The notes under the pieces: generated by a model
Databases searched by the model: none
Told to the model about the DNA's origin: nothing
Seen by the model: the letters and a program-made list of their open reading frames with translations, nothing else
Made by a program: the position numbers and the translations under genes
DNA from: Sphingorhabdus lutea
GTDB lineage: Bacteria > Pseudomonadota > Alphaproteobacteria > Sphingomonadales > Sphingomonadaceae
DNA length: 64,000 nt
Direction: 5' to 3'
Assembly: GCF_001889025.1 (NCBI RefSeq)
Contig: NZ_CP018154.1
Coordinates: 858,501-922,500 of the forward strand
Shown here: positions 1 through 64,000 of the stretch, piece after piece
How positions within the stretch are numbered: position 1 is the stretch's first letter
Layout of the letters: each line of letters opens with the position of its first letter

Positions 1-1838
1 TTCGCCTTGGCGGTCGCGCCATTTTGGAAAAGGCAACTGCCTCCATCCCCCCGGGAAGCCGTGTCGGTTTAATCGGCCGCAATGGGGCGGGTAAATCCAC
101 TTTGATGAAGGTCATGGTGGGGCAATTGGATGCGGATGAGGGCGAATTGAGCATGCCGCGCGGCACCAAATTGGGATATATTGCTCAAGAAGCACCGGCG
201 GGGGATGCCACGCCATTTGAAACCGTTTTGGCCGCCGATGTCGAACGCGCCATGTTAATGGCTGAATCCGAAAATTGCGAAGATATGGAAAGATTGGGCG
301 ATGTGCATGAACGTTTAATCGCTATTGATGCCTATGCCGCGCCATCACGTGCGTCGCGGATTTTAATCGGCCTTGGCTTTGATGAGGAAATGCAAAGCAG
401 GCCGCTGGATAGTTTTTCCGGCGGGTGGAAAATGCGCGTCGCGCTTGCCGCCTTATTATTTTCACAGCCCGATGTGCTGTTGCTTGACGAACCGTCAAAC
501 CATTTGGATTTAGAGGCGACGCTTTGGCTTGAAAATTTCTTAAAATCCTATCCCGCCACCTTAATCGTCATCAGCCATGAACGCGATTTATTGAACAATG
601 TGGTTGATAATATATTGCATTTACAGGGGGGGCGATTGACGCTTTATCCCGGCGGATATGATGATTTTGAAAAATTACGCGCTGAACGCGCTGCCCAGTT
701 AGAGGCGGCAAAGGCATCGCAAGATGCGCAAAGGGAAAGATTGCAAGATTATGTCGCGCGAAACAGCGCGCGGGCATCCACCGCGAAACAGGCGCAATCA
801 CGCGCCAAAATGTTGGCCAAGATGCAGCCCATTGCCGCATTGATGGATGATCCATCGCTTAGTTTTGCCTTTCCCGACCCCAAGGAATTGAAACCGCCGC
901 TCATCACCCTTGACCTTGCGGCGGTGGGATATAGTGAAAAACCGATATTACAGCGGCTGAACCTGCGCATTGATCCCGATGACCGTATTGCGCTGCTTGG
1001 CCGCAATGGCAATGGTAAGACGACTTTGGCGCGGTTGCTGGCTGCGCAGCTTACCCCTATGGAGGGGGAGGTGAACGCATCGGGCAAATTGGAAATTGGA
1101 TATTTCACCCAATATCAGGTGGAGGAATTATCCGGTGATGATACCCCAATTGAACATATGAGCCGCGCGATGCAGGGGGCAGCCCCCGGCGCAGTGCGCG
1201 CGCAGCTTGGCCGTTTTGGATTTTCGGGCGACCGCGCGATGAGCAAGGTCGGCAAATTATCGGGCGGGGAGCGGGCGCGGCTTGCCCTTGCCCTTGTCAC
1301 GCGCTCAGCACCCCATTTATTGATTTTGGACGAACCGACAAACCATTTGGATGTTGATGCGCGTGAGGCATTGGTTCAAGCATTAAATGATTATCAGGGC
1401 GCGGTTATATTGATTAGCCATGACCGGCATATGGTGGAATTAACCGCCGATCGTTTGGTGTTGGTCGATGATGGCACCGCACGCGAATATAATGGCAGCA
1501 TGGAAGATTATATTGATTTTGTGTTGGGCCGTAATCAACCCAAAGAAGGCGGCAGCGGCGCAAAGCTGGCCAAAAAGGATAAGAAACAGGCGAAAAAAGA
1601 CCGCGAAGCCGCCCGTTTATTAAAAACAGAGGTGGCCGAGGCCGAAAAAGCCATGGCAAAAATTGAAACCCAAATTTGCGATATAGACGCCGCCTTGGCC
1701 GAGCCCAAAATGGCCAAAGGCAATCTTGCCACATTATCCATGGGGGAGCTTAGCATAAAGCGTGCCGCCCTAGTCGATGATTTGGCGGCGGCGGAAAATA
1801 AATGGTTATCCCTAAATGAGAAATTAGAAATTTTATAA
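1..1838 (+). CDS. ABC-F family ATPase (Uup/YheS/EttA type), 5' end cut by window
   Basis: Cytosolic ABC-F protein with two nucleotide-binding domains and no membrane segment; family members act on ribosomes or in DNA/translation housekeeping. The reading frame is open from base 3 (RLGGRAILEK...), so the true start lies upstream of the window. Visible in order: Walker A GRNGAGKST, signature FSGGW, Walker B LLLDEPSNHLD, a charged interdomain linker, second Walker A GRNGNGKTT, signature LSGGE, Walker B LILDEPTNHLD, then a Lys/Ala/Glu-rich C-terminal tail of about 80 residues likely to form a coiled coil, as in Uup and YheS. That tail argues for Uup/YheS over EttA. The exact subfamily is not decided; the ABC-F call is firm. 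The stop is TAA at 1836-1838. Confidence 0.93.
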   Translation, partial: RLGGRAILEKATASIPPGSRVGLIGRNGAGKSTLMKVMVGQLDADEGELSMPRGTKLGYIAQEAPAGDATPFETVLAADVERAMLMAESENCEDMERLGDVHERLIAIDAYAAPSRASRILIGLGFDEEMQSRPLDSFSGGWKMRVALAALLFSQPDVLLLDEPSNHLDLEATLWLENFLKSYPATLIVISHERDLLNNVVDNILHLQGGRLTLYPGGYDDFEKLRAERAAQLEAAKASQDAQRERLQDYVARNSARASTAKQAQSRAKMLAKMQPIAALMDDPSLSFAFPDPKELKPPLITLDLAAVGYSEKPILQRLNLRIDPDDRIALLGRNGNGKTTLARLLAAQLTPMEGEVNASGKLEIGYFTQYQVEELSGDDTPIEHMSRAMQGAAPGAVRAQLGRFGFSGDRAMSKVGKLSGGERARLALALVTRSAPHLLILDEPTNHLDVDAREALVQALNDYQGAVILISHDRHMVELTADRLVLVDDGTAREYNGSMEDYIDFVLGRNQPKEGGSGAKLAKKDKKQAKKDREAARLLKTEVAEAEKAMAKIETQICDIDAALAEPKMAKGNLATLSMGELSIKRAALVDDLAAAENKWLSLNEKLEIL

Positions 1839-1901
1839 GCAATATTTAAGGCTTTACGTAATAATATTTTTTTGCCATCACCCGCGATGGAGAGAAAATT
1901 T

Positions 1902-3173
1902 ATGACACATAATCTGCGTGGCCGGATAAAAGAAGCTATTGCATTATTTTTACCAGGAATCTTTTTATTGGGGTTTAATATCGGCACGGGCAGTGTCACC
2001 GCCATGGCAAAGGCGGGGGCAAGTTATGGCATGTCATTGCTTTGGACGCTGTTACTTTCCTGTATCGCGACCTATATCATGATTGGGGCATATGGCCGAT
2101 ATACTTTGGTAACGGGCGAAACGGCGCTGCATGCATTTCGCAAACATATTCATCCAGCCATTGCTATATATTTTATCATCGCCCTGACCATTGGGGTAAG
2201 CGGCAGTGTGATGGGGGTGATGGGGGTTATTGCCGAAATTAGCTTTATATGGTCAAAAACATTTATTGCGGGCGGCATCGCGCCAATTTATTGGGCCATA
2301 TTTTTCAGCGCCCTTGTCCTTTTTATATTTTGGAATGGACGAACACAGGTTTTTGAACGTGCCTTGGCCATTATTGTGGCGATTATGGCGGCATGTTTCA
2401 TCATCAATTTCTTTATTTCTATGCCGCCGGCTGTAGATATCGCAAAGGGGTTGTTACCTTCCATTCCAGCTATAGCCGAAACAAAGCCATCTTCGGAATC
2501 GCAAGGGCCATTATTATTGATCGCATCGATGGTGGGCACGACATTATATTCCGGTTTGTTCATCATTCGCACCACATTGGTAAAAGAGGCGGGGTGGACC
2601 ATTAAAGATATTAAGCAGCAAAATAATGATGCGATGTTTGCCGTGGTGATGATGTTCATTATAAGTGCGGCAATTATGGCGGCGGCGGCGGGAACATTAT
2701 TTGCCGAAGGAATTGGGTTGGATAAGCCATCACAAATGATTAGTTTGTTAGAGCCTTTGGCGGGTTCATTTGCGGCGTCTATTTTCGCGGTGGGTATTAT
2801 TTCGGCGGGTGTGTCATCACAATTTCCAAATGTGTTGATGCTGCCTTGGCTGTTATGCGATTATCAAAATAGCCCACGTGATATGACATTGCCCAAATAT
2901 CGTATAATGGTTTTGGGCATATCATTATTGGGTTTGGTTGTTCCATTATTTGATGCGCGGCCATTATTTGTGATGATTGCGTCACAGGCATTTAATGTCA
3001 TGCTGCTGCCATTGACCGTTGGTGCTATTATATATCTTGGCAATCGGGCGGATTTAATGGGGCAATATCGCAATTCCCGCCTGGCCAATTTAATGTTATT
3101 TGCCATCTTCCTTTTTGCATTGGTCATTGGATATATGGGCCTGCAAGGTTTGATAGAGATGATAAATGGGTAA
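1902..3173 (+). CDS. Nramp-fold transporter lacking canonical metal motifs
   Basis: Polytopic inner-membrane protein of 423 aa with about 11 hydrophobic segments and overall Nramp (SLC11/LeuT-fold) similarity. I chose ATG 1902 because GGAGAG at 1889-1894 is correctly spaced; an in-frame ATG at 1887 would overlap it. The TM1 stretch reads FNIGTGSVTAMAKAGASYG where metal-transporting Nramps carry DPGN, and the TM6 stretch reads MVGTTLYSGLF where they carry MPHN. Both sets of metal ligands are therefore absent. The gene ends 23 bp before uxuA, so the two are probably co-transcribed. I infer a non-metal substrate, possibly a sugar acid feeding uxuA. Fold confident, substrate unknown. Confidence 0.8.
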   Translation: MTHNLRGRIKEAIALFLPGIFLLGFNIGTGSVTAMAKAGASYGMSLLWTLLLSCIATYIMIGAYGRYTLVTGETALHAFRKHIHPAIAIYFIIALTIGVSGSVMGVMGVIAEISFIWSKTFIAGGIAPIYWAIFFSALVLFIFWNGRTQVFERALAIIVAIMAACFIINFFISMPPAVDIAKGLLPSIPAIAETKPSSESQGPLLLIASMVGTTLYSGLFIIRTTLVKEAGWTIKDIKQQNNDAMFAVVMMFIISAAIMAAAAGTLFAEGIGLDKPSQMISLLEPLAGSFAASIFAVGIISAGVSSQFPNVLMLPWLLCDYQNSPRDMTLPKYRIMVLGISLLGLVVPLFDARPLFVMIASQAFNVMLLPLTVGAIIYLGNRADLMGQYRNSRLANLMLFAIFLFALVIGYMGLQGLIEMING

Positions 3174-3196
3174 TTTTTTAATAGAAAGTTTTATAG

Positions 3197-4372
3197 ATGC
3201 GTGAATCATGGCGGTGGTTTGGACCAAATGATCCGGTAACATTGGATGAAATACGCCAAACCGGCGCGACTGATATTGTCAGTGCGCTGCATCATATTCC
3301 AATAGGGGATGTTTGGCCGATTGAAGAGATAAGGGCGCATAAGGCGTTGGTCGAGGCGAATAATGACCATATGACCCAATTAAAATGGACGGTGGTGGAA
3401 AGTATTCCGGTCCATGATGATATTAAATTGGCAGCGCCAGGACATCAAAAATATATTGATAATTGGGTAACAACGTTAAATAATCTTGCGGCGGAGGGTA
3501 TAAAAACAATTTGTTATAACTTCATGCCGGTGATTGATTGGACGCGAACCGATTTACGGTATCAATTACCAAATGGGGCCTATGCGCTTCGTTTTGACCA
3601 AGATAAATTTGCCGCTTTTGATCTGTTTATTTTACAGCGGGAAAATGCCGCAAATGATTATAGCAAAGAAGAATATGATCGCGCGGCAAATATTTTTGCC
3701 GCCATGCCAGCCGAAGAACAGGAAGAATTAACCCGAACAATCATTGCCGGCCTTCCCGGTAAAATGACCGATGCCTATACATTGGATGATTTTCGCAAGG
3801 CATTGGCACGATATGATCATATGGATCATGATGATTTACGCCGCAATTTGGTTGCCTTTCTTGGCCATGTTTTGCCCTATGCAGAAAAAAATAGCATGGC
3901 ATTGGCCATTCATCCCGATGATCCACCATGGGATATGTTTGGCCTGCCGCGCATTATATGCACAGCAAAGGATTTGGATGCGTTATTTGCAGCATCGCCC
4001 AGTCCGGCAAATGGCATGACATTATGTGTCGGCACATATGGCAGTAGGCCAGATAATGATTTGCCGCAAATGGCGCTTGATTATGCATCGCGAATTTATT
4101 TTGCCCATTTGCGCGGGGTAAGCCGTGATCCGCAGGAGCAGCGTTCATTTTTTGAGGCAAGCCATTTGGACAGCGACACCGATATGATCAGCATTATTCG
4201 TCATTTATTGCGCAATGAAAATGATTTGAATCGCGAAATTTTCATCCGCCCGGATCATGGCCATCAAATGATGGGGGATATTGGCCGCAATATAAATCCG
4301 GGTTATTCTGCCATTGGCAGGATGAAGGGGCTTGCCGAAATACGCGGGGTTATAAGGGCGCTTTCAGCATAA
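3197..4372 (+). CDS. uxuA: Mannonate dehydratase
   Basis: UxuA (EC 4.2.1.8) dehydrates D-mannonate to 2-keto-3-deoxygluconate in hexuronate catabolism in the cytosol. At 391 aa it matches the family length (about 390-400). The N-terminus (MRESWRWFGPNDPV...TGATDIVSALHHIP) and the internal HPDDPPWDMFG and CVGTYGSRPDND segments are typical of the family's metal-binding xylose-isomerase-like barrel. The only other pathway gene candidate here is the upstream Nramp-fold transporter, 23 bp away; no uxuB, uxaC or kdgK is present in the window, so the rest of the route must be elsewhere. The downstream dctA-type gene is convergent. Confidence 0.93.
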   Translation: MRESWRWFGPNDPVTLDEIRQTGATDIVSALHHIPIGDVWPIEEIRAHKALVEANNDHMTQLKWTVVESIPVHDDIKLAAPGHQKYIDNWVTTLNNLAAEGIKTICYNFMPVIDWTRTDLRYQLPNGAYALRFDQDKFAAFDLFILQRENAANDYSKEEYDRAANIFAAMPAEEQEELTRTIIAGLPGKMTDAYTLDDFRKALARYDHMDHDDLRRNLVAFLGHVLPYAEKNSMALAIHPDDPPWDMFGLPRIICTAKDLDALFAASPSPANGMTLCVGTYGSRPDNDLPQMALDYASRIYFAHLRGVSRDPQEQRSFFEASHLDSDTDMISIIRHLLRNENDLNREIFIRPDHGHQMMGDIGRNINPGYSAIGRMKGLAEIRGVIRALSA

Positions 4373-4427
4373 ATTCTCAGCATGAATAAAGCCGATAAAT
4401 ATTCAGTTTAGTTTTATGAAAATTTGA

Positions 4428-4458
4428 ATGAACGGGCATGTTATTTATGTCCGTTCAT
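4428..4458. terminator. Hairpin across the stop codon of the symporter gene
   Basis: ATGAACGGGCAT at 4428-4439 and ATGTCCGTTCAT at 4447-4458 form a 12-bp stem with one G-T wobble and a 7-nt loop between two convergent genes. The TAA stop of the minus-strand symporter gene (4445-4447) lies inside the structure. The tail after the stem on the minus strand is only moderately U-rich, so termination is probable but not certain. Confidence 0.5.
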
Positions 4459-5773
4459 CGCTCACCATATCTTCGGCCAAATCCAATCCGCGTGCGCCAT
4501 CATGCGCGGTATGGGCGGGGGCATGGGGATGGTCCATAAAGGCAGGTTCTTCGACCTCCAATTTTCCTTCCCATTTTGTGATAACCGATGTGGCGACCGC
4601 ATTGCCCACCACATTGGTGGCGCTGCGCCCCATATCCAAAAATTGGTCAATCCCCAAAATTAAGGCGACACCTTCGACAGGCAGGCCAAATTGAGTCAAT
4701 GTGGCGGTAATCACGACCAATGATGCGCGCGGCACAGCGGCAATACCCTTTGATGTGACCATTAAGGTAAGCAGCATTAAAATTTGTGTGCCAATGGACA
4801 GGTCAATGCCATATGCCTGTGCAATGAACAGCACGGCAAAGCTCATATACATCATCGACCCGTCAAGGTTAAAACTATATCCCAAGGGAAGCATGAAACC
4901 GGAAATGCGGCGCGGCACGCCAAAACGGTCCAATTGTTCAAATAATTTGGGCAGGGCTGCTTCGGACGATGCGGTTGAAAATGCGATTAATAAAGGCTCT
5001 CTTATATACCGGATAAGGCTGATAATCCGGCCTTTTAAAAATAAAGCGCCAAGCCCCAATAATATTGCCCATAATAGGATAAGGGCAAAGTAGAATTCAC
5101 CAATTAACTTGCCATAGCTTAATAATATGGACGGCCCGTTAACCGTGATAACACCCGCAATTGCACCAAAAACCGCCACAGGCGCAAATCGCATAACATA
5201 GGCGGTCATTTGCAGCATCATATCGGCCAATGCCTCTGCGCCCCGCACCAATGGTGCGCCCTTTTCTCCAATGGCCGATAATGCAACCCCAGCAAAAATC
5301 GAAAAAACCAATATTTGCAATATATTATTTCCCGACATTGCCTCAAAAATCGATTTAGGGAAAATATGCAGGATAAAATCATGCAGGTTCAGCGCATCTG
5401 TTTTCAACTCCCCAATCTCCCCCGTTGGGGTGAGGGGCAGGCCAACGCCCGGCTTCATTAAATTGACCAATATAAGGCCCAGACTTAACGACACCAAGCT
5501 GGCGGTAATAAACCATAAAAGCGCGCGGCCACCAATGCGGCCCAATGCGGCGCTGTCCCCCATATGGGCAATACCGACCACAATGGTGGAAAGGACCAAG
5601 GGGGCAATAATCATTTTGACCAATTGCAAGAATATATCGGCCAGCAATTTGAAATTTTTTGATATTTCCTTAGCCGCCGCCGCGTCATGACCATAAAGGC
5701 TATAGGCGATATAGCCCGCTATAACGCCCAAAATCATGCCAACCAAAATATACCAGGTTAGTTTCTTGTCCAT
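4445..5773 (-). CDS. Dicarboxylate/amino acid:cation symporter (DAACS family)
   Basis: Inner-membrane symporter of the GltP/DctA (SLC1) family, 442 aa, taking up C4-dicarboxylates or acidic amino acids with Na+ or H+. Diagnostic elements are visible: the HP1 serine motif STASSEAALPKL, the TM7 motif FNLDGSMMY, the HP2 loop KGIAAVPRAS, and TM8 GIDQFLDMGRSATNVVGNA. The Arg in DMGRSATN is at the position that binds the substrate side-chain carboxylate in Glu/Asp and dicarboxylate members, which supports an acidic substrate. AGGGGG just upstream supports ATG at 5773. The C-terminal tail of about 35 residues is hydrophilic and His/Asp-rich. Glutamate versus dicarboxylate specificity cannot be decided from sequence. 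Confidence 0.9.
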   Translation of the reverse strand: MDKKLTWYILVGMILGVIAGYIAYSLYGHDAAAAKEISKNFKLLADIFLQLVKMIIAPLVLSTIVVGIAHMGDSAALGRIGGRALLWFITASLVSLSLGLILVNLMKPGVGLPLTPTGEIGELKTDALNLHDFILHIFPKSIFEAMSGNNILQILVFSIFAGVALSAIGEKGAPLVRGAEALADMMLQMTAYVMRFAPVAVFGAIAGVITVNGPSILLSYGKLIGEFYFALILLWAILLGLGALFLKGRIISLIRYIREPLLIAFSTASSEAALPKLFEQLDRFGVPRRISGFMLPLGYSFNLDGSMMYMSFAVLFIAQAYGIDLSIGTQILMLLTLMVTSKGIAAVPRASLVVITATLTQFGLPVEGVALILGIDQFLDMGRSATNVVGNAVATSVITKWEGKLEVEEPAFMDHPHAPAHTAHDGARGLDLAEDMVSDERT

Positions 5774-5881
5774 ATATATGCCCCCTAGCTGGTCAGAAAT
5801 TTGACCAGCTCAAGCAGCGCATTAGGCATTATTTTTCACAATTGGCAATCTGTATTTTACAGCATGTTGCGGGATAAAATA

Positions 5882-7165
5882 TCAATCAGCCCCAACACGT
5901 TCAATGTCCGCGCCGACAAGCTGTAATTTTTCTTCCAACCGTTCATATCCGCGATCAAGATGGTAAAGACGCGATACCTCGGTCTCACCCTTGGCCACCA
6001 AACCCGCCATCACCAAACTCATCGACGCGCGAAGGTCGGTCGCCATAACGGGGGCGCCGGTTAAACCCTTTACCCCGTGAACAATGGCGGTGCGTCCCTT
6101 TGTCTCCACATTGGCGCCCATACGGTTTAATTCCGGCACATGCATGAAACGATTTTCGAAAATTGTTTCGGTCAACACGCTTGACCCCTCTGCCATACAC
6201 AGCATCGCCATAAATTGCGCCTGCATATCGGTGGCAAATCCAGGATAGGGGGCAGTGGTCAGGGTGATAGCTTTTAACGGGCCATTATGCGCAACGCGAA
6301 TGCCGCCCTTGGTTTCCTCCACCAACACGCCAGATGCACGCAATGCTGCAATGGTGGCCTCCATCTCATTGGCCTTTGCGCCCAATAATTCCACATCGCC
6401 GCCCGTCATGGCGGCTGCGCAGGCATAGCTGCCCGCCTCAATCCGGTCACTCATCACCCGATATGTCGCGCCGTGCAGGCGGTCCTTGCCATGGATGGTT
6501 AAATCGGACGTGCCAATTCCCTCAATCTCTGCGCCCATGGCGACCAATAAATTACATAAATCGACAATTTCCGGTTCACGCGCGGCATTATGCAGGGTGG
6601 ATGTGCCCTTTGCCAAAACGGCTGCCATCAACACATTTTCGGTTGCGCCAACGGAAACAACGGGGAAGGTGAAACTGCCCCCGGGCAGGCCGCCCTTTGG
6701 CGCGGTTGCCTTTACATATCCGCCGCCCATTTCAATTTCCGCGCCCAATGCCTCAATCGCCTTTAGGTGAAGATCAATCGGACGGTTACCAATGGCACAT
6801 CCGCCGGGAAGAGATACTTTCGCCTCCCCCATACGGGCAAGCAATGGGCCAAGCACAAGGATGGAGGCACGCATTTTGCGGACCAGATCATAGGGTGCAA
6901 CATTGCTGGTCATGCGGGTTGCTTGCAATGTCATGACGCGGCCAAAATCCTCTGGCCTTGCGCCGGCAATGCTGGTCGATACGCCAAATTGGTTCATCAA
7001 ATGTTGAAAACCATCAATATCGGCAAGGCGCGGTAAATTGCGCAGCGTCAACGGCTCATCCGTCAATAATGCACATGGCAATAATGTTAATGCGCTGTTT
7101 TTCGCGCCTGATATAGGAATTTGGCCTTTTAACGGGTTGCCGCCGCGTACGATGATTTTGTCCAT
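5882..7165 (-). CDS. murA: UDP-N-acetylglucosamine 1-carboxyvinyltransferase
   Basis: MurA (EC 2.5.1.7) transfers enolpyruvate from PEP to UDP-GlcNAc, the first committed step of peptidoglycan synthesis, in the cytosol. The 427-aa protein has the conserved start [23 protein letters not shown] with Lys22 and Asn23, and the active-site loop [14 protein letters not shown] with Cys123. This Cys is the residue alkylated by fosfomycin, so the enzyme is of the sensitive type as far as sequence shows. Length and motifs are complete. ATG at 7165 matches family N-termini. The next gene upstream on the same strand is clpS, about 100 bp away, so co-transcription is possible but not obvious. Confidence 0.97.
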
Positions 7166-7266
7166 TCGCCATATTTAACGGCTTTTGTGCGCGGCGCAAG
7201 TTTCATATATGATTTGTGATAATCAAAGGCATATTTATTGATAAAATAACGCGCCGTGAATTTTAT

Positions 7267-7683
7267 TTATGCCTTTTCAAGCGTGCATTGCAGGGGATGT
7301 TGTTGTTGGCGGGCAAAATCCATCACTTGATTTACCTTTGTCTCGGCTACTTCATAGCTGAATATACCGCACACGCCCACGCCCTTTTGATGGACATGCA
7401 GCATGACCTGTGTCGCCTCATCAGTATTCATTTGAAAAAATACCCGCAAAATATGGACCACAAATTCCATGGGCGTATAATCATCATTTAATAATAATAC
7501 TTTATATTGGCTGGGTTTTTTGGTTTTTGGTTTTGTCCGCGTCACCAATCCCACGCCGCTATCGCGATCATCCCCCTCATCATCATGCGCATTGCCGCTA
7601 GCATGAACGGGCATGGCATGATGCGCCATAAATGATATTGGCAAAGGATCTGATGCAAAGGTCATGGTTTTTGTAATTTTCAT
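7267..7683 (-). CDS. clpS: ATP-dependent Clp protease adaptor ClpS
   Basis: ClpS delivers N-degron substrates to ClpAP. The C-terminal 80 residues contain the whole fold: [17 protein letters not shown] (Asn/Asp residues that grip the substrate N-terminus), [20 protein letters not shown] (the pocket His) and [15 protein letters not shown]. Upstream of the fold lies a variable His/Asp-rich extension. The start is uncertain: the open frame runs back to 7788, but that extension would add a Cys-rich hydrophobic segment; ATG 7683 gives 138 aa and ATG 7629 a shorter form, and none has a clear Shine-Dalgarno. The usual partner clpA is not next to it: murA follows instead. Family call firm, start weak. 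Confidence 0.9.
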
Positions 7684-7943
7684 ATGGGTAAAAATAAGAC
7701 AGCACCCCCCCATATTGCAAGAGCAAATCGGCAAAAAGAGGGTTAATAATGCCCAATATTGCAAAATATATATGAAAAGAGCCGCCAAATATTCCTAACC
7801 ATAATGGCCTGTGGAATAAATGGCGGCTCATAGCTTTAAATAAAAATTATCTTAAAAAGATTGGTGTCAAACCCTTGGGAGGAGGAGAGAGGGGGGAGTG
7901 ACGTAATATAATTATGTAAAGCCTGTCCTATATCAAACGGCTA
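7684..7943. other. Intergenic region between clpS and phaP with a purine tract
   Basis: This 260-bp stretch holds no gene I can support. It contains a near-pure purine tract on the plus strand at 7877-7898 (runs of GGA and GGGGGG) not followed by an open frame: the next ATG, near 7914, is followed at once by a stop. A TTGACA-like hexamer on the minus strand at 7865-7870 could be part of the clpS promoter, but no good -10 sits at the right distance. No terminator hairpin for phaP is obvious. Confidence 0.4.
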
Positions 7944-8621
7944 TTATGCTGCTTTTTTGAAAAAATCAGTAGCAACAGCCATGCGATTTGAAATTGGTTG
8001 GAAAATGTCGCTTGCCAATTTAATCACGGTTTCGCTGTTTTTAGATGCTTGTGATACGGCGGTATCAAAGCCTTTACGCGCCAATTCCGCTTGAACTTTA
8101 ACAAATTCATTGGGTGATTTAACCGCGGTTAATTCTTTAACGGCTGCTTGAACTGCACCAAAATTTTCTTTGGCAAATTCAAAATTGGTTTTGCCCAATT
8201 CCTGCGCGCCTTCAGCCGCGATTTTGCCGCTTGCAATCATTGCTTCAACATTTGCTTTTTGGAAAGCATAGGCGTCAGTAGCCAATTTGCGGCCTTTTTC
8301 GGCGGCTTCATTTGCTTTAACTTGCATATCGGCAAAAAATGTTTTTGCAGCGTCGGTTGCTTTTTCGGTTGTCTTTGTCATTTTTTCAACTCCGTTTTTG
8401 ATTGTTGATGAGACTTCACTTGATTGAAGGGCTGCCTCAACTTTGGCAGGAGCTTCAACAATATTGGTGATGATATTTTTTTCCGCTGCTGGCTTTGCGG
8501 CCTCCGCAACGGTTTTTGTTTCGGTTTTAGTCATGGCTGCCTTTGGCTTATTAACAACAGCTTTTTTTGCTGCGGTCTTTTTCGCCTTTGGAGCTGTATT
8601 TTTTTCAGCTTTACTTGCCAT
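7944..8621 (-). CDS. phaP: Phasin family protein (PHA granule-associated)
   Basis: Phasins coat polyhydroxyalkanoate granules. From ATG 8621 the protein is 225 aa; a longer open frame to 8705 is rejected because it would run through the promoter and operators described below. Residues from about 75 on are the Ala/Lys/Glu-rich amphipathic helical phasin domain (KTFFADMQVKANEAAEKG, then ANVEAMIASGKIAAEGAQEL). The first 50 residues are unusual: a Lys/Ala/Pro tail (APKAKKTAAKKAVVNKPK) resembling histone H1-like tails, which in the known phasins PhaF and PhaM bind DNA. AAAGGA precedes the start. phaC is encoded upstream on the same strand. Family call strong; DNA binding is inference. Confidence 0.9.
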   Translation of the reverse strand: MASKAEKNTAPKAKKTAAKKAVVNKPKAAMTKTETKTVAEAAKPAAEKNIITNIVEAPAKVEAALQSSEVSSTIKNGVEKMTKTTEKATDAAKTFFADMQVKANEAAEKGRKLATDAYAFQKANVEAMIASGKIAAEGAQELGKTNFEFAKENFGAVQAAVKELTAVKSPNEFVKVQAELARKGFDTAVSQASKNSETVIKLASDIFQPISNRMAVATDFFKKAA

Positions 8622-8647
8622 GATTAAAATCCTTTTATCTCTTATGC

Positions 8648-8702
8648 TGCATTGCACAATAATGCTGCACTGCAACATTGTCAAGAGAAATTGTGCAGTG
8701 CA
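8648..8702 (-). promoter_or_regulatory. phaP promoter with three PhaR-like operators
   Basis: On the minus strand TTGACA (8679-8684) is followed after exactly 17 bp by TATTGT (8656-8661), a good sigma-70 type promoter for phaP. Three copies of the dyad TGCANTGCA overlay it: TGCAGTGCA at 8694-8702 upstream of -35 (inside a perfect 7-bp inverted repeat, TTGTGCA-G-TGCACAA, 8691-8705), TGCACTGCA at 8666-8674 in the spacer, and TGCATTGCA at 8648-8656 at the predicted start point. The arrangement is that of a repressed promoter. The core TGC-N3-GCA agrees with what is known for alphaproteobacterial PhaR sites (CTGC-N3-GCAG). The repressor gene is not in the window. Confidence 0.8.
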
Positions 8703-8770
8703 CAAAAATAAATTAAGGATATTTATCGTTTATATTATAATGACTTAAATGAAATATGGCAAAAACCGCC

Positions 8771-10690
8771 CTATTTTAATGTCACATATAGGCCCGGCGA
8801 ATCGCATAGGGCAGGCAATTTTCCCTCCCCTGGAATGCGTGCGCCCTGTGCCTTTACTTGCATATCGGCAAAGCCGCAGAGCCAGTTTATCCAATCCGGC
8901 CACCAGCTACCTTTTGTTTCAACTGCCCCTGCAATATATTCATCCAAAGAGGCAATATCCTTGCCCTCATTCACCCAATATTGATATTTTTCGGACGATG
9001 GTGGGTTGACCACGCCGGCAATATGCCCCGACCCTGCCAAAACGAACCGCATTGGGCCGGAAAAATGATCCTGCATTTTCCATACGCTTTTTGCTGGTGC
9101 GATATGATCCTCTCGCCCCGCCTGAATATAAGTAGGGGTTTTGACAATGCGCAGGTCAATGGGCGTGCCAATGACGCTTAATCGATTTGGCTCGACCAAT
9201 AAATTATCTCTATATAAATCGCTCAAATAGCTTTTATGCCATGAACGCGGCAGATTGGTGGTATCGCCATTCCAATATAGCAAATCAAATGCGGGATAAT
9301 CCTTGCCCAATAAATAATGATTGACCACCGTGTTCCAGATAAGATCCTTGCCGCGCAATAAATTAAAGGTCGCGGCCATCACACGGCCATCCAAATATCC
9401 ATTTGATGATAGCTGCTCCAACATTTCCATATGCTGGTCACTGGTGAAATGTAACAAGTCACCTGCCTCGGTAAAATCAATTTGGGCGGTGAAAAATGTC
9501 GCGCTTTTCACCTTATCCGCCTGACCATGGCTATGTAAATAGGCTAAACTTGCCGATAAAGTCGTGCCCGCCACACAATATCCAATGGCATGCACCGATG
9601 GCACGTCCAAAACATCACGAATGACGTCTATCGCCTCTAATTGCGCGGCGACATAATCATCCCAAATGACATCGGCCATATCTGCATCGGCCGATTTCCA
9701 CGAAACCATGAACACCGTTAATCCCTGTTCCACGGCCCATTTCACAAATGATTTTTGGGGGTTCAGGTCCAATATGTAAAAACGATTTATCCATGGCGGG
9801 AAAATAACCAATGGCGTTTGATTCACATTTTTGGTGCTTGGGCTATATTGTATTAACTCAAACAGGCGCGATCGATGAATAACCTTGCCCGGTGTGATGG
9901 CAATATTTTCACCCAAAATAAAACTATTGGGGTCGCTATGCGTTAATTGGCCCTTTTGTATATCGGCCATCATATGTTCAATGCCGCGTCGCAATGTTTC
10001 ACCATTGCTATTACTTGCTGCTTCCAGTGCCTCTGGATTGCTATGCAGAAAATTATTGGGGGCAATACTGTCCAGCCACCCACGCATTTGAAAGGACAGC
10101 GCCTCTTTTTCCTTATCGTTTAAGTCATTTTTTTGGTCCAGCCATTGCTGTGCGCTTTGATCCATAAATTGATATAATTGGCGCAGACTGTTGAACATGG
10201 GATGGGCGACCCATTGTTCATGGGCAAAACGGCGGTCCTGCTTTTCCTCGGCAGCGGCCTGCCAATTTTGACCGCCATTTTTGGAAATAAATTGCATGAA
10301 ATCGAACATATGGGCCGATAAATTGGTAATTTGTTGCACGCCCTTTTCAATATCCTGTCCATTGGGTGTTTTTAATAAAAAGGGACTGTTGCCTGCTGCT
10401 TTACCCTGCACCAAATTACCCTGCATCATATCGGCATAAAGCGGCAGGGCGGCATTGGCCATGCCGGCAAAATTTTGCATCATGGGCGTGAAAAAATCCG
10501 CAAATTTATCATTTGAACTTTGCTGCGCCTTTTTTTGCGCTGTTTCATTATTCTTATCATCAAATGGCGGCGTCATTTGGAACATTTGTTGCTGCATTTG
10601 GGTCATTATTTCGGCCCATTTGCCTATATCGCCAAAGGCGAAGCCATTGCCCGAACCATTATTGCCTGCATCGTCATTTGAATTCGTCAT
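8771..10690 (-). CDS. phaC: Class I poly(3-hydroxyalkanoate) synthase
   Basis: PhaC polymerises 3-hydroxyacyl-CoA at the granule surface. The 639-aa protein is in the class I range (about 570-640). The lipase-like box GYCVAGT places the catalytic Cys at residue 372; Asp528 (GREDHIAP) and His556 (GSGHIAGV) complete the triad. The segment FPPWINRFYILDL before the active site is characteristic. The N-terminal 80 residues are Gln/Met/Asn-rich and variable, as usual. No MaoC/PhaJ or phaAB gene is adjacent; a thiolase and a MaoC hydratase lie 17 kb away. Upstream 146 bp separate it from the divergent alaC; I see no TGCANTGCA dyad there. Confidence 0.95.
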   Translation of the reverse strand: MTNSNDDAGNNGSGNGFAFGDIGKWAEIMTQMQQQMFQMTPPFDDKNNETAQKKAQQSSNDKFADFFTPMMQNFAGMANAALPLYADMMQGNLVQGKAAGNSPFLLKTPNGQDIEKGVQQITNLSAHMFDFMQFISKNGGQNWQAAAEEKQDRRFAHEQWVAHPMFNSLRQLYQFMDQSAQQWLDQKNDLNDKEKEALSFQMRGWLDSIAPNNFLHSNPEALEAASNSNGETLRRGIEHMMADIQKGQLTHSDPNSFILGENIAITPGKVIHRSRLFELIQYSPSTKNVNQTPLVIFPPWINRFYILDLNPQKSFVKWAVEQGLTVFMVSWKSADADMADVIWDDYVAAQLEAIDVIRDVLDVPSVHAIGYCVAGTTLSASLAYLHSHGQADKVKSATFFTAQIDFTEAGDLLHFTSDQHMEMLEQLSSNGYLDGRVMAATFNLLRGKDLIWNTVVNHYLLGKDYPAFDLLYWNGDTTNLPRSWHKSYLSDLYRDNLLVEPNRLSVIGTPIDLRIVKTPTYIQAGREDHIAPAKSVWKMQDHFSGPMRFVLAGSGHIAGVVNPPSSEKYQYWVNEGKDIASLDEYIAGAVETKGSWWPDWINWLCGFADMQVKAQGARIPGEGKLPALCDSPGLYVTLK

Positions 10691-10836
10691 AATCTGCCTC
10701 TGCTGATATTATCAATGGGCATAGCATAAAAAGTCAAAATAAAATTGCATAAAAATAAAGAATATTGTTGGACAATTACGCCAGTGCCAATATTGCGGTT
10801 ACTCCATAAATTTGAAAGAAAAGTGAAAGCAGCAAT

Positions 10837-12060
10837 ATGTCGCAAGATTTTTACCGCATCCGCCGTATGCCCCCTTATGTATTTGCCGAGGTAAATGCGA
10901 TGAAGGCGGCGGCACGAGCGCGTGGTGAAGATATTATCGATTTGGGCATGGGAAATCCAGACGGTGCGCCCGCTCAGCATGTGATTGATAAATTGGTGGA
11001 GGTCGCAAAAGACCCCAGCGCACATGGATATTCCGCATCAAAGGGGATAAAGGGCCTGCGTAAGGCACAGGCCGATTATTATGGCCGCCGTTTCAATGTT
11101 GATATTGATCCAGAAACGGAAGTAGTCGTCACCTTGGGTTCAAAAGAGGGTTTGGCCAATTTGGCACAGGCCATCACCGCGCCGGGTGATGTGGTGCTTG
11201 CCCCCAATCCAAGTTACCCCATTCATACATTTGGATTTATTATTGCAGGTGCGGCCATTCGTTCCATTCCCGCCGCGCCAGGGCCGGATTTTTTCACCCG
11301 CCTTGAATATGCGATGAGTTATTCTGTACCAAAACCGTCGGTTTTGGTGATTGGTTATCCATCCAACCCCACCGCCTATGTCGCCGATTATGATTTTTAT
11401 GTGAAGGTGGTGGATTTTGCCCGCGAACATGGATTGTGGGTTATTTCCGATCTGGCCTATGCCGAAATATATTTTGGCGACACGCCAACGCCATCCATTT
11501 TGCAAGTGCCAGGGGCAAAGGATGTGGCGATTGAATTTACATCCATGTCCAAAACATATTCCATGGCGGGGTGGCGCATGGGCTTTGCCGTGGGCAATCA
11601 AACATTGATTAACGCCTTGACCCGTGTGAAATCATATTTGGATTATGGCGCATTCACCCCCATTCAGGCGGCGGCGGTTGCGGCATTAAACGGGCCGCAG
11701 GATATTGTAGAGGCAAATCGGCAATTATATAAAAAACGCCGTGATGTTATGGTGGAAAGCTTTGGCCGCGCAGGTTGGGATATTCCCGCGCCAGAGGCAT
11801 CAATGTTTGCATGGGCGCCAATACCGCCCGCCATGGCGCATATGGGCGGCATTGAATTTTCCAAAAAATTATTATCAGAGGCGCAGGTTGCTGTTGCCCC
11901 TGGTGTTGGCTTTGGTGATGAGGGTGAGGGTTATGTTCGTCTTGCCTTGGTGGAAAATGAACAAAGATTGCGTCAGGCGGCGCGTAATATTAAAAAATTC
12001 TTGGCCAAATATGGGGTAAAACCCAATAATAGCGGCAATGATGAAATTGACGATAAATAA
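10837..12060 (+). CDS. alaC: Alanine/valine-type class I aminotransferase (AlaC-like)
   Basis: PLP-dependent fold-type I aminotransferase, 407 aa, cytosolic. It resembles E. coli AlaC (412 aa) and LL-diaminopimelate aminotransferase-like proteins. Visible: substrate-loop MGNPDGAP, Asn177 in YPSNPTA, Asp205 and Tyr208 in ISDLAYAE, the Schiff-base Lys239 in SMSKTYSMAGWRMGF. The N-terminal RRMPPYVFAEV is typical of AlaC. Likely role is pyruvate/alanine transamination with glutamate; the diaminopimelate reaction is less likely but cannot be excluded. Transcribed alone, divergent from phaC, and followed by a large hairpin. Confidence 0.88.
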   Translation: MSQDFYRIRRMPPYVFAEVNAMKAAARARGEDIIDLGMGNPDGAPAQHVIDKLVEVAKDPSAHGYSASKGIKGLRKAQADYYGRRFNVDIDPETEVVVTLGSKEGLANLAQAITAPGDVVLAPNPSYPIHTFGFIIAGAAIRSIPAAPGPDFFTRLEYAMSYSVPKPSVLVIGYPSNPTAYVADYDFYVKVVDFAREHGLWVISDLAYAEIYFGDTPTPSILQVPGAKDVAIEFTSMSKTYSMAGWRMGFAVGNQTLINALTRVKSYLDYGAFTPIQAAAVAALNGPQDIVEANRQLYKKRRDVMVESFGRAGWDIPAPEASMFAWAPIPPAMAHMGGIEFSKKLLSEAQVAVAPGVGFGDEGEGYVRLALVENEQRLRQAARNIKKFLAKYGVKPNNSGNDEIDDK

Positions 12061-12076
12061 ATATTGATAAGCAAAT

Positions 12077-12112
12077 ATATATGGGGGCGGGATATATTTT
12101 CGCCCCATATAT
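12077..12112 (+). terminator. GC-core hairpin after alaC
   Basis: ATATATGGGGGCG at 12077-12089 pairs with CGCCCCATATAT at 12101-12112 (12 pairs, one bulged G). The stem begins 17 bp after the alaC stop. There is no U-run after it, so it may act as a Rho-assisted terminator or mRNA 3' stabiliser. Confidence 0.55.
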
Positions 12113-12227
12113 GTTTGATTGATCGGCAGAATATATAACCGCCTTTATTATAATAAAGCAGCGTTAAAGCTGCCATATTAAGCGTGCCGTAGCGTGCTTG
12201 ACCACAGGGTAATTTGCGGTCAATAAT

Positions 12228-12938
12228 ATGACGATGATTGACCTATATTATGCCCCGACACCCAATGGGTGGAAAATTTCCATCATGTTGGAGGAGGCGG
12301 GGCTGGATTATAATATTATTCCGGTCAATATTATGAAAGGGGAGCAATTTGCCCCTGATTTTTTGAAGATTAGCCCCAATAACCGTATTCCCGCCATTGT
12401 GGACCATGCCCCAAATTTGGGTAAAGAGCCAATTTCCATTTTTGAAACGGGCGCGATTTTAATTTATTTGGCCGAAAAAAGTGGGCAATTTTTACCACAA
12501 GACAGCGCAAAGCGCAGCGATGTCATGCAATGGTTAATGTGGCAAATGGGGGGATTTGGCCCGATGCTAGGCCAATATGGGCATTTTAAATTATATGCGC
12601 CGGAAAAAATATCCTATGCGATAAATCGATATCATGATGAGGTGTTGCGGCTTTACGGCGTTTTGGACAGACAGCTTGCCAATCATGAATATGTGGCGGC
12701 GGGGCAATATAGCATTGCCGATATGGCAATTTTTCCGTGGATACGCACCTATAAAAGGCAGGAAATTGATTTGGATCATTTCCCACATGTGCGGCGATAT
12801 TATGATATGTTGAAAATGCGGCCCGCGCTGCGGCGGGGTTTGGATGTAGGAAAAACATGGATAAACCGCAATCCACACGAAGATGCAGAGGCGCGTCAAA
12901 AATTATTCGGCATCAGGGAAAAGGAGCAGGAAAAATGA
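12228..12938 (+). CDS. Glutathione S-transferase family, Nu-class (YfcG/YghU-like)
   Basis: Cytosolic GST-fold protein of 236 aa. The N-terminal thioredoxin domain carries TPNGWKISIMLEEAGL, the Thr-Pro-Asn-Gly motif of Nu-class and Ure2p-like GSTs (YfcG, YghU), which use two glutathiones and often show disulfide-bond reductase activity. The glutathione-binding loop NRIPAIVDH and the FETGAILIYLAEK helix follow; the C-terminal helical domain includes YSIADMAIFPW. It overlaps the next gene by ATGA at 12935-12938, so the two are translationally coupled. ATG 12228 and 12234 are both possible starts. The context suggests a glutathione-linked catabolic operon; the substrate is unknown. Confidence 0.88.
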   Translation: MTMIDLYYAPTPNGWKISIMLEEAGLDYNIIPVNIMKGEQFAPDFLKISPNNRIPAIVDHAPNLGKEPISIFETGAILIYLAEKSGQFLPQDSAKRSDVMQWLMWQMGGFGPMLGQYGHFKLYAPEKISYAINRYHDEVLRLYGVLDRQLANHEYVAAGQYSIADMAIFPWIRTYKRQEIDLDHFPHVRRYYDMLKMRPALRRGLDVGKTWINRNPHEDAEARQKLFGIREKEQEK

Positions 12939-13543
12939 GCAAAAGGATTGAATTTTTCTTTGATTTGTCCAGCCCATGGACCTGCCTTGCTTTTCATAAT
13001 ATCCGCCCGATTATACAGGAAAATGACGCCCAAATTATCTGGCGGCCCATTTTGGTTGGCGGCATATTTAATGCGGTGAATAAATCTGTTTATGCGATGC
13101 GGGAGGATTTGGGCGGCCCGAAAATGCGCCATTATATGAAATCCTTAAAAGACTGGTCCAAATGGTCGGGGGTCGAGATGAATTTCCCCTCCGCCCATCA
13201 TCCATTAAAAAGCGTGCTGGCCATGCGGGTTTGCTGTGCGTTGGAGGATAATCAACCGGCATTGGAAAAATTTATGGAAATCGCATTCGCCGATCATTTT
13301 GCGCATCAGGTCAATTTGGACGATGCCGAAATTTTGGCGCAAAGCATTGCAAAAGCGGGTTTTGATGCACAGGATATTTTGCAGCAAACACAAAGCCAAG
13401 AGGTAAAGGACCGCCTGCGCCATAATGGCGAAGAATTAATTTCGCGGGGCGGATATGGCTCACCCAGCATATTTGTGGATGGGGATGATATGTATTTTGG
13501 CAATGACCAATTGCCGTTAATTGCCGCCAAATTAAAAGCATAA
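12935..13543 (+). CDS. 2-hydroxychromene-2-carboxylate isomerase-like (kappa-class GST, DsbA family)
   Basis: 202 aa from ATG 12935, which overlaps the stop of the upstream GST (ATGA). DsbA-fold, kappa-class glutathione enzyme: FFFDLSSPWTCLAFHN has the catalytic Ser in place of the DsbA CxxC, and the C-terminal region has GGYGSPSIFVDGDDMYFGNDQL, the cis-Pro loop and substrate-binding part typical of NahD-like isomerases. Characterised members isomerise 2-hydroxychromene-2-carboxylate in naphthalene breakdown using glutathione as cofactor; many homologues have other unknown aromatic or unsaturated substrates. No ring-cleavage dioxygenase is nearby, so naphthalene use is not implied. Family call strong, reaction tentative. 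Confidence 0.85.
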   Translation: MSKRIEFFFDLSSPWTCLAFHNIRPIIQENDAQIIWRPILVGGIFNAVNKSVYAMREDLGGPKMRHYMKSLKDWSKWSGVEMNFPSAHHPLKSVLAMRVCCALEDNQPALEKFMEIAFADHFAHQVNLDDAEILAQSIAKAGFDAQDILQQTQSQEVKDRLRHNGEELISRGGYGSPSIFVDGDDMYFGNDQLPLIAAKLKA

Positions 13544-13563
13544 ATTCATAAGGATAGGTTGAG

Positions 13564-14367
13564 ATGGAAAATCGTGTTGCAATAGAAATTTTGGGTGAAG
13601 ATGGCGCGCAATATGCCCATGTGAAGTTAATCCGCGCGGAAAAAATGAATGCGCTGGACCCCGATATGTTTAACGGCATTGTGTCGGCCATTGAACAGTT
13701 AAAAGGCATGAAACATATTCGTGCGGTGGTGCTGTCTGGTGAAGGACGGTCATTTTGTGCGGGGCTGGATATGGCCAGCATGGCCGGCGGCGCAGACCCC
13801 AGCGGCGGGAAATTATTAACCGATCGCACCTATGGTAATAGCAATATTTTCCAATATGTCGCAACGGGATGGCGGCAATTGCCCATGCCTGTTATCGCCG
13901 CCGTGCATGGCGTATGCTTTGGCGGGGGCTTGCAAATAATGTCGGGCGCGGATGTGAAATTTGTTACCCCCGATGCGCGTTTGTCGGTCATGGAAATGAA
14001 ATGGGGTCTTGTCCCCGACATGGGCGGTTTTCATTTATGGCGCGGTAATGTGCGGGCGGATATTTTGCGCCACTTAACCTATAGCAATGAAGAATTTAAC
14101 GGGCAGCAGGCGGTGCAATATGGTTTCGCCACCCATGTGGATGCTGACCCATTGGCCCGCGCATTGGAATTGGCCGCCACCATTGCCGGTAAAAATCCAG
14201 ACGCCATTCGCGCGGCAAAACGTTTATTTGATGATTTTATTGATGGGGATGAGGATGCGGTTTTAATGGCCGAAAGCGTGGCTCAAAATAAAGTGATGCG
14301 TAAACCCAATCAAATAGAGGCTGTCATGGCAGGCATGCAAAAGCGAGAGGCGAAATTTACCGATTAA
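13564..14367 (+). CDS. Enoyl-CoA hydratase/isomerase family protein (crotonase)
   Basis: 267-aa crotonase-fold enzyme. The oxyanion-hole residues are in GRSFCAGLDMASM and HGVCFGGGLQIMSGAD; the catalytic-acid region reads MEMKWGLVPDMGG. There Glu lies in MEMKWG and an Asp in VPDMGG occupies the position of the second catalytic Glu of classical hydratases, a pattern reminiscent of dienoyl-CoA isomerases. So isomerisation may be more likely than hydration. The gene lies 20 bp after the kappa-class GST gene and 26 bp before the aldolase gene in one tight run, so it probably handles a CoA thioester in the same route. Start ATG 13564 has AGGAT upstream. Confidence 0.88.
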   Translation: MENRVAIEILGEDGAQYAHVKLIRAEKMNALDPDMFNGIVSAIEQLKGMKHIRAVVLSGEGRSFCAGLDMASMAGGADPSGGKLLTDRTYGNSNIFQYVATGWRQLPMPVIAAVHGVCFGGGLQIMSGADVKFVTPDARLSVMEMKWGLVPDMGGFHLWRGNVRADILRHLTYSNEEFNGQQAVQYGFATHVDADPLARALELAATIAGKNPDAIRAAKRLFDDFIDGDEDAVLMAESVAQNKVMRKPNQIEAVMAGMQKREAKFTD

Positions 14368-14393
14368 AATTATATTTTCGATGGAGAGAGCAA

Positions 14394-15158
14394 ATGGCGA
14401 CAAATTTAAAAGCGAATAGCAAATATAGCGAGGCCGAATGGGCAGCACGTCAACAATTGGCCGCTTGTTACCGTATATTTGCGATGTTTGGTTGGGATGA
14501 GTTGATTTTCAATCATATCACGGTGAAATTACCTGATCAGGAGGGGGCTTTTCTTATCAACCCCTATGGCATGCATTTTGGTGAAGTCACCGCATCCAGC
14601 CTGATTAAAATTGATATTGACGGCAATAAATTGGATGCGGATAATCCATGGTTTGTGAATAAGGCGGGATTTGTGCAGCACAGCCTGTTCCACCGTGTGT
14701 TACCCGATGCGCATGCCATTATCCACACCCACACCACTGCAACGATGGCGGTTTGTTCGGTGGAGGGCGGCCTGCAACCCAGCAATTTTTACGCCTGTAA
14801 TTTTATTGGCCAAATCGCCTATCATGATTTTGAGGGCGTGACCGTGCGCGAGGAAGAAGGCGAGCGTTTGGTCAAAAATTTGGGCGATAAGCGTATTATG
14901 ATGTTAAAAAACCATGGTCCGGTTGTTATGGGAACATCACTGCCCGATGCATTTTTGAAATTTTGGGCGTTGCAACGCGCCTGCGAAATTCAACTGGCCA
15001 CCGCCAGCATGGGCAAACCGATTATTGTGCCGGATGAGGTGATTGCCGTGCATCAACGCGATTTATATATGTCGCAATCCCCCATGGGATCGGGCGTTGC
15101 CGAATTTGAAGCGATGACCCGAAAAATTGATGCGATTGACAAAAGCTGGCGGGAATAG
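14394..15158 (+). CDS. Class II aldolase/adducin family protein
   Basis: 254-aa Zn-dependent class II aldolase/adducin head domain. The metal site is visible as IIHTHTTATM (His-x-His) and KNHGPVVMG (third His). The domain starts at YSEAEWAARQQLAACYRIFAMFGWDE and includes NHITVKLP and the INPYGMHFGEVTASSL phosphate/substrate loop. Members act as sugar-phosphate aldolases, epimerases or decarboxylases; many such stand-alone proteins with this N-terminus are not assigned. GGAGAG precedes ATG 14394. It sits between the crotonase and the [2Fe-2S] protein genes, in the same direction with short gaps. Specific reaction unknown. Confidence 0.87.
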   Translation: MATNLKANSKYSEAEWAARQQLAACYRIFAMFGWDELIFNHITVKLPDQEGAFLINPYGMHFGEVTASSLIKIDIDGNKLDADNPWFVNKAGFVQHSLFHRVLPDAHAIIHTHTTATMAVCSVEGGLQPSNFYACNFIGQIAYHDFEGVTVREEEGERLVKNLGDKRIMMLKNHGPVVMGTSLPDAFLKFWALQRACEIQLATASMGKPIIVPDEVIAVHQRDLYMSQSPMGSGVAEFEAMTRKIDAIDKSWRE

Positions 15159-15193
15159 GATGAGGGCAGCTATATTTTGAAAGCTGCATCAAT

Positions 15194-15751
15194 ATGACCA
15201 AATTTACCGTGAATGACCGGCCGGTTGAATATAAAATGGATCCGCAAACCCCCTTATTATGGGCATTGCGCGATGCATCCAACTTAACCGGCACCAAATA
15301 TGGGTGCGGCGTGGGGGATTGCGGCGCATGTATGGTGTTAATTGATGGGGAGGCGATACGTTCTTGCCTTGTCACATTGGGCGAGAGTGAAGGGCGCTTT
15401 GTCACAACAATTGAGGGGATTTCCAACGACCGCAGCAACCCCGTGCAACAGGCATTTGTTGCCGACAATGTGCCGCAATGCGGTTATTGCATTTCCGGCA
15501 TCATCATTGCCGCCAATGCGTTGTTAAAACAAAATAATAACCCCAGTGACGAAGATATAAATGCGGCCATTACCAATTTGTGCCGTTGCGGCATTTATCC
15601 CCGCCTGCGTGACAGCATAAAACGCGCCGCCCGCGTCATGCGCGGGGAGGAGAAAATTGCCGCCGCGCCGCCGCCGGGCATCTCGCCGCAGGATGCCGCC
15701 GCGTCAGTTCCCGCCATTCGTAATATTAGCCCGCGCAAGGCCGATCAATAA
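15194..15751 (+). CDS. Orphan (2Fe-2S) subunit of the xanthine oxidase/isoquinoline oxidoreductase family
   Basis: 185-aa small subunit like IorA/CoxS. Both iron-sulfur clusters are complete: plant-ferredoxin type Cys38, Cys43, Cys46 and Cys58 (CGVGDCGAC...C), and the helical-domain type Cys96, Cys99, Cys130 and Cys132 (CGYC...CRC). A Pro/Ala-rich tail of about 25 residues follows, which is longer than usual. The partner molybdopterin subunit normally lies directly downstream, but here a convergent HNH gene follows within 25 bp. A GCAGCT/AGCTGC hairpin at 15167-15188 lies just before the start and may affect translation. It should shuttle electrons for an aldehyde or N-heterocycle hydroxylase encoded elsewhere. 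Confidence 0.88.
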   Translation: MTKFTVNDRPVEYKMDPQTPLLWALRDASNLTGTKYGCGVGDCGACMVLIDGEAIRSCLVTLGESEGRFVTTIEGISNDRSNPVQQAFVADNVPQCGYCISGIIIAANALLKQNNNPSDEDINAAITNLCRCGIYPRLRDSIKRAARVMRGEEKIAAAPPPGISPQDAAASVPAIRNISPRKADQ

Positions 15752-15775
15752 ATTGGCATAAATTGGGGCAAATAT

Positions 15776-16375
15776 TTACGCCTCTAACTCAATATCCCAA
15801 TATAGCCAATCGCGCCATGTGTCGTGCAAATGATTGGGCGGGAACATCCGCCCTTTATCCATTAACTGCCAACTTGTCGGGCGAATCGCACGGGTGGCAA
15901 GCTGCATCCCCGCCTGCATGGGATTGCGCCCACCCTTTTTCAAATTACAGGGCAAGCAGGCGGTGGCCACATTTTCCCAACTGGTAATTCCGCCCGCACG
16001 GCGCGGTATAATATGGTCGAAAGTTAAATTATCGCCGCTGCCGCAATATTGGCATTGAAATTTATCCCGCAGGAACAGGTTAAACCGCGTAAAGGCGGGG
16101 TATTCATTGGGTTTAATATATTGTTTTAATGCAATAACCGATGGAATTTTCATATCTAAATTGGGGCTATGCACATGGCGGTCATAATTTTCCACCACAA
16201 TTACCTTGTCCAAAAATACTGCCTTTATTGCCGCCTGCCACGGCCAAAGGCTAAGTGGGTAATAGCTGAGCGGCGAATAATCGGCGTTCAGGACAAGGGC
16301 AGGGCAATTTTCAGGATGGCGAATAGCATCGCTTTCATCCATTTTACACGCGTTTAGCGTTTTTTCATGCAGCAC
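15776..16375 (-). CDS. HNH endonuclease family protein
   Basis: 199 aa. The HNH/zinc-ribbon core lies at residues 105-150: CQYCG (Cys108, Cys111), LTFDHIIPRRAGG (His121), SWENVATACLPCNLKKGG (Asn135, Cys140, Cys143, Asn144). The N-terminal 100 residues (ALVLNADYSPLSYYPLSLWPW) belong to a widespread chromosomal HNH family in alphaproteobacteria whose function is not established; it is not a homing or toxin architecture. GTG at 16375 is taken as start because GGGGAGA lies 8 nt upstream; ATG 16342 is the alternative. Divergent from gluQ by 96 bp. Confidence 0.85.
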   Translation of the reverse strand: MLHEKTLNACKMDESDAIRHPENCPALVLNADYSPLSYYPLSLWPWQAAIKAVFLDKVIVVENYDRHVHSPNLDMKIPSVIALKQYIKPNEYPAFTRFNLFLRDKFQCQYCGSGDNLTFDHIIPRRAGGITSWENVATACLPCNLKKGGRNPMQAGMQLATRAIRPTSWQLMDKGRMFPPNHLHDTWRDWLYWDIELEA

Positions 16376-16471
16376 AAAAATATCTCCCCATTATGGCGAA
16401 TTAACCGCTGATAAAAATTTCCCTTCCGTTGTGCATAGTTTATGTTGCAAAGCCATGACGTCAAGTAACTA

Positions 16472-17449
16472 ATGGATAAAATCATGCAAATGATGCAGGG
16501 CATGCCCCTTATCACCGATAAAATAGGCAATATAGTCACCCGTTTCGCGCCCAGCCCCAATGGCGCGATGCATATGGGCCATGCCTTTGCTGCATTATGC
16601 GCACATGATTTTGCCAAATTGCATGATGGTGAATTTATGTTGCGGATAGAGGATATTGACGGCAATCGGACAAGGGTGGAACATGTCGATAGTATATTTG
16701 CCATGCTGAACATGTTAAATATCACCCCCGATCGGGTGCAATATCAGTCAAAAAATATACATGCCTATCAAATGGCATTGCATAAATTGGATGAAATGGG
16801 GATTATTTACCCATGTTTTTGTTCCCGGCATGACATTGCCAATAGGGTGAAACAAAAACCGGTTCGCCATGGGCCGGATGGACCAAATTACCCTGGAACT
16901 TGCCGTAATATCGATCGCGAACTGGCCATGTCCAAAAAATCGATACAGCCATATAGCCTTCGCCTGAATATGGCAGAGGCGTTAAAATTGGCGCAAATAA
17001 AAAGCACGCATCTTTATTGGCATGATGTTCAATCGGGAATGCACCGCGCCGACCCCGCAATTTTTGGCGATATTATCATCTGGCGAAAGGACGCGCCCGC
17101 CAGTTATCATTTGGCCAGTGTGGTCGATGATGGCGGGGATGCGCATCATCATGGGGGCAGAGTGATAAGCCATATTGTGCGCGGCATGGATTTAATGGCA
17201 TATAGCGATATTCATATTTTGCTATCATGCTTGCTTGACCTGACCCCCAAAATTTATTGGCACCACCCATTATTATTGGATGCGGGCGGGGAAAAATTAT
17301 CAAAAAGCAAAAATAGCCCATCATTATGGGATATAGAGCAAAGGGCAAAGGATGCGGGGCAATGGTATGATGGCTTTGGTCAGGATTTGGCGCATAATCT
17401 GCGCCATTTATCCTTTCCGCCGGGTATTCGGCTTTCCACCAATATATAA
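16472..17449 (+). CDS. gluQ: Glutamyl-Q tRNA(Asp) synthetase
   Basis: GluQ-RS is a truncated glutamyl-tRNA synthetase paralogue that attaches Glu to queuosine-34 of tRNA-Asp. The 325-aa protein has the catalytic core without the anticodon-binding domain. Visible: TRFAPSPNGAMHMGHAFAA (HIGH = HMGH), the zinc-site cysteines in YPCFCSR and YPGTCR, and EKLSKSKN as the KMSKS loop. The first 20 residues before the core are poorly conserved, so ATG 16472, 16484 or 16490 could be the true start. The last two are close to other GluQ N-termini. No other tRNA-modification gene is adjacent. Confidence 0.93.
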   Translation: MDKIMQMMQGMPLITDKIGNIVTRFAPSPNGAMHMGHAFAALCAHDFAKLHDGEFMLRIEDIDGNRTRVEHVDSIFAMLNMLNITPDRVQYQSKNIHAYQMALHKLDEMGIIYPCFCSRHDIANRVKQKPVRHGPDGPNYPGTCRNIDRELAMSKKSIQPYSLRLNMAEALKLAQIKSTHLYWHDVQSGMHRADPAIFGDIIIWRKDAPASYHLASVVDDGGDAHHHGGRVISHIVRGMDLMAYSDIHILLSCLLDLTPKIYWHHPLLLDAGGEKLSKSKNSPSLWDIEQRAKDAGQWYDGFGQDLAHNLRHLSFPPGIRLSTNI

Positions 17450-17558
17450 CATCAATAATTTATGATGCTTTGACATATTTAATGGCATATAGGACAGGTT
17501 CGGAAAATATCGCATTTACCCTATATTGACGATATAAATTCAAGAAAAAGGCAGGAAT

Positions 17559-17786
17559 ATGGGTTATATTTTAATCATTGGAATTATTTTGGCCGCTGGC
17601 GCGGTTGTTTTTGCATTGGTCCGTGGATTGCATGCATTTGCAAATATGGACGTTAATGATGTCGATGAAAATGGAATTCCAAAGGGATTGGAAAAACAAA
17701 ATGGGATGATGTTTGCCCGCGTCAAATGGCAGGCAATTACCGTTATAATGATTGCGGCCTTATTATTATTCGCCTCTGGTAAATAA
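17559..17786 (+). CDS. HIG1-domain twin transmembrane protein
   Basis: 75-aa inner-membrane protein with two hydrophobic helices (about residues 3-24 and 56-73) separated by an acidic loop NMDVNDVDENGIPKG. The second half (NGMMFARVKWQAITVIMIAALLL) matches the HIG1 domain (hypoxia-induced gene 1) found in mitochondria and alphaproteobacteria, where some members associate with cytochrome oxidase. AGGAAT precedes the ATG. It lies 37 bp upstream of the cobalamin adenosyltransferase gene in the same direction. That pairing is common in sphingomonads as far as I recall, but the function is not established. Confidence 0.85.
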   Translation: MGYILIIGIILAAGAVVFALVRGLHAFANMDVNDVDENGIPKGLEKQNGMMFARVKWQAITVIMIAALLLFASGK

Positions 17787-17823
17787 AATAAAGCAAAAAT
17801 TTATAAACTGGGGGCAGGGATAA

Positions 17824-18435
17824 ATGGTAAAATTAAATAAAATATACACCCGAACGGGCGATGATGGCAGCACGGGTTTGGTTGATGGATCACGCATTGC
17901 AAAGGATGAGGCATTGATTGCCGCAATTGGTGATGTGGATGAAGCCAATAGCGCCATTGGATGTGCCATTGCCCATTTAACATCTTTGGACCCCATTGCC
18001 ACACCGCCCTATGCGGCGCGATTACTATCTGAATTAAGCCATATTCAAAATGATTTATTCGACCTTGGCGCGGATATTGCCACCCCCGCGACGGATGGCG
18101 ATGTTTTTGCCCCATCGGACATGATATTGCGCATTATCGACCAACAAGTCGCTTGGTTAGAGGTGAAAATAGATCAGCAAAATGAAAATTTAACCCCATT
18201 AAGCAGCTTTATCCTGCCGGGCGGAAATATATCGGCGGCAAATTTGCATATGGCCCGTGCCATTTCCCGCAGGGCAGAGCGGCAATTGGTGGGCGCGGCC
18301 AAATTGCGCCCTATCAATCCGGCGGCATTAAAATATCTAAACCGGCTTTCGGATTATTTATTTACCGCATGCCGCACATTGAACAGTGAAAAGGGCGATA
18401 TATTGTGGGTACCTGGCGCATCACGCTGCGCATAA
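17824..18435 (+). CDS. Cob(I)alamin adenosyltransferase (PduO type)
   Basis: 203-aa PduO-type ATP:corrinoid adenosyltransferase (EC 2.5.1.17), which makes the Co-C bond of adenosylcobalamin in the cytosol. The ATP-binding N-terminus is intact: YTRTGDDGSTGLVDGSR, followed by GDVDEANSAIG and the helix with FILPGGN and ARAISRRAER, whose Arg residues are catalytic in the family. Length is normal. The domain ends at FTACRTLNSEKGDILW. No other cobalamin genes or B12-dependent enzymes are in this window. A cobalamin riboswitch is not visible in the 37-bp gap upstream. Confidence 0.93.
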   Translation: MVKLNKIYTRTGDDGSTGLVDGSRIAKDEALIAAIGDVDEANSAIGCAIAHLTSLDPIATPPYAARLLSELSHIQNDLFDLGADIATPATDGDVFAPSDMILRIIDQQVAWLEVKIDQQNENLTPLSSFILPGGNISAANLHMARAISRRAERQLVGAAKLRPINPAALKYLNRLSDYLFTACRTLNSEKGDILWVPGASRCA

Positions 18436-18458
18436 ATATTTATTATTTAGATTAAGGA

Positions 18459-19343
18459 TTATGGGTTTAGCGGCGGGGATAATGTCCGCTCACATTTGCC
18501 CAATTTTGCCCGAACAAATGCATAGTCGCTTTGAATACGGGCATGAATATCCTTATCATCACCGCCCATTTTATCGGTCGCTATGCTTTGCGGCAATTCA
18601 CAGGCAAGACGATACCATAAAAGCGTGTTTTGCCGCACAATCGGACGATTTGATCCCAGCACTTCCTCATTTGAAACGCTCCAGCTTTTGCCATTTTGCG
18701 CATCAGTATCGATTAAAATGGCAAGCGGCTGTCCTTTTTCTGTTGCAAAAAATATTTCGGTTAACCCTGTGCCAATGATGGTGCCGGATGAGTGATAAGC
18801 GCTTTGCACGCCGGTAATTTTTTGCGGCGCATCCAATAATAACGCTTCTTTGGTAATATTACGGACCATGCGATCCAATTGGGGATCATAATTAAAGAAT
18901 ATATCAGGACGCAATAATCGTAAATCACCCATGGGCAATCCCTGATTATCACCAAAGACCATGATGCGTTGTTTTTTAAATTTAGGAAATTTGCCCTTCG
19001 CATTTGCCCTTACATCCATGACGAATCGCACAGTCGCGGGCATGCCATTTTTGCCGCGAATCAGGCTGTTTAATTGCAGCTCAACCAATTTGCGCTGTAA
19101 TTTTTTATCAAGAAATGGAGTTTGAGAGGCGGGAACTTTTTTTTCTTTGGTAACGATACCGTCAATAATGATGGGGGAGGATAGGATAATATCCGCCAAA
19201 TCGACATAGGTTGCGCCGCTATTCTCTGTAGATAAGGGGGGCATGTCGGCGCGCCCTTGTGCATGGGCAATTATGGGGTGGCCAAGCAGCATGGTAGAGG
19301 TTAATATTGCCCCAATATAAAATTTTAACATATTGTTAATCAT
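18459..19343 (-). CDS. Secreted protein of unknown function
   Basis: 294 aa with a clear Sec signal peptide (hydrophobic residues about 8-22, cleavage likely after AHA-QG near residue 28). I do not recognise the mature part. It is mixed alpha/beta in appearance, with two Cys near the C-terminus (LACELP and KLGKCERT) that could form a disulfide. Residues 45-110 (ATYVDLADIILSS...KLVELQLNSLI) and the central FFATEKGQPLAILIDTDA look globular. The start could also be Met5. It is convergent with the cobalamin adenosyltransferase gene and divergent from tonB, separated from it by 358 bp. Periplasmic location is inferred. Confidence 0.75.
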   Translation of the reverse strand: MINNMLKFYIGAILTSTMLLGHPIIAHAQGRADMPPLSTENSGATYVDLADIILSSPIIIDGIVTKEKKVPASQTPFLDKKLQRKLVELQLNSLIRGKNGMPATVRFVMDVRANAKGKFPKFKKQRIMVFGDNQGLPMGDLRLLRPDIFFNYDPQLDRMVRNITKEALLLDAPQKITGVQSAYHSSGTIIGTGLTEIFFATEKGQPLAILIDTDAQNGKSWSVSNEEVLGSNRPIVRQNTLLWYRLACELPQSIATDKMGGDDKDIHARIQSDYAFVRAKLGKCERTLSPPLNP

Positions 19344-19701
19344 TATTAAATTTGCCTCATCTCATCATCATATATTATCATGTAAATAAACTTATACGCC
19401 GTTAAATTTCCCCAATCATAGGAGATGGGGAATAAAATAATAGCGCATATTTAACCCTATTATCCGTAACGGCAATTTAAAACAAAAAAACATTGTCAAG
19501 CAATATGCGCAGCTTTCGATGAATTTCAGCTTAATTTAGATAAATGGCAAAATCGGATTGCAGGATCATGATCGACAAGTTAATGCATAGTTCGAATCAA
19601 AATAATAATAATGCGAATGATTTTGGGACGAGGGTTTGCTTTAATATTTACTGCATTTTTCTGACCAAGACATTCCAAATGAGTTAGGAGTAACATTTTG
19701 A
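19344..19701. promoter_or_regulatory. 358-bp divergent region upstream of tonB
   Basis: No gene here. An inverted repeat TTCCCCA (19408-19414) / TGGGGAA (19426-19432) with an 11-nt loop lies in the first third. The region is AT-rich and must hold the promoters of tonB and of the divergent secreted-protein gene, but I cannot assign -35/-10 boxes with confidence. TAGGAG at 19685-19690 is the probable tonB ribosome binding site, a little far (11 nt) from ATG 19702. Confidence 0.4.
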
Positions 19702-20388
19702 ATGGCTTATGCTGACCAAAATCAAATGACCAATGGTAAAATGGTCTCGGTTGCCTTGGTTGTGTTATTGCATGTGTTTTTGGGTTGGGCTTTTGTAACG
19801 GGCTTTGCTTATGATGCGATTACCGCGGCCAAGAAAAAACTTAACGTTGTCGAAGTTAAGGAAGAGGAAGAGCCACCGCCAGAAGAGGAGCTTCCTGAGC
19901 CTCCACCGGAAATTGTGAACGAACCGCCACCGGTTGTGTCACCGCCGCCGATCGTGAAAACGCCGCCGCGTGACAATAATGTGCAGTTCCAAAAGGAAAT
20001 TCCGCCAAAGGCGCCGCCAACACCAAAGGCTGCTCCTCCGGCTCCGCCACCACCGCCACCACCGCCACCGCCACCGCCGCCGCCACCTGCGCAGCGTCCA
20101 AACCCTATTCCAAAGGGTAATCCAGGTAGCTGGGTGCCGACTTCAGAATATCCGTCGCGTGACATGCGTGCTGGTAATGAAGGAACGACACGCTTTACAT
20201 TGACGGTGGGTCCAGATGGCCGCGTTGTTGATTGTAATGTCACAGGCACCAGCGGACATAGCAGTTTGGATGATGCCGCTTGCCGTAGCTTGAGAAGGCG
20301 TGGACGTTTTTCACCAAGGTTGGATAGTAATGGCAATGAAACCACCGGAACTTGGTCAAGCAGCGTGCGCTGGCAAATTCCGAAATAA
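19702..20388 (+). CDS. tonB: Energy transducer TonB
   Basis: TonB spans the periplasm and couples the proton motive force to outer-membrane receptors. 228 aa: a short cytoplasmic start, an anchor helix at about 15-35 (VSVALVVLLHVFLGWAFV, with the conserved His of the TonB anchor), an acidic Pro/Glu stretch, a long poly-Pro run at about 112-130, and the C-terminal beta domain starting near YPSRDMRAGNEGTTRFTLTVGPDG. Two Cys in the last third (DCNVTG and AACRSL) could pair. It heads the tonB-exbB-exbD-exbD cluster, typical of Sphingomonadales, where TonB-dependent receptors are abundant. Confidence 0.95.
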   Translation: MAYADQNQMTNGKMVSVALVVLLHVFLGWAFVTGFAYDAITAAKKKLNVVEVKEEEEPPPEEELPEPPPEIVNEPPPVVSPPPIVKTPPRDNNVQFQKEIPPKAPPTPKAAPPAPPPPPPPPPPPPPPPAQRPNPIPKGNPGSWVPTSEYPSRDMRAGNEGTTRFTLTVGPDGRVVDCNVTGTSGHSSLDDAACRSLRRRGRFSPRLDSNGNETTGTWSSSVRWQIPK

Positions 20389-20434
20389 GTCAATTAACAT
20401 ATAAAAATTATTCTTTATTTAAGAGGAAAGTAAC

Positions 20435-21196
20435 ATGGATTTAGAAATTTTAGCAGCGGCAGGTGCCGCAACGAAAAAAAGCTTTGGTTTTGTTGAAGCA
20501 TTAAAAGAAGGCGGCTGGCCGTCATGGACCATTTTGGCAACATTGGTTGTTATGTCCATTGGTTCATTCTATATTTTGTTCACCAAATTGATCGACCAAA
20601 ATAAAGTATTGAAGCAATCTAAAGAAGTAAAAGCCAATTTCTGGCGTGCAGCTGGCCTTCAAGAAGGCGCAGCGAAATTAGAAAAAAACAGCGCATATCG
20701 CCAATTGGTTGACGATGGTATTGCGGCACGTGAACAACATGGTTTGTTGACCGACCCTGTGGAAGCACATGATTGGTTGCATGGCGCGATGAACCGTTCG
20801 CAAGAAAGCATCAACAACTTCCTAAATGGCGGCTTGTCTTTCCTTGCAACCGTGGGTGCGACCGCTCCTTTCGTAGGTTTGCTAGGTACTGTTATCGGTA
20901 TTTACAGCGCGCTTATTAAAATTGGTATCACCGGTGACGCGTCACTTGACAAAGTTTCTGGCCCTGTGGGTGAAGCGCTTATCATGACTGCTATTGGTCT
21001 GTTCGTTGCTGTTCCTGCTGTGTTTGCTTATAACTGGTTGCAAGCGCGTAACAAAACAATCGCTCGTGACATGGCTTTGTTCTCAAATGACGTTCTTGGC
21101 TTCATCACTTCAGGCGGTAAAGTAAAACCTGCTGTTACAGCTGCTCCTGCCGCAGCGGTTAAAAAACCTGCTCCTGCAGCACCTGTAAAGAAGTAA
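20435..21196 (+). CDS. exbB: ExbB-type proton channel subunit (MotA/TolQ/ExbB family)
   Basis: 253-aa inner-membrane protein forming the pentameric channel of the TonB motor. First TM helix at about 35-55 (WTILATLVVMSIGSFYILF), then a cytoplasmic loop, and the conserved pair of helices from FLATVGATAPFVGLLGTVIGIYSAL to EALIMTAIGLFVAVPAVFAYNWL. The motif GATAPFVGLLGTV is diagnostic of ExbB/TolQ. The C-terminus is an Ala/Pro/Lys tail. AGAGGAAAG precedes the ATG. It lies 46 bp after tonB and 75 bp before exbD. ExbB rather than TolQ because of the tonB partner and the absence of tolR/tolA/pal. Confidence 0.93.
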   Translation: MDLEILAAAGAATKKSFGFVEALKEGGWPSWTILATLVVMSIGSFYILFTKLIDQNKVLKQSKEVKANFWRAAGLQEGAAKLEKNSAYRQLVDDGIAAREQHGLLTDPVEAHDWLHGAMNRSQESINNFLNGGLSFLATVGATAPFVGLLGTVIGIYSALIKIGITGDASLDKVSGPVGEALIMTAIGLFVAVPAVFAYNWLQARNKTIARDMALFSNDVLGFITSGGKVKPAVTAAPAAAVKKPAPAAPVKK

Positions 21197-21204
21197 GCAT
21201 ATAA

Positions 21205-21231
21205 TCTGGGCCCGTCCGTGGGCGGGCTCAT
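21205..21231 (+). repeat. Intercistronic hairpin between exbB and exbD
   Basis: GGGCCCGTCC pairs with GGCGGGCTC (21208-21228) to make a nine-pair GC-rich stem with one bulged T and a GTG loop, in the 75-bp gap after exbB. Only four T follow, so it is more likely an mRNA processing/stability element or partial attenuator than a full terminator. Confidence 0.6.
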
Positions 21232-21271
21232 TTTAAATGTTTGAGTAATTTATAAAGAGAGGTTTTGACCG

Positions 21272-21817
21272 ATGGCAATTAGTATGGGAGAGGGCGGCGA
21301 AGACGCCCCTATGTCCGAAATTAACACAACTCCCCTAGTGGACGTTATGTTGGTTCTCCTTATTATCTTCCTCATCACCATTCCGGTCGCGATTCAAACC
21401 GTGAAATTGGAACTGCCTGTTGTGGAATTTGACCCAACCGTCATGAAAGCCGAAAATGTTGTTTTGGCGATTACGACCACCGATTCAGCCGGTCGTGATC
21501 CAGGTGATCCGGCATATGATGGTACAAATCCAAATGGCGAATGCCGTGTATATTGGAATATTGCCCCCATTGATTCCGAAGAACTTGTCAATAAAGCTGC
21601 CGATCATTTGAAAAAAGAGATTGAAAAGCTTGGCGGTGAAGCGGCAATTGCAAATGGTGATATTCTGCCCGAAGATTTACCAGAAGTGCATATCCGTGGT
21701 GACGTAAACACGCCATATAAATGCATTGGCGGCGCGGTTTTCCAGATGCAAATGGCAGGGTATAGCCGGATTGGATTTATTTCATCTCCAGTTGATCTTA
21801 ACACCACAGCTGGTTGA
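21272..21817 (+). CDS. exbD: ExbD/TolR family protein, first copy, with periplasmic insertion
   Basis: 181-aa biopolymer transport protein. Cytoplasmic tail with EINTTPLVDVMLVLLIIFLIT, in which the Asp of PLVDVMLV is the essential proton-carrying residue of ExbD. The periplasmic domain is longer than in ordinary ExbD (about 135-150 aa): a segment around residues 70-95 (DSAGRDPGDPAYDGTNPNG) and a Cys pair (GECRVYW and YKCIGG) are extra. The end carries a conserved VHIRGD and SPVDLN. Second motor subunit with ExbB. The next gene is a second ExbD 33 bp on; two exbD copies after exbB are common in this bacterial group. Confidence 0.92.
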   Translation: MAISMGEGGEDAPMSEINTTPLVDVMLVLLIIFLITIPVAIQTVKLELPVVEFDPTVMKAENVVLAITTTDSAGRDPGDPAYDGTNPNGECRVYWNIAPIDSEELVNKAADHLKKEIEKLGGEAAIANGDILPEDLPEVHIRGDVNTPYKCIGGAVFQMQMAGYSRIGFISSPVDLNTTAG

Positions 21818-21850
21818 TCCGGACGGATTTAGAATTTTAGGAGAATAATT

Positions 21851-22306
21851 ATGGGAATGAGCGCAGGAGGCGGTGGCGGTGATAAGCCAATGGGCGAAAT
21901 GAACACAACGCCGTTAATCGACGTTATGTTGGTTTTGCTGATTATGTTTATCATAACCTTGCCCCCAATCACCAGCGCGGTGAACATTGACCTTCCGGTT
22001 GATGATGGTTCGCCGCCGCCACCCAATCAACCCGATCCGGTGATAAATAAAATTTACATCACCCCGGCCAGTGAAATTCAATGGAATGGCACACCGGTAA
22101 CCATTGATCAGGTTGTTCAATATTTGCAACAGACAAAGGCGATGCAGCCTGTGCCTGAATTGCAATTCCAACCCGACCCAGCGACACCTTATTTAATTGT
22201 GGATGAGGTATTGGCTGAAATTAAACGGGCCGAAGTTGCGAATTTCGGTTTTGTGGGTAATGAGCAATATCGCCAATTTGGCAAAGCTGCTATTCCGCCA
22301 CGTTAA
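21851..22306 (+). CDS. exbD: ExbD/TolR family protein, second copy
   Basis: 151-aa paralogue of the preceding ExbD. EMNTTPLIDVMLVLLIMFIITLP is the single TM helix with the conserved Asp; the periplasmic part starts with a Pro-rich segment (PPPPNQPDP) and lacks the Cys pair and insertion of the first copy. AGGAGAA precedes ATG 21851. Last gene of the TonB-system operon, followed by a strong terminator. The two ExbD chains may form a heterodimer in the motor, or serve different TonB proteins; sequence does not decide. Confidence 0.92.
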   Translation: MGMSAGGGGGDKPMGEMNTTPLIDVMLVLLIMFIITLPPITSAVNIDLPVDDGSPPPPNQPDPVINKIYITPASEIQWNGTPVTIDQVVQYLQQTKAMQPVPELQFQPDPATPYLIVDEVLAEIKRAEVANFGFVGNEQYRQFGKAAIPPR

Positions 22307-22329
22307 TTGGTTGATAAAATATATGAAGG

Positions 22330-22358
22330 ACGGCCTCAATTTATTGGGGCCGTTTTTT
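22330..22358 (+). terminator. Rho-independent terminator of the TonB-system operon
   Basis: ACGGCCTCAAT (22330-22340) pairs with ATTGGGGCCGT (22343-22353) and is followed by a run of T to 22358. It lies 24 bp after the last exbD stop. Confidence 0.9.
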
Positions 22359-22920
22359 ATGCGGGCTATAGTTTAAACCGCATTGGTCTGTTTGAAACCA
22401 TTGGTTTGTTTGAAACACATTGACCTTTAGTGTCAATTGGAATGTTCAACAGGCTTTTTTTGGAAAATTAGGATATTAAAGCATTGTTTATTATATAAAG
22501 CTGGGCTTTATCATGGCTTGAAAAATATTGCAGAACGCGTTGATGTTTGCGGCGCAGATGCCAAAATATAAGCCTATCCCCTCATATTATGACAATGTAT
22601 CAAATTGGCGATTAAGATAGAATAAGAATAGGATTTTGCCCGAAGAATCCGCTTTTTAATCAGCCGACAGCGATAACCAAGCTTTGCTCCTTAATGGCAA
22701 TATATATAAATAATTAAGCCTATGTGGGTTTCATTTAATGCTATCCCATAGCATATTGACGTGCCTATATATTTGCTTCGGCCCTATGGATAAAAATGCA
22801 CGGCCTTCATAGTGATTAAGATTATATACAGCCCTTGAGCTGTCATCAATCATGACAACGAGCATAGCCCATGCCATTATCAACAATGAGCTGAAAAATT
22901 ATATTTGAAGGCAAAAAAAT
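22359..22920. other. 562-bp intergenic stretch with an 18-bp tandem repeat
   Basis: No coding frame, tRNA or known RNA motif can be supported here. It contains two adjacent 18-bp direct repeats, 22381-22398 and 22399-22416 (CATTGGTCTGTTTGAAAC and the same with one T for C), and a partial third copy. A perfect inverted repeat TGTCAT-CAATC-ATGACA lies in the last 100 bp near 22838-22855. The region is AT-rich. It is the longest gene-free gap in the window, so an unrecognised small RNA is possible. Confidence 0.5.
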
Positions 22921-24822
22921 TTAATGGTTAAACTGCAATTTCGCCAAACGGGAATATAGCCCGTCTTGAGCGTTAAGGGTTTCATGATTGCCTTGTTCAA
23001 CAATTTCCCCATTATCCATCACAATGATGCGGTCGGCATTTCGCACAGTGGCAAGGCGGTGTGCAATGACCAAAGTGGTGCGATTGCGCATTAAATTATC
23101 CAGCGCCTTTTGCACATTTTGTTCGCTTTCCGCATCCAATGCAGATGTGGCCTCATCCAATAATAAAATCGGGGAATTGCGCAACAGGGCGCGAGCTATG
23201 GCAATGCGCTGCCGCTGTCCGCCCGATAATCTGGCGCCGCCTTCGCCTAAAAATGTGTCCAATCCATTGGGCAGTGCGCGCAAAAATTCAGCAGCATTGG
23301 CCTGTTCTGCTGCATCCCAAATGGCGTCGTCGCTGGCATCCCATTGGCCATAGCGCAAATTATCCCGTGCGGAGGAGGCAAATAATATTGTTTCCTGCGG
23401 CACATAGGCAAGGCGCTGTCGTATATCGGCGGGGTCCGCAGAGGTTAAGCCGACGCCGTCCAATCGAACAGTGCCGCCCTCTGGATCATAAAATCGTTGT
23501 GCCAATTGAAAAAGGGTCGATTTACCCGCGCCAGATGGCCCGACAATGGCCACAGTTTCACCTGGATCAACGCGCAATGTAAAATTATTAAGCGCCGCGA
23601 CATCGGGCCGTGTGGGATAGTGAAATTTGATATTTTCAAATGATAATTGTCCACGCGGCGGTTCGGGCAATTGCACGGGGCGCGTTGGCGGGGCAATTTC
23701 CGGTACCTCCATCAGTAATTCGGCCAAGCGACTGGATGCGCCCGCGCCGCGAACCAAATCGCCATATACTTCGGTTAATGCGCCAAAAGAGCCAGCAACC
23801 AATCCGCCGCCAAGGACAAAGGCCGCAATGGTGCCGCCGGTAATTGTCCCTTCCTGCACTCCAATGGCGCCGCGCCACATTAACATAACAATGCCCCCGA
23901 AAATAAGCGCGATGACAATGGCGGTAAGGCCGGCACGCAATATGATACGGCGGCGTGCGGCGGTAAATGTTTGTTCAACAGAGGAAGCAAAACGTTCCTG
24001 TTCGCGTTGTTGTTGGCCAAATGCCTGCACAATTTTTAACGCGCCCAGTGCCTCGGAAATTAAGGTGCCAATATCGGCAACGCGGTCTTGGCTGCTGCGC
24101 GATGCCTTTTCCAAACGGCGGCCAATAAAAACAATGGGCAAAATAACGACGGGAATGCCGATTAACAATCCGGCGGTCAATGTGGGGACAAGGGTGAATA
24201 GGTATATCACGCCGCCCACGCCGACAAATAAATTACGCAGGGCCACGGAAATTGTCGTGCCGACAACCTGTTCAATAATGGCGGTATCTGATGTCATCCG
24301 GCTGGAAATTTCGGCGGGCCTGTTTTCTTCGAAAAAGCGCGGGGCAAGTCGCAATAAATTGCGCTGCACCTTTATTCTGATATCCGCGACAACCCGTTCA
24401 CCAAGCCAGCTGACAAAGTAAAAACGCGATGCAGTGGCAATGGCGAGCACCACCACAATCATTAACATATATTCAAAATATTGGGAAATATCGCCGCCGC
24501 TTTGTGTCATAAAGCCGCCATCTATCATCCGTTGAAAGCCCGCCGGAATGGACAAAGTCGCCAAAGCCGCGACAATTAAGGAAAGGGCGGCAAGACCAAG
24601 CTGTTTAGGATATTGCCTTACCGCATCCCAAATCATTATCAAACTGGCAAGGCGCACTTTGCTTGCCTGGATCTTCTCATCGGCGGAGTTTACCTTTGCC
24701 TCATTCATATCATCCGATTTCGTCTGGGCCATATTTGTTGAAAAGTCGGATGGCATTTGTCCCAAATTTTTAGGTTCAACATTATCGCTGTGCGGCGTTA
24801 TATTTTCGGATTTTGCTGTCAT
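22921..24822 (-). CDS. ABC exporter, fused permease-ATPase (MsbA/ABCB type)
   Basis: 633-aa half-transporter that works as a dimer in the inner membrane. The first 60 residues are hydrophilic. The six-helix exporter domain spans about 75-360 (QLGLAALSLIVAALATLSIP through IAAFVLGGGLVAGSFGAL). The ATPase domain has Walker A GPSGAGKST, Q-loop VPQET, signature RLSGGQRQRIAIARAL, Walker B ILLLDEATSALD and H-loop AHRLATV. Family members export lipids, drugs or peptides; the coupling helix motif SRMTSDTAIIEQVVG is common in MsbA-like alphaproteobacterial exporters. No cognate substrate gene is adjacent, so I give no substrate. It is transcribed alone, divergent from phaZ. Confidence 0.9.
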   Translation of the reverse strand: MTAKSENITPHSDNVEPKNLGQMPSDFSTNMAQTKSDDMNEAKVNSADEKIQASKVRLASLIMIWDAVRQYPKQLGLAALSLIVAALATLSIPAGFQRMIDGGFMTQSGGDISQYFEYMLMIVVVLAIATASRFYFVSWLGERVVADIRIKVQRNLLRLAPRFFEENRPAEISSRMTSDTAIIEQVVGTTISVALRNLFVGVGGVIYLFTLVPTLTAGLLIGIPVVILPIVFIGRRLEKASRSSQDRVADIGTLISEALGALKIVQAFGQQQREQERFASSVEQTFTAARRRIILRAGLTAIVIALIFGGIVMLMWRGAIGVQEGTITGGTIAAFVLGGGLVAGSFGALTEVYGDLVRGAGASSRLAELLMEVPEIAPPTRPVQLPEPPRGQLSFENIKFHYPTRPDVAALNNFTLRVDPGETVAIVGPSGAGKSTLFQLAQRFYDPEGGTVRLDGVGLTSADPADIRQRLAYVPQETILFASSARDNLRYGQWDASDDAIWDAAEQANAAEFLRALPNGLDTFLGEGGARLSGGQRQRIAIARALLRNSPILLLDEATSALDAESEQNVQKALDNLMRNRTTLVIAHRLATVRNADRIIVMDNGEIVEQGNHETLNAQDGLYSRLAKLQFNH

Positions 24823-24904
24823 GGCCTTCGCCTAGCATTTGCAAGGGGATGAAACAATCATTTGTGCGCAAATGGCACAGATAATTCGACCAAATATGTA
24901 TAAG

Positions 24905-24940
24905 TTAACATGAAAATTATTTTATCTATGGTGCAGTGCA
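24905..24940 (+). promoter_or_regulatory. phaZ promoter with PhaR-like operator
   Basis: TGCAGTGCA at 24932-24940 is identical to the phaP operator copy at 8694-8702. It overlaps the end of a possible -10 box TATGGT (24927-24932), which has TTAACA (24905-24910) 16 bp upstream, so the dyad would cover the transcription start. ATG of phaZ is at 24991. The promoter boxes are weaker than those of phaP; the dyad match is exact. Confidence 0.65.
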
Positions 24941-24990
24941 ATATAAATCTATATGATGGGTGGAAATAGAGATAGAAATACCCAAAAATC

Positions 24991-26208
24991 ATGCTTTACA
25001 CATTACATGAAATGCAAAAAAACTGGTTGGCCAGCGTCAGTTATATGGCCCAGTTACAGGCAAATTTATTAAATAATCCATCCAATCCCTTTGCTTATTT
25101 GGGGGGCGGGCCGGTGGTTGCCTCTGCTTTAGATGTTTTTGCGCATAGCGCGATGACGCGGGGTAAGCCCGATTTTGGCATCACCGAAACAATGATAGAT
25201 GATAAAAATATCGCCATAGATGAACAGATTGAGGCACGAAAACCATTTGGCCAATTAAAACATTTTGTTAAATCGGGGATAAAGGACGCGCCAAAATTAT
25301 TGATCGTGGCGCCGATGTCGGGCCATTATGCCACATTATTGCGCGGCACAGTGGCGCGGATGTTGCCTGGCCATGATGTATGGATTACCGATTGGCGCGA
25401 TGCGAGGAATGTACCCCTGTCCGATGGGATATTTGATTTGGACGATTATATTGATTATTTGGTGGACTGGTTGGCGCATATTGGACCGGGCGCACATATG
25501 TTGGCCGTATGCCAACCATCCGTGCCATGTTATGCCGCTGCGGCTTTAATGTCAAAGCGTGGCGATCCCAATCGGCCGAAAAGCCTAACCATGATGGGCG
25601 GACCAATTGACACGCGCGAAGCACCCACGGCGGTGAATAAATTGGCCATGGAACGGCCATTTTCTTGGTTTCAACAAAATGTCATCGCCACCGTTCCGGC
25701 GCATTATGCGGGGCGCGGGCGCAAAGTATATCCCGGATTTTTGCAACTTGCCGGATTTATGTCGATGAATTTGGGCAATCATATGATGAGCCATTGGGAA
25801 ATGTTTAAACATTTAATCGAAGGTAATGATGATGGCGCGGACGCCACCAAGGCATTTTATGATGAATATCGTTCCGTGTGCGATATGACAGCGGAATTTT
25901 ATTTACAAACAATTGATTTGGTATTTCAAAATCATGCCCTGCCCAAGGGGGAATATATGCACCGCGGTGAGTTGATAAATGCTGCTGATATTACCGATAT
26001 TGCGTTAATGGCGGTTGAGGGTGAAAAGGATGATATTAGCGGGATTGGACAAACAAAGGCTGCTTTAACCATTGCCACCCATTTGCCCGATAATATGAAA
26101 CAATATTATATGGCCAAAGATGCGGGCCATTATGGTATTTTTAATGGCAGCAAATGGCGGGACAAGGTTGCACCGCGCGTAATTGATTGGATTGCAAAAC
26201 ATAATTGA
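24991..26208 (+). CDS. phaZ: Intracellular polyhydroxyalkanoate depolymerase
   Basis: 405-aa intracellular PHA depolymerase of the PhaZ (R. eutropha PhaZ1-like) family, which mobilises stored polymer. The N-terminus LHEMQKNWLASVSYMAQLQ is characteristic of the family. The nucleophile region reads AVCQPSVPCYAAAAL, with Cys174 in the position of the active-site Cys of R. eutropha PhaZ1 rather than the Ser of usual lipase boxes. The later GEKDDISGIGQT (Asp) and DAGHYGIFNG (His) complete the triad. There is no signal peptide. A TGCANTGCA dyad upstream ties its control to phaP. The following epimerase gene starts 34 bp on. Confidence 0.92.
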   Translation: MLYTLHEMQKNWLASVSYMAQLQANLLNNPSNPFAYLGGGPVVASALDVFAHSAMTRGKPDFGITETMIDDKNIAIDEQIEARKPFGQLKHFVKSGIKDAPKLLIVAPMSGHYATLLRGTVARMLPGHDVWITDWRDARNVPLSDGIFDLDDYIDYLVDWLAHIGPGAHMLAVCQPSVPCYAAAALMSKRGDPNRPKSLTMMGGPIDTREAPTAVNKLAMERPFSWFQQNVIATVPAHYAGRGRKVYPGFLQLAGFMSMNLGNHMMSHWEMFKHLIEGNDDGADATKAFYDEYRSVCDMTAEFYLQTIDLVFQNHALPKGEYMHRGELINAADITDIALMAVEGEKDDISGIGQTKAALTIATHLPDNMKQYYMAKDAGHYGIFNGSKWRDKVAPRVIDWIAKHN

Positions 26209-26241
26209 CTTTTCGGCTGTGCACGGCGTAAGCCATGGTGC

Positions 26242-27237
26242 ATGGGATTGAGGATAAGCGCAGCAGTTGAAAATTGGCCCGTTCGCGGTGCTTTTGTCAT
26301 ATCACGCGGGGCAAAGACCAGCGTCGATGTGCTTGTCGCTGTGGTGGGATGCGATGGCCATTATGGTATGGGAGAGGCCACACCCATTTATTATCGCGGC
26401 GAAAATACCGGCAATTGTCTGGCCCAGATAGAGGCGATTATCCCCGAAATCGCGGGCATTTTCCCCTATGAAGCACAGCTTTACATCGCCGAAAAAATGC
26501 CCGCTGGCGCGGCGCGAAATGCACTTGATTGTGCATTATGGGATTTACGCACGAAAATATCAGGGCGGCCATTATGGCAAATTTTGAAACAAAAGTCGGC
26601 CCCCCAATCAATGTTAACCGCCTTTACCATTTCCTTGGGCAGCGCGGATGATATGCACCATGATGCGGCTGCGGCAGCGGCCAATGGATATGGTTTGTTA
26701 AAATTAAAATTAACGGGCGAGGGGGATGTGGAGCGGGTGGCCGCGGTGCATCACGCCGCCCCCCATGCACGGATTATTGTCGATGCAAATGAAAGCTGGC
26801 AGGGCCGCGATATAATGGCGCAGGCGGCAAAATTGCTGCCCTATGCGGTGGAGGCGATTGAACAGCCATTGCCAGCGGGGCAGGATGATATTTTGCTGCG
26901 CGGCACATCCCCCATTCCCATTATTGCCGATGAAAGCTGTCATCATGGCGCGGATATTGCGCGGCTGTCAGCCCATTATGATGGGATAAATATTAAATTG
27001 GATAAGGCAGGGGGATTAAGCGAGGCGATGGCCATGATGGACGCAGCAAAGGCGCATGACATGAAAATAATGGTCGGCTGTATGCTATCCACCAGCATGG
27101 GAATTTACCCCGCCTTTCATGCCGCGCAAATGGCCGATTGGGTGGATTTGGATGGGCCGGCCCTGTTGGCCGAAGACCGCGAGGATGGATTTATATTTGA
27201 AAATGGGATGATCGTGCCGCCATCAAATGTGACATAA
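26242..27237 (+). CDS. Enolase-superfamily dipeptide epimerase / N-acyl-glutamate racemase-type enzyme
   Basis: 331-aa muconate-lactonising subgroup enzyme, most similar to L-Ala-D/L-Glu epimerase and DgcA-type racemases. The catalytic Lys pair is in LLKLKLTG (Lys154, Lys156); metal ligands are Asp181 (IIVDANES), Glu207 (AIEQPL) and Asp230 (IIADES); the second base region is INIKLDKAGG (Lys252). These are the residues needed for 1,1-proton transfer. It probably recycles murein peptide or racemises an acyl-amino acid. Position 34 bp after phaZ suggests co-transcription, though no functional link to PHA is evident. A strong terminator follows. Confidence 0.85.
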   Translation: MGLRISAAVENWPVRGAFVISRGAKTSVDVLVAVVGCDGHYGMGEATPIYYRGENTGNCLAQIEAIIPEIAGIFPYEAQLYIAEKMPAGAARNALDCALWDLRTKISGRPLWQILKQKSAPQSMLTAFTISLGSADDMHHDAAAAAANGYGLLKLKLTGEGDVERVAAVHHAAPHARIIVDANESWQGRDIMAQAAKLLPYAVEAIEQPLPAGQDDILLRGTSPIPIIADESCHHGADIARLSAHYDGINIKLDKAGGLSEAMAMMDAAKAHDMKIMVGCMLSTSMGIYPAFHAAQMADWVDLDGPALLAEDREDGFIFENGMIVPPSNVT

Positions 27238-27263
27238 ATTGTCTGCACAATAATAGATAATAT

Positions 27264-27304
27264 AAAAAGGCCCGCCATTTTAGAAAATGGTAGGCCGTTT
27301 TTTT
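27264..27304. terminator. Bidirectional terminator between two convergent genes
   Basis: GGCCCGCCATTTT (27269-27281) pairs with AAAATGGTAGGCC (27284-27296). T-run 27298-27304 on the plus strand and A5 at 27264-27268 (T5 on minus) flank it, so it can end both the epimerase and thiolase transcripts. Confidence 0.88.
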
Positions 27305-27320
27305 AACCAGTTATGAAATA

Positions 27321-28499
27321 TTAAAAAATCTCAAATAATCCGGCCGCACCCATGCCGCCGCCCACGCACATGGTAACAACCGCATATTTTGCGCCGCGAC
27401 GTTTGCCCTCAATCAATGCATGGCCCGTGCACCGTGCGCCGGTCATGCCATAGGGGTGACCGATGGAAATTGACCCACCATTTACATTCAAAAGGTCATC
27501 ATTTATGCCCAATTTGTCACGGCAATATAGCACCTGCACCGCAAATGCTTCGTTCAATTCCCACAGGCCGATATCGTCCATTTTCAGGTCAAAACGCTCC
27601 AATAATTTGGGAATGGCATAAACAGGGCCAATGCCCATTTCATCCGGCTCTGTCCCCGCAACGGCCATGCCGACATAACGGCCAAGTGGGGTCAGCCCCT
27701 TTTTCGCGGCAATGCCAGCCTCCATCACAATACATGCCGATGAACCATCGGAAAGCTGGCTTGCATTACCAGCAGTAATGGTCATGTCAGGGCCAAGCAC
27801 GGGTTGCAAAGCCTGTAATCCGGCAAGCTGTGTATCGGGGCGGTTGCCTTCGTCCTTTGCGATGGTCACTTCTTGCTGGGTGACTTCCTTGGTTTCTTTA
27901 TTCATCACATTCATGACGGTGGTGACGGGCACGATTTCTGCGTCAAACAAACCGGCGGCCTGTGCGGCAGCGGTGCGTTGTTGTGATTGCAGTGAATATT
28001 CATCCATGGCTTCACGGCTGATATTATAACGTTTTGCCACCACTTCGGCGGTTTGCAACATGGGCATATAAATGGCATTATGCATGGCGACCAATTGCTT
28101 GTCCGGTGCAACGCGCATTTCGGGGGTTTGCACCAATGAAATGGATTCCTGTCCGCCCGCCGCGACAATATCCATGCGGTCATGCACAACCTGTTTCGAT
28201 GCAGTGGCAATGGCCATCAGGCCGGATGAACATTGGCGGTCAATTGTCATGCCGCCAACCGAAATGGGCAGGCCAGAGCGCAGCGCAACATTACGCGCCA
28301 AATTGGCGGCCTGTGTCCCTTGTTGAAGGGCGCTGCCCCAAATACAATCGTCAATCTCGCCGCCCTCAATCCCCGCGCGCTCAACCGCGGCTTTCAGGGC
28401 ATAGCTGCCAAGTGTTGGGCCAGATGTATTGTTAAATGCCCCGCGATATGCCTTGCCCATGCCGGTGCGGGCGGTGGAAACGATGACTGCGTCACGCAT
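27321..28499 (-). CDS. Acetyl-CoA C-acyltransferase (thiolase)
   Basis: 392-aa thiolase with complete active site: nucleophile Cys90 in [11 protein letters not shown], His348 in [15 protein letters not shown], and the acid/base Cys378 in [12 protein letters not shown]; the NEAF motif is in LNEAFAVQ. Either degradative FadA-type 3-ketoacyl-CoA thiolase or a biosynthetic acetoacetyl-CoA thiolase (PhaA) is possible. The HPYGMTGA region and the loop [11 protein letters not shown] look more like FadA-type proteins. Upstream and in the same direction is a MaoC-type hydratase gene, separated by 39 bp, so a fatty-acyl or PHA-monomer route is likely. AAGGA precedes the ATG. Confidence 0.9.
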
Positions 28500-28538
28500 A
28501 ATATTATCCTTTATATTAAATTTAAATTTTATTTATTT

Positions 28539-28997
28539 TTATACGAAAAATTGGCTAATCCATTCGGCCATCAGGGCGGGTTTATCCTCCCCCTCTATCT
28601 CCACGGTAAATTCCAATGTCTGTTGCCATTGGCCGGGGCGTTTTTCCTCTAAATCCAGTAATTTGAAATGACCACGGACCCGTTTTCCGGACTTTACAGG
28701 GGCCAAGAAACGGGTTTTATTGCCGCCATAATTGACGCCCATTTTCACGCCCTCAACCTTGGGCACATTGGATTTAGCCATCATCACGGGGAAAAGCGAC
28801 AGGGTTAAAAAACCATGGGCAATTGTCCCGCCAAAGGGGGTCATTTTTGCCATTTCTTCGTTAATATGAATAAATTGATGATCGCCTGTGGCATCGGCAA
28901 ATTTATTTATCATGTCCTGATCCACCAAAATCCATTCTGATGAACCCAATATTTCACCTTTTTTGGCGGCCATATCTTGTGCGCTAATTGTCGTCAT
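28539..28997 (-). CDS. MaoC family (R)-enoyl-CoA hydratase-like protein
   Basis: 152-aa single hot-dog domain. The catalytic dyad of R-specific hydratases is present in ATGDHQFIHINEE (Asp39 and His44), followed by FGGTIAHGFLTLSL, the substrate helix region. Such proteins (PhaJ, or hydratase 2-like) make (R)-3-hydroxyacyl-CoA from trans-2-enoyl-CoA and can feed PHA synthase. The 152-aa length and the LGSSEWILVDQDMINKFAD start place it in the NodN/MaoC-like group as well. Its gene precedes the thiolase gene by 39 bp. A supply role for phaC is attractive but only inferred; no TGCANTGCA dyad precedes it. Confidence 0.87.
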   Translation of the reverse strand: MTTISAQDMAAKKGEILGSSEWILVDQDMINKFADATGDHQFIHINEEMAKMTPFGGTIAHGFLTLSLFPVMMAKSNVPKVEGVKMGVNYGGNKTRFLAPVKSGKRVRGHFKLLDLEEKRPGQWQQTLEFTVEIEGEDKPALMAEWISQFFV

Positions 28998-29134
28998 AAA
29001 TCATCCTCCTTGGGCGCTGCCCTTTATGTGTTGGTGGATAATGTGGCGCGAAAAATATATAAAGGCAAGTTGTTCGCGCCCGACCTTACGGCTTTGGGGC
29101 TTATATATTCATTGCGCAGTTAAATTGCCGCGAA

Positions 29135-30367
29135 TCATTTGCTTGGCTGCATTTTTACCATTTCGGCATAGGGCATAATCATGGTGCCATCGGGTGCGGA
29201 TGTGAATGTTGTTTGCGTGGGATAGGCAAATTCATATCCTTCCTGTTCAAACATGGTCAAAATTTTCATGCCAATACGGTGGCGAACATCAAATAATAGG
29301 GATAAATCATGGCCATCCACATCGAATAATAATTCATAATCAAGCGAGCTGTCGCCAAATCCGGTAAACACGGCGCGAACAAATTGCGCCCCTTCATCCT
29401 CAACAATTTTTTGTAAAAGCCCGGGCAGGGCGGCAGCCTTTTCCACCTTGGTTTGGTAAATTATTCCCATTAAAAATGTGGAACGGCGGAAATGATTGGT
29501 GGTGATATTGGCGATTTCTTTTTCCAATAATTGGGTGTTGGAAACAATAATCTCTTCCCCTGTAATGGCGCGCAGGCGGGTGCTTTTCATACCAATTTTT
29601 TCCACGGTCGCAGTGGTCGCATCAAAACGCACCACATCGCCGCGTTTAAATGGTTTGTCCAAAATCATGGCAATGGCGGCGAATAAATCGGAAAATATCC
29701 CTTGAGCGGCCAAACCAATGGCAATGCCGCCCACGCCAAGACCCGCAATTAAACCTGTTACATTAACGCCCAAATTATCCAATATGACAATGGCCGCGAT
29801 AATGAAAATAATTGCCCCAACTGCCAAACGGATTAACACCATGGCGTTCATCAGGCTTTCATTATCCTCATCTGGGTTGGATGCCCGCCTTTCGATTAAA
29901 CCAATAATGAATTCGCGCGCCCAAATGGCAATTTGCACGGTAAGGACGGCCAAAAATATCATATCCACAATGCGCATGACACCGATGGGTAAATTGGGCT
30001 TGCCAACCAATTCCACCGCCACAGCAATGCGAAACCAATGGGTGGTTTTACCCACGACGCGGCTTAATAATGCAAAAAAGCTGTTATGATCGGCGCGTTT
30101 GTTGAACAGCCGGATTAAAAATCGTTTTGCCAATCCCAATATTGTATAAATGGCAAATCCGATAATCGCGGCAATAATCACATCTATCCAATGCATTGCC
30201 AACCAATGCCCCCAATCGGTCCAAATAGTGGCAAATTTATCGTATAATTGACCATATCCCCTTGCGCTTTCGGGCGCGGTTAACATGTTTGTCGCGGGGC
30301 TTTTGGCGGCGCTGGCCGATATTATCATGGCATTTATCATAAATATAAACATAGGGGGCGGGGGCAT
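29135..30367 (-). CDS. MscS-family mechanosensitive ion channel
   Basis: 410 aa from ATG 30367. Putative signal peptide or first TM near residues 6-22 (FIFMINAMIISASAA), then TM helices at about 60-80, 115-140, 180-200 and the pore helix LIAGLGVGGIAIGLAAQGIFSDLFAA, which is the Gly/Ala-rich TM3 of MscS. It is followed by the beta domain (FKRGDVVRFDATTATVEKIGMKSTRLRAITGEEIIVSN). The C-terminal alpha/beta part is standard. It should release solutes in hypo-osmotic shock. The longer TTG start at 30376 is less likely; Met9 and Met13 are alternatives. It is divergent from the MaoC gene only by spacing, not orientation, and stands as its own unit. Confidence 0.88.
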   Translation of the reverse strand: MPPPPMFIFMINAMIISASAAKSPATNMLTAPESARGYGQLYDKFATIWTDWGHWLAMHWIDVIIAAIIGFAIYTILGLAKRFLIRLFNKRADHNSFFALLSRVVGKTTHWFRIAVAVELVGKPNLPIGVMRIVDMIFLAVLTVQIAIWAREFIIGLIERRASNPDEDNESLMNAMVLIRLAVGAIIFIIAAIVILDNLGVNVTGLIAGLGVGGIAIGLAAQGIFSDLFAAIAMILDKPFKRGDVVRFDATTATVEKIGMKSTRLRAITGEEIIVSNTQLLEKEIANITTNHFRRSTFLMGIIYQTKVEKAAALPGLLQKIVEDEGAQFVRAVFTGFGDSSLDYELLFDVDGHDLSLLFDVRHRIGMKILTMFEQEGYEFAYPTQTTFTSAPDGTMIMPYAEMVKMQPSK

Positions 30368-30412
30368 ATGCTTCAAGTATAAAGCCGGCCTAAATCTGGC
30401 TTTCGTCTTTAT

Positions 30413-31777
30413 TTAAGCAGGATTGGCAGGCTGTGACACATTATTGCGAATGGGCGACCATGCGGCCTCTTTTCGCCTTCGTGCCAAATATGTGTCGAGC
30501 CCAATTTGCAGGCCAATCAGCATATAAATAAAGGGTTGAAAGGCGATGCCGACAAATAAAGAACCCACCAAATATATGATCTGTCCATTTTGCAGGGCGA
30601 TAGCCAATGGGGCGACCCATTCCTCGCCTGCGCGATTTCGCCGCCGATACATTCGTTGCACAATTTCCATGCGCACAACGCCGCCCACATGGATGATTAA
30701 CCAGATGATAAGGCCAGGGTAGCCTTGTTCCCCCAACATTTCAAAAAAGCTGCTATGATAGGCGCGGCCTGCATCCTCCACGACCTTTGCCCCGCCATCA
30801 TCGCCATCAAATCCTGGCTCTCTGCCGCCTGCCAAATCATAGGTAAGTTTATTTTGGCGATAGGCATCAAAACCGCCGCCAAAGGGATTTTCCTCCACAT
30901 ATTCAATCGTCCATTTCCACACCGCAACACGTGTGGAGGCGGATTCGTCTGCTTTATAATTTTGGATGGTGTCCATGCGTCCGGTAAAGCTGGCGGGCAA
31001 AAATGGAATGGCGGCAAGGCCGATTAACGCCGCACCGGCCAAATATAAAAAACGATATTTGACGTAGCGCAGGGTCAAAATGGCCAAAACCGCAATGCAC
31101 ACCAACCCGGTCCGCGCCTGTGTTCCCACGGGAATTAACAAACAGGCAAAAATTAACGCAGCGGCATAAAATTTAACGCGCCAATCGGGCGGGAAAATTG
31201 TGCCATATTTTGACAACCACATGATAAGCGGGATGATGGCAATGGCGACGCATGAAATGATACTGCCTTCATAAAGGCCGCTATTATTATCGATTAACAG
31301 CACAAGCACGCCATAGCCCCCGCCGCCTACAATAGTTTTAAGACCACCCGTGACTATTAAGGCAGATGCACACAGCACCATAACCAATGCCAAAGTTTCG
31401 ATCCGCAATTTTGTTTTTAATGTGAGCGGCAGGAATATGGCAAAAACCAATGCCTTCCACACCCAATCCCATTTTACCTGTGCATCAACCGGCATGTCGG
31501 CGACGCTTGTGGTATAGGCGCAATATAATAGCAAAATTAACAACCACGCCTGACGCGGGGCAAACCGGCTTTCATTTTTATTATCTGCAATCATATATCC
31601 GCCCAACGCCAGCAAAAATGCAATAAGCGATAGGGGGATGGCGTTAAGCATGAAATAACTTAACCTTTGGGGCGCGATAATATCGATATAGGCATAGACC
31701 ATAGTAAATAAAAATGGCCGTTTAAATGCCAGTAACATAAGGGCGGCAAGATAGCCCACAAAGATAAGGTCGCGCAT
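30413..31777 (-). CDS. Putative O-glycosylation ligase, exosortase A system-associated
   Basis: 454-aa polytopic inner-membrane protein with about 11 hydrophobic segments and a large periplasmic loop carrying ENPFGGGFDAYRQN and RAYHSSFFEMLGEQG, the Wzy_C/O-antigen ligase signature. The N-terminus (MRDLIFVGYLAALMLLAFKRPF) matches the XrtA-associated ligase family (TIGR03097 type, DUF5935 N-terminal region). Known as probable transfer of a glycan onto lipid or PEP-CTERM proteins. It follows a 57-aa ORF with only 6 bp between stop and ATG. A matching XrtA-type glycosyltransferase is divergent from it at 32077. No exosortase gene is in the window. Confidence 0.85.
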   Translation of the reverse strand: MRDLIFVGYLAALMLLAFKRPFLFTMVYAYIDIIAPQRLSYFMLNAIPLSLIAFLLALGGYMIADNKNESRFAPRQAWLLILLLYCAYTTSVADMPVDAQVKWDWVWKALVFAIFLPLTLKTKLRIETLALVMVLCASALIVTGGLKTIVGGGGYGVLVLLIDNNSGLYEGSIISCVAIAIIPLIMWLSKYGTIFPPDWRVKFYAAALIFACLLIPVGTQARTGLVCIAVLAILTLRYVKYRFLYLAGAALIGLAAIPFLPASFTGRMDTIQNYKADESASTRVAVWKWTIEYVEENPFGGGFDAYRQNKLTYDLAGGREPGFDGDDGGAKVVEDAGRAYHSSFFEMLGEQGYPGLIIWLIIHVGGVVRMEIVQRMYRRRNRAGEEWVAPLAIALQNGQIIYLVGSLFVGIAFQPFIYMLIGLQIGLDTYLARRRKEAAWSPIRNNVSQPANPA

Positions 31778-31783
31778 TGTCCC

Positions 31784-31957
31784 TTATTCCTCTGTTACTT
31801 TATGTGCGGGTATTTTATTATTTTTATGCGCAAATCCTGTGGGGTTGCTGTCCTTTGGCGCGGGGGCTTCGACATCCAAATCATCGCGCGATAATAAACG
31901 CCAAAATGCAAGCGCGATAAGCCCATGGCTTAAAAGGATCGATAAATTGTCGATCAT
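31784..31957 (-). CDS. Small membrane protein (57 aa) preceding the O-glycosylation ligase
   Basis: A short frame of 57 codons that I translated by hand: it starts MIDNLSILLSHGLIALAFW (one hydrophobic helix, residues 3-20) and continues with a hydrophilic Asp/Pro/Lys tail (RDDLDVEAPAPKDSN ... AHKVTEE). GAAGGG lies upstream of ATG 31957. The stop at 31784-31786 is 6 nt before the ligase ATG at 31777, and the sequence AGAGGAATAAGGG gives the ligase its ribosome binding site within the end of this ORF, so coupling is likely. I do not recognise the family. A short membrane partner or leader for the ligase fits best. Confidence 0.7.
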   Translation of the reverse strand: MIDNLSILLSHGLIALAFWRLLSRDDLDVEAPAPKDSNPTGFAHKNNKIPAHKVTEE

Positions 31958-32076
31958 GCGCGCTATTTTCCCTTCATCAATTTATGTGGCAAAGAATCGC
32001 CACGGCGTGTAATTTTTCCTGCTATATCCAAATTGGGTTGACGGGGCGTTAATCCTTTTTTGCTATTGCCGCAAAT

Positions 32077-33309
32077 ATGACAAAGATTCTGCATATTTTG
32101 GACCATAGCCTGCCCCTGCATAGCGGATATACATTTCGCACAAGGGCTATTTTGAAATCACAAATTGCTCATGGATGGCAGGTTCAGGCGATTACTGGCC
32201 TGCGCCAATATCAACATGGACAGGTTGCGGGCGCAAATTTTCAACAGGTGGATGATATTATTTTTCACCGCACATTGGGCAAAACCCTGTCCAAAAGCCC
32301 AATGAAGGAGTGGCAAGAGGTGCAATTGCTGACCCAGCATATTGTTAAATTGCATAAGCAATATCCATTTCACATTATGCATGCCCATTCGCCGGCATTA
32401 AATGGGCTTGCTGCGGCGCGGGCATCCGACATATTGGGCATCCCCTTTATCTACGAAATTCGTGCATTTTGGGAGGATGCGGCGGTCGGCAACGGCACGG
32501 GCAGCGAAGGTTCTGCCAAATATAGATTAACCCGTGCGTTGGAAAATCATGTCATGAAACGCGCCGATCATATCACGGTCATTTGTCAGGCATCAAAGGA
32601 TGATTTAATCGCCAGAGGCATATCGGGGGACAAAATTTTAGTTTCCCCCAATGGGGTGGATTTCAAATTATTTTCCAATACCCCAAAATATGATGAAAAA
32701 TTGGCCGATGAAATGGGGCTGAAGGGTAAAAAAATATTCGGCTTTATTGGCAGTTTTTATGATTATGAGGGGATTGATGATTTAATCAGCGCCCTTGCCA
32801 TTTTGATAAAGGAAAATGAAGATGCGCGTTTATTATTGGTGGGCGGCGGCCCGATGGAAGATGCGTTAAAGGCGCAGGTAAGGGCGTTAAACCTTGACCA
32901 ATATGTCATTTTTACAGGCCGTGTTCCCCATGAACAGGTGGAACGTTATTATGGTTTAATGGATATGATGGTATATCCACGCAAAATGATGCGGCTGACC
33001 GATTTGGTCACCCCGTTAAAACCGTTGGAAGCGATGGCACAGGATCGTTTGGTGGTAGCAAGCGATGTTGGCGGCCACCGCGAATTGATTCGCGATAAAG
33101 AAACCGGATTTTTGTTTAAAGCCGACGACCCGGCCAATATGGCGGCATGTTTAACCCATGTTTTAACAAATAAGGAAAATTGGCCAAAGATACGCGAAAC
33201 TGCGAAAAATTATGTCTTGACCGAACGTGACTGGGCGCAAAATATTAAATGTTACGATCCTGTTTACCATTTTTTGCTATCCAAAATGATAAATGAAAAA
33301 GCCGCATAA
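32077..33309 (+). CDS. XrtA/PEP-CTERM system-associated glycosyltransferase
   Basis: 410-aa GT4-type glycosyltransferase. The N-terminus KILHILDHSLPLHSGYTFRTRAI is the hallmark of the exosortase-A-associated group (TIGR04063 type). Mid part AHSPALNGLAAARA, the GT4 linker SPNGVDFKLF, the donor-binding site GFIGSFYDYEGIDDLI and the C-terminal KPLEAMAQDRLVVASDVGGHRELI motif with the E-x7-E-like glutamates (LEAMAQ, HRELI) are all present. It probably adds a sugar to an exopolysaccharide precursor. It is divergent from the ligase operon and shares a 120-bp promoter region with it, so the two may be co-regulated. Confidence 0.87.
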   Translation: MTKILHILDHSLPLHSGYTFRTRAILKSQIAHGWQVQAITGLRQYQHGQVAGANFQQVDDIIFHRTLGKTLSKSPMKEWQEVQLLTQHIVKLHKQYPFHIMHAHSPALNGLAAARASDILGIPFIYEIRAFWEDAAVGNGTGSEGSAKYRLTRALENHVMKRADHITVICQASKDDLIARGISGDKILVSPNGVDFKLFSNTPKYDEKLADEMGLKGKKIFGFIGSFYDYEGIDDLISALAILIKENEDARLLLVGGGPMEDALKAQVRALNLDQYVIFTGRVPHEQVERYYGLMDMMVYPRKMMRLTDLVTPLKPLEAMAQDRLVVASDVGGHRELIRDKETGFLFKADDPANMAACLTHVLTNKENWPKIRETAKNYVLTERDWAQNIKCYDPVYHFLLSKMINEKAA

Positions 33310-33348
33310 ATTTGGACCAATTGCGGCCATGGTAAAGGAATGAATATA

Positions 33349-34620
33349 ATGGTGGATAAAATGCTCACCAATTTTGATTTTAATCAACGGATGCTTATCC
33401 TTGCCATGGCTATTGGCATGGTTGTGGGCGCTCTTTCCATGCTCATTCCTGTATATTGGTTGGAAATTGTTACCGGATCATTGGGCATATCGGAAATTAT
33501 TCCCGCCACCGCCGCCCCATTGGGGGATAAGGCACGGGCGTTAATTGCATTTGGTTTTGGGGTGTTGGCAATTGCCGCATCCTTTATTTTCCTGTCCCGT
33601 TTTAATATTGGCCGTCAGGTAAAATCCAATATTTCGGATAAAAATGCGCCGGATAAAGCGCAGGTAGAAGAAAAAGTTGTTTCGCAAGAATATGCCCCCA
33701 ATGCCGCAATTGAAGCGGATATTTTAACAAGACCGAAAGCCGATCTTTCAACAGATAGTCCCGCGCAAAGCCCCACGGCATGGGGGAATGTTAAAAAGCT
33801 ATTTTCTGGCATTAACTTGCCTAAAATGAAGCTGCCCAATTTTAATATGCCCAAGTGGGGCAGGCAGAATGAAGAAGATATATATGAAATACAGGACTTG
33901 CCGCCGCGTATGCGATCCATTGAGGCTGGCGGAGAAAAAAAACGCGCACCCATTGCCGCGTCGCGTGATTTAAGCGGGGTCAGTTTGGTCGATAACATAT
34001 CGGATATGCCCGATTCGCCGCTTATCAAAAAATTCAATCTTTCCGAACCAAAGCAAGAGGTTGCGGTAGAGATTTACGAAGATTTACCGCCCGTACAACA
34101 TGAAGAAGCAGTGCAGCATGAAGTAGCAATGCAGCATGAAGAAGCAATGCAGCATGAGCAATTGCCACAAGAGGCCAAGCCGCAGGATAAGGGCGGGGAT
34201 TCAATGGATAATTTAGCCAAAAATTTAGAAGAAATATTGGCCAAACGCGCCGCGTTAAGGGCGGAAATTGCCGCAATGGCCCAGCCCGTAATTGAACCAA
34301 AATCCGAAATAGTTTCTGAAATAGATTCTGAAACAGTTCCCGAATCCAGCGCAGAATCAGCAGAATCAATGGTCGATGCATTTGTTCATAAAAATGATCC
34401 GCAACCGCCCCATTTTCTGACCGAAAAAATAATATCTGATGATGTCATGGATGAACAGGATTATCGACCAAAATTATCGGTGATTAAAGGATTAGAAACA
34501 CCGATGACAAAACCTGCCCATGATCAGTCCGTTGACATGTCAAGCGATTTGCCAAATGACAGGGCGCTGCTTTCTGCATTACACACATTGCACCGAATGA
34601 AGGCGCAGGGGCAGGAATAA
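33349..34620 (+). CDS. Membrane-anchored hypothetical protein with a Gln-His-Glu repeat
   Basis: 423 aa from ATG 33349, which has AAAGGA 9 nt upstream; the earlier ATG 33340 is too close to it. Two hydrophobic helices (about residues 14-35 and 62-82) anchor the N-terminus; the remainder is a long, charged, low-complexity cytoplasmic tail. Residues about 250-271 are a six-residue tandem repeat QHEEAM x 3.7, encoded by an 18-bp DNA repeat (34096-34161). The C-terminus (RALLSALHTLHRMKAQGQ) is likely helical. I do not recognise the family. It follows the XrtA glycosyltransferase by 39 bp on the same strand. Confidence 0.75.
   Translation: MVDKMLTNFDFNQRMLILAMAIGMVVGALSMLIPVYWLEIVTGSLGISEIIPATAAPLGDKARALIAFGFGVLAIAASFIFLSRFNIGRQVKSNISDKNAPDKAQVEEKVVSQEYAPNAAIEADILTRPKADLSTDSPAQSPTAWGNVKKLFSGINLPKMKLPNFNMPKWGRQNEEDIYEIQDLPPRMRSIEAGGEKKRAPIAASRDLSGVSLVDNISDMPDSPLIKKFNLSEPKQEVAVEIYEDLPPVQHEEAVQHEVAMQHEEAMQHEQLPQEAKPQDKGGDSMDNLAKNLEEILAKRAALRAEIAAMAQPVIEPKSEIVSEIDSETVPESSAESAESMVDAFVHKNDPQPPHFLTEKIISDDVMDEQDYRPKLSVIKGLETPMTKPAHDQSVDMSSDLPNDRALLSALHTLHRMKAQGQE
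34096..34161 (+). repeat. 18-bp tandem repeat inside the membrane-anchored hypothetical
   Basis: Unit CAGCATGAAGAAGCAATG appears at 34096-34113, 34114-34131, 34132-34149 and partly at 34150-34161, with few substitutions. It is in frame and encodes QHEEA(M/V). Copy number may vary between strains. Confidence 0.85.
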
Positions 34621-34672
34621 TATTCCATAATGCCCCCAAATTTTGTGTTATATAATGTCATGATGAAAGCCA

Positions 34673-35023
34673 TTATGCCGCATTTATCATTAAAATATTG
34701 ATCGAAAATTCGGCATGTTCCGGCCCATAATCAATATCTTTGCCAATTGATATTTCCCCTACAAATTGACGTTTGGCGGCAAATTCCATGTCGCCAATTT
34801 CCAAATTTAACTGGGCAAGGCGCGATTTAATATTTTGCCCATGCGCGCTGATCAATAAAATATGTTCATCACCATCAAATGTCGCGCTTTGCCAATCGCG
34901 TTGTTGATGTGAAATCAGCCCAAGGCGAAGACCTGAAAATTTTTGCAACTGGGCCAATATCGCGCAAATGGGATCATATTGTCGCGGTGGTGATGAAGGA
35001 TTATTTTTCTGTGTTATGATCAT
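34673..35023 (-). CDS. Hypothetical protein, TAATG-coupled to the small HTH-like protein
   Basis: 116 aa. The chosen ATG at 35023 overlaps the last base of the upstream stop (TAATG on the minus strand), which is typical of translational coupling; an alternative upstream frame to 35044 is not needed. I do not recognise the family. It starts MIITQKNNPSS, has a hydrophobic-helical middle (DPICAILAQLQKFSGLRLGLI), the DEHILLISAHGQNI segment and ends with an alternating beta-like stretch. No signal peptide or TM helix. It is the second gene of a predicted SOS-controlled operon. Confidence 0.7.
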   Translation of the reverse strand: MIITQKNNPSSPPRQYDPICAILAQLQKFSGLRLGLISHQQRDWQSATFDGDEHILLISAHGQNIKSRLAQLNLEIGDMEFAAKRQFVGEISIGKDIDYGPEHAEFSINILMINAA

Positions 35024-35211
35024 TAGGCGGCCTTTTTTAAGCAATTTTCATCAATAAATTGACGTATTTTTCTCTGCATTGCGCTGCGCACTTCGCGGCC
35101 CATGCGCATATCCAGCACCAGACGGGGGTCATGCGCCACCAATCGGCCAAATTTAGTTGGCGGCATGTCGTTTTCGCGTAAAAATTTTTCAACTTCCCTT
35201 AACATTTCCAT
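35023..35211 (-). CDS. Small DNA-binding-like protein (62 aa)
   Basis: From ATG 35211, with AAGGAG 8 nt upstream, the protein is 62 aa. MEMLREVEKFLRENDMPPTKFGRLVAHDPRLVLDM looks like a helix-turn-helix: an amphipathic helix, then PPTKFGRL (turn and recognition helix), then DPRLVLDMRMGREVRSAMQRK with basic residues. Similar small proteins are annotated as hypothetical in alphaproteobacteria. I infer DNA binding, as it faces the S24 regulator. The open frame extends upstream to 35253, but that part has no ribosome binding site. The stop TAA overlaps the ATG of the next gene. Confidence 0.75.
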   Translation of the reverse strand: MEMLREVEKFLRENDMPPTKFGRLVAHDPRLVLDMRMGREVRSAMQRKIRQFIDENCLKKAA

Positions 35212-35268
35212 TTGCCATTCTCCTTTGGAATTGTTGTATTTTTCTTCCTCCACTCTCTAACTTTATGT

Positions 35269-35307
35269 GATTCTGATCATAGAATCGGATGAGAACAAAA
35301 TAAGAAC
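35269..35307 (-). promoter_or_regulatory. Predicted LexA (SOS) box and promoter for the small HTH operon
   Basis: GAAC-AAAATAA-GAAC (35293-35307) is an exact match to the alphaproteobacterial LexA direct repeat (GTTC-N7-GTTC, here read on the minus strand). A -10 candidate TATGAT lies at 35276-35281 (minus strand) and a weak -35 TTATTT (35298-35303) falls within the box. The perfect inverted repeat GATTCT-GATCAT-AGAATC at 35269-35286 surrounds the -10. These point to a repressed minus-strand promoter. LexA itself is not in the window. Confidence 0.7.
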
Positions 35308-35330
35308 AAACAAGAAATGACGTAAGAAAT

Positions 35331-35364
35331 CCTACTTGTCTAGGAAAAATCCTATTGCTATAGT
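35331..35364 (+). promoter_or_regulatory. Leaderless promoter of the S24 regulator with flanking palindromes
   Basis: TTGTCT (35336-35341) and TATAGT (35359-35364) are separated by exactly 17 bp. The expected start point, 7 bp after the -10, is base 35371, the A of the ATG itself; there is no ribosome binding site. The palindrome CCTA-N6-TAGG (35331-35344) covers the -35 and an imperfect copy at 35351-35363 covers the -10; their centres are 20 bp apart, about two helix turns. An autoregulatory operator is likely. Confidence 0.65.
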
Positions 35365-35370
35365 AAAAAA

Positions 35371-36069
35371 ATGGAAAGCAACGAAATTAGGTCAAATTTG
35401 GATCAAATTATCCATGAACGGGGCGAAAGCTATGTGATTTTGTCACGGCTTATTGGCCGAAATGACGCGTATATTCAGCAATTTATTAAAAGAGGCAGTC
35501 CCAAGAAATTAGAGGAAAGCGACCGGCGCACCATATCGCGATATTTGGGCGTTTGCGAATCAATATTGGGCGGGCCAGAACGAATAGAACCAAATAATCC
35601 AAATAATAATGCGCCCAAAAATATCAATTTGGCCGAACATCCAAATGCGGACATGGTTACCGTGCCGATATTGGATATTGGCGCATCGGCGGGGGCAGGC
35701 GCATTTGATCGGGCCGAAATGGGCGGGGAATATCCGCGCGGCCATGTGGCATTTGACCCATTATGGCTGCGGTCAAAGGGGATGAGGTCGCATAAATTAT
35801 CCATGATATTGGTAGAGGGGGAGAGTATGGAGCCGACCCTGCCAAATGGGGCGGATATTTTAATTGATCATCAACAAAGCATTATTGAAAATGGCCATAT
35901 TTATGTGCTGCGCCATGAGGGGCAAATTTTGGTAAAAAGGTTGCTGCGCGATAAAAATGGCGGCCTTTTGATAAGGTCGGATAATAATGATTATGCCGAT
36001 ATATATTTGACAGATATTGACAATATTCAAATTATTGGCCGTGTTATCTGGTATGGTCGCTATATATAG
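35371..36069 (+). CDS. S24-family LexA/CI-like transcriptional regulator
   Basis: 232 aa. N-terminal region with the helical DNA-binding segment ESYVILSRLIGRNDAYIQQFIKRG, then an Asn/Pro-rich linker and the C-terminal peptidase S24 domain. The catalytic Ser152 in VEGESMEPTL and Lys189 in ILVKRLL are both present, spaced by 37 residues as in LexA. The cleavage site could be one of the Ala-Gly pairs in ASAGAGAFD (about 106-111), a little farther (42-44 residues) from the Ser than in LexA (35). It is either self-cleaving or a regulator that has lost that. It is transcribed from a predicted leaderless promoter and faces the small HTH operon. Confidence 0.88.
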   Translation: MESNEIRSNLDQIIHERGESYVILSRLIGRNDAYIQQFIKRGSPKKLEESDRRTISRYLGVCESILGGPERIEPNNPNNNAPKNINLAEHPNADMVTVPILDIGASAGAGAFDRAEMGGEYPRGHVAFDPLWLRSKGMRSHKLSMILVEGESMEPTLPNGADILIDHQQSIIENGHIYVLRHEGQILVKRLLRDKNGGLLIRSDNNDYADIYLTDIDNIQIIGRVIWYGRYI

Positions 36070-36163
36070 CCGGAATTTATAAAGGCCAATTTATGATGAA
36101 AGAATTGCCGTACCTATCGAGACAGGCTTGCATGGCGCGAACAAATTGTCCACATAGGTGGTT

Positions 36164-36868
36164 ATGAATAATGTCACATCAAATTTAAATAATGGCCAAC
36201 CCAAAATACAGGCCGAACCGCCATTAAAAGTTGCGATTATTCCGGTAACCCCGTTGCAGCAAAATTGTTCGCTCATTTGGTGCACAAAAACCAATAAGGC
36301 CGCGTTAATCGACCCTGGAGGCGATTTGCCAAAATTAAAATCCGCCATCGCGCAATCGGGCGTGGAAATGGAAAAAATCCTTATCACCCATGGGCATATT
36401 GACCATTGTGGGGAGGCTGGCATTTTGGCGAAGGAATTGGGCCTGCCGATTGAAGGACCGCATGAGGATGATCGTTTTTGGATTAGCCGACTTGACGATG
36501 ATGGCAAAAAATATGGCATAAATGGCGAAATTTTTGAACCAGACCGTTGGTTATTACATGGTGATAAGGTGACGGTGGGGGATTTGGAATTGGATGTCAT
36601 CCATTGTCCCGGCCACACGCCCGGCCATGTTATTTTTTATCATGCGCCATCGCGCCTTGCCGTGGTGGGTGATGTATTATTCCAAGGGTCAATTGGCCGC
36701 ACCGATTTTCCCATGGGCAATCATGGCGATTTAATCAATGCGATAACCACCAGATTATGGCCGCTGGGCGATGATGTTACCTTTGTGCCTGGACATGGTC
36801 CGGCCAGCAATTTTGGCCATGAAAGACGCACCAACGCCTTTGTTGCCGATCATGTGCTGGCCAGATAA
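36164..36868 (+). CDS. MBL-fold metallo-hydrolase (glyoxalase II / YcbL-like)
   Basis: 234 aa from ATG 36164 (GTG 36158 is an alternative; AGGTGG sits too close for either). The metal motif THGHIDHCGEA (His76, His78, Asp80, His81), CPGHTPGH and GDVLF (bridging Asp) and a final VPGHGPAS are complete. The domain resembles YcbL type II glyoxalases and other small thiolesterases of the MBL superfamily. Substrate is likely a glutathione thioester or a small lactone, but unproven. Intact on its own, after the S24 regulator gene, in the same direction. Confidence 0.88.
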   Translation: MNNVTSNLNNGQPKIQAEPPLKVAIIPVTPLQQNCSLIWCTKTNKAALIDPGGDLPKLKSAIAQSGVEMEKILITHGHIDHCGEAGILAKELGLPIEGPHEDDRFWISRLDDDGKKYGINGEIFEPDRWLLHGDKVTVGDLELDVIHCPGHTPGHVIFYHAPSRLAVVGDVLFQGSIGRTDFPMGNHGDLINAITTRLWPLGDDVTFVPGHGPASNFGHERRTNAFVADHVLAR

Positions 36869-36880
36869 TTTGCTTCATTA

Positions 36881-36938
36881 ACTGCGCTTACATATTCATC
36901 TGCGCTTAAATAATGTTCATCTGCGCTTAAATAATGCC
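36881..36938. repeat. Tandem duplication at the 3' end of the MAPEG gene
   Basis: A unit of about 21 bp starting CTGCGCTTAAATAATG is present in two full copies and one more divergent copy (CTGCGCTTACATATTCAT). The copy nearest the gene contains the MAPEG stop codon (TAA, read on the minus strand from 36929 to 36927). So the end of the gene has been duplicated downstream. Confidence 0.7.
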
Positions 36939-37313
36939 ATAAACTTTTAATAATGCAGCGATGGCAAGGCCCAATAGCGTCAACATGCTAATCACCGTGC
37001 CAATCATGCGTAATTTCATGGCGCCTTCCATGCCCAATGGGTGTGCCAAGCGGCCAATAATAAAAATAATACCTGTGGCCCATAACCAATTATTTGTACC
37101 AAATGCCATTTCCATCGCGCCGAGTAGAATCAAAACAATTGGCGCACTTTCGATGAAATTTGCATGGGCGCGCATCCGGCGAGTTAACAGATCGTCACCG
37201 CCATCACCCACGGAAACACTGGCCTTTCCGCGTGCTTGACCACAACGGACCATCAACCAAATATTGATTAAAGCGGCGCCTGCGCCAATGGTTAATAAAA
37301 TGGGTAATTGCAT
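36927..37313 (-). CDS. MAPEG family membrane protein
   Basis: 128-aa integral membrane protein with four hydrophobic segments (about 4-24, 58-75, 78-95, 105-125). The motif RRMRAHANFIESAPIVLIL is the MAPEG (membrane-associated proteins in eicosanoid and glutathione metabolism) hallmark with the glutathione-contacting Arg/Asn residues. Bacterial MAPEGs of this short type are poorly characterised glutathione transferases or YecN-like proteins. The stop codon is inside a tandem repeat (see the separate entry). Transcribed alone, convergent with the MBL hydrolase gene. Confidence 0.87.
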   Translation of the reverse strand: MQLPILLTIGAGAALINIWLMVRCGQARGKASVSVGDGGDDLLTRRMRAHANFIESAPIVLILLGAMEMAFGTNNWLWATGIIFIIGRLAHPLGMEGAMKLRMIGTVISMLTLLGLAIAALLKVYGII

Positions 37314-37475
37314 GTTTTACTCCCCTTAAGTTTTCATTTGAAATCTTTTATGCGCGATATTTATACGAAGTAAAAGCATTTTTGCATAAAGACTATTGTT
37401 GCAAAGCACAGAAAATCATTTATATCGCCATCTTCATCCGAACAGATGGGGATTCTATATAACGGGTTAGTTTAC

Positions 37476-37504
37476 TTGCCTGATGTGCATGTTTTCCCTA
37501 TATT
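37476..37504 (+). promoter_or_regulatory. Promoter of the rpmF-plsX-fabH operon
   Basis: TTGCCT (37476-37481) and TATATT (37499-37504) with a 17-bp spacer, predicted start near 37511, and an untranslated leader of about 35 nt with AAGG before ATG 37546. Confidence 0.65.
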
Positions 37505-37545
37505 GTTCGATTATTTTAGTGTTTATGTAATTTTAAGGTGCCGAC

Positions 37546-37722
37546 ATGGCTGTTCCAAAGCGAAAAACTACACCATCAAAGCGCGGTATGCGCCGTTCAC
37601 ATGATTCGTTGAAAGCGGAAGCTTTTCAAGAATGCCCAAATTGTGGCGAATTGAAACGCCCACATCATCTTTGCGATGCTTGTGGTCATTATAATGGCCG
37701 CGAAATTTTGGCTGAGGCTTAA
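37546..37722 (+). CDS. rpmF: 50S ribosomal protein L32
   Basis: 58-aa protein, translated by hand because it is short: [20 protein letters not shown] is the universal L32 start, and [18 protein letters not shown] gives the four-Cys zinc ribbon (C+ form), then [11 protein letters not shown]. Length and order match L32 of alphaproteobacteria. It is the first gene of the conserved rpmF-plsX-fabH block and is separated from plsX by 61 bp, so these are most likely one transcript. Confidence 0.97.
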
Positions 37723-37783
37723 GCATTTTTTGGTGCAAGCCTGAATTGTCCTGCAAGCCTGAAATGAATAAGGGGTCTGCCTA

Positions 37784-38836
37784 ATGTCTCATAAACCGCT
37801 AATCGCCATTGACGCGATGGGCGGAGACGAGGGCGTTTCCGTAATGATTGCCGGTGCTGCGCTTGCGCGGCATCGTCATGATAAATTTCGTTTCCTGCTT
37901 GTTGGTGATCAAGAAAAAATTGAGGCTGCACTTTGCGATCATCCCAATTTGCGTGATGCGTCGGAAATTTTGCATACCAGTGAAATCGTCTCTGGCGATG
38001 ATAAGCCAAGCCAGGCTCTGCGTAAATCACGCGGCAGTTCGATGGGGCTTGCCATTGATGCGGTAAAACGCGGGCAGGCAAGTGCAGCGGTCAGCGCGGG
38101 GAATACCGGCGCACTGATGGCTATGTCGAAATTGGCGCTGCGCACCATGCCGGGCATTGATCGTCCTGCCTTGGCGGCTTTGCTGCCAACATTAATCGAC
38201 AGCGATGTGGTGATGTTGGATCTTGGCGCGAATACCGAATGCGATGCGCGCAATTTAACCCAATTTGCCATTATGGGCGCGGCATATTCCAAAATTATTT
38301 ACGGTTTTAATGAACCGCGTGTCAAATTACTTAATATTGGCACAGAGGATCAAAAGGGCACGGGCACATTGCGTGATGCATCCGATTTGCTGCGCAGCAG
38401 CACGGGCCTGCCCATGGATTTTCAAGGATTTATTGAGGCAGATAAAATAAATCGCGGCGAATGTGATGTTGTGGTGTGCGATGGATTTTCGGGCAATATT
38501 GCGTTAAAGGCGATTGAAGGATCAGCGCGTTTTGTAACCGATTTGTTAAAGCGCAGCTTTACAAGTTCGCTGCGGTCAAAATTTGGTTTTTTAATTTCGC
38601 GTCCGGCGACCGAATTATTGCGTCATCATTTGGACCCAAATAATCATAATGGCGCGGTTTTCCTTGGCTTAAATGGTGTTGTGGTGAAAAGCCATGGCAG
38701 CGCCAATGAAAAGGGCGTGGCCAATGCGGTCGAAGTTGCCGCCAGATTGGTTGAAAAAGATATTATTGGCCGCATTTCCAGCTCCATCGATCATATAAAT
38801 GCAGAAAATGTAAATAAAGAATCGGATGGAAAATAA
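37784..38836 (+). CDS. plsX: Phosphate acyltransferase
   Basis: PlsX (EC 2.3.1.274) makes acyl-phosphate from acyl-ACP, the first step of phospholipid synthesis with PlsY. The 350-aa protein has the conserved start PLIAIDAMGGDEG, the SAGNTGALMA loop, VMLDLGANTECDARNL and GNIALKAIEG motifs. Peripheral membrane protein. It is the usual second gene after rpmF. The fabH ATG at 38838 follows the plsX stop by one base, so translation is coupled; the possible earlier fabH ATG at 38826 overlaps plsX. Confidence 0.96.
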   Translation: MSHKPLIAIDAMGGDEGVSVMIAGAALARHRHDKFRFLLVGDQEKIEAALCDHPNLRDASEILHTSEIVSGDDKPSQALRKSRGSSMGLAIDAVKRGQASAAVSAGNTGALMAMSKLALRTMPGIDRPALAALLPTLIDSDVVMLDLGANTECDARNLTQFAIMGAAYSKIIYGFNEPRVKLLNIGTEDQKGTGTLRDASDLLRSSTGLPMDFQGFIEADKINRGECDVVVCDGFSGNIALKAIEGSARFVTDLLKRSFTSSLRSKFGFLISRPATELLRHHLDPNNHNGAVFLGLNGVVVKSHGSANEKGVANAVEVAARLVEKDIIGRISSSIDHINAENVNKESDGK

Positions 38837-38837
38837 G

Positions 38838-39833
38838 ATGGATATAATGACTCAGCGCCCCATTCGTTCAGTCATTACCGGAACTGGTTCTGCATTGCCG
38901 CGCAATAAAATTTCCAATGATGAGATTAGTAAGCGTGTGGATACCAGCGATGCATGGATTCAGGAACGCACGGGTATAAAATTTCGCCATATTGCAGAGG
39001 CTGATGAAACAACCGCCTCGTTGGGCGCATCGGCTGCGCAAAAGGCGATGGATGCAGCGGGTTTAATCAATCAAGATATTGATTTAATTATCGTTGCTAC
39101 CGCCACGCCGGACCAAACATTTCCCGCAACCGCCACAAAGATTCAACATTTATTGGGCATAAAACAGGGCGCGGCATTTGATGTTGCGGCGGTATGTTCG
39201 GGATTTGTCTATGCCATTGGTGTGGCAGATAGCATGTTGAAAAACGGTATGGCCAAACATGCTTTGGTCATTGGGGCAGAGACTTTTAGCCGTATTTTGG
39301 ATTGGGAAGACCGCACCACAGCGGTGTTATTTGGCGATGGCGCCGGGGCAATTATTTTGTCGGCCATGGGCACAGATGACACGCAATATCCCCATGCGGA
39401 TATTTTGGCGAATAAATTGCGTTCCGATGGCGCACATAATGCATTATTATATGTTGATGGCGGGGTGTCCACCACCGGAACTGTTGGTAAATTGCGGATG
39501 CAGGGGCGTGAAGTATTTCGCCATGCGGTGACCAATTTGGCATCTGTGTTAAGCGAGGCTTTGGCGATTGCCCAGTTACAGCCAGCCGATGTGAATTGGA
39601 TTGTCCCGCATCAGGCAAATGCCCGCATTTTGGATGCGACCGCCAAAAAATTGGGGCTGGATAGAAATAATATCGTCGTCACGGTGGACCAACATGCCAA
39701 TACATCGGCGGCTTCTGTGCCGCTTGCTTTGGATGTTGCGGTTCGCGATGGACGCATTAAAAGGGGGCAGATTATCGCCCTTGAGGCGATGGGTGGCGGA
39801 TTTACATGGGGCGCATCTATATTACGATATTAA
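38838..39833 (+). CDS. fabH: Beta-ketoacyl-ACP synthase III
   Basis: FabH (EC 2.3.1.180) condenses acetyl-CoA with malonyl-ACP to start fatty acid synthesis. 331 aa from ATG 38838, preceded by GGATGGA. Catalytic Cys120 in AAVCSGF; His and Asn of the triad in PHQANARI and HANTSAAS. The N-terminus RSVITGTGSALPRNKISNDE is normal for FabH. The TGTGSALP loop and the SDAWIQERTGI motif confirm the family. Fits the plsX-fabH block, and ihfA follows after 127 bp with its own promoter. Confidence 0.96.
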   Translation: MDIMTQRPIRSVITGTGSALPRNKISNDEISKRVDTSDAWIQERTGIKFRHIAEADETTASLGASAAQKAMDAAGLINQDIDLIIVATATPDQTFPATATKIQHLLGIKQGAAFDVAAVCSGFVYAIGVADSMLKNGMAKHALVIGAETFSRILDWEDRTTAVLFGDGAGAIILSAMGTDDTQYPHADILANKLRSDGAHNALLYVDGGVSTTGTVGKLRMQGREVFRHAVTNLASVLSEALAIAQLQPADVNWIVPHQANARILDATAKKLGLDRNNIVVTVDQHANTSAASVPLALDVAVRDGRIKRGQIIALEAMGGGFTWGASILRY

Positions 39834-39900
39834 ATCGATAATTAGAAATGCCGTTCTTATTGTAAATGTCTCAAATTTAGACAATAATGTTGTTCAATAT

Positions 39901-39929
39901 TTTACATTTGCAAAGAAACAAGTTATATT
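39901..39929 (+). promoter_or_regulatory. ihfA promoter
   Basis: TTTACA (39901-39906) and TATATT (39924-39929) with a 17-bp spacer, about 30 bp before ATG 39961. AGGGAG lies at the right distance for ribosome binding. Confidence 0.6.
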
Positions 39930-39960
39930 GTTTTAATGCATTAATTAAGGGAGCTTATAC

Positions 39961-40251
39961 ATGGCAGATACGGGTACGTTAACACGCGCAGATTTGGCTG
40001 ATGCAATCAATCGTCAAGTTGGACTTTCGCGTTCGGATTCCATCAATATGATTGAATCAATTTTGGGTCATCTTTCAAAGGCGTTAATTGGCGGGGAAAA
40101 TGTCAAAATCTCTGGTTTTGGAACATTCATCCTGCGTGATAAAAAACAACGTATTGGCCGTAACCCGAAAACGGGAGTGGAGGTTCCCATTACCCCGCGC
40201 CGTGTTTTAACATTTCGCGCAAGCCAAACTGTTCGCCAAAAGGTGAAGTAA
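39961..40251 (+). CDS. ihfA: Integration host factor subunit alpha
   Basis: 96-aa DNA-bending HU/IHF-family protein. [27 protein letters not shown] is typical of alphaproteobacterial IhfA; the DNA-binding arm contains [29 protein letters not shown] with the intercalating Pro, and the ending [12 protein letters not shown] is conserved. It lies in the normal place after fabH. IhfB is not in the window. With IhfB it compacts DNA and supports many regulatory complexes. Confidence 0.96.
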
Positions 40252-40286
40252 ATATATTTGGCCATTTTCAGGTAAAGGAATAAAGG

Positions 40287-40745
40287 GTGAGCAATCAAAA
40301 AAGCGATGATGCCTTTCGTTCTATTGGTGAAATGGCCAAAATATTGGGCGTTAAAACGCATATTTTGCGATATTGGGAGGAGCAATTTCCTGCTCTTACA
40401 CCATTAAAACGCGCCGGTGGGCGGCGGCATTACCGCCCAAATGATGCGGCATTATTACGCCAAATCCATCATTTATTATATGATAAGGGCTATACGATAA
40501 AGGGCGCGAAACAGGCGTTGCGCGGTTGGCCCAATATTATAGAAGGCGAGAATAAAGCCGCGGCCTTTATGCCGGAAAAATTAACAGCAGCCGCAGTAAA
40601 AACAGCACGGCCCATTGATTTGGCAAACGCCCCTTTGCTAGATGACGGCAATGAAAGCGCGGCGGCGCAAAGGCAAAAAAATCAAGAAATTATTGATAAT
40701 TTATTGCGGGTAAAGGCAGATTTGCAAAAGGCTTTGCTAAGATAA
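40287..40745 (+). CDS. MerR family transcriptional regulator
   Basis: 152 aa; GTG start at 40287 with AAAGGA upstream. The MerR helix-turn-helix lies at residues about 10-75: [26 protein letters not shown], then [33 protein letters not shown]. The dimerisation coiled coil follows, ending KADLQKALL. No metal-binding Cys. This gene follows ihfA in many alphaproteobacteria; its target is not known. The 3' hairpin is 3 bp past the stop. Confidence 0.92.
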
Positions 40746-40748
40746 TCA

Positions 40749-40774
40749 AGATAATCTATCGCATTAGATTATCT
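40749..40774 (+). terminator. Perfect 10-bp hairpin after the MerR gene
   Basis: AGATAATCTA (40749-40758) and TAGATTATCT (40765-40774) form a perfect 10-bp stem with a 6-nt loop directly after the stop. The stem is AT-rich and only a short U-rich tail follows, so it is a weak terminator or a 3' end stabiliser. Confidence 0.6.
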
Positions 40775-40800
40775 GGATTTGACGAAATAGGATTAAGCAA

Positions 40801-41394
40801 ATGAACCTTAAATTGTCTGCATTTGGCCTATTCTTGATCAATATCGCTCTATTGGGATGTGTTGAGCTATCACCTTCATCAAAAAATATGGCGGTCTCCA
40901 ACATAAATAAACATGCAATCATTACCACGGCAAAAATGGGCGAGAAATGCTCTATTTTTAATGATGATGAATTTACCGAGTATCCAAATTGTGCCTTCAT
41001 TCAATCAGATGGCAGTTATATAATATCATCCGACCTAATTGAAAAATTGAAATTTGATAGCAATGGCCTTGCGCCATTATTTTTTAGCGGCTTTGCATAT
41101 GCGCGGCTCGATGGATATGCGATTAAGGTAGCAACGATGGATAATTTTGCCGATTATTTTTCAGATGGCCTTGTTCGCGCCAATATTTTGGGCAGGCAAG
41201 GCTATGCCGATGCAGAGCTAAATATGGTCATTCCGGCAATATATGATGGCACATATCCTTTTCATAATGGCCGCGCGCGGGTATGCATTGGGTGCAGTTT
41301 GCAACATGATGGCGAGCATAGTTTTTATGCTGGTGGCAAGGACATATGCCTTGATATAAAGGGTAATGACAGACCGTTACATGAATGTAGATAA
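40801..41394 (+). CDS. WG-repeat-like lipoprotein
   Basis: 197 aa with a lipoprotein signal: SAFGLFLINIALLGC (lipobox LLGC, mature Cys at residue 20). The mature part has a motif of the WG/KWG type, in which an aromatic-Gly and a VIP repeat: GYADAELNMVIPAIYDGTYPFHNGRARVCIGC. Two such units appear loosely recognisable. Several Cys (CSIFND, NCAFIQ, CIGC, DICLD, HEC) could form disulfides. Such proteins are secreted or outer-membrane lipoproteins of unknown role. Transcribed in the same direction as merR but behind the hairpin, so probably its own unit. Confidence 0.7.
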   Translation: MNLKLSAFGLFLINIALLGCVELSPSSKNMAVSNINKHAIITTAKMGEKCSIFNDDEFTEYPNCAFIQSDGSYIISSDLIEKLKFDSNGLAPLFFSGFAYARLDGYAIKVATMDNFADYFSDGLVRANILGRQGYADAELNMVIPAIYDGTYPFHNGRARVCIGCSLQHDGEHSFYAGGKDICLDIKGNDRPLHECR

Positions 41395-41414
41395 TATAAA
41401 ATTATAAAAGCAAT

Positions 41415-41972
41415 TTAATCATATTCAGGGCCAAATTTTGCATCCACATCACGTGGGCGCATAAATTGTGTTAATTGGGCATTGCCATTTTCAATATCGG
41501 CCCAATTATCAATATCCAATTTTATGGTGGCAAAGCTGGCGGTGGGATATTTTTGTTCCACCTCATCACGCAGCGGGGATTGGCTATTTTGTTTGACCAA
41601 ATCCAAAATAATATCTTCCAATCCCGGATTATGGCCCACCATCAACACATGCACTGGCGCATCATCAATTTGCGAAATTAAATCAATCAAAGTGACCGAT
41701 GAGGCAAGATATATTCGCTTGTCCCAATGCGGGTTTAACGCGCGGCCATATCCATTTTCAAAAAAATTGATGGTTTGCTGAACCCTTGTCGCCGGGCTTG
41801 CCAACACATAATCAAAAATAATTTTTTCTTTGGCTATCCAATCGCCCATGGCACAGGCGGCCTGTTCACCCTTGCGATTTAGGGGGCGGTCATAATCGCG
41901 CACCATTTGCCCGCCTTCTTGAGGGGCGGACCAATCGGATTTAGCATGGCGAAGCAATGATAAAAATTTCAA
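41415..41972 (-). CDS. Histidine phosphatase family protein (SixA-like)
   Basis: 185 aa, one-domain phosphatase of the SixA/phosphoglycerate mutase superfamily. RHAKSDW (RHxK start, phosphoryl-accepting His) in MKFLSLLRHAKS, YDRPLNRKGEQAACAMGDW, ASPATRVQQT (second Arg) and GHNPGLED (second His) are all in place. SixA of E. coli removes phosphate from His of the phosphotransferase system or ArcB; the same is plausible. The gene is 18 bp from the helicase gene on the same strand, so they may be co-transcribed. Confidence 0.87.
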   Translation of the reverse strand: MKFLSLLRHAKSDWSAPQEGGQMVRDYDRPLNRKGEQAACAMGDWIAKEKIIFDYVLASPATRVQQTINFFENGYGRALNPHWDKRIYLASSVTLIDLISQIDDAPVHVLMVGHNPGLEDIILDLVKQNSQSPLRDEVEQKYPTASFATIKLDIDNWADIENGNAQLTQFMRPRDVDAKFGPEYD

Positions 41973-41990
41973 GGGTGCGGCTTTCGTTTT

Positions 41991-44780
41991 TTATAATAGT
42001 TGATTATTTATGTGCCGCAAATCGGGCGCAATTGATAGCGGATTTTTTATTTTTTCCACTGCTTCGTCCAATGTTAAACGTGTAATGATAGTGCCCGAAG
42101 GAAAGGCGTTTAATAAGCGTGAAGGCACAGAGGGGGATAGCAGGATGAAATGGCCATGATCATCCGCCCGCCGGATTAAACGGCCAAATGCCTGTGCCAA
42201 ACGCGCACGGATGATGCGGTCATCATATTCATTGCCGCCAAAGGCAAGACGGCGTGCTTTATGCAAAATATCGGGCCGTGGCCAAGGGACTTGTTCCATA
42301 ATCACCATGCGTAAAGAACGGCCCGGCACATCCACCCCATCGCGCAGCGCGTCCGTGCCCAGCAGGCTGCTATGCGGGTCATCGCGGAAAATATCGACCA
42401 AAGTTCCGGTGTCAATCGGGTCAATATGCTGTGCATATAGGGGCAGGCCATTGCGGGCCAAATGGTCGGCAATACGGGCATGAACAGATTTTAACCGACG
42501 GATTGCGGTGAACAGACCTAATGCGCCGCCGCGTGATGCCTCAATTAACCGGCCATAGGCGCGGGCCAGCGCAGGCAAATCGCCGCGCTTTACATCGGTG
42601 ATGATAAATACCTCGGCCCGCTCCGCATAATTAAACGGGCTTTGCGCCTCAAATTGATGGACCTTATTTTGCAAATGATGCGCGCCGGTCCGCGCCATGG
42701 CATCATCCCAATCGCCGCCGGCTTTTAATGTGGCCGAAGTCGCCGCCACGCCATGGGCATTTTTCAACACCACCTCGGAAACGGGCTTTGTCGGGTCAAG
42801 CCAATGGCGATGAATGCCAATATCATATTCGCGTCCCTCCACCCGTGCGACCGCCAACCAATCGACAAAATCGGGGTCGGCCATGCCCGTGGCGCGGGAT
42901 AATAATGATATCCAGCTATTGATTAAATCAATGCGCCAGCCAAGGCTGGCCAATGCGCCCTCCGCCCGCTGGCGTGCCATGGCGTCCATCCAATCGGGCG
43001 ACTCGGCCAAAATGGCTTCCAACCTTTTGCCCAATTTTTGCAGCGGCATGACAATCGCCTCCAATTGGTCAATTGCCTCTGGAATCGCGTCGGTTAGGGC
43101 GGGGCTTAGCTGGGTCAATTCGGTTTCAAGACCATATCCCGCATCATGGCCGTTGCTGCTTTCATCGCGGGCAAATACCATGTCGCGCACGGCGGAGAAT
43201 AATATTTCAAATGGGCCTGATGGCTGTCCCTCTGCTATGCGGGAAAGCCAGTTGTCGGCGGTTAATGCCTCTGCGGCGTGGCATGCCTGTGCAATGGCCC
43301 TGCCGCCTTCATCATCATAGGATGAAATATCGGCCAACCGCGCGGCCAGCCCGCGCCTGCGACCCGAAGACCCTCTGCCTGATTTACCCTCTGGCCCCAA
43401 AATCCATCGGCGCAGCTCAATCGCCTCTTGCCCCGTTAAATCGGCGGCGAACATCGAATCTGCCGCGTCAAATATATGATGCCCTTCGTCAAATATAATA
43501 TGTTTGGGCATTTGGTCATTGTCGGCCGCGCGTGCGGCATTGACCATGACAAGCGCATGATTGGCAATAACAATATCGGCATGATGGCTGGCGCGGACCG
43601 ATTTTTCGATAAAACATTTTCGGTAATGCGCGCATCCGGCATAGACACATTCGCCGCGCCTGTCGGTTAAGGCATTTGTGCCATTGCGGCGAAATAAAGT
43701 GACTAGCCAGCCGGGCAAATCGCCGCCAATCATATCGCCATCTTTGCTATAGGCGGCCCAACGGGCAACCAATTGCGCCAATATTGCCGCGCGGCCAGCA
43801 AACCCGCCCTGAAGTGCGTCCTCTAAATTTAATAGGCAAAGATAATTTTCACGGCCCTTGCGCACCACCACGCGATGTTTGAAATTTTCATGATCGCGAT
43901 AGGCGCGTTTTGCCTCGCTGGTCAATTGACGTTGCAGAGCCTTGGTATAGGTGGAAATCCAAATATTGCCGCCCGATGCCGCACTCCACAATGTTGCAGG
44001 GGCAAGATAGGCCAGCGTTTTACCAATGCCCGTTCCGGCCTCCGCCAATAACATATTTGGCCCATCGCGCCCATCACGCGGGGTAAAAATATCGCCCATT
44101 TTTGTGGCCAATATGCGTTGACCGGGCCGTTCTTCGGCCTGTGCGCCGGTTAATTCGTCCAATTGTTCCAATATATCCAAATGGGGCAGGGTGATGGTGC
44201 GTGGTTTCCCCCTTGGTGGCTGTTCCTCCCATTCCGATAATTTGGAAAATAACCATTTTTCGGCGCGTTCCGGTTTGGGCAGATTTTTTACTATCACCGC
44301 GCCCCATGGCCATTTTAACCGCGATAGGCTCTGCGCGCTGTTCCATGATCCATCACGCTCTGCCCATTTGGGATTTTGCAAAGTGGAGAGAAGTTTTTGT
44401 GCTGATTTTAATAATAAGGGGGCAATGTCATCATCATTTATATGTTCTTCAACCTCACCCGTTTCAATATTATTGGGTAATAAGTCCAATTTACGGGCCA
44501 GACCGCGCGGGGTTGGCACCATGAATTGCGCGGGATGGATAAAGGCGAATAATTCCAATATATCCAACCCATTTATATCCGCATAGCCCAGCCTTTGCGC
44601 GATGGCAGGTGTGTTGAGCATAATGGTCGGGGTGTCGCACACCAGTGAAATCGCCTCCCCCTTGCCAATGGAGCGACAGATTATTTCGCCAGTATTGGCA
44701 TCATTTTTTGCCATCCAAATGCCAGCATGGCTTGCATGAATCGCAGGAAAAGCTAGGGAAGGGATTATATGTTCGTGCAT
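41991..44780 (-). CDS. ATP-dependent DNA helicase, DinG/XPD type
   Basis: 929-aa superfamily 2 helicase. Motif I LLAEAGTGIGKTLAYLAP; the iron-sulfur Cys cluster region RRGECVYAGCAHYRKCF (Cys residues of a 4Fe-4S domain) and Cys elsewhere; motif II IIFDEGHHIFD; and C-terminal motif VI-like AQAFGRLIRRADDHG. The N-terminal 240 residues before the ATPase look like a region without recognised domain, longer than E. coli DinG. This is the form seen in alphaproteobacteria. A role in DNA repair is likely. No LexA box is visible in the 44 bp between it and the divergent lysS. Confidence 0.9.
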   Translation of the reverse strand: MHEHIIPSLAFPAIHASHAGIWMAKNDANTGEIICRSIGKGEAISLVCDTPTIMLNTPAIAQRLGYADINGLDILELFAFIHPAQFMVPTPRGLARKLDLLPNNIETGEVEEHINDDDIAPLLLKSAQKLLSTLQNPKWAERDGSWNSAQSLSRLKWPWGAVIVKNLPKPERAEKWLFSKLSEWEEQPPRGKPRTITLPHLDILEQLDELTGAQAEERPGQRILATKMGDIFTPRDGRDGPNMLLAEAGTGIGKTLAYLAPATLWSAASGGNIWISTYTKALQRQLTSEAKRAYRDHENFKHRVVVRKGRENYLCLLNLEDALQGGFAGRAAILAQLVARWAAYSKDGDMIGGDLPGWLVTLFRRNGTNALTDRRGECVYAGCAHYRKCFIEKSVRASHHADIVIANHALVMVNAARAADNDQMPKHIIFDEGHHIFDAADSMFAADLTGQEAIELRRWILGPEGKSGRGSSGRRRGLAARLADISSYDDEGGRAIAQACHAAEALTADNWLSRIAEGQPSGPFEILFSAVRDMVFARDESSNGHDAGYGLETELTQLSPALTDAIPEAIDQLEAIVMPLQKLGKRLEAILAESPDWMDAMARQRAEGALASLGWRIDLINSWISLLSRATGMADPDFVDWLAVARVEGREYDIGIHRHWLDPTKPVSEVVLKNAHGVAATSATLKAGGDWDDAMARTGAHHLQNKVHQFEAQSPFNYAERAEVFIITDVKRGDLPALARAYGRLIEASRGGALGLFTAIRRLKSVHARIADHLARNGLPLYAQHIDPIDTGTLVDIFRDDPHSSLLGTDALRDGVDVPGRSLRMVIMEQVPWPRPDILHKARRLAFGGNEYDDRIIRARLAQAFGRLIRRADDHGHFILLSPSVPSRLLNAFPSGTIITRLTLDEAVEKIKNPLSIAPDLRHINNQLL

Positions 44781-44823
44781 TTATGAATTGCATAACATGA
44801 AGCGACAATAAAGGAAGTAGGCA

Positions 44824-46437
44824 ATGAGCAATATCAACGAAGAAATGATAGCAACTTTATCAAATGCGGCGAATGTTTCAAAAGCATGGCCATTTGACGA
44901 GGCGCGTCGATTGCTCAAACGTTTTGGCGGTAAATTGCCTGACCGTCCAATATTGTTTGAAACCGGATATGGCCCATCGGGCCTGCCACATATTGGCACA
45001 TTTAACGAAGTGCTGCGTACCACCATGGTGCGTAAGGCGTTTGAGATTTTAACGGGCGGTGCGCCCACCCGCCTTGTGGCGTTTAGCGATGATATGGACG
45101 GTCTGCGTAAAGTGCCCGACAATATCCCCAATGGTGACATGTTGGCAGAGGATTTGCACAAGCCATTAAGCATGGTGCGCGATCCATTTGGCAAATATGA
45201 AAGCTTTGCCCATCATAATAATGCGATGCTGCGTGAATTTTTGGACCGTTTTGGCTTTGATTATGAATTTGTATCGTCCAGTGAGCAATATAAAGGTGGG
45301 GCATTTGATGATGCGCTGCGCGGTGTGCTGCGCCATAATCAGGATATTTTGGATATCATGTTGCCGACATTACGCGCCGAACGCGCCGCGACCTATTCCC
45401 CCATTTTACCTGTTTCCCCCAAAACGGGCCATGTATTACAAGTGCCCGTTGAGGTATTGGACGCAGATAGCGGCATGGTGGCATTTGAGGATGGCGGCGA
45501 GCGGATTGAACATTGCATATTATCCGGCGGGGCAAAATTACAATGGAAGGTGGATTGGGCCATGCGCTGGGTCGCGCTGGGCGTGGATTATGAAATGTAT
45601 GGCAAGGATTTAACCGATAGCGGCATTCAATCGGGCAAAATTGCAAAGGCGCTGGGCGGGCGCAAACCCGATGGCATTATTTATGAAATGTTTTTGGATG
45701 AAAAGGGAGAGAAAATCTCCAAATCAAAGGGCAATGGTCTGACCCTGGAACAATGGCTATCCTATGGCAGTGAAGAAAGCCTTGCCTTTTTTGCCTATCG
45801 CGATCCAAAGGCGGCCAAACAATTGCATATTGGCGTAATACCAAAGGCGGTGGATGAATATTTGCAAATGCGCGGCACATATCCCGCGCAGGATTGGGAT
45901 AAAAAATTTGGCAATCCGGTGCATCATGTCCATGCCGCACGCGGCGAGGATGTGCCCGAAACCGTCCTGCCCGTTACCTATGGTTTATTATTAAACCTTG
46001 TCGGGGTGATGGGCGCGGACGCGACAAAGGAACAAATTTGGGGATATTTGGCCAATTATGTATCGGGCGGCGAAGCAGAGGCAAATGCCGCAACCTATCC
46101 CGAATTGGATAAGTTAATCGACAATGCCATGGCCTATACCCGTGATTTTGTCGCCCCAACGCTTATCCGCCGTAAACCACAGGGTGTAGAGGTTGCCGCG
46201 CTGACCCGTTTGGATGAGGAACTGTCCAAATTGCCCGAAGATGCTCAGGCAGAGGATATTCAAAATATTGTTTATACCATTGGTAAAGAGGGCGGATTTG
46301 AAAATCTGCGCGATTGGTTTAAGGCATTATATGAAACCTTATTGGGCAGCAGCGCCGGACCACGTATGGGCAGCTTTATCGCGCTATATGGCGTGGCAAA
46401 CAGCCGCCGGTTAATCGCAGAGGCATTGGCCGAATGA
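44824..46437 (+). CDS. lysS: Lysyl-tRNA synthetase, class I
   Basis: 537-aa class I LysRS (LysRS1), typical of archaea and many alphaproteobacteria, not the usual bacterial class II enzyme. The HIGH-type motif is GPSGLPHIGT (residues 50-59), and KISKS (297-301) in GEKISKSKGN is the class I KMSKS loop. The C-terminal helical anticodon domain follows. It charges tRNA-Lys. corA follows with an ATGA overlap at 46434-46437. Length is normal (about 520-540). No class II lysS is in the window. Confidence 0.95.
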   Translation: MSNINEEMIATLSNAANVSKAWPFDEARRLLKRFGGKLPDRPILFETGYGPSGLPHIGTFNEVLRTTMVRKAFEILTGGAPTRLVAFSDDMDGLRKVPDNIPNGDMLAEDLHKPLSMVRDPFGKYESFAHHNNAMLREFLDRFGFDYEFVSSSEQYKGGAFDDALRGVLRHNQDILDIMLPTLRAERAATYSPILPVSPKTGHVLQVPVEVLDADSGMVAFEDGGERIEHCILSGGAKLQWKVDWAMRWVALGVDYEMYGKDLTDSGIQSGKIAKALGGRKPDGIIYEMFLDEKGEKISKSKGNGLTLEQWLSYGSEESLAFFAYRDPKAAKQLHIGVIPKAVDEYLQMRGTYPAQDWDKKFGNPVHHVHAARGEDVPETVLPVTYGLLLNLVGVMGADATKEQIWGYLANYVSGGEAEANAATYPELDKLIDNAMAYTRDFVAPTLIRRKPQGVEVAALTRLDEELSKLPEDAQAEDIQNIVYTIGKEGGFENLRDWFKALYETLLGSSAGPRMGSFIALYGVANSRRLIAEALAE

Positions 46438-47408
46438 CGGTTATTGCCGCACGGCTATATCGTAGCGGCAAATTGCTGCGTGATGTTGATGTGGCAAAGG
46501 ATATGCCCAGCCTTGAAAATCCGGCGGATTTTTTGTGGATTGGCCTGCATGAACCAAATGATAGTGTCATTCACATTATTCAAGACCGTTTTGCGCTGCA
46601 TCCTTTGGCGGTGGAAGATGCGTTGGATGCACGGCATTTGCCCAAGATGGAGATTTATGGCGATCATTTGTTCATTGTCGCGCGAACCACGCATATAAAT
46701 GATGCGGATCAACGCATTGCTTATGGCAATACGGCGATATTTGTCGGGCGGCAATTTATCATCACGGTGCGCCATGGTTCAATGCGGGGGCATAGCCCGG
46801 TGCGCAACCAATTAGAGGCCACCCCTTGGCAATTAAAAGAGGGGCCGGATTATGTGTTGCATGCCATATTAGATTTCATTGTCGATGGATATTTTCCCGT
46901 CATTGACCGAATGGAGGAACAGGTTTTGGCGATGGAGGATCAGGCACTGGAACATTTTCTTAACCGCGCCCAGACCACAAAATTGTTCAATATGCGGCGC
47001 GATTTATTTAAATTACAACGGATAATGGGCCCAATGGAGGATATGGTAAGCAGGTTTATCAATTTGGGATTGCCGCAAATTGATGCGTCCATTCATCCAT
47101 ATTATCGTGATTTATTGGACCATATAAGACGGGTGGAATATCGCGGCGAAGGGCTGCGTGAGACATTATCGTCGGTTTTGGATACTAGCGGCTTGTTGGA
47201 ACAGCAGCGCCAAGGCATTATTACAAGGCAATTGGCGGCATGGGCGGCAATACTTGCCGTGCCAACCGCGATTGCGGGTATATATGGCATGAATTTTAAA
47301 TTTATGCCCGAATTGGAATGGAAATATGGCTATACCATTATTATGGCGGCGATGGCGATGATTTGCGGGATTTTATATCGGCGGTTTAAAAAGGCGGGAT
47401 GGTTATAA
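46434..47408 (+). CDS. corA: CorA-type Mg2+/Co2+ transporter
   Basis: 324-aa CorA-family protein. N-terminal cytosolic domain (VIAARLYRSG...IGLHEPND), two C-terminal TM helices with the selectivity motif YGMNF between them (IAGIYGMNFKFMPELEWKYG) and a second helix YTIIMAAMAMICGIL, ending in the basic KKAGWL tail. It should form a pentameric channel. Its ATG overlaps lysS in ATGA, so it is translationally coupled to it. Confidence 0.93.
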   Translation: MTVIAARLYRSGKLLRDVDVAKDMPSLENPADFLWIGLHEPNDSVIHIIQDRFALHPLAVEDALDARHLPKMEIYGDHLFIVARTTHINDADQRIAYGNTAIFVGRQFIITVRHGSMRGHSPVRNQLEATPWQLKEGPDYVLHAILDFIVDGYFPVIDRMEEQVLAMEDQALEHFLNRAQTTKLFNMRRDLFKLQRIMGPMEDMVSRFINLGLPQIDASIHPYYRDLLDHIRRVEYRGEGLRETLSSVLDTSGLLEQQRQGIITRQLAAWAAILAVPTAIAGIYGMNFKFMPELEWKYGYTIIMAAMAMICGILYRRFKKAGWL

Positions 47409-47491
47409 TTTTGCCATCAAAAAAACTTGCAGTTGACTGTCCATTGAAACTGCCGCAATTGTCAAATCCCAACTATTTGAAAGTTATTATC

Positions 47492-47896
47492 ATGCTTAAA
47501 AAAATGCTTTTAATATTATCACTTACGTCATTTTCGGCCTCGCCAATTTTGGCGCAGCCCATGTATACCAATGGCAACCGCCCTGTGACGCTACATGCGA
47601 TGGATGATATGGATGCGTGCAGTTTGGGCGCGATTACAGATCAGGGGCCAGAAGGCGCCGTTTTGGTTTTTAGCGGAGATAGTAACGAGTTAGAAGCATT
47701 TGACAATTTAACATCTGGACAGGCAATTTGGGTATGCGATAATAGCGAAGAAAATGACATGGTGGGTATTGTATATAGCCATGATGGAGAAACCGATTGT
47801 GAGGTAAGCTCACCCATATTGGAAGATATGGATTATACCGGTCCTTGTTCTTCAGGCTGGATTATGTCCGACGCGGTCGAAGTGATTGCCGGATAA
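47492..47896 (+). CDS. Secreted Cys-containing protein of unknown function
   Basis: 134 aa from ATG 47492. The open frame begins at 47399 inside corA's end, but the signal peptide MLKKMLLILSLTSFSASPILA only starts here, with likely cleavage after ILA-QP. The mature part is about 112 aa with Cys in DACSLG, WVCDNSE, TDCEVS and GPCSSG, so two disulfides are possible. I do not recognise the fold. Stop and the next ATG overlap as TAATG, so the gene is coupled to the asparaginase-like gene, which is not secreted. Confidence 0.7.
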   Translation: MLKKMLLILSLTSFSASPILAQPMYTNGNRPVTLHAMDDMDACSLGAITDQGPEGAVLVFSGDSNELEAFDNLTSGQAIWVCDNSEENDMVGIVYSHDGETDCEVSSPILEDMDYTGPCSSGWIMSDAVEVIAG

Positions 47897-48375
47897 TGAT
47901 TGATATTTTCACCACTGGCGGCACAATTGATAAAATATATTTTGATGCCCTGTCGGAATATCAAATTGGCCCTACGGCGATTATCGATATGCTGCGTGAA
48001 AATAATGTTTATGCGCCGCATCGTGTCACCCAATTATTGCGAAAGGATAGTTTGGAATTGACCGATGCGGACCGCACAGAAATATATAATGCAATTATGC
48101 AAAGCGATGCGGATAAAATTTTGGTGACACATGGCACGGATACAATGGTTGATACGGGCCGCTTTCTGCGCGATATAAAGGGCAAAACCATTGTCCTGAC
48201 CGGCGCTTTACAGCCTGCATCGCTGCGCAAAAGTGATGCGGAATTTAATGTCGGCTTTGCCCTTGCGGCGGTGCAATCATTGCCGCATGGCATTTATGTG
48301 GCGATGAATGGCCAGATTTTCGACCCCGCCATTACGCAAAAGGACCGCGCGGCCGGACGCTTTATCTCAAATTGA
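47896..48375 (+). CDS. Single-domain asparaginase family protein
   Basis: 159 aa, corresponding only to the N-terminal domain of L-asparaginases (usually 320-350 aa). Catalytic residues are present: the TGGTID Thr in IFTTGGTIDK, and Thr and Asp in THGTDTMVDTG; a Lys in ITQKDRAAG occupies the place of the catalytic Lys. The C-terminal domain that completes the second subunit interface is missing, and there is no frameshift: the stop is followed by a convergent gene that overlaps by 9 bp. It may be a naturally short form. Activity and substrate are not certain. Confidence 0.8.
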   Translation: MIDIFTTGGTIDKIYFDALSEYQIGPTAIIDMLRENNVYAPHRVTQLLRKDSLELTDADRTEIYNAIMQSDADKILVTHGTDTMVDTGRFLRDIKGKTIVLTGALQPASLRKSDAEFNVGFALAAVQSLPHGIYVAMNGQIFDPAITQKDRAAGRFISN

Positions 48376-49308
48376 TTTGGGGGCAATTACCTGCCGCAAA
48401 ACGGCGATATAATTGGGCGATATGGTCATGCGCGGATGATATCCCCCATCGCCCAATAATTTATGAGCATGGGACAGATGATAACATGGCACGCCCATGA
48501 ACAAATGATGTTCGCTATGATAATTTACCCAATAGGGCGCAATTGTCGCGCGTTCCAACAAATTGGCATAGGTTGTTCGGGCATGGGTGAAGGGATCATC
48601 ACCGCCCGTGCTGGTGCAGGCATGTTCGGCAATATTGCGGATACGCAGGAACATTTGAAAACTGGTCGCCAGCGCGATGAACCATAATAAAAATGGCGTC
48701 CATCCATATATGATCAATGATAATGTTAATAATATTGCCTGAACCATTAAAAAACGAATAAAGGCCCGGCCAATAAAAATATTTTGTTCGCGTTTTTCGG
48801 GGTTTAAACTGCGCAATGCCATGATAAATTGTGCAGTGCGTTGGCGTATAAAGACAATGCCGGATATATCGCGAGCAAATTTTCTTAACAGGCTATTCCT
48901 TGTCACTGGAAAAGGAGCGGAAAGCGGCAAATCTGGGTCTTCGGCCTGTTGTGTAAAGCGGTGATGGGTTAAATGATAGGCGCGATATGCCTGTAAATCC
49001 GTGCCCACCGCTGCGCCGCTTAACCATTCGCCCATGAAATTATTCCATTTGCGTTTTGGGTGTAAATGGCCGTGGGCTGCATCATGCATTAAAATGGCAA
49101 GGCCCAATTGACGCCCGCCAATAATGATGATGGCCAATATATAACCCAAAATATTGCCCCAATATGCCGCCAATATGGCCGCGCCAAAGATGACCAGCCA
49201 TGCATGGGCAATCAACCATATGCCATATATATTTGATACCGATGTGATGCCGGCCCAATCATTGGGGGCAAATATTTGTTTAGGATTGGCTGCTTTGACC
49301 GCAGGCAT
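48367..49308 (-). CDS. Membrane fatty acid desaturase
   Basis: 313-aa integral membrane di-iron desaturase of the FADS type. His boxes: HDAAH, HLTHHRF and HSEHHLF are present in order, with hydrophobic helices before and between. It may also hydroxylate or use carotenoids; the family is broad. The next gene on the same strand, an alpha/beta hydrolase, ends 1 bp before this ATG, so they are one operon. Its 3' end overlaps the asparaginase gene convergently. Confidence 0.88.
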   Translation of the reverse strand: MPAVKAANPKQIFAPNDWAGITSVSNIYGIWLIAHAWLVIFGAAILAAYWGNILGYILAIIIIGGRQLGLAILMHDAAHGHLHPKRKWNNFMGEWLSGAAVGTDLQAYRAYHLTHHRFTQQAEDPDLPLSAPFPVTRNSLLRKFARDISGIVFIRQRTAQFIMALRSLNPEKREQNIFIGRAFIRFLMVQAILLTLSLIIYGWTPFLLWFIALATSFQMFLRIRNIAEHACTSTGGDDPFTHARTTYANLLERATIAPYWVNYHSEHHLFMGVPCYHLSHAHKLLGDGGYHPRMTISPNYIAVLRQVIAPKSI

Positions 49309-49309
49309 T

Positions 49310-50212
49310 TTATGCTGCCTTTATATTTTGGCTGGCAAATTGGGCTATTTTTGCCTGCGCCTTGCGCGATTCAGGAAAGATAAAAATCGGCCAATCATGG
49401 ATCATCTGTGCCAATTCAATATATTCTATATTGGGTAATTTTTCGTGTAGCGCACGGGCATTTGTTACCAAAATATCATCGCCGCCGCCAAAGCATAAAA
49501 TGGGCGGCAGGCCCGACCAATCACCGAAAATGGGGCTAACCCGCGGGTCATCCACCTCCCAATGGGCGGCATATAATTTTGCCGCATCATCAATGCCGCG
49601 AATCGATAAAATCGCATCACGCGGTTCGATTATTTGTTGCTCTGCATAATCAGGAGATAATTTTAACCAAGGACAAATAAGGATAAGCGCATTTGCCATG
49701 CCCAGTGCATTGCCACGGGCATGTTGCGCGATGGTTGCAGTCATGCCGCCGCCCGCACTATCCCCGCCCATAATAAAGGGCGCACCATCCAATTTGGCCA
49801 AATAATCAATGTAAAAATCCACCGCCCATTTTTGAATATGTTCTGCGGTAAATTCGGGGGACAAAGGATATAGGGGCGCGGTAATATTCCACCCATATTT
49901 ATCCGCCATATGCGCCATAAAATCCAAATGCGCATCGGCCGCGCTATACACATATCCGCCGCCATGCCAAAATAATATATTGGCGCTGGCCTGTCCATTT
50001 TTGGGGGCGAAATGCCAGATATCATGGCCGTTAAATTGGCTTTGTTTTATGGTCAATTTTGCCCGCCATTTATCCTTTGGCTGGGGCAGGGGGGTCGCGC
50101 GCGCCTTTGCCAATATGGCCGGAAATTTCGGCCCGCCGCTGAATAATTTTTTATAAATGCCTGTTTTGCGCAATATGAAATTAACCACCCGCGCCTGTAT
50201 GCTTATTGCCAT
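49310..50212 (-). CDS. Alpha/beta hydrolase (hormone-sensitive-lipase family)
   Basis: 300-aa esterase of the HSL/Aes family. The oxyanion motif FWHGGGYVY, the nucleophile GGDSAGGG (Ser in GDSAG), and the Asp and His in FGGGDDIL and MIHDWPIF are visible. No signal peptide, so cytosolic. GGGAGTG precedes ATG 50212. It is directly followed by the desaturase gene (1-bp gap), suggesting lipid or ester metabolism, but no more precise substrate. Confidence 0.88.
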   Translation of the reverse strand: MAISIQARVVNFILRKTGIYKKLFSGGPKFPAILAKARATPLPQPKDKWRAKLTIKQSQFNGHDIWHFAPKNGQASANILFWHGGGYVYSAADAHLDFMAHMADKYGWNITAPLYPLSPEFTAEHIQKWAVDFYIDYLAKLDGAPFIMGGDSAGGGMTATIAQHARGNALGMANALILICPWLKLSPDYAEQQIIEPRDAILSIRGIDDAAKLYAAHWEVDDPRVSPIFGDWSGLPPILCFGGGDDILVTNARALHEKLPNIEYIELAQMIHDWPIFIFPESRKAQAKIAQFASQNIKAA

Positions 50213-50292
50213 ATTCTCACTCCCTTAATCATATGATTAAACCAAGTCAGATAAAGACGCAAATATTCAATTATAATTAAAATCCCCCCGCA

Positions 50293-51390
50293 TCATGAAA
50301 GATATTTTTGCATCGCATTTCGCATTGCCTCTCGCGCGGGAATTTCCACAAATTTATAAAGCAAATGCGCGGCGGCAAGGGAGAATAGAAGCATGATGTC
50401 GCCCATGATGATGCCGCGATCAATGTCCCAAATTTTGGCCCAATGGCTTAATATTCCCAAAATCACGCTATGGCATAAATAAAGTGAGAAAGAAATTTCA
50501 CCCAACCAAAATAAAGGTTTTGCCGATAAAAATCGGGCAATCGGCCCATTGGACACATAAACCGCCATGATGATGGCCGCCAAATTGGCCAATAATAATA
50601 AATCGATTAAAATTCCTGCTTTTTTTATCGTAGGGGCATTTAATAATATTATGAAAATTGAAATGATGGAAATGGCCAATAATGGGTCATAAATTTTATT
50701 TGTTTTTATTTGGTTCAATAAAAGAAAAAGTCCAAATCCAATCATGAATCCGCCCGCCACGCGCAATAATGGCCCGCCATTTTTAATGGCATTGATGCTG
50801 CCCTTATCATCAATAATATAATATAAAATTGCGGCGCCAATTAAAATTGCTGCCATGCCATATAATTTTTCATTAAAAAATTTATGGAATAGGGCAGCGA
50901 TAGGAAAGATAAAAATATAGGCAAACATTTCTGCGCTGACCGACCATGCCGGTTCATTCCAAACATAGGTATCTGGCAAAGTCCATTGACGCACCAAAGT
51001 CGCCAATAATAACCAATCAAGTAAATTTTCGCCATTTGGCCATTTGCTCTCATTGCCCAAAATCGCGGCAATATAGGCAGAGCATAGCAAAAAAACCATG
51101 ATAAGAAGATGAACGGGAAGCAAACGCGCAATGCGAAGCCACAGGAAATTTGCCCAAAATTTTGCCGAAAAATGCTGTGCCTTTTTCAAATAAACATGCG
51201 CGATGATAAGCCCGCTTAACATAAAGAAAAAATCAACGCCAATATATCCATATTTTAACGGGGGAAATTCCCGAAACCATGGATATATGGTGAAATATCG
51301 CAAATGATAAAACACAACATAAATTGCCGCAAAACCGCGCAGCGCATTGATGGCCGTGCGATAATCTTTATTTTTTATCATATTTGTCAT
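50293..51390 (-). CDS. Acyltransferase family 3 membrane protein (OafA/YrhL type)
   Basis: 365 aa with about 10 TM helices. The conserved start NALRGFAAIYVVFYHLRYF includes the Arg and His (RxxA...H) of acyltransferase family 3, which O-acetylates polysaccharides or lipids in the inner membrane. Later GEISFSLYLCHSVILGIL is also typical. ATG 51390 overlaps the argE stop (ATGA, 51387-51390). Its acceptor, for example an exopolysaccharide or lipopolysaccharide, is unknown, though XrtA-type glycan genes lie 19 kb upstream. Confidence 0.87.
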   Translation of the reverse strand: MTNMIKNKDYRTAINALRGFAAIYVVFYHLRYFTIYPWFREFPPLKYGYIGVDFFFMLSGLIIAHVYLKKAQHFSAKFWANFLWLRIARLLPVHLLIMVFLLCSAYIAAILGNESKWPNGENLLDWLLLATLVRQWTLPDTYVWNEPAWSVSAEMFAYIFIFPIAALFHKFFNEKLYGMAAILIGAAILYYIIDDKGSINAIKNGGPLLRVAGGFMIGFGLFLLLNQIKTNKIYDPLLAISIISIFIILLNAPTIKKAGILIDLLLLANLAAIIMAVYVSNGPIARFLSAKPLFWLGEISFSLYLCHSVILGILSHWAKIWDIDRGIIMGDIMLLFSLAAAHLLYKFVEIPAREAMRNAMQKYLS

Positions 51391-52532
51391 GCAAGCGCGG
51401 CGGCCAATTTTTCCATGAACTTTGCGCCACGTTCAAATTGGTCCACGGCAATAAATTCATTGGGTTGATGCGCCTGTTCAATTGACCCTGGCCCGCAAAT
51501 AACCGATGGAAAACCCGCCGCCTGAAATTGCCCCGCCTCCGCTGCATAGGATGCAGCAATGGCGGCTTCATTATCACCTGTTAATGAACGCACAAATTCC
51601 TCCGCCACATTATTGGCGGTGGGGGATAAGGGCGGGGTGGCAGATATTTGCGTTATTTTTATCCCGCAATTGGGAAAGGCGGCGGCCATTTCTGTGTCCA
51701 ATGCGGCGCATTTGGCAAAAAATGGCGCCAAAATTTCAGACGGATTGTCGCTTGGCGGGCTGCGCAGGTCAAAGGCGAAACGGCAATGCCGCGCCAAAAT
51801 ATTTGTCGCCGTGCCGCCCTGTATCTCGCCAATGGTCAAGGTGGAATGGGGCGGCATGAACGGGCTTTCCACATCTGCATTTTCCCATAATGTACGCGCC
51901 AATTCGGCAAGGTCATGCATTAACTCCACCGCCACCATATTGGCGGATAATCCCAAATGGGTCAGGCTGCTATGTGCCTCATGCCCATAGACATTCACTT
52001 CATGCACCATAATGCCCTTATGCCCATTTATAACGCGCATCATGGATGGTTCACCAATAATGGCCATGGCAGGTCGGGGCAATTTGTCGGCAATTTGGGC
52101 AATCATCGCCGGTGCGCCCTTGCATCCCACTTCTTCATCATAGCTAATCGCCAAATGGATGGGGCGTTGGCCCAATTTGAACATAGGAACAGCTGCCAAG
52201 GCAAGGGCGATAAATGCCTTCATATCGCATGTGCCGCGCCCAAAATATTTGCCATCTTTTTCGGTTAGGATAAAGGGATTACTGTGCCAATCCTGCCCAT
52301 CCACGGGTACAACATCACTATGTCCTGATAATATAATGCCGCCCTCCACCAACGGGCCGATGCTGGCATATAAATTGGCCTTATTGCCGATATCATTATG
52401 CACCAAATGTGATGTTATGCCATGGCCGTGCAAATATTCGGCCACCCAATTGATAAACGCCAAATTGCTGTCGCGTGATGTGGTGTCAAATGCGATAAGG
52501 GTTTTGAAAATATCTTTGGCTTGGGCAAGCAT
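51387..52532 (-). CDS. argE: Acetylornithine deacetylase
   Basis: 381-aa M20 metallopeptidase of the ArgE type (EC 3.5.1.16), which releases ornithine from N-acetylornithine. Metal ligands: SGHSDVVPVDG (His and Asp), DEEVGCKGA (Glu pair), GEPSMM (Glu/Asp position) and GPGSIEQAHQPNE (final His). Length is right. The related DapE and other M20 enzymes are the alternatives; the CGPGSIEQAHQPNEFI ending is ArgE-like. Translationally coupled to the acyltransferase gene that follows. Confidence 0.9.
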   Translation of the reverse strand: MLAQAKDIFKTLIAFDTTSRDSNLAFINWVAEYLHGHGITSHLVHNDIGNKANLYASIGPLVEGGIILSGHSDVVPVDGQDWHSNPFILTEKDGKYFGRGTCDMKAFIALALAAVPMFKLGQRPIHLAISYDEEVGCKGAPAMIAQIADKLPRPAMAIIGEPSMMRVINGHKGIMVHEVNVYGHEAHSSLTHLGLSANMVAVELMHDLAELARTLWENADVESPFMPPHSTLTIGEIQGGTATNILARHCRFAFDLRSPPSDNPSEILAPFFAKCAALDTEMAAAFPNCGIKITQISATPPLSPTANNVAEEFVRSLTGDNEAAIAASYAAEAGQFQAAGFPSVICGPGSIEQAHQPNEFIAVDQFERGAKFMEKLAAALA

Positions 52533-52665
52533 GTCGGGCCTTAATGAAATGGGGGAATGATTTTATGTCCCCATAACATGGCTTTTACATATATGCCCAT
52601 GATAATTTTACCGCTTATGTTTTTGGGCTTTCCCCTGATGGTGCAGAGATATTTTGGTCATTATT

Positions 52666-54264
52666 TTATTTATTACCATCATTTTTACCCGCATCATCGC
52701 CATCTGCATCTCCATCGCCAGCATCATCACCCATATCTTCGTCCGATGTGGGCAGCGACAATTTTATGGATAGGTTCTCGCCATCTTTTAAATTTTCAAT
52801 CGCGCGTAATAATTTGGCGGCGGGGTTATTCGCATTTTTTTGGTGCGGGTCATTGGCCAATGGGATTAAATAATATCGCGCAAGGCTATATTCTTTTTCG
52901 CGCATAAATTGCTGGGCCACCATCCACCGCAATTTTTGGTCATAGGGGGCGATCTCCAATGCGCGGACAATGCCGTTCACTGCGGTTTCGGGGATGTTTA
53001 CGCCCTGTTCTCTAAAACTATTATAATAATAAATAAGCGGGATTGGGTGATCATTTTCCAATTTATTTAACGTGACCACCGCGCTGCGCACATTTTTCCA
53101 CGCTGCATCAATATCATCTGCATCCTTGGCAATTTCGGCCAATGCATAAATTTTTTGCACATGGGCGTTGATATTTTTTGGATCAATCGCAATGCTTTTG
53201 TCGGCTGCATCAATGGCGGCTTGATAATTTTCTGTATCAAATTCTGCCTCTGATAACATGGATAAAATGCTTGCATCATCTGGGAATTTTTCGGCCAATG
53301 CCCTTGCCTCGATTAAAAGTTCATCGGCACTTTCTTTATTAAGCCCTCTTTTTTGTTGAATGATGAGGGGGATGGCTTGTCCCTCTGCTTCGGTCATTTT
53401 GCGAATATGAATGTCGGTTGTTTTCAAAGCTGTTCCGGCAATTTTCATATATTGCAATTTACTACGGCGCATATATTTTTTTAGATCCTTGTCCAAAATT
53501 TCCAAATCGCCAAATGCCTCCCGCGCAGCGTCCAATTCTGATTTTCCATTGGCCAATTGGGTGAAATATTTGCTTAATTGCCCGGGACGTTCGCCTCCCA
53601 TATTCAGATAATGATATAATAACCAAGCGCGGCCATAAAAATTATCATAGCTTTTGTCCTTTTCGCGGGCCAATCGATATGTTTCACGGTCCAGTAATTC
53701 TTCAATTTTAATATTATCGGCAAGATATAACTCCGCGCCGCGATGCGATGCGGTGATGCCCAAACCAATGCCGCCATCTTTTTCAAATTTCGCACTGCCG
53801 TGAAATTCGGCAAATCCCTCGCTATACCAACGCGGCGTGATAAGTTTATTATTGGTGTACATGATATGATGTGCATATTCATGAAATAGGACGCGTTCGC
53901 TCATGTCGACATCATTGCCATTTGTATCAACGCGCGGGATAAAAGACACAGATGATCCAGCGCGAGGGATGTAAAAACCCCCGACGAAAGATTTTTTGTC
54001 ACCATATAATTTTTTAAGTTGGAAATCATTGCGCAGCACGTAAATCGTCAGCCTATTGGACGGGCTGGGTTTTATATTTTTAATGCCAAGGGTCAGATGC
54101 AATGCGCTGTGGAATTTTTCCAAACGTTCGGCAAATTCGCGAACATCCTTTTCATTTTGGTCCGCAATTATCCTGAAATGATCGGAATTTGCTTCATGCC
54201 ATTCGGCATGGGCCGGAACAGCGAAAATAATCAATATTGATGCAATAAATGTAAAAAAACGCAT
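52666..54264 (-). CDS. Secreted gluzincin-type metallopeptidase with TPR repeats
   Basis: 532 aa. Signal peptide MRFFTFIASILIIFAVPAHA, cleaved before EW. The zinc-peptidase site HEYAH is at residues 128-132 (LFHEYAHHIM) and the third ligand Glu149 in WYSEGFAEF. Residues about 330-490 look like tetratricopeptide repeats (ALAEKFPDDASILSMLSEAEFDTENYQAAIDAADKSIAIDP). The tail is Asp/Gly-rich. The ATG is one base after a 9-bp hairpin that contains its ribosome binding site (see the next entry). A periplasmic protease or scaffolding role is likely. Confidence 0.82.
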   Translation of the reverse strand: MRFFTFIASILIIFAVPAHAEWHEANSDHFRIIADQNEKDVREFAERLEKFHSALHLTLGIKNIKPSPSNRLTIYVLRNDFQLKKLYGDKKSFVGGFYIPRAGSSVSFIPRVDTNGNDVDMSERVLFHEYAHHIMYTNNKLITPRWYSEGFAEFHGSAKFEKDGGIGLGITASHRGAELYLADNIKIEELLDRETYRLAREKDKSYDNFYGRAWLLYHYLNMGGERPGQLSKYFTQLANGKSELDAAREAFGDLEILDKDLKKYMRRSKLQYMKIAGTALKTTDIHIRKMTEAEGQAIPLIIQQKRGLNKESADELLIEARALAEKFPDDASILSMLSEAEFDTENYQAAIDAADKSIAIDPKNINAHVQKIYALAEIAKDADDIDAAWKNVRSAVVTLNKLENDHPIPLIYYYNSFREQGVNIPETAVNGIVRALEIAPYDQKLRWMVAQQFMREKEYSLARYYLIPLANDPHQKNANNPAAKLLRAIENLKDGENLSIKLSLPTSDEDMGDDAGDGDADGDDAGKNDGNK

Positions 54265-54290
54265 ATTCTTCCCCCCGTGGAGGGAAGAAT
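54265..54290 (-). promoter_or_regulatory. Hairpin that covers the ribosome binding site of the secreted peptidase
   Basis: A perfect 9-bp inverted repeat, ATTCTTCCC (54265-54273) and GGGAAGAAT (54282-54290), with an 8-nt loop. On the mRNA (minus strand) the 3' arm contains GGGAAG, part of the GGGGGGAAG ribosome binding site, and ends one base before the ATG at 54264. It could block translation unless opened, for example by temperature or a trans factor. Confidence 0.65.
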
Positions 54291-54315
54291 ATTTCGCCCC
54301 TTACAATCGGTTCAA

Positions 54316-56205
54316 CTATTTGGAAGATAATGTGTTTTCAATCCAATCGTCAATCTTTTTTTCCAAAACACTCATCGGTAAAGCGCCGGTGTTAAGCACC
54401 TGATCATGAAATTCGCGCATGTCAAATTTATCGCCCAATTGGGTTTCGGCCCTTTTACGCAGCCTTTGGATGGTCATCGCCCCAATTTTATATGCCAATG
54501 CCTGTGTTGGAATGGCGATATAGCGTTCAACCTCTGCCGTGGCGTCGGTTTTGCCCATGTCGCTATTGGCCATCATATAATCAATGGCTTGCTCTCTGGT
54601 CCATCCTTTGCTGTGCAATCCGGTATCCACGACAAGGCGCATGGCGCGAAGCATTTCATCCGACAAAGTGCCAAAACGTTGATATGGATCGTCGAACAAT
54701 CCCATTTCATAACCCAATGTTTCGGCATATAGTGCCCAACCTTCAACATAGGCGGTGTTTCCTCCAAATCGCATAAAGGCGGGCAATGCTTCATTTTCCT
54801 GAGCCAGACTGATTTGGAAATGGTGGCCCGGTGCGCCTTCATGCAAATATAATGTGGTCATGCCGGGCGTGGTGCGGCTGGGCAGGTCATAGGCATTGAA
54901 ATAAAAGGTGCCTGCACGCGACCCATCGGGCGTGCCATTTTGATAAGAACCGCCCGCTTCATATTTTTCGCGATATTCTTCATAGGGCTTAATTTCCAAT
55001 GGCGCTTTGGGCAGGACCTTAAAATAATCGCCAATTTTGGTGTCCACCACTTTGCCTATATCATAATATCCCTGTGTTAATGCCTCACGGCTTTTGGGTT
55101 GGAATTTTGGGTCGCTGCGCAAATATTCAAAAAATTGCGCTAATGTCCCTTTAAAGCCAACTTCTTCTTTTACTTCTTCCATGCCATTTTTAATGCGGGC
55201 CACTTCGCTAAGCCCCAAATTATGCACCTCATCCGCCTTTAACGGCAGGGTGGTGGTTTGCTCAATCATATAATCATATAATTTTGCCCCGCCCTTCATG
55301 GATGATAATCCAACCTCTTTACGCGCAACGGGCAGATATTCATTTTTCAAGAAATCGCGTAATTTTTGATAGCTGGGATAAATGACATTTTTGGTATAAT
55401 CGGTATATTCACCGGTTAAACGGGCCTTATCCGCATCGGAAAAATTATCGGGAAATTTTTGAACTGGCCCCATATAGGGGGATTCGTTTAATGGCTGTTT
55501 TAATTGGGTGTCCAATTGGTCAATGACATTTTTGATGGTCAAATGGGTTTCGTAAACCCCGCTATCCATCCCCTCACGAAAACGGCCAATGGACCGGTCA
55601 AGCAGGACGATAAATTCCTTATGTCGTTTAAGATTATTGTCATAATCCTCCACCGTTTTAAACGGCGCAGCGCCCTGGCCGCTGGCAAAACTGGGGTAAA
55701 AGCTGTGAAATCCGCTAAAATGATTAAGCGGGCGCACCACGGTTAAGGCCATAATTTCGGGGGAAAGTCCGGTAAGGGCGTCATTTTGGTTTTTCTTAAA
55801 AACCTCAAACGCGATTTTGTCGGTGGGGTTTAACGCATCATAATTTATATTTTCCAATGCGCTAATATTATCTTCGGCAGCCTTACGTTCATTGTCAAAA
55901 TATTCATCGGAAATAAAGTCACCAAATTGATCCGCATAGCGCATATCCCCGCGGAACAGCGCGGTAATCGGGTTGCGCTTAATGCTTGCCTCATCATCAT
56001 TGGCGAATAATTCGCGCAATTTTGCGCCTTCTTGCTCGCTGGACAGATTTTGTGACTCTGCCTCGCTAATCGCCTCGCTTTGCGTTGGCATGACCGAAGG
56101 GGTTGTCACTCTGTCCACGCCGCCAGTGGTGGCGCAGCCCGCGCTTAACGCGGACAAGGATGCAGCAAATAATAAGGAAAGATATTTTGGTTTGGTTGAT
56201 GACAT
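54316..56205 (-). CDS. DUF885 family lipoprotein, putative peptidase
   Basis: 629 aa. Lipoprotein signal: SLLFAASLSALSAGC with lipobox SAGC. The DUF885 domain spans the rest; the metal motif HEGAPGHHFQ (His/Glu/His) around the middle of the C-terminal third and the downstream Glu in AEVERYI are characteristic of this family, which is distantly related to M32 carboxypeptidases. No catalytic role has been defined for most members. It is upstream (54316 to 56205) of the TPR peptidase gene by 51 bp on the same strand, so likely co-transcribed and both extracytoplasmic. Confidence 0.85.
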   Translation of the reverse strand: MSSTKPKYLSLLFAASLSALSAGCATTGGVDRVTTPSVMPTQSEAISEAESQNLSSEQEGAKLRELFANDDEASIKRNPITALFRGDMRYADQFGDFISDEYFDNERKAAEDNISALENINYDALNPTDKIAFEVFKKNQNDALTGLSPEIMALTVVRPLNHFSGFHSFYPSFASGQGAAPFKTVEDYDNNLKRHKEFIVLLDRSIGRFREGMDSGVYETHLTIKNVIDQLDTQLKQPLNESPYMGPVQKFPDNFSDADKARLTGEYTDYTKNVIYPSYQKLRDFLKNEYLPVARKEVGLSSMKGGAKLYDYMIEQTTTLPLKADEVHNLGLSEVARIKNGMEEVKEEVGFKGTLAQFFEYLRSDPKFQPKSREALTQGYYDIGKVVDTKIGDYFKVLPKAPLEIKPYEEYREKYEAGGSYQNGTPDGSRAGTFYFNAYDLPSRTTPGMTTLYLHEGAPGHHFQISLAQENEALPAFMRFGGNTAYVEGWALYAETLGYEMGLFDDPYQRFGTLSDEMLRAMRLVVDTGLHSKGWTREQAIDYMMANSDMGKTDATAEVERYIAIPTQALAYKIGAMTIQRLRKRAETQLGDKFDMREFHDQVLNTGALPMSVLEKKIDDWIENTLSSK

Positions 56206-56386
56206 TATAAGCCCCTATTTAAGTCTATTCATTTATATTATGACATAGCAAAGCATGGCGTTTTTTATCGCTCAAGGTGCATTCGACAAACGACAGCAAA
56301 TGACGGCCCAAAAACAGCATGCGGGGTAGGTGGTGCCAAATGGGCATATATTGTAACAAATATACCCAATATTGGGTAATATTGGT

Positions 56387-57118
56387 TCAACCTGAACCGG
56401 TTAATTTAACCCAGTTATTTTGCCGATACCATTTGGTGATGATATATTTTGTGCCCTCTACCACTGGCGTTCCGCTGTGCAGGCTTTTATAATTTGGTTT
56501 GCCGTCAACAGCCATATTATTCCACATCAATAATGTGCCTCTTTCCGGCCTGACCCCGATTTTTAAGTGCGGAAATTCGGTCGCCCCGCCCGCTGGCACA
56601 TTATTTAAAAATATCATGGCAGTCCAGCTGCGTTGGCCGCCCCTTAATTCCTCTTGTTTCCAATAATCCTGCGCGGGATGGAAAAAATCATGATGCGCCT
56701 TAAACTCTTGGCCGATTTGATAACGCTGCCCCTGCATGGTTTCGGCATAATCATTATCTATGCCCATCAGGGCGCTAATCCGTTTTTCAATTCGGTCAAT
56801 ATCGCTTTCCCATCGGTTAAGATGACAGCTATAACTGGTGCGAAACCCTTCTTGCTCTGTCCCTTTATAAAGGGAGGATGGTTCGGCTTTTTCATCAATT
56901 TTATCGATTAAAATTTGGCAATCAGCCTCTGGCAAGAAACCGCGATAGACATAAAGTTGAATGTCGGGAATATCGACCATTTCAACCATCGGGTTGCTGT
57001 TCAATGCGCGTGTAACCTTGCGGCCAATGTCGCTTAACTTTTCAGGATCGTTATTCGGGCCAAATTTTGGCGTTTCACCTTTTTTAAAGGCTGCATCATC
57101 TGTTGCTGTTTCGTTCAT
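56387..57118 (-). CDS. 2OG-Fe(II) oxygenase, prolyl 4-hydroxylase-like
   Basis: 243 aa. C-terminal double-stranded beta-helix (about residues 100-235) with HxD facial triad AHHDFF (His142, Asp144), His214 in SLHSGTPV and the 2-oxoglutarate-binding Lys224 in GTKYIITKW. FLNNVPAGGATEFP is the P4H alpha-subunit signature. Such bacterial P4Hs hydroxylate Pro in proteins such as EF-Tu. No signal peptide, so cytosolic. It is followed 36 bp before by the amidohydrolase gene end; they may share a transcript. Confidence 0.87.
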   Translation of the reverse strand: MNETATDDAAFKKGETPKFGPNNDPEKLSDIGRKVTRALNSNPMVEMVDIPDIQLYVYRGFLPEADCQILIDKIDEKAEPSSLYKGTEQEGFRTSYSCHLNRWESDIDRIEKRISALMGIDNDYAETMQGQRYQIGQEFKAHHDFFHPAQDYWKQEELRGGQRSWTAMIFLNNVPAGGATEFPHLKIGVRPERGTLLMWNNMAVDGKPNYKSLHSGTPVVEGTKYIITKWYRQNNWVKLTGSG

Positions 57119-57153
57119 TTTTTCATGCCTGTATTTTTTGCATTGATGATAAA

Positions 57154-58446
57154 TTATTTAATGATACGCCCGCGCACCATCACCCATTGAACCTTTTCCA
57201 ATGTTCTTATATCGTCCAATGGATTGGTGGCAACCGCAATAATATCTGCGGAAAATCCTGGGGCAATTTTGCCAACTTCATTTTCCAAACCCATCAATGT
57301 CGCAGCGCCTGTTGTCGCGCTGGCCAATGCTTCACGGTTGGTCATGCCGATTAAATCGACCATCAGGGCAAATTCCTCTGCATTGCGGCCATGTTCATAC
57401 ACGCCGCTGTCCGTGCCAAAAACAATGTTAATGCCATTTTTGTGCATTTTATTGGCGGCCGCGCCAACCACTTTTAATGTGGCGCGAATTTTATCCTCCA
57501 CTTGGGGCGTGTAAACCCCTTTGCCCAGCCTTTCCCTTATGCCTGTATATGCCATAAGGGTGGGGACACAGGCGCTTTTATTCGCCTTCATCGCGGCCAT
57601 GCTGGCATCATCGCCAAAGGTGCAATGTTCGATGGAATCAATACCCGCCTTTGCTGCGCCTTCTATACCGCGTGGGCCATGGGCATGGGCGGCCACCTTC
57701 ATGCCTAGGCTATGTGCTGTATCAGCAATGGCGGTCATTTCTTCATTGGTGAAATGTTGGTCAAGCCCGCGTGCCTGTTGCGATAAAACACCGCCCGTGG
57801 CGGTAATTTTGATAAGGTCCGCGCCGCGTTTCGATGCCTGTCTAACCCGTTCGGCGCATTGCACCGCGCCGGTGCAGCTATTTTCTGCGTCCAGCACTTT
57901 ATTTACCTCTGGCCGAAATCCGCTGACATCTCCATGGCCGCCAATAATGGAAATGGCAGGGCCGGATGATTGGATGCGCGGGCCGGGGATTTTTCCCTCT
58001 GCTGTGCCACGCCGCAGGGCAAAACCCACCAATTGCGCCGATCCAACATCGCGCACCGTGGTAAATCCGGCAAGCGCGGTGATACGCGCATTTTTCGCGC
58101 CCATAATGACGCCCCATTCATCGCTGTCCACCGCTTCGCGCCAATAATCACCGCCCGGATCACCGGATAAATGCACATGGGTGTCAATTAAACCGGGCAG
58201 GACGGTGAAGTTAGATAGGTCGATAATCTCTAAATCATTATTGTCCGCATCATTATCCGCGCGTGTTATGCCATTTGTAATAGAGGTGATTTTGCCATCA
58301 TTGATGGTGATGGTGGCCGGACCAATTGCGCCTGTTTGTGCATCGGGGATTAAATTTCCGGCATATATGATTTTTGTTTCGGCATAGGCGGCGGCGGTCA
58401 TCATCATGCTGGCCGATATCATTAACATGGCTTTACGCAACATCAT
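57154..58446 (-). CDS. Secreted metal-dependent amidohydrolase (Xaa-Pro dipeptidase-like)
   Basis: 430 aa. N-terminal signal MLRKAMLMISASMMMTAAAYA, cleaved before ET. Amidohydrolase-superfamily motifs in order: DTHVHLSGDP (HxH), KITATGG (carboxylated Lys region), KVAAHAHGP (His), SIEHC (His), FGTDSGVY (Asp). Similar secreted enzymes have been shown to cleave Xaa-Pro dipeptides or deaminate purines or carnitine-like compounds. GGGAGA precedes the two ATGs at 58446 and 58443. It may serve with the prolyl hydroxylase gene in peptide or Pro use, which is speculative. Confidence 0.87.
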   Translation of the reverse strand: MMLRKAMLMISASMMMTAAAYAETKIIYAGNLIPDAQTGAIGPATITINDGKITSITNGITRADNDADNNDLEIIDLSNFTVLPGLIDTHVHLSGDPGGDYWREAVDSDEWGVIMGAKNARITALAGFTTVRDVGSAQLVGFALRRGTAEGKIPGPRIQSSGPAISIIGGHGDVSGFRPEVNKVLDAENSCTGAVQCAERVRQASKRGADLIKITATGGVLSQQARGLDQHFTNEEMTAIADTAHSLGMKVAAHAHGPRGIEGAAKAGIDSIEHCTFGDDASMAAMKANKSACVPTLMAYTGIRERLGKGVYTPQVEDKIRATLKVVGAAANKMHKNGINIVFGTDSGVYEHGRNAEEFALMVDLIGMTNREALASATTGAATLMGLENEVGKIAPGFSADIIAVATNPLDDIRTLEKVQWVMVRGRIIK

Positions 58447-58502
58447 CTTCTCCCAATATATTTATATATAAGATGTGGCAATTTCATGGACGCGGCGCAA
58501 GC

Positions 58503-58532
58503 AAAAAGGCCCAGGCCATTTTGGCCCGGACC
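58503..58532 (-). terminator. Terminator of the RcnB-like gene
   Basis: GGTCCGGGCC and GGCCTGGGCC (minus strand, 58532 to 58508) form a 10-bp stem with a 5-nt loop, followed by T5 (58503-58507 on the complement). Located 22 bp after the RcnB-like stop. Confidence 0.85.
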
Positions 58533-58553
58533 TGTCATTAAACCAAAAAATGA

Positions 58554-59459
58554 TTACCAGAAGAAATCATATATGGTGTCGACGACATAACCATTGCGGG
58601 TATCCACCAACAACACATCATCATAATATCTTACCCAGCGATATGGGCCATAGGATGGCGGCAAACGATATTGGTCATAATCATTTATCCAATAATTTGA
58701 CGCGTAAAATCCACTGCCCAAATAGAATCCAATATTTATCCGGCTGTAATAATGGCCGCGATAGGGCGCATAATAATGATAGGGCCGATAATAAATTTTG
58801 CGGTTCTGATTGCGATGTCCGCGCCAATCATATCGGCGGTCGCTGCGCCAATTATTTTGCCAACGTGAATAGCTGCGGCCACGATATTCAAACCGGTCGC
58901 TGTTCCCGCGATATCTATCATCACGGCGGTTATCATTATTGCGTTCATATCTGCGGTCATTTTGTCCATCGCGGCGATTATCATATTGCGCTGTATCGCG
59001 TGATGGGGCGCTGCGATTTTGCCAGCGATTATATCCACTATTGCTGTTTCTAGTGGGCGTGGCGGTGCTTTGGTCATTTTGGCCATGACGTGCATCGCGC
59101 CTATTCTCAATTGGAACTCGCTGCCGTGCTCTCTCTTGTGCTGGCGGTTGCGCAGCCTGCCGTGCTGGCCTTTGCGCAGCCTGTTCTGTGGGTTGCTGCA
59201 CGCGGATATTTTGCGGCCGCGCCTCTCGCGCATCTTGTCTTGATGCTTGCCGTGCCGTGCGAATTTGGCGATCACCAAAACCGCCTGTGCTGCGACGCTC
59301 TTGGTTATTTTCACGAACGCGCTCTGTGCTTCGTTCTTGGCCACGTTCTTGTGATTGCGATTGGCCTTGATTATTTTTCCATCTTTGCTGTGCATTGGCA
59401 TTGATGGGGTAAAGGGTGGTGGCGGCCATTAAGGCAGCAATGAAAATTTTTTGTTGCAT
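58554..59459 (-). CDS. RcnB-family secreted protein with Arg/Gln/Asn-rich middle
   Basis: 301 aa. Signal peptide MQQKIFIAALMAATTLYPINANA with cleavage before QQ. The middle (about 25-240) is low complexity, rich in Arg, Asn, Gln, Asp and Tyr (RRDGQNDRRYERNNDNRRDD). The last 60 residues (YRLPPSYGPYRWVRYYDDVLLVDTRNGYVVDTIYDFF) are the RcnB-like domain, in which YRLPP.GYRWVRYYDD is conserved. E. coli RcnB is a periplasmic protein that influences Ni/Co efflux; this may be unrelated in function. It could bind metal or polysaccharide. Strong terminator follows. Confidence 0.82.
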   Translation of the reverse strand: MQQKIFIAALMAATTLYPINANAQQRWKNNQGQSQSQERGQERSTERVRENNQERRSTGGFGDRQIRTARQASRQDAREARPQNIRVQQPTEQAAQRPARQAAQPPAQERARQRVPIENRRDARHGQNDQSTATPTRNSNSGYNRWQNRSAPSRDTAQYDNRRDGQNDRRYERNNDNRRDDRYRGNSDRFEYRGRSYSRWQNNWRSDRRYDWRGHRNQNRKIYYRPYHYYAPYRGHYYSRINIGFYLGSGFYASNYWINDYDQYRLPPSYGPYRWVRYYDDVLLVDTRNGYVVDTIYDFFW

Positions 59460-59628
59460 GTCGGCGTCTCCTTCATCGGGGACTGGCCTGCCTCATATCA
59501 TCAAATCCTTGTTTGGGCGTTGATGACTGGCATTTGTCCCTATGTTTTAACAATAACGCCGCGAGTCTGTCCTTATGCTGAATAAGCCGTAAATATTCAG
59601 GAAAGAATGCATTTATATGAACGGGGTT

Positions 59629-60693
59629 TTATCTATTATGGATGAATTCGCGGGTTATTTTACCAATTTGGGCCAATATTTCCTCATGCTTTGGGTCTTT
59701 TGGATCGCTATTTATCGGTGCTTCATAATATGCGGTGATAATATAATGAAGATAATTACCCTGCCTGTGTTTATCCCATAAAAGGGCGATATCATTAAAT
59801 TTATGGGCCATATCCCCCGAACCATTGCCATAAGCGGTGCCGGTCTTATTGCCCGCGACCCAATCGGCATCCAAATATTTTCGCAGGCGGTTTGGCCCTG
59901 TATTGGTGGCCATTGTCCATTGCCGCAATGTGGCAGCGGAGGCATCGGTTAATAATCCAGCGGTGAAAATTTGGGCAATGGTTGATGATATTGCCGATGG
60001 GCTGGTCGTGTCGCGTGTTTCGCCCATGGGCACAAAATTTAACATTGGCTCAATCCGGTCCAATCTTGTCACATCATCGCCAAAAAATCTCAACAATTTG
60101 GTGAAACCCTTTGGCCCGCCAATTAAGGGCAGCAGTAAATTGGCCGCTACATTATCGCTGCTTATTTGGGCGGCCTTGGCCAATTGCTCAACCGTCATAT
60201 ATCCACGCGAGATATATTTTTGCGTTTCCGGCGCATGGGACAATATGTCGGATTGTGAATAGGATATTTTTTTATCCAATGATAATTTGCCGATATCGCA
60301 TTGCCGCAAAATAAAGGCGGCCAGTAATAATTTAAATGTTGAACAAAGCGCAAAACGCTCCTCGCTTCGATGGCCGCCAATATACCCGCCGCCGCTTGCA
60401 TCCTTGTCAAATGGCGACCATAAAGCAACGCCCAATCGCCCGCCATATTCCGCCTCTAATCCTGCAATGGCGCGGGAATAGATGGAGTCTTTTACATTCA
60501 TATCGGTGGATAATGGCGCATTGGGATTTTCAGGCGCTGTATCAATATCGCCGCCATATTGTGCGCTTTGCAATGCGCTGTGGCTTATGGCGCCACTAAT
60601 ATTGCCAGCAAGGCCCAATTTTACTGCCGCGCCCCATAAGGGCCAGCTTGCCCCACCAAAAAATGCATTTTGCAATAAATGTCGCCGGTCCAT
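59629..60693 (-). CDS. Class A beta-lactamase with Tat-type signal
   Basis: 354 aa, longer than most class A enzymes (about 290). The N-terminus DRRHLLQNAFFGGASWPLWGAA fits a Tat signal, followed by a 50-residue linker. The active site is complete: LCSTFK (Ser118, Lys121), SSDN loop (Ser179-Asp180-Asn181), Glu215 in RIEPMLN, and KTGT (283-286). A Cys at the position before the nucleophile Ser (Ambler 69) occurs in some carbapenemases, but the partner Cys238 is Ala here, so the special disulfide is absent. Enzyme hydrolyses penicillins and probably cephalosporins. No regulator gene is adjacent. Confidence 0.9.
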   Translation of the reverse strand: MDRRHLLQNAFFGGASWPLWGAAVKLGLAGNISGAISHSALQSAQYGGDIDTAPENPNAPLSTDMNVKDSIYSRAIAGLEAEYGGRLGVALWSPFDKDASGGGYIGGHRSEERFALCSTFKLLLAAFILRQCDIGKLSLDKKISYSQSDILSHAPETQKYISRGYMTVEQLAKAAQISSDNVAANLLLPLIGGPKGFTKLLRFFGDDVTRLDRIEPMLNFVPMGETRDTTSPSAISSTIAQIFTAGLLTDASAATLRQWTMATNTGPNRLRKYLDADWVAGNKTGTAYGNGSGDMAHKFNDIALLWDKHRQGNYLHYIITAYYEAPINSDPKDPKHEEILAQIGKITREFIHNR

Positions 60694-60782
60694 ATTTACC
60701 TAATCCCATAATGAAGATGGGTAAATATGGCGCAAAGCGGTTCGGCAATCAAATAACAAAATATGTTATATGGATAAGATTA

Positions 60783-62135
60783 TTATGAATCTTTGCTTTT
60801 TTCCAACCATTCTTCCAACCATTTAATGGTATAATCCCCATTTTGAAATTCAGGATCGGCCAATAATTTTTGGTGCAATGGAATGGTGGTTTTCATGCCG
60901 CCAATAACAAATTCCTCCAACGCACGGCGCAGCCGCATCAGGCAACCCTCGCGGCTGTGGCCATAAACAATTAATTTGGCAATCATGCTGTCATAATAGG
61001 GCGGAACTTTATATCCATGATAAAGGCCGCTATCGACACGCACATATAGGCCGCCTGGCGGGTGATATGCGGTCACCGTGCCGGGGGATGGCATGAATGT
61101 TTGCGGGTCTTCGGCATTGATGCGGCATTCCACAGCATGGCCGGAAAATGTAATTTCATCTTGGGTAAATGATAATGGCTTGCCATCGGCAATGCGAATT
61201 TGTTCGCGCACCAAATCAATGCCGGTGACCATTTCGGTAACCGGATGTTCCACCTGAAGACGGGTATTCATCTCGATAAAGAAAAATTCGCCATTTTCCC
61301 ATAAAAATTCAATTGTGCCCGCGCCGCGATATCCCATATCGGCCATTGCTTTTGAACAAATCTCGCCCATGCGATCACGCTCGGCCGTGGAAAGAACGGG
61401 GGAGGGGGATTCCTCCAACACCTTTTGGTGGCGGCGCTGCAAAGAACAATCGCGTTCGCCCAAATGAATGGCATTTCCTTCGCCATCGCCAAAAACCTGA
61501 AATTCAATATGGCGCGGATTGCCTAAATATTTTTCCATATAAACGGTGGCATCGCCAAATGCGGCCTTTGCCTCCGTCGCGGCCTGTGACATTTGGGTTT
61601 CCAAAAATTCAGGGTCATTGACAACTTTCATGCCCCTGCCGCCGCCGCCGCTGGCCGCCTTAATTATCACAGGATATCCAATTTCCAGCGCCAATTTCTT
61701 GGCGGCATCCACATCCTTAATCGCGCCATCAGAACCCGGAACAAGCGGCAGGCCAAGTGCGCCTGCGCTGCGTTTTGCCTCTACCTTATCGCCCATTGTG
61801 CGGATATGTTCCGGCTTTGGCCCAATCCATTTTAACCCATGGCTTTCCACAATTTCGGCAAATTGGGCATTTTCGGATAAAAATCCATATCCCGGGTGAA
61901 TCGCATCGGCATGGCTGATTTCCGCAGCAGAAATAATCGCCGGAATGTTCAAATAACTATCGGTGGAGGATGGCGGCCCAATGCAAATTGCCTCATCGGC
62001 AAGGCGCACATGCATGGCATCGGCATCGGCGGTGCTATGCACAGCGACGGTTTTAATGCCCATTTCATGTGCGGCGCGGTGGATACGAAGCGCGATTTCA
62101 CCGCGATTGGCGATAAGGATTTTTTTAATAGCCAT
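60783..62135 (-). CDS. accC: Acetyl-CoA carboxylase, biotin carboxylase subunit
   Basis: 450-aa AccC (EC 6.3.4.14), which carboxylates the biotin on AccB with ATP and bicarbonate. [22 protein letters not shown] start; ATP-grasp domain with [45 protein letters not shown], and the catalytic [18 protein letters not shown]. Length is right. Cytosolic. Downstream of accB by 24 bp in the aroQ-accB-accC operon. Confidence 0.97.
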
Positions 62136-62159
62136 TATTTTTTCCCAAGTCTGTATCGC

Positions 62160-62657
62160 TTATCCCACCACCACTAATGGCTGGTCAAATTCAACCGGCT
62201 GGCCATTATCGACCAAAATTTCTTTCACTGTCCCTGCGGCGGTGGCGGTAATGGGGTTCATCACCTTCATCGCCTCTACAATCAATAAAGTATCACCAAT
62301 CGATATTTTATCACCAACATTGATAAACGGCGCTGCGCCCGGTTCGGCGGACAGATATGCTGTGCCAACCATGGGTGATTTTACTGCATTTGCATGGTCA
62401 TTGGCGGGGGCTGCGGCCGGTGCATCGGCGACGGGTGCTGGCGTAGCGGGCGCTGCGGCAGGGGCCATCATGTGCATTTGCGGTGCAGCCTGCATCACGC
62501 CGCCGCCGCGTGACACGCGGATTTTGCGGTCACCATCTTCGACCTCAATTTCGGTTAATCCCGTTTCGGCCAGCATTTCGGCCAGTTCACGGACGATTTT
62601 TGTGTCAACCTGCATCGAACCGCTATTTTCTTTACCGCGATCATTTTTGCTGGACAT
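62160..62657 (-). CDS. accB: Acetyl-CoA carboxylase biotin carboxyl carrier protein
   Basis: 165-aa AccB. The biotinyl domain has the EAMKVMNPI motif with biotinylated Lys131, in the C-terminal 80 residues; a Pro/Ala-rich linker lies between. The N-terminal [27 protein letters not shown] is the usual start. AAGGAGC precedes the ATG. Needs BirA, not in this window. Works with AccC directly and AccAD for malonyl-CoA synthesis, which also supplies PHA-competing fatty acid synthesis. Confidence 0.97.
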
Positions 62658-62723
62658 ATGTTGCTCCTTGGCGAATTTTATATGTTAAGTTGAAATTATA
62701 TTAAATTATTCATGTTGCTTTAG

Positions 62724-63158
62724 TCACAAGGACGCGGCCGCGTCTAGTGCAAGTTTATAAGAAAGCGAACCAAAACCCGAAATTGTTCCTTTTGCAGCCT
62801 TTCCCACAAAGGATTTTTCGCGAAAATCCTCCCTTGCAATGGGATTGGACAAATGAACTTCAATCACAGGAATATTTATTGCCTTTATCGCATCATATAA
62901 TGCGATTGAAACATGGGTTAAGGCACCGGCATTTAACAACACCGATTTTGCACCGCTTGCTGCTGCCTCATGTAACCAATCGACCAAATGCCCTTCATGA
63001 TTTGATTGGCGAAAATCAATTTCATATCCCAAATCACGGGCATGATCGTCCAACATGGCGGCAATATCATCCAAAGTTTCATCGCCATAAATTTCCGGTT
63101 CCCGCATTCCCAATAAATTGAGATTCGGCCCATTAATGACAAAGATGGTCATGCTCAT
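62724..63158 (-). CDS. aroQ: 3-dehydroquinate dehydratase, type II
   Basis: 144 aa from ATG 63158 (142 from ATG 63152); the open frame runs further upstream to 63239 but the added part is not homologous. AroQ (EC 4.2.1.10) dehydrates 3-dehydroquinate in the shikimate pathway and forms a dodecamer. Motifs: IFVINGPNLNLLGMREPEIYG (catalytic Tyr), FRQSNHEGHLVDWLHEA (Asn, Glu), NAGALTHVSIALYDAI (Asn, His pair) and VIEVHLSNPIAREDFREKS (His). First gene of aroQ-accB-accC. Confidence 0.95.
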   Translation of the reverse strand: MSMTIFVINGPNLNLLGMREPEIYGDETLDDIAAMLDDHARDLGYEIDFRQSNHEGHLVDWLHEAAASGAKSVLLNAGALTHVSIALYDAIKAINIPVIEVHLSNPIAREDFREKSFVGKAAKGTISGFGSLSYKLALDAAASL

Positions 63159-63335
63159 TTGGCGCGCCCCATTCCATAAAAATATAAATTTAATGGCACA
63201 AATAGGAAAAAGCGTGACAGGATGCTTGCCAGTCGCCACCGCCTATCCCTATATGAACCCAGATATCATCAACCGTAAACCGCAAAGAATAAAAAAGCGA
63301 GACGAAATAATATAATTGGATAAGGAAATTTGAAA

Positions 63336-63545
63336 ATGGCCGATGCCAAAATTATCTTAAATGGGGAGGAATATTGGATTAACTTGCCCAGTAATTTGAC
63401 CGATTTATGCGAAAAATTACAGCTTGATCCGTTAAAAGTGGCCATAGAGCATAATCGGGAAATTGCGCCGCGATCATTATTTTCCCAAATCACCTTGTCC
63501 AATGGGGATGAAATTGAAATTGTGCATTTTGTGGGCGGCGGTTAA
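63336..63545 (+). CDS. thiS: Sulfur carrier protein ThiS
   Basis: 69 aa from ATG 63336; AAGGA is 9 nt upstream, and a TTG at 63330 is not needed. Ubiquitin-like beta-grasp protein whose C-terminal Gly-Gly (HFVGGG) accepts sulfur as a thiocarboxylate to donate it to ThiG for the thiazole ring of thiamine. The NGEEYWINLP start is characteristic. The divergent aroQ shares a 177-bp gap. thiG follows after 56 bp. No THI-box riboswitch is visible upstream. Confidence 0.92.
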   Translation: MADAKIILNGEEYWINLPSNLTDLCEKLQLDPLKVAIEHNREIAPRSLFSQITLSNGDEIEIVHFVGGG

Positions 63546-63601
63546 TAGGCTCTGCACCATAAACGAAAAAAATATAATATTGATATAAATTGAAAGAGAC
63601 G

Positions 63602-64000
63602 ATGATGACGAGCGCAACTGATAATTTGCAAAAGGACCAATGGAGCGTTGCGGGCCGCACTTTTAACAGCCGCTTAATCGTCGGAACTGGGAAATATAAG
63701 GATTTTGAGCAAAATGCGGCGGCGGTCGCCGCATCGGGCGCCCAAATTGTGACCGTGGCCGTGCGCCGCGTTAACGTGTCCGATCCCAAAGCGCCCATGT
63801 TAACCGATTATATCGATCCTAAAAAAATCACCTATTTGCCCAATACGGCAGGATGTTTTAACGCCGAAGACGCGATTAGGACATTGCGCTTGGCACGTGA
63901 AGCTGGCGGATGGGATTTGGTGAAATTAGAGGTATTGGGCGAGGCAAGGACATTATATCCCAATATGCGCGAAACATTAACCGCGACCGAAACATTGGCA
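63602..64000 (+). CDS. thiG: Thiazole synthase, 3' end cut by window
   Basis: The first 133 codons of ThiG (EC 2.8.1.10, about 260 aa). ATG at 63602 is followed by a second in-frame ATG (63605), with GAAAGAGA upstream. Visible: [27 protein letters not shown], the [24 protein letters not shown] segment and [15 protein letters not shown], with the catalytic Lys (VKLEV) that forms a Schiff base with DXP. Paired with thiS; the rest is beyond the end. Confidence 0.95.

Follow-up and report, generated by a model that had tools for sequence, protein, structure and literature searches.

A conserved sphingomonad locus resembling a phage CI/Cro switch under probable LexA control, with a tail-terminator-like third gene

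The SetR and CroS proteins of SXT/R391 elements form an SOS-responsive pair of an S24 and a Cro-like regulator. A related arrangement occurs in the Sphingorhabdus lutea locus described here, which lies in a 64,000-nucleotide stretch of DNA (the window). The likeness to SetR/CroS is that some pairs of the S24 gene and the adjoining gene for a 62-aa protein are found beside a relaxase-like gene, whereas the window locus is without a neighboring conjugation gene and has a tail-terminator-like third gene. With the phage CI/Cro switch the locus shares the divergent arrangement of an S24 repressor gene and a small XRE-like gene, separated by operator-like sites, but it is chromosomal, its gene order is conserved and its LexA box is located on the Cro side. 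A third comparison is with the tail terminators (PF11367, PHROG 176, lambda gpU fold). The 116-aa product of the third gene has its predicted fold and a W-x-S-x-TF-x-G core in common with syntenic PF11367 proteins, and differs from the terminators in being standalone, shorter, fast-evolving, situated outside any tail cluster and missed by the curated model. A further comparison is provided by Caulobacter RogA (CCNA_00080), a LexA/CI-like repressor with an HTH and an S24 domain and with GGA/TCC inverted-repeat sites (PMC9632790). RogA is described there as lacking the catalytic residues and as acting on gafYZ. The window S24 protein is likewise LexA/CI-like with an HTH and an S24 domain and has GGA/TCC inverted repeats as proposed sites, but it keeps the catalytic residues, and its half-site spacing is different.

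The gene for the 116-aa protein (third gene; 34673..35023, minus strand) and the gene for the 62-aa Cro/XRE-like protein (35023..35211, minus strand) overlap by one base within TAATG; these positions and the overlap agree with the preliminary description of the locus. On the other side, the gene for the 232-aa LexA/CI-like S24 repressor (35371..36069, plus strand) is followed by a gene for an MBL-fold hydrolase (PF00753; 36158..36868, plus strand), a conserved neighbor that is treated as context and not counted in the switch. The intervening region holds the LexA box GTTCTTATTTTGTTC (35293..35307, minus strand), which reads GAAC-N7-GAAC as first described, and the operator-like half-sites TCCTA-N6-TAGGA-N4-TCCTA (35330..35354, plus strand). 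The half-sites overlap a promoter-like site, TTGTCT-17-TATAGT, before the S24 gene (35336..35364, plus strand), although hits of this kind are no more frequent than in shuffled sequence (4 on the plus strand versus 6.1 expected). The box had also been placed at the -35 element of a minus-strand promoter, but the promoter scan gave no minus-strand candidate. Just downstream of the box, an inverted repeat GATTCT-ATGATC-AGAATC was noted by eye at 35269-35286, and GATTCG recurs at the same place in many relatives. The other neighbors of the locus are regulators and further genes, with no conjugation genes beside it and no phage genes in the window region that was read. One neighbor (33340-34620) encodes a 426-aa protein with short repeats of the MQHEEA type, and similar proteins adjoin several loci of the same genus.

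Conservation of the locus was surveyed in 99 genomes, including that of S. lutea itself, and the 62-aa protein was detected in 54 of them and an S24 match in 81. All 66 occurrences of the 62-aa protein were inspected, and every one except L136 was aligned. The 65 aligned places comprise 46 with a divergent S24 gene and the MBL gene (core loci), 15 with a divergent S24 gene and no MBL gene, and 4 with no S24 gene in the stretch. The third gene is recognized by an HMM in all 46 core loci; of the 44 that have a script-picked frame, 38 show a four-base overlap between its start and the 62-aa stop. A scan of titled genomes confirmed at least 492 relatives, which include Sphingorhabdus, Sphingomonas, Sphingobium, Novosphingobium, Erythrobacter and Qipengyuania; among the best 80 of these, the third gene is present in 80, the S24 gene in 78 and the MBL gene in 67. 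The S24, 62-aa and third genes are kept in order in the core loci, which supports the suggestion that the trio is a domesticated or stand-alone module. Across 19 hand-picked close pairs, the median dN/dS falls from 0.30 in the third gene and 0.16 in the 62-aa gene to 0.067 in the S24 gene and 0.025 in the MBL gene, with 18 usable pairs each for the third and the S24 gene, so that all genes are constrained (dN/dS below 1) and the third gene least. A prophage remnant in decay, serving no function today, would account for the phage-type relatives of all three proteins, but this explanation is very improbable given that the order is kept in many genera and that purifying selection is seen in the 19 hand-picked close pairs.

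The LexA motif published for Caulobacter is GTTC-N7-GTTC (PMC12700426). As a bare pattern, GAAC-N7-GAAC is not above chance and proves little alone, with 1 match in the window versus 0.64 expected (45 of 100 shuffles reach 1) and 28 matches genome-wide versus 35 for a reversed control pattern. The window box gains its weight from the company of SOS genes, since the same 15-mer, GTTCTTATTTTGTTC, occurs at three places in the genome, the other two being upstream of uvrA and of a dinB-type gene. Of the 27 other genome matches, eight coincide with or closely precede the starts of genes read as lexA, recA, uvrA, dinB, rmuC, radA, pcrA/uvrD and mmcB. Among these, lexA, recA and radA exceed NCBIfam cut-offs and mmcB exceeds its Pfam cut-off, the dinB and rmuC matches (E-values of 2e-52 and 1e-56) fall below NCBIfam cut-offs, and the reading frames of uvrA and pcrA are cut by the locus end. 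In 38 of the 46 core loci the S24 and 62-aa genes flank an exact GTTC-N7-GTTC, counted in both orientations (shuffle mean 0.12, maximum 2), although these loci are related and include many close relatives, so that the counts are not independent. The orientation is that of the window in 36 of the 38. The eight core loci with no exact box comprise two of the same genus at one mismatch and six of other genera at two to three mismatches. The box is also found in 58 of the best 80 of the at least 492 titled-genome relatives (19 in the window orientation and 39 reversed) and in 11 of the 15 pairs with no MBL gene (10 reversed). Loss of the box from relatives that keep the genes, which would have spoken against LexA control, is thus not the pattern in the core loci, and the sequence evidence from the genome's own SOS genes and from most relatives supports such control well. 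Elsewhere in the genome, locus L024 (G000:C1:1942810-1945824) has another candidate SOS gene (ORF 1553-1858, plus strand) beside a LexA-type box, GTTCATGTTTTGTTC; its 102-aa product has an N terminus that looks membrane-like by eye and has no NCBIfam or Pfam match.

The product of the divergently oriented S24 gene matches PF00717 with an E-value of 5e-23. The Ser152 and Lys189 reported for it are intact; Ser152 is kept in 75 of the 76 ungapped distinct alignment rows and Lys189 in all 76. Ala-Gly dipeptides are located at 107-108 and at 109-110, and the first of these is represented by Ala107 in 75 and Gly108 in 74 of 78 rows. Two S24-domain proteins of this genome, LexA and the window protein, exceed the cut-off of the family, and a BLAST comparison of the two gave nothing significant. 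The closest matches of the S24 protein in annotated phages are repressors, and a sequence search of the PDB returned one spurious designed protein only. The operator-like sequence TCCTAGAC..GTAGGA is present in 44 of the 46 core loci and in 73 of the best 80 of the at least 492 titled-genome relatives. Within the genome, TCCTAGACAAGTAGGA has one exact copy, the only other place within three mismatches has three, and the shorter TAGGA-N4-TCCTA recurs exactly once more, within a reading frame. By motif, the single genome copy implies that the S24 protein would act at its own locus alone, presumably by binding at 35330-35354. Similar TAGGA half-sites were common by eye among the matches listed for 17 outgroup S24 loci. 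At the sequence level, three features support the proposal that the S24 protein is a second, possibly cleavable switch: its dyad is conserved, it has a cleavage-type site, and the operator-like site is specific to the locus.

The 62-aa protein had been called HTH-like, and its structural model agrees, with a predicted Cro/XRE-like fold and a mean pLDDT of 91.2. The structural neighbors of the model include the 434 Cro protein and other XRE proteins, although these matches are weak (best E-value 0.68). Direct family searches and a comparison with annotated phages gave no match for this protein.

The 116-aa protein has no direct match in Pfam, PHROG, NCBIfam or PADLOC, and the PADLOC defence-system search gave no match for any of the three proteins. 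A single-sequence search recovered the 116-aa protein only, and among the relatives such a search gave weak matches in 9 of the 99 genomes, that of S. lutea included. The curated PF11367 model misses the window protein and all 20 family members tried; when run against the S. lutea genome up to an E-value of 10, it finds only the terminator of a GTA-like cluster and misses the 116-aa gene. Likewise, in a search with 78 family members, no PHROG was matched by more than two. The link to tail terminators comes from intermediates. Standalone genes near S24 genes in other families of the order matched PF11367 in all four cases tested, and a profile comparison of the 116-aa family with this syntenic PF11367 group gave a probability of 96.6 over 71 columns, with the W-x-S-x-TF-x-G core common to both. 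An outgroup terminator model and the predicted fold also connect the 116-aa protein to terminators. Among 17 S24 loci in the order that have no 62-aa gene, a terminator-type frame is present in 11 and absent in 6. At the level of the class, the outgroup terminator model matches 32 of 289 genomes (35 rows), and none of the 30 loci examined from these has an S24 gene within about 3.4 kb. The link between terminator and S24 gene is therefore seen here only within the order. The third-gene model matched none of the reading frames of those 30 loci, and the 15 of them that were read in detail mostly resemble phage or GTA clusters by eye.

The best reading of the 116-aa protein, from sequence comparison and the predicted fold, is that it is a short, fast-evolving, standalone and divergent relative of phage and GTA tail terminators. 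It is not filed under PF11367, because the curated model misses it and no tail gene cluster surrounds it. The earlier statement that the locus has no phage structural genes is consequently incorrect, since one of its own products, the 116-aa protein, has its relatives in a phage structural family. The same description had offered the protein as a possible division inhibitor within a damage-response module. The LexA box and a precedent in Caulobacter, where SidA is described as an SOS-induced division inhibitor (PMC12700426), would suit that role, but homology and fold trace the protein to tail terminators. The idea is hardly credible and was dropped once the terminator link appeared. Every name among the 120 matches listed for relatives of the third gene is 'hypothetical', and a literature search found no paper on the gene.

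The locus is probably a CI/Cro switch of phage type that has been domesticated and is controlled by LexA, its output being a tail-terminator-like protein. In the undamaged cell, LexA at 35293-35307 and the S24 repressor at 35330-35354 would keep the small operon off, forming a candidate double lock on one operon. DNA damage would inactivate LexA and lead the S24 protein to cleave itself, whereupon the cell would make the Cro-like 62-aa protein and, through translational coupling, the 116-aa protein. The 62-aa protein then probably turns the S24 gene down in the manner of Cro. If the switch reading is correct, the most likely target of the 116-aa protein, and still a tentative one, is tail-tube assembly of a co-resident phage-like element; alternatively, the protein may now serve the two regulators as a partner. 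The latter idea can be taken further, with the 116-aa protein no longer a tail protein but a regulatory partner of the S24 or the 62-aa protein, e.g. as an anti-repressor, and the locus only a switch. Its constant position beside regulators in the 46 core loci, its shortened form and the lack of a tail cluster are all compatible with this doubtful but reasonable alternative. However, the third gene is absent from 10 of the 15 S24/62-aa loci with no MBL gene, so that the pair can do without it, and it evolves much faster than its supposed partners. Somewhat less probable is an SOS-timed anti-tail weapon, in which the standalone terminator-like protein would cap nascent tail tubes and spoil virion assembly of induced resident phages. 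The fast evolution of the 116-aa protein would then reflect an arms race, and the locus would allow the host to obstruct phage morphogenesis under the control of LexA and a second S24 repressor. The rate of the third gene fits an arms race or loose constraint alike and does not choose between them. On the favored reading of a domesticated switch, a locus kept across many sphingomonad genera appears to link SOS with a switch of phage type and with a phage structural protein put to new use. This makes it testable what is gained from a lone tail-terminator-like protein just as prophages are induced.

Another possible role for the 116-aa protein is that of a spare or damage-specific tail terminator of a GTA-like particle made by the cell. 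The genome does have a GTA-like or related prophage-like cluster (L173; G000:C1:2328000-2347900), with genes for terminase, portal, protease, capsid, a PF11367 terminator, tail tube, DUF2460 and hub proteins, and the outgroup counterparts of the 116-aa protein resemble cluster terminators. Service to this particle is nevertheless unlikely, as the cluster carries its own PF11367 terminator, the operator-like site was not found at the cluster, and a tree separates cluster terminators from 116-aa-type proteins, albeit with long branches. Co-occurrence was judged with the hub protein as the GTA marker (found in 48 of 99 genomes), which was chosen because GTA_TIM failed even in the S. lutea genome (0 of 99). 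In a comparison of 33 good-quality genomes from the genus, the trio occurs together with the marker in 16 and alone in 16, and one genome has neither, with the reservation that diverged clusters could escape the marker. As 16 of the 32 trio-positive genomes in this set have no GTA-like marker, the 116-aa protein is disfavored as an obligate GTA part.

Relatives of the switch were also found beside relaxase-like genes, in viral contigs and on plasmids. Two S24/62-aa pairs with no MBL gene (L128 and L130) lie beside a relaxase-like gene (TraI_2B; one match above the cut-off and one just below). Both lack the third gene and have the LexA box reversed, and their position suggests that the same switch occurs on mobile elements. 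Viral contigs yielded 25 loci with a relative of the 62-aa protein, and an S24 frame lies within the stretch in 8 of these and a third-gene frame in 3. In three of the contigs (L287, L290 and L293), S24/62-aa pairs with a CCTAGAC site are located at the edge of phage-like genes, and in L290 the pair is situated between host genes (CstA) and phage-like genes. A prophage may have inserted just behind the 62-aa gene in these cases. Three plasmid records have a match, and one of them, from Sphingomonas (L174), carries the S24, 62-aa and third genes. On a Bradyrhizobium plasmid (L176; NZ_CP094518.1, 14984-25136), an S24 gene is divergent from a relative of the 62-aa gene, and the surrounding recombination and hypothetical genes resemble a phage early region by eye.
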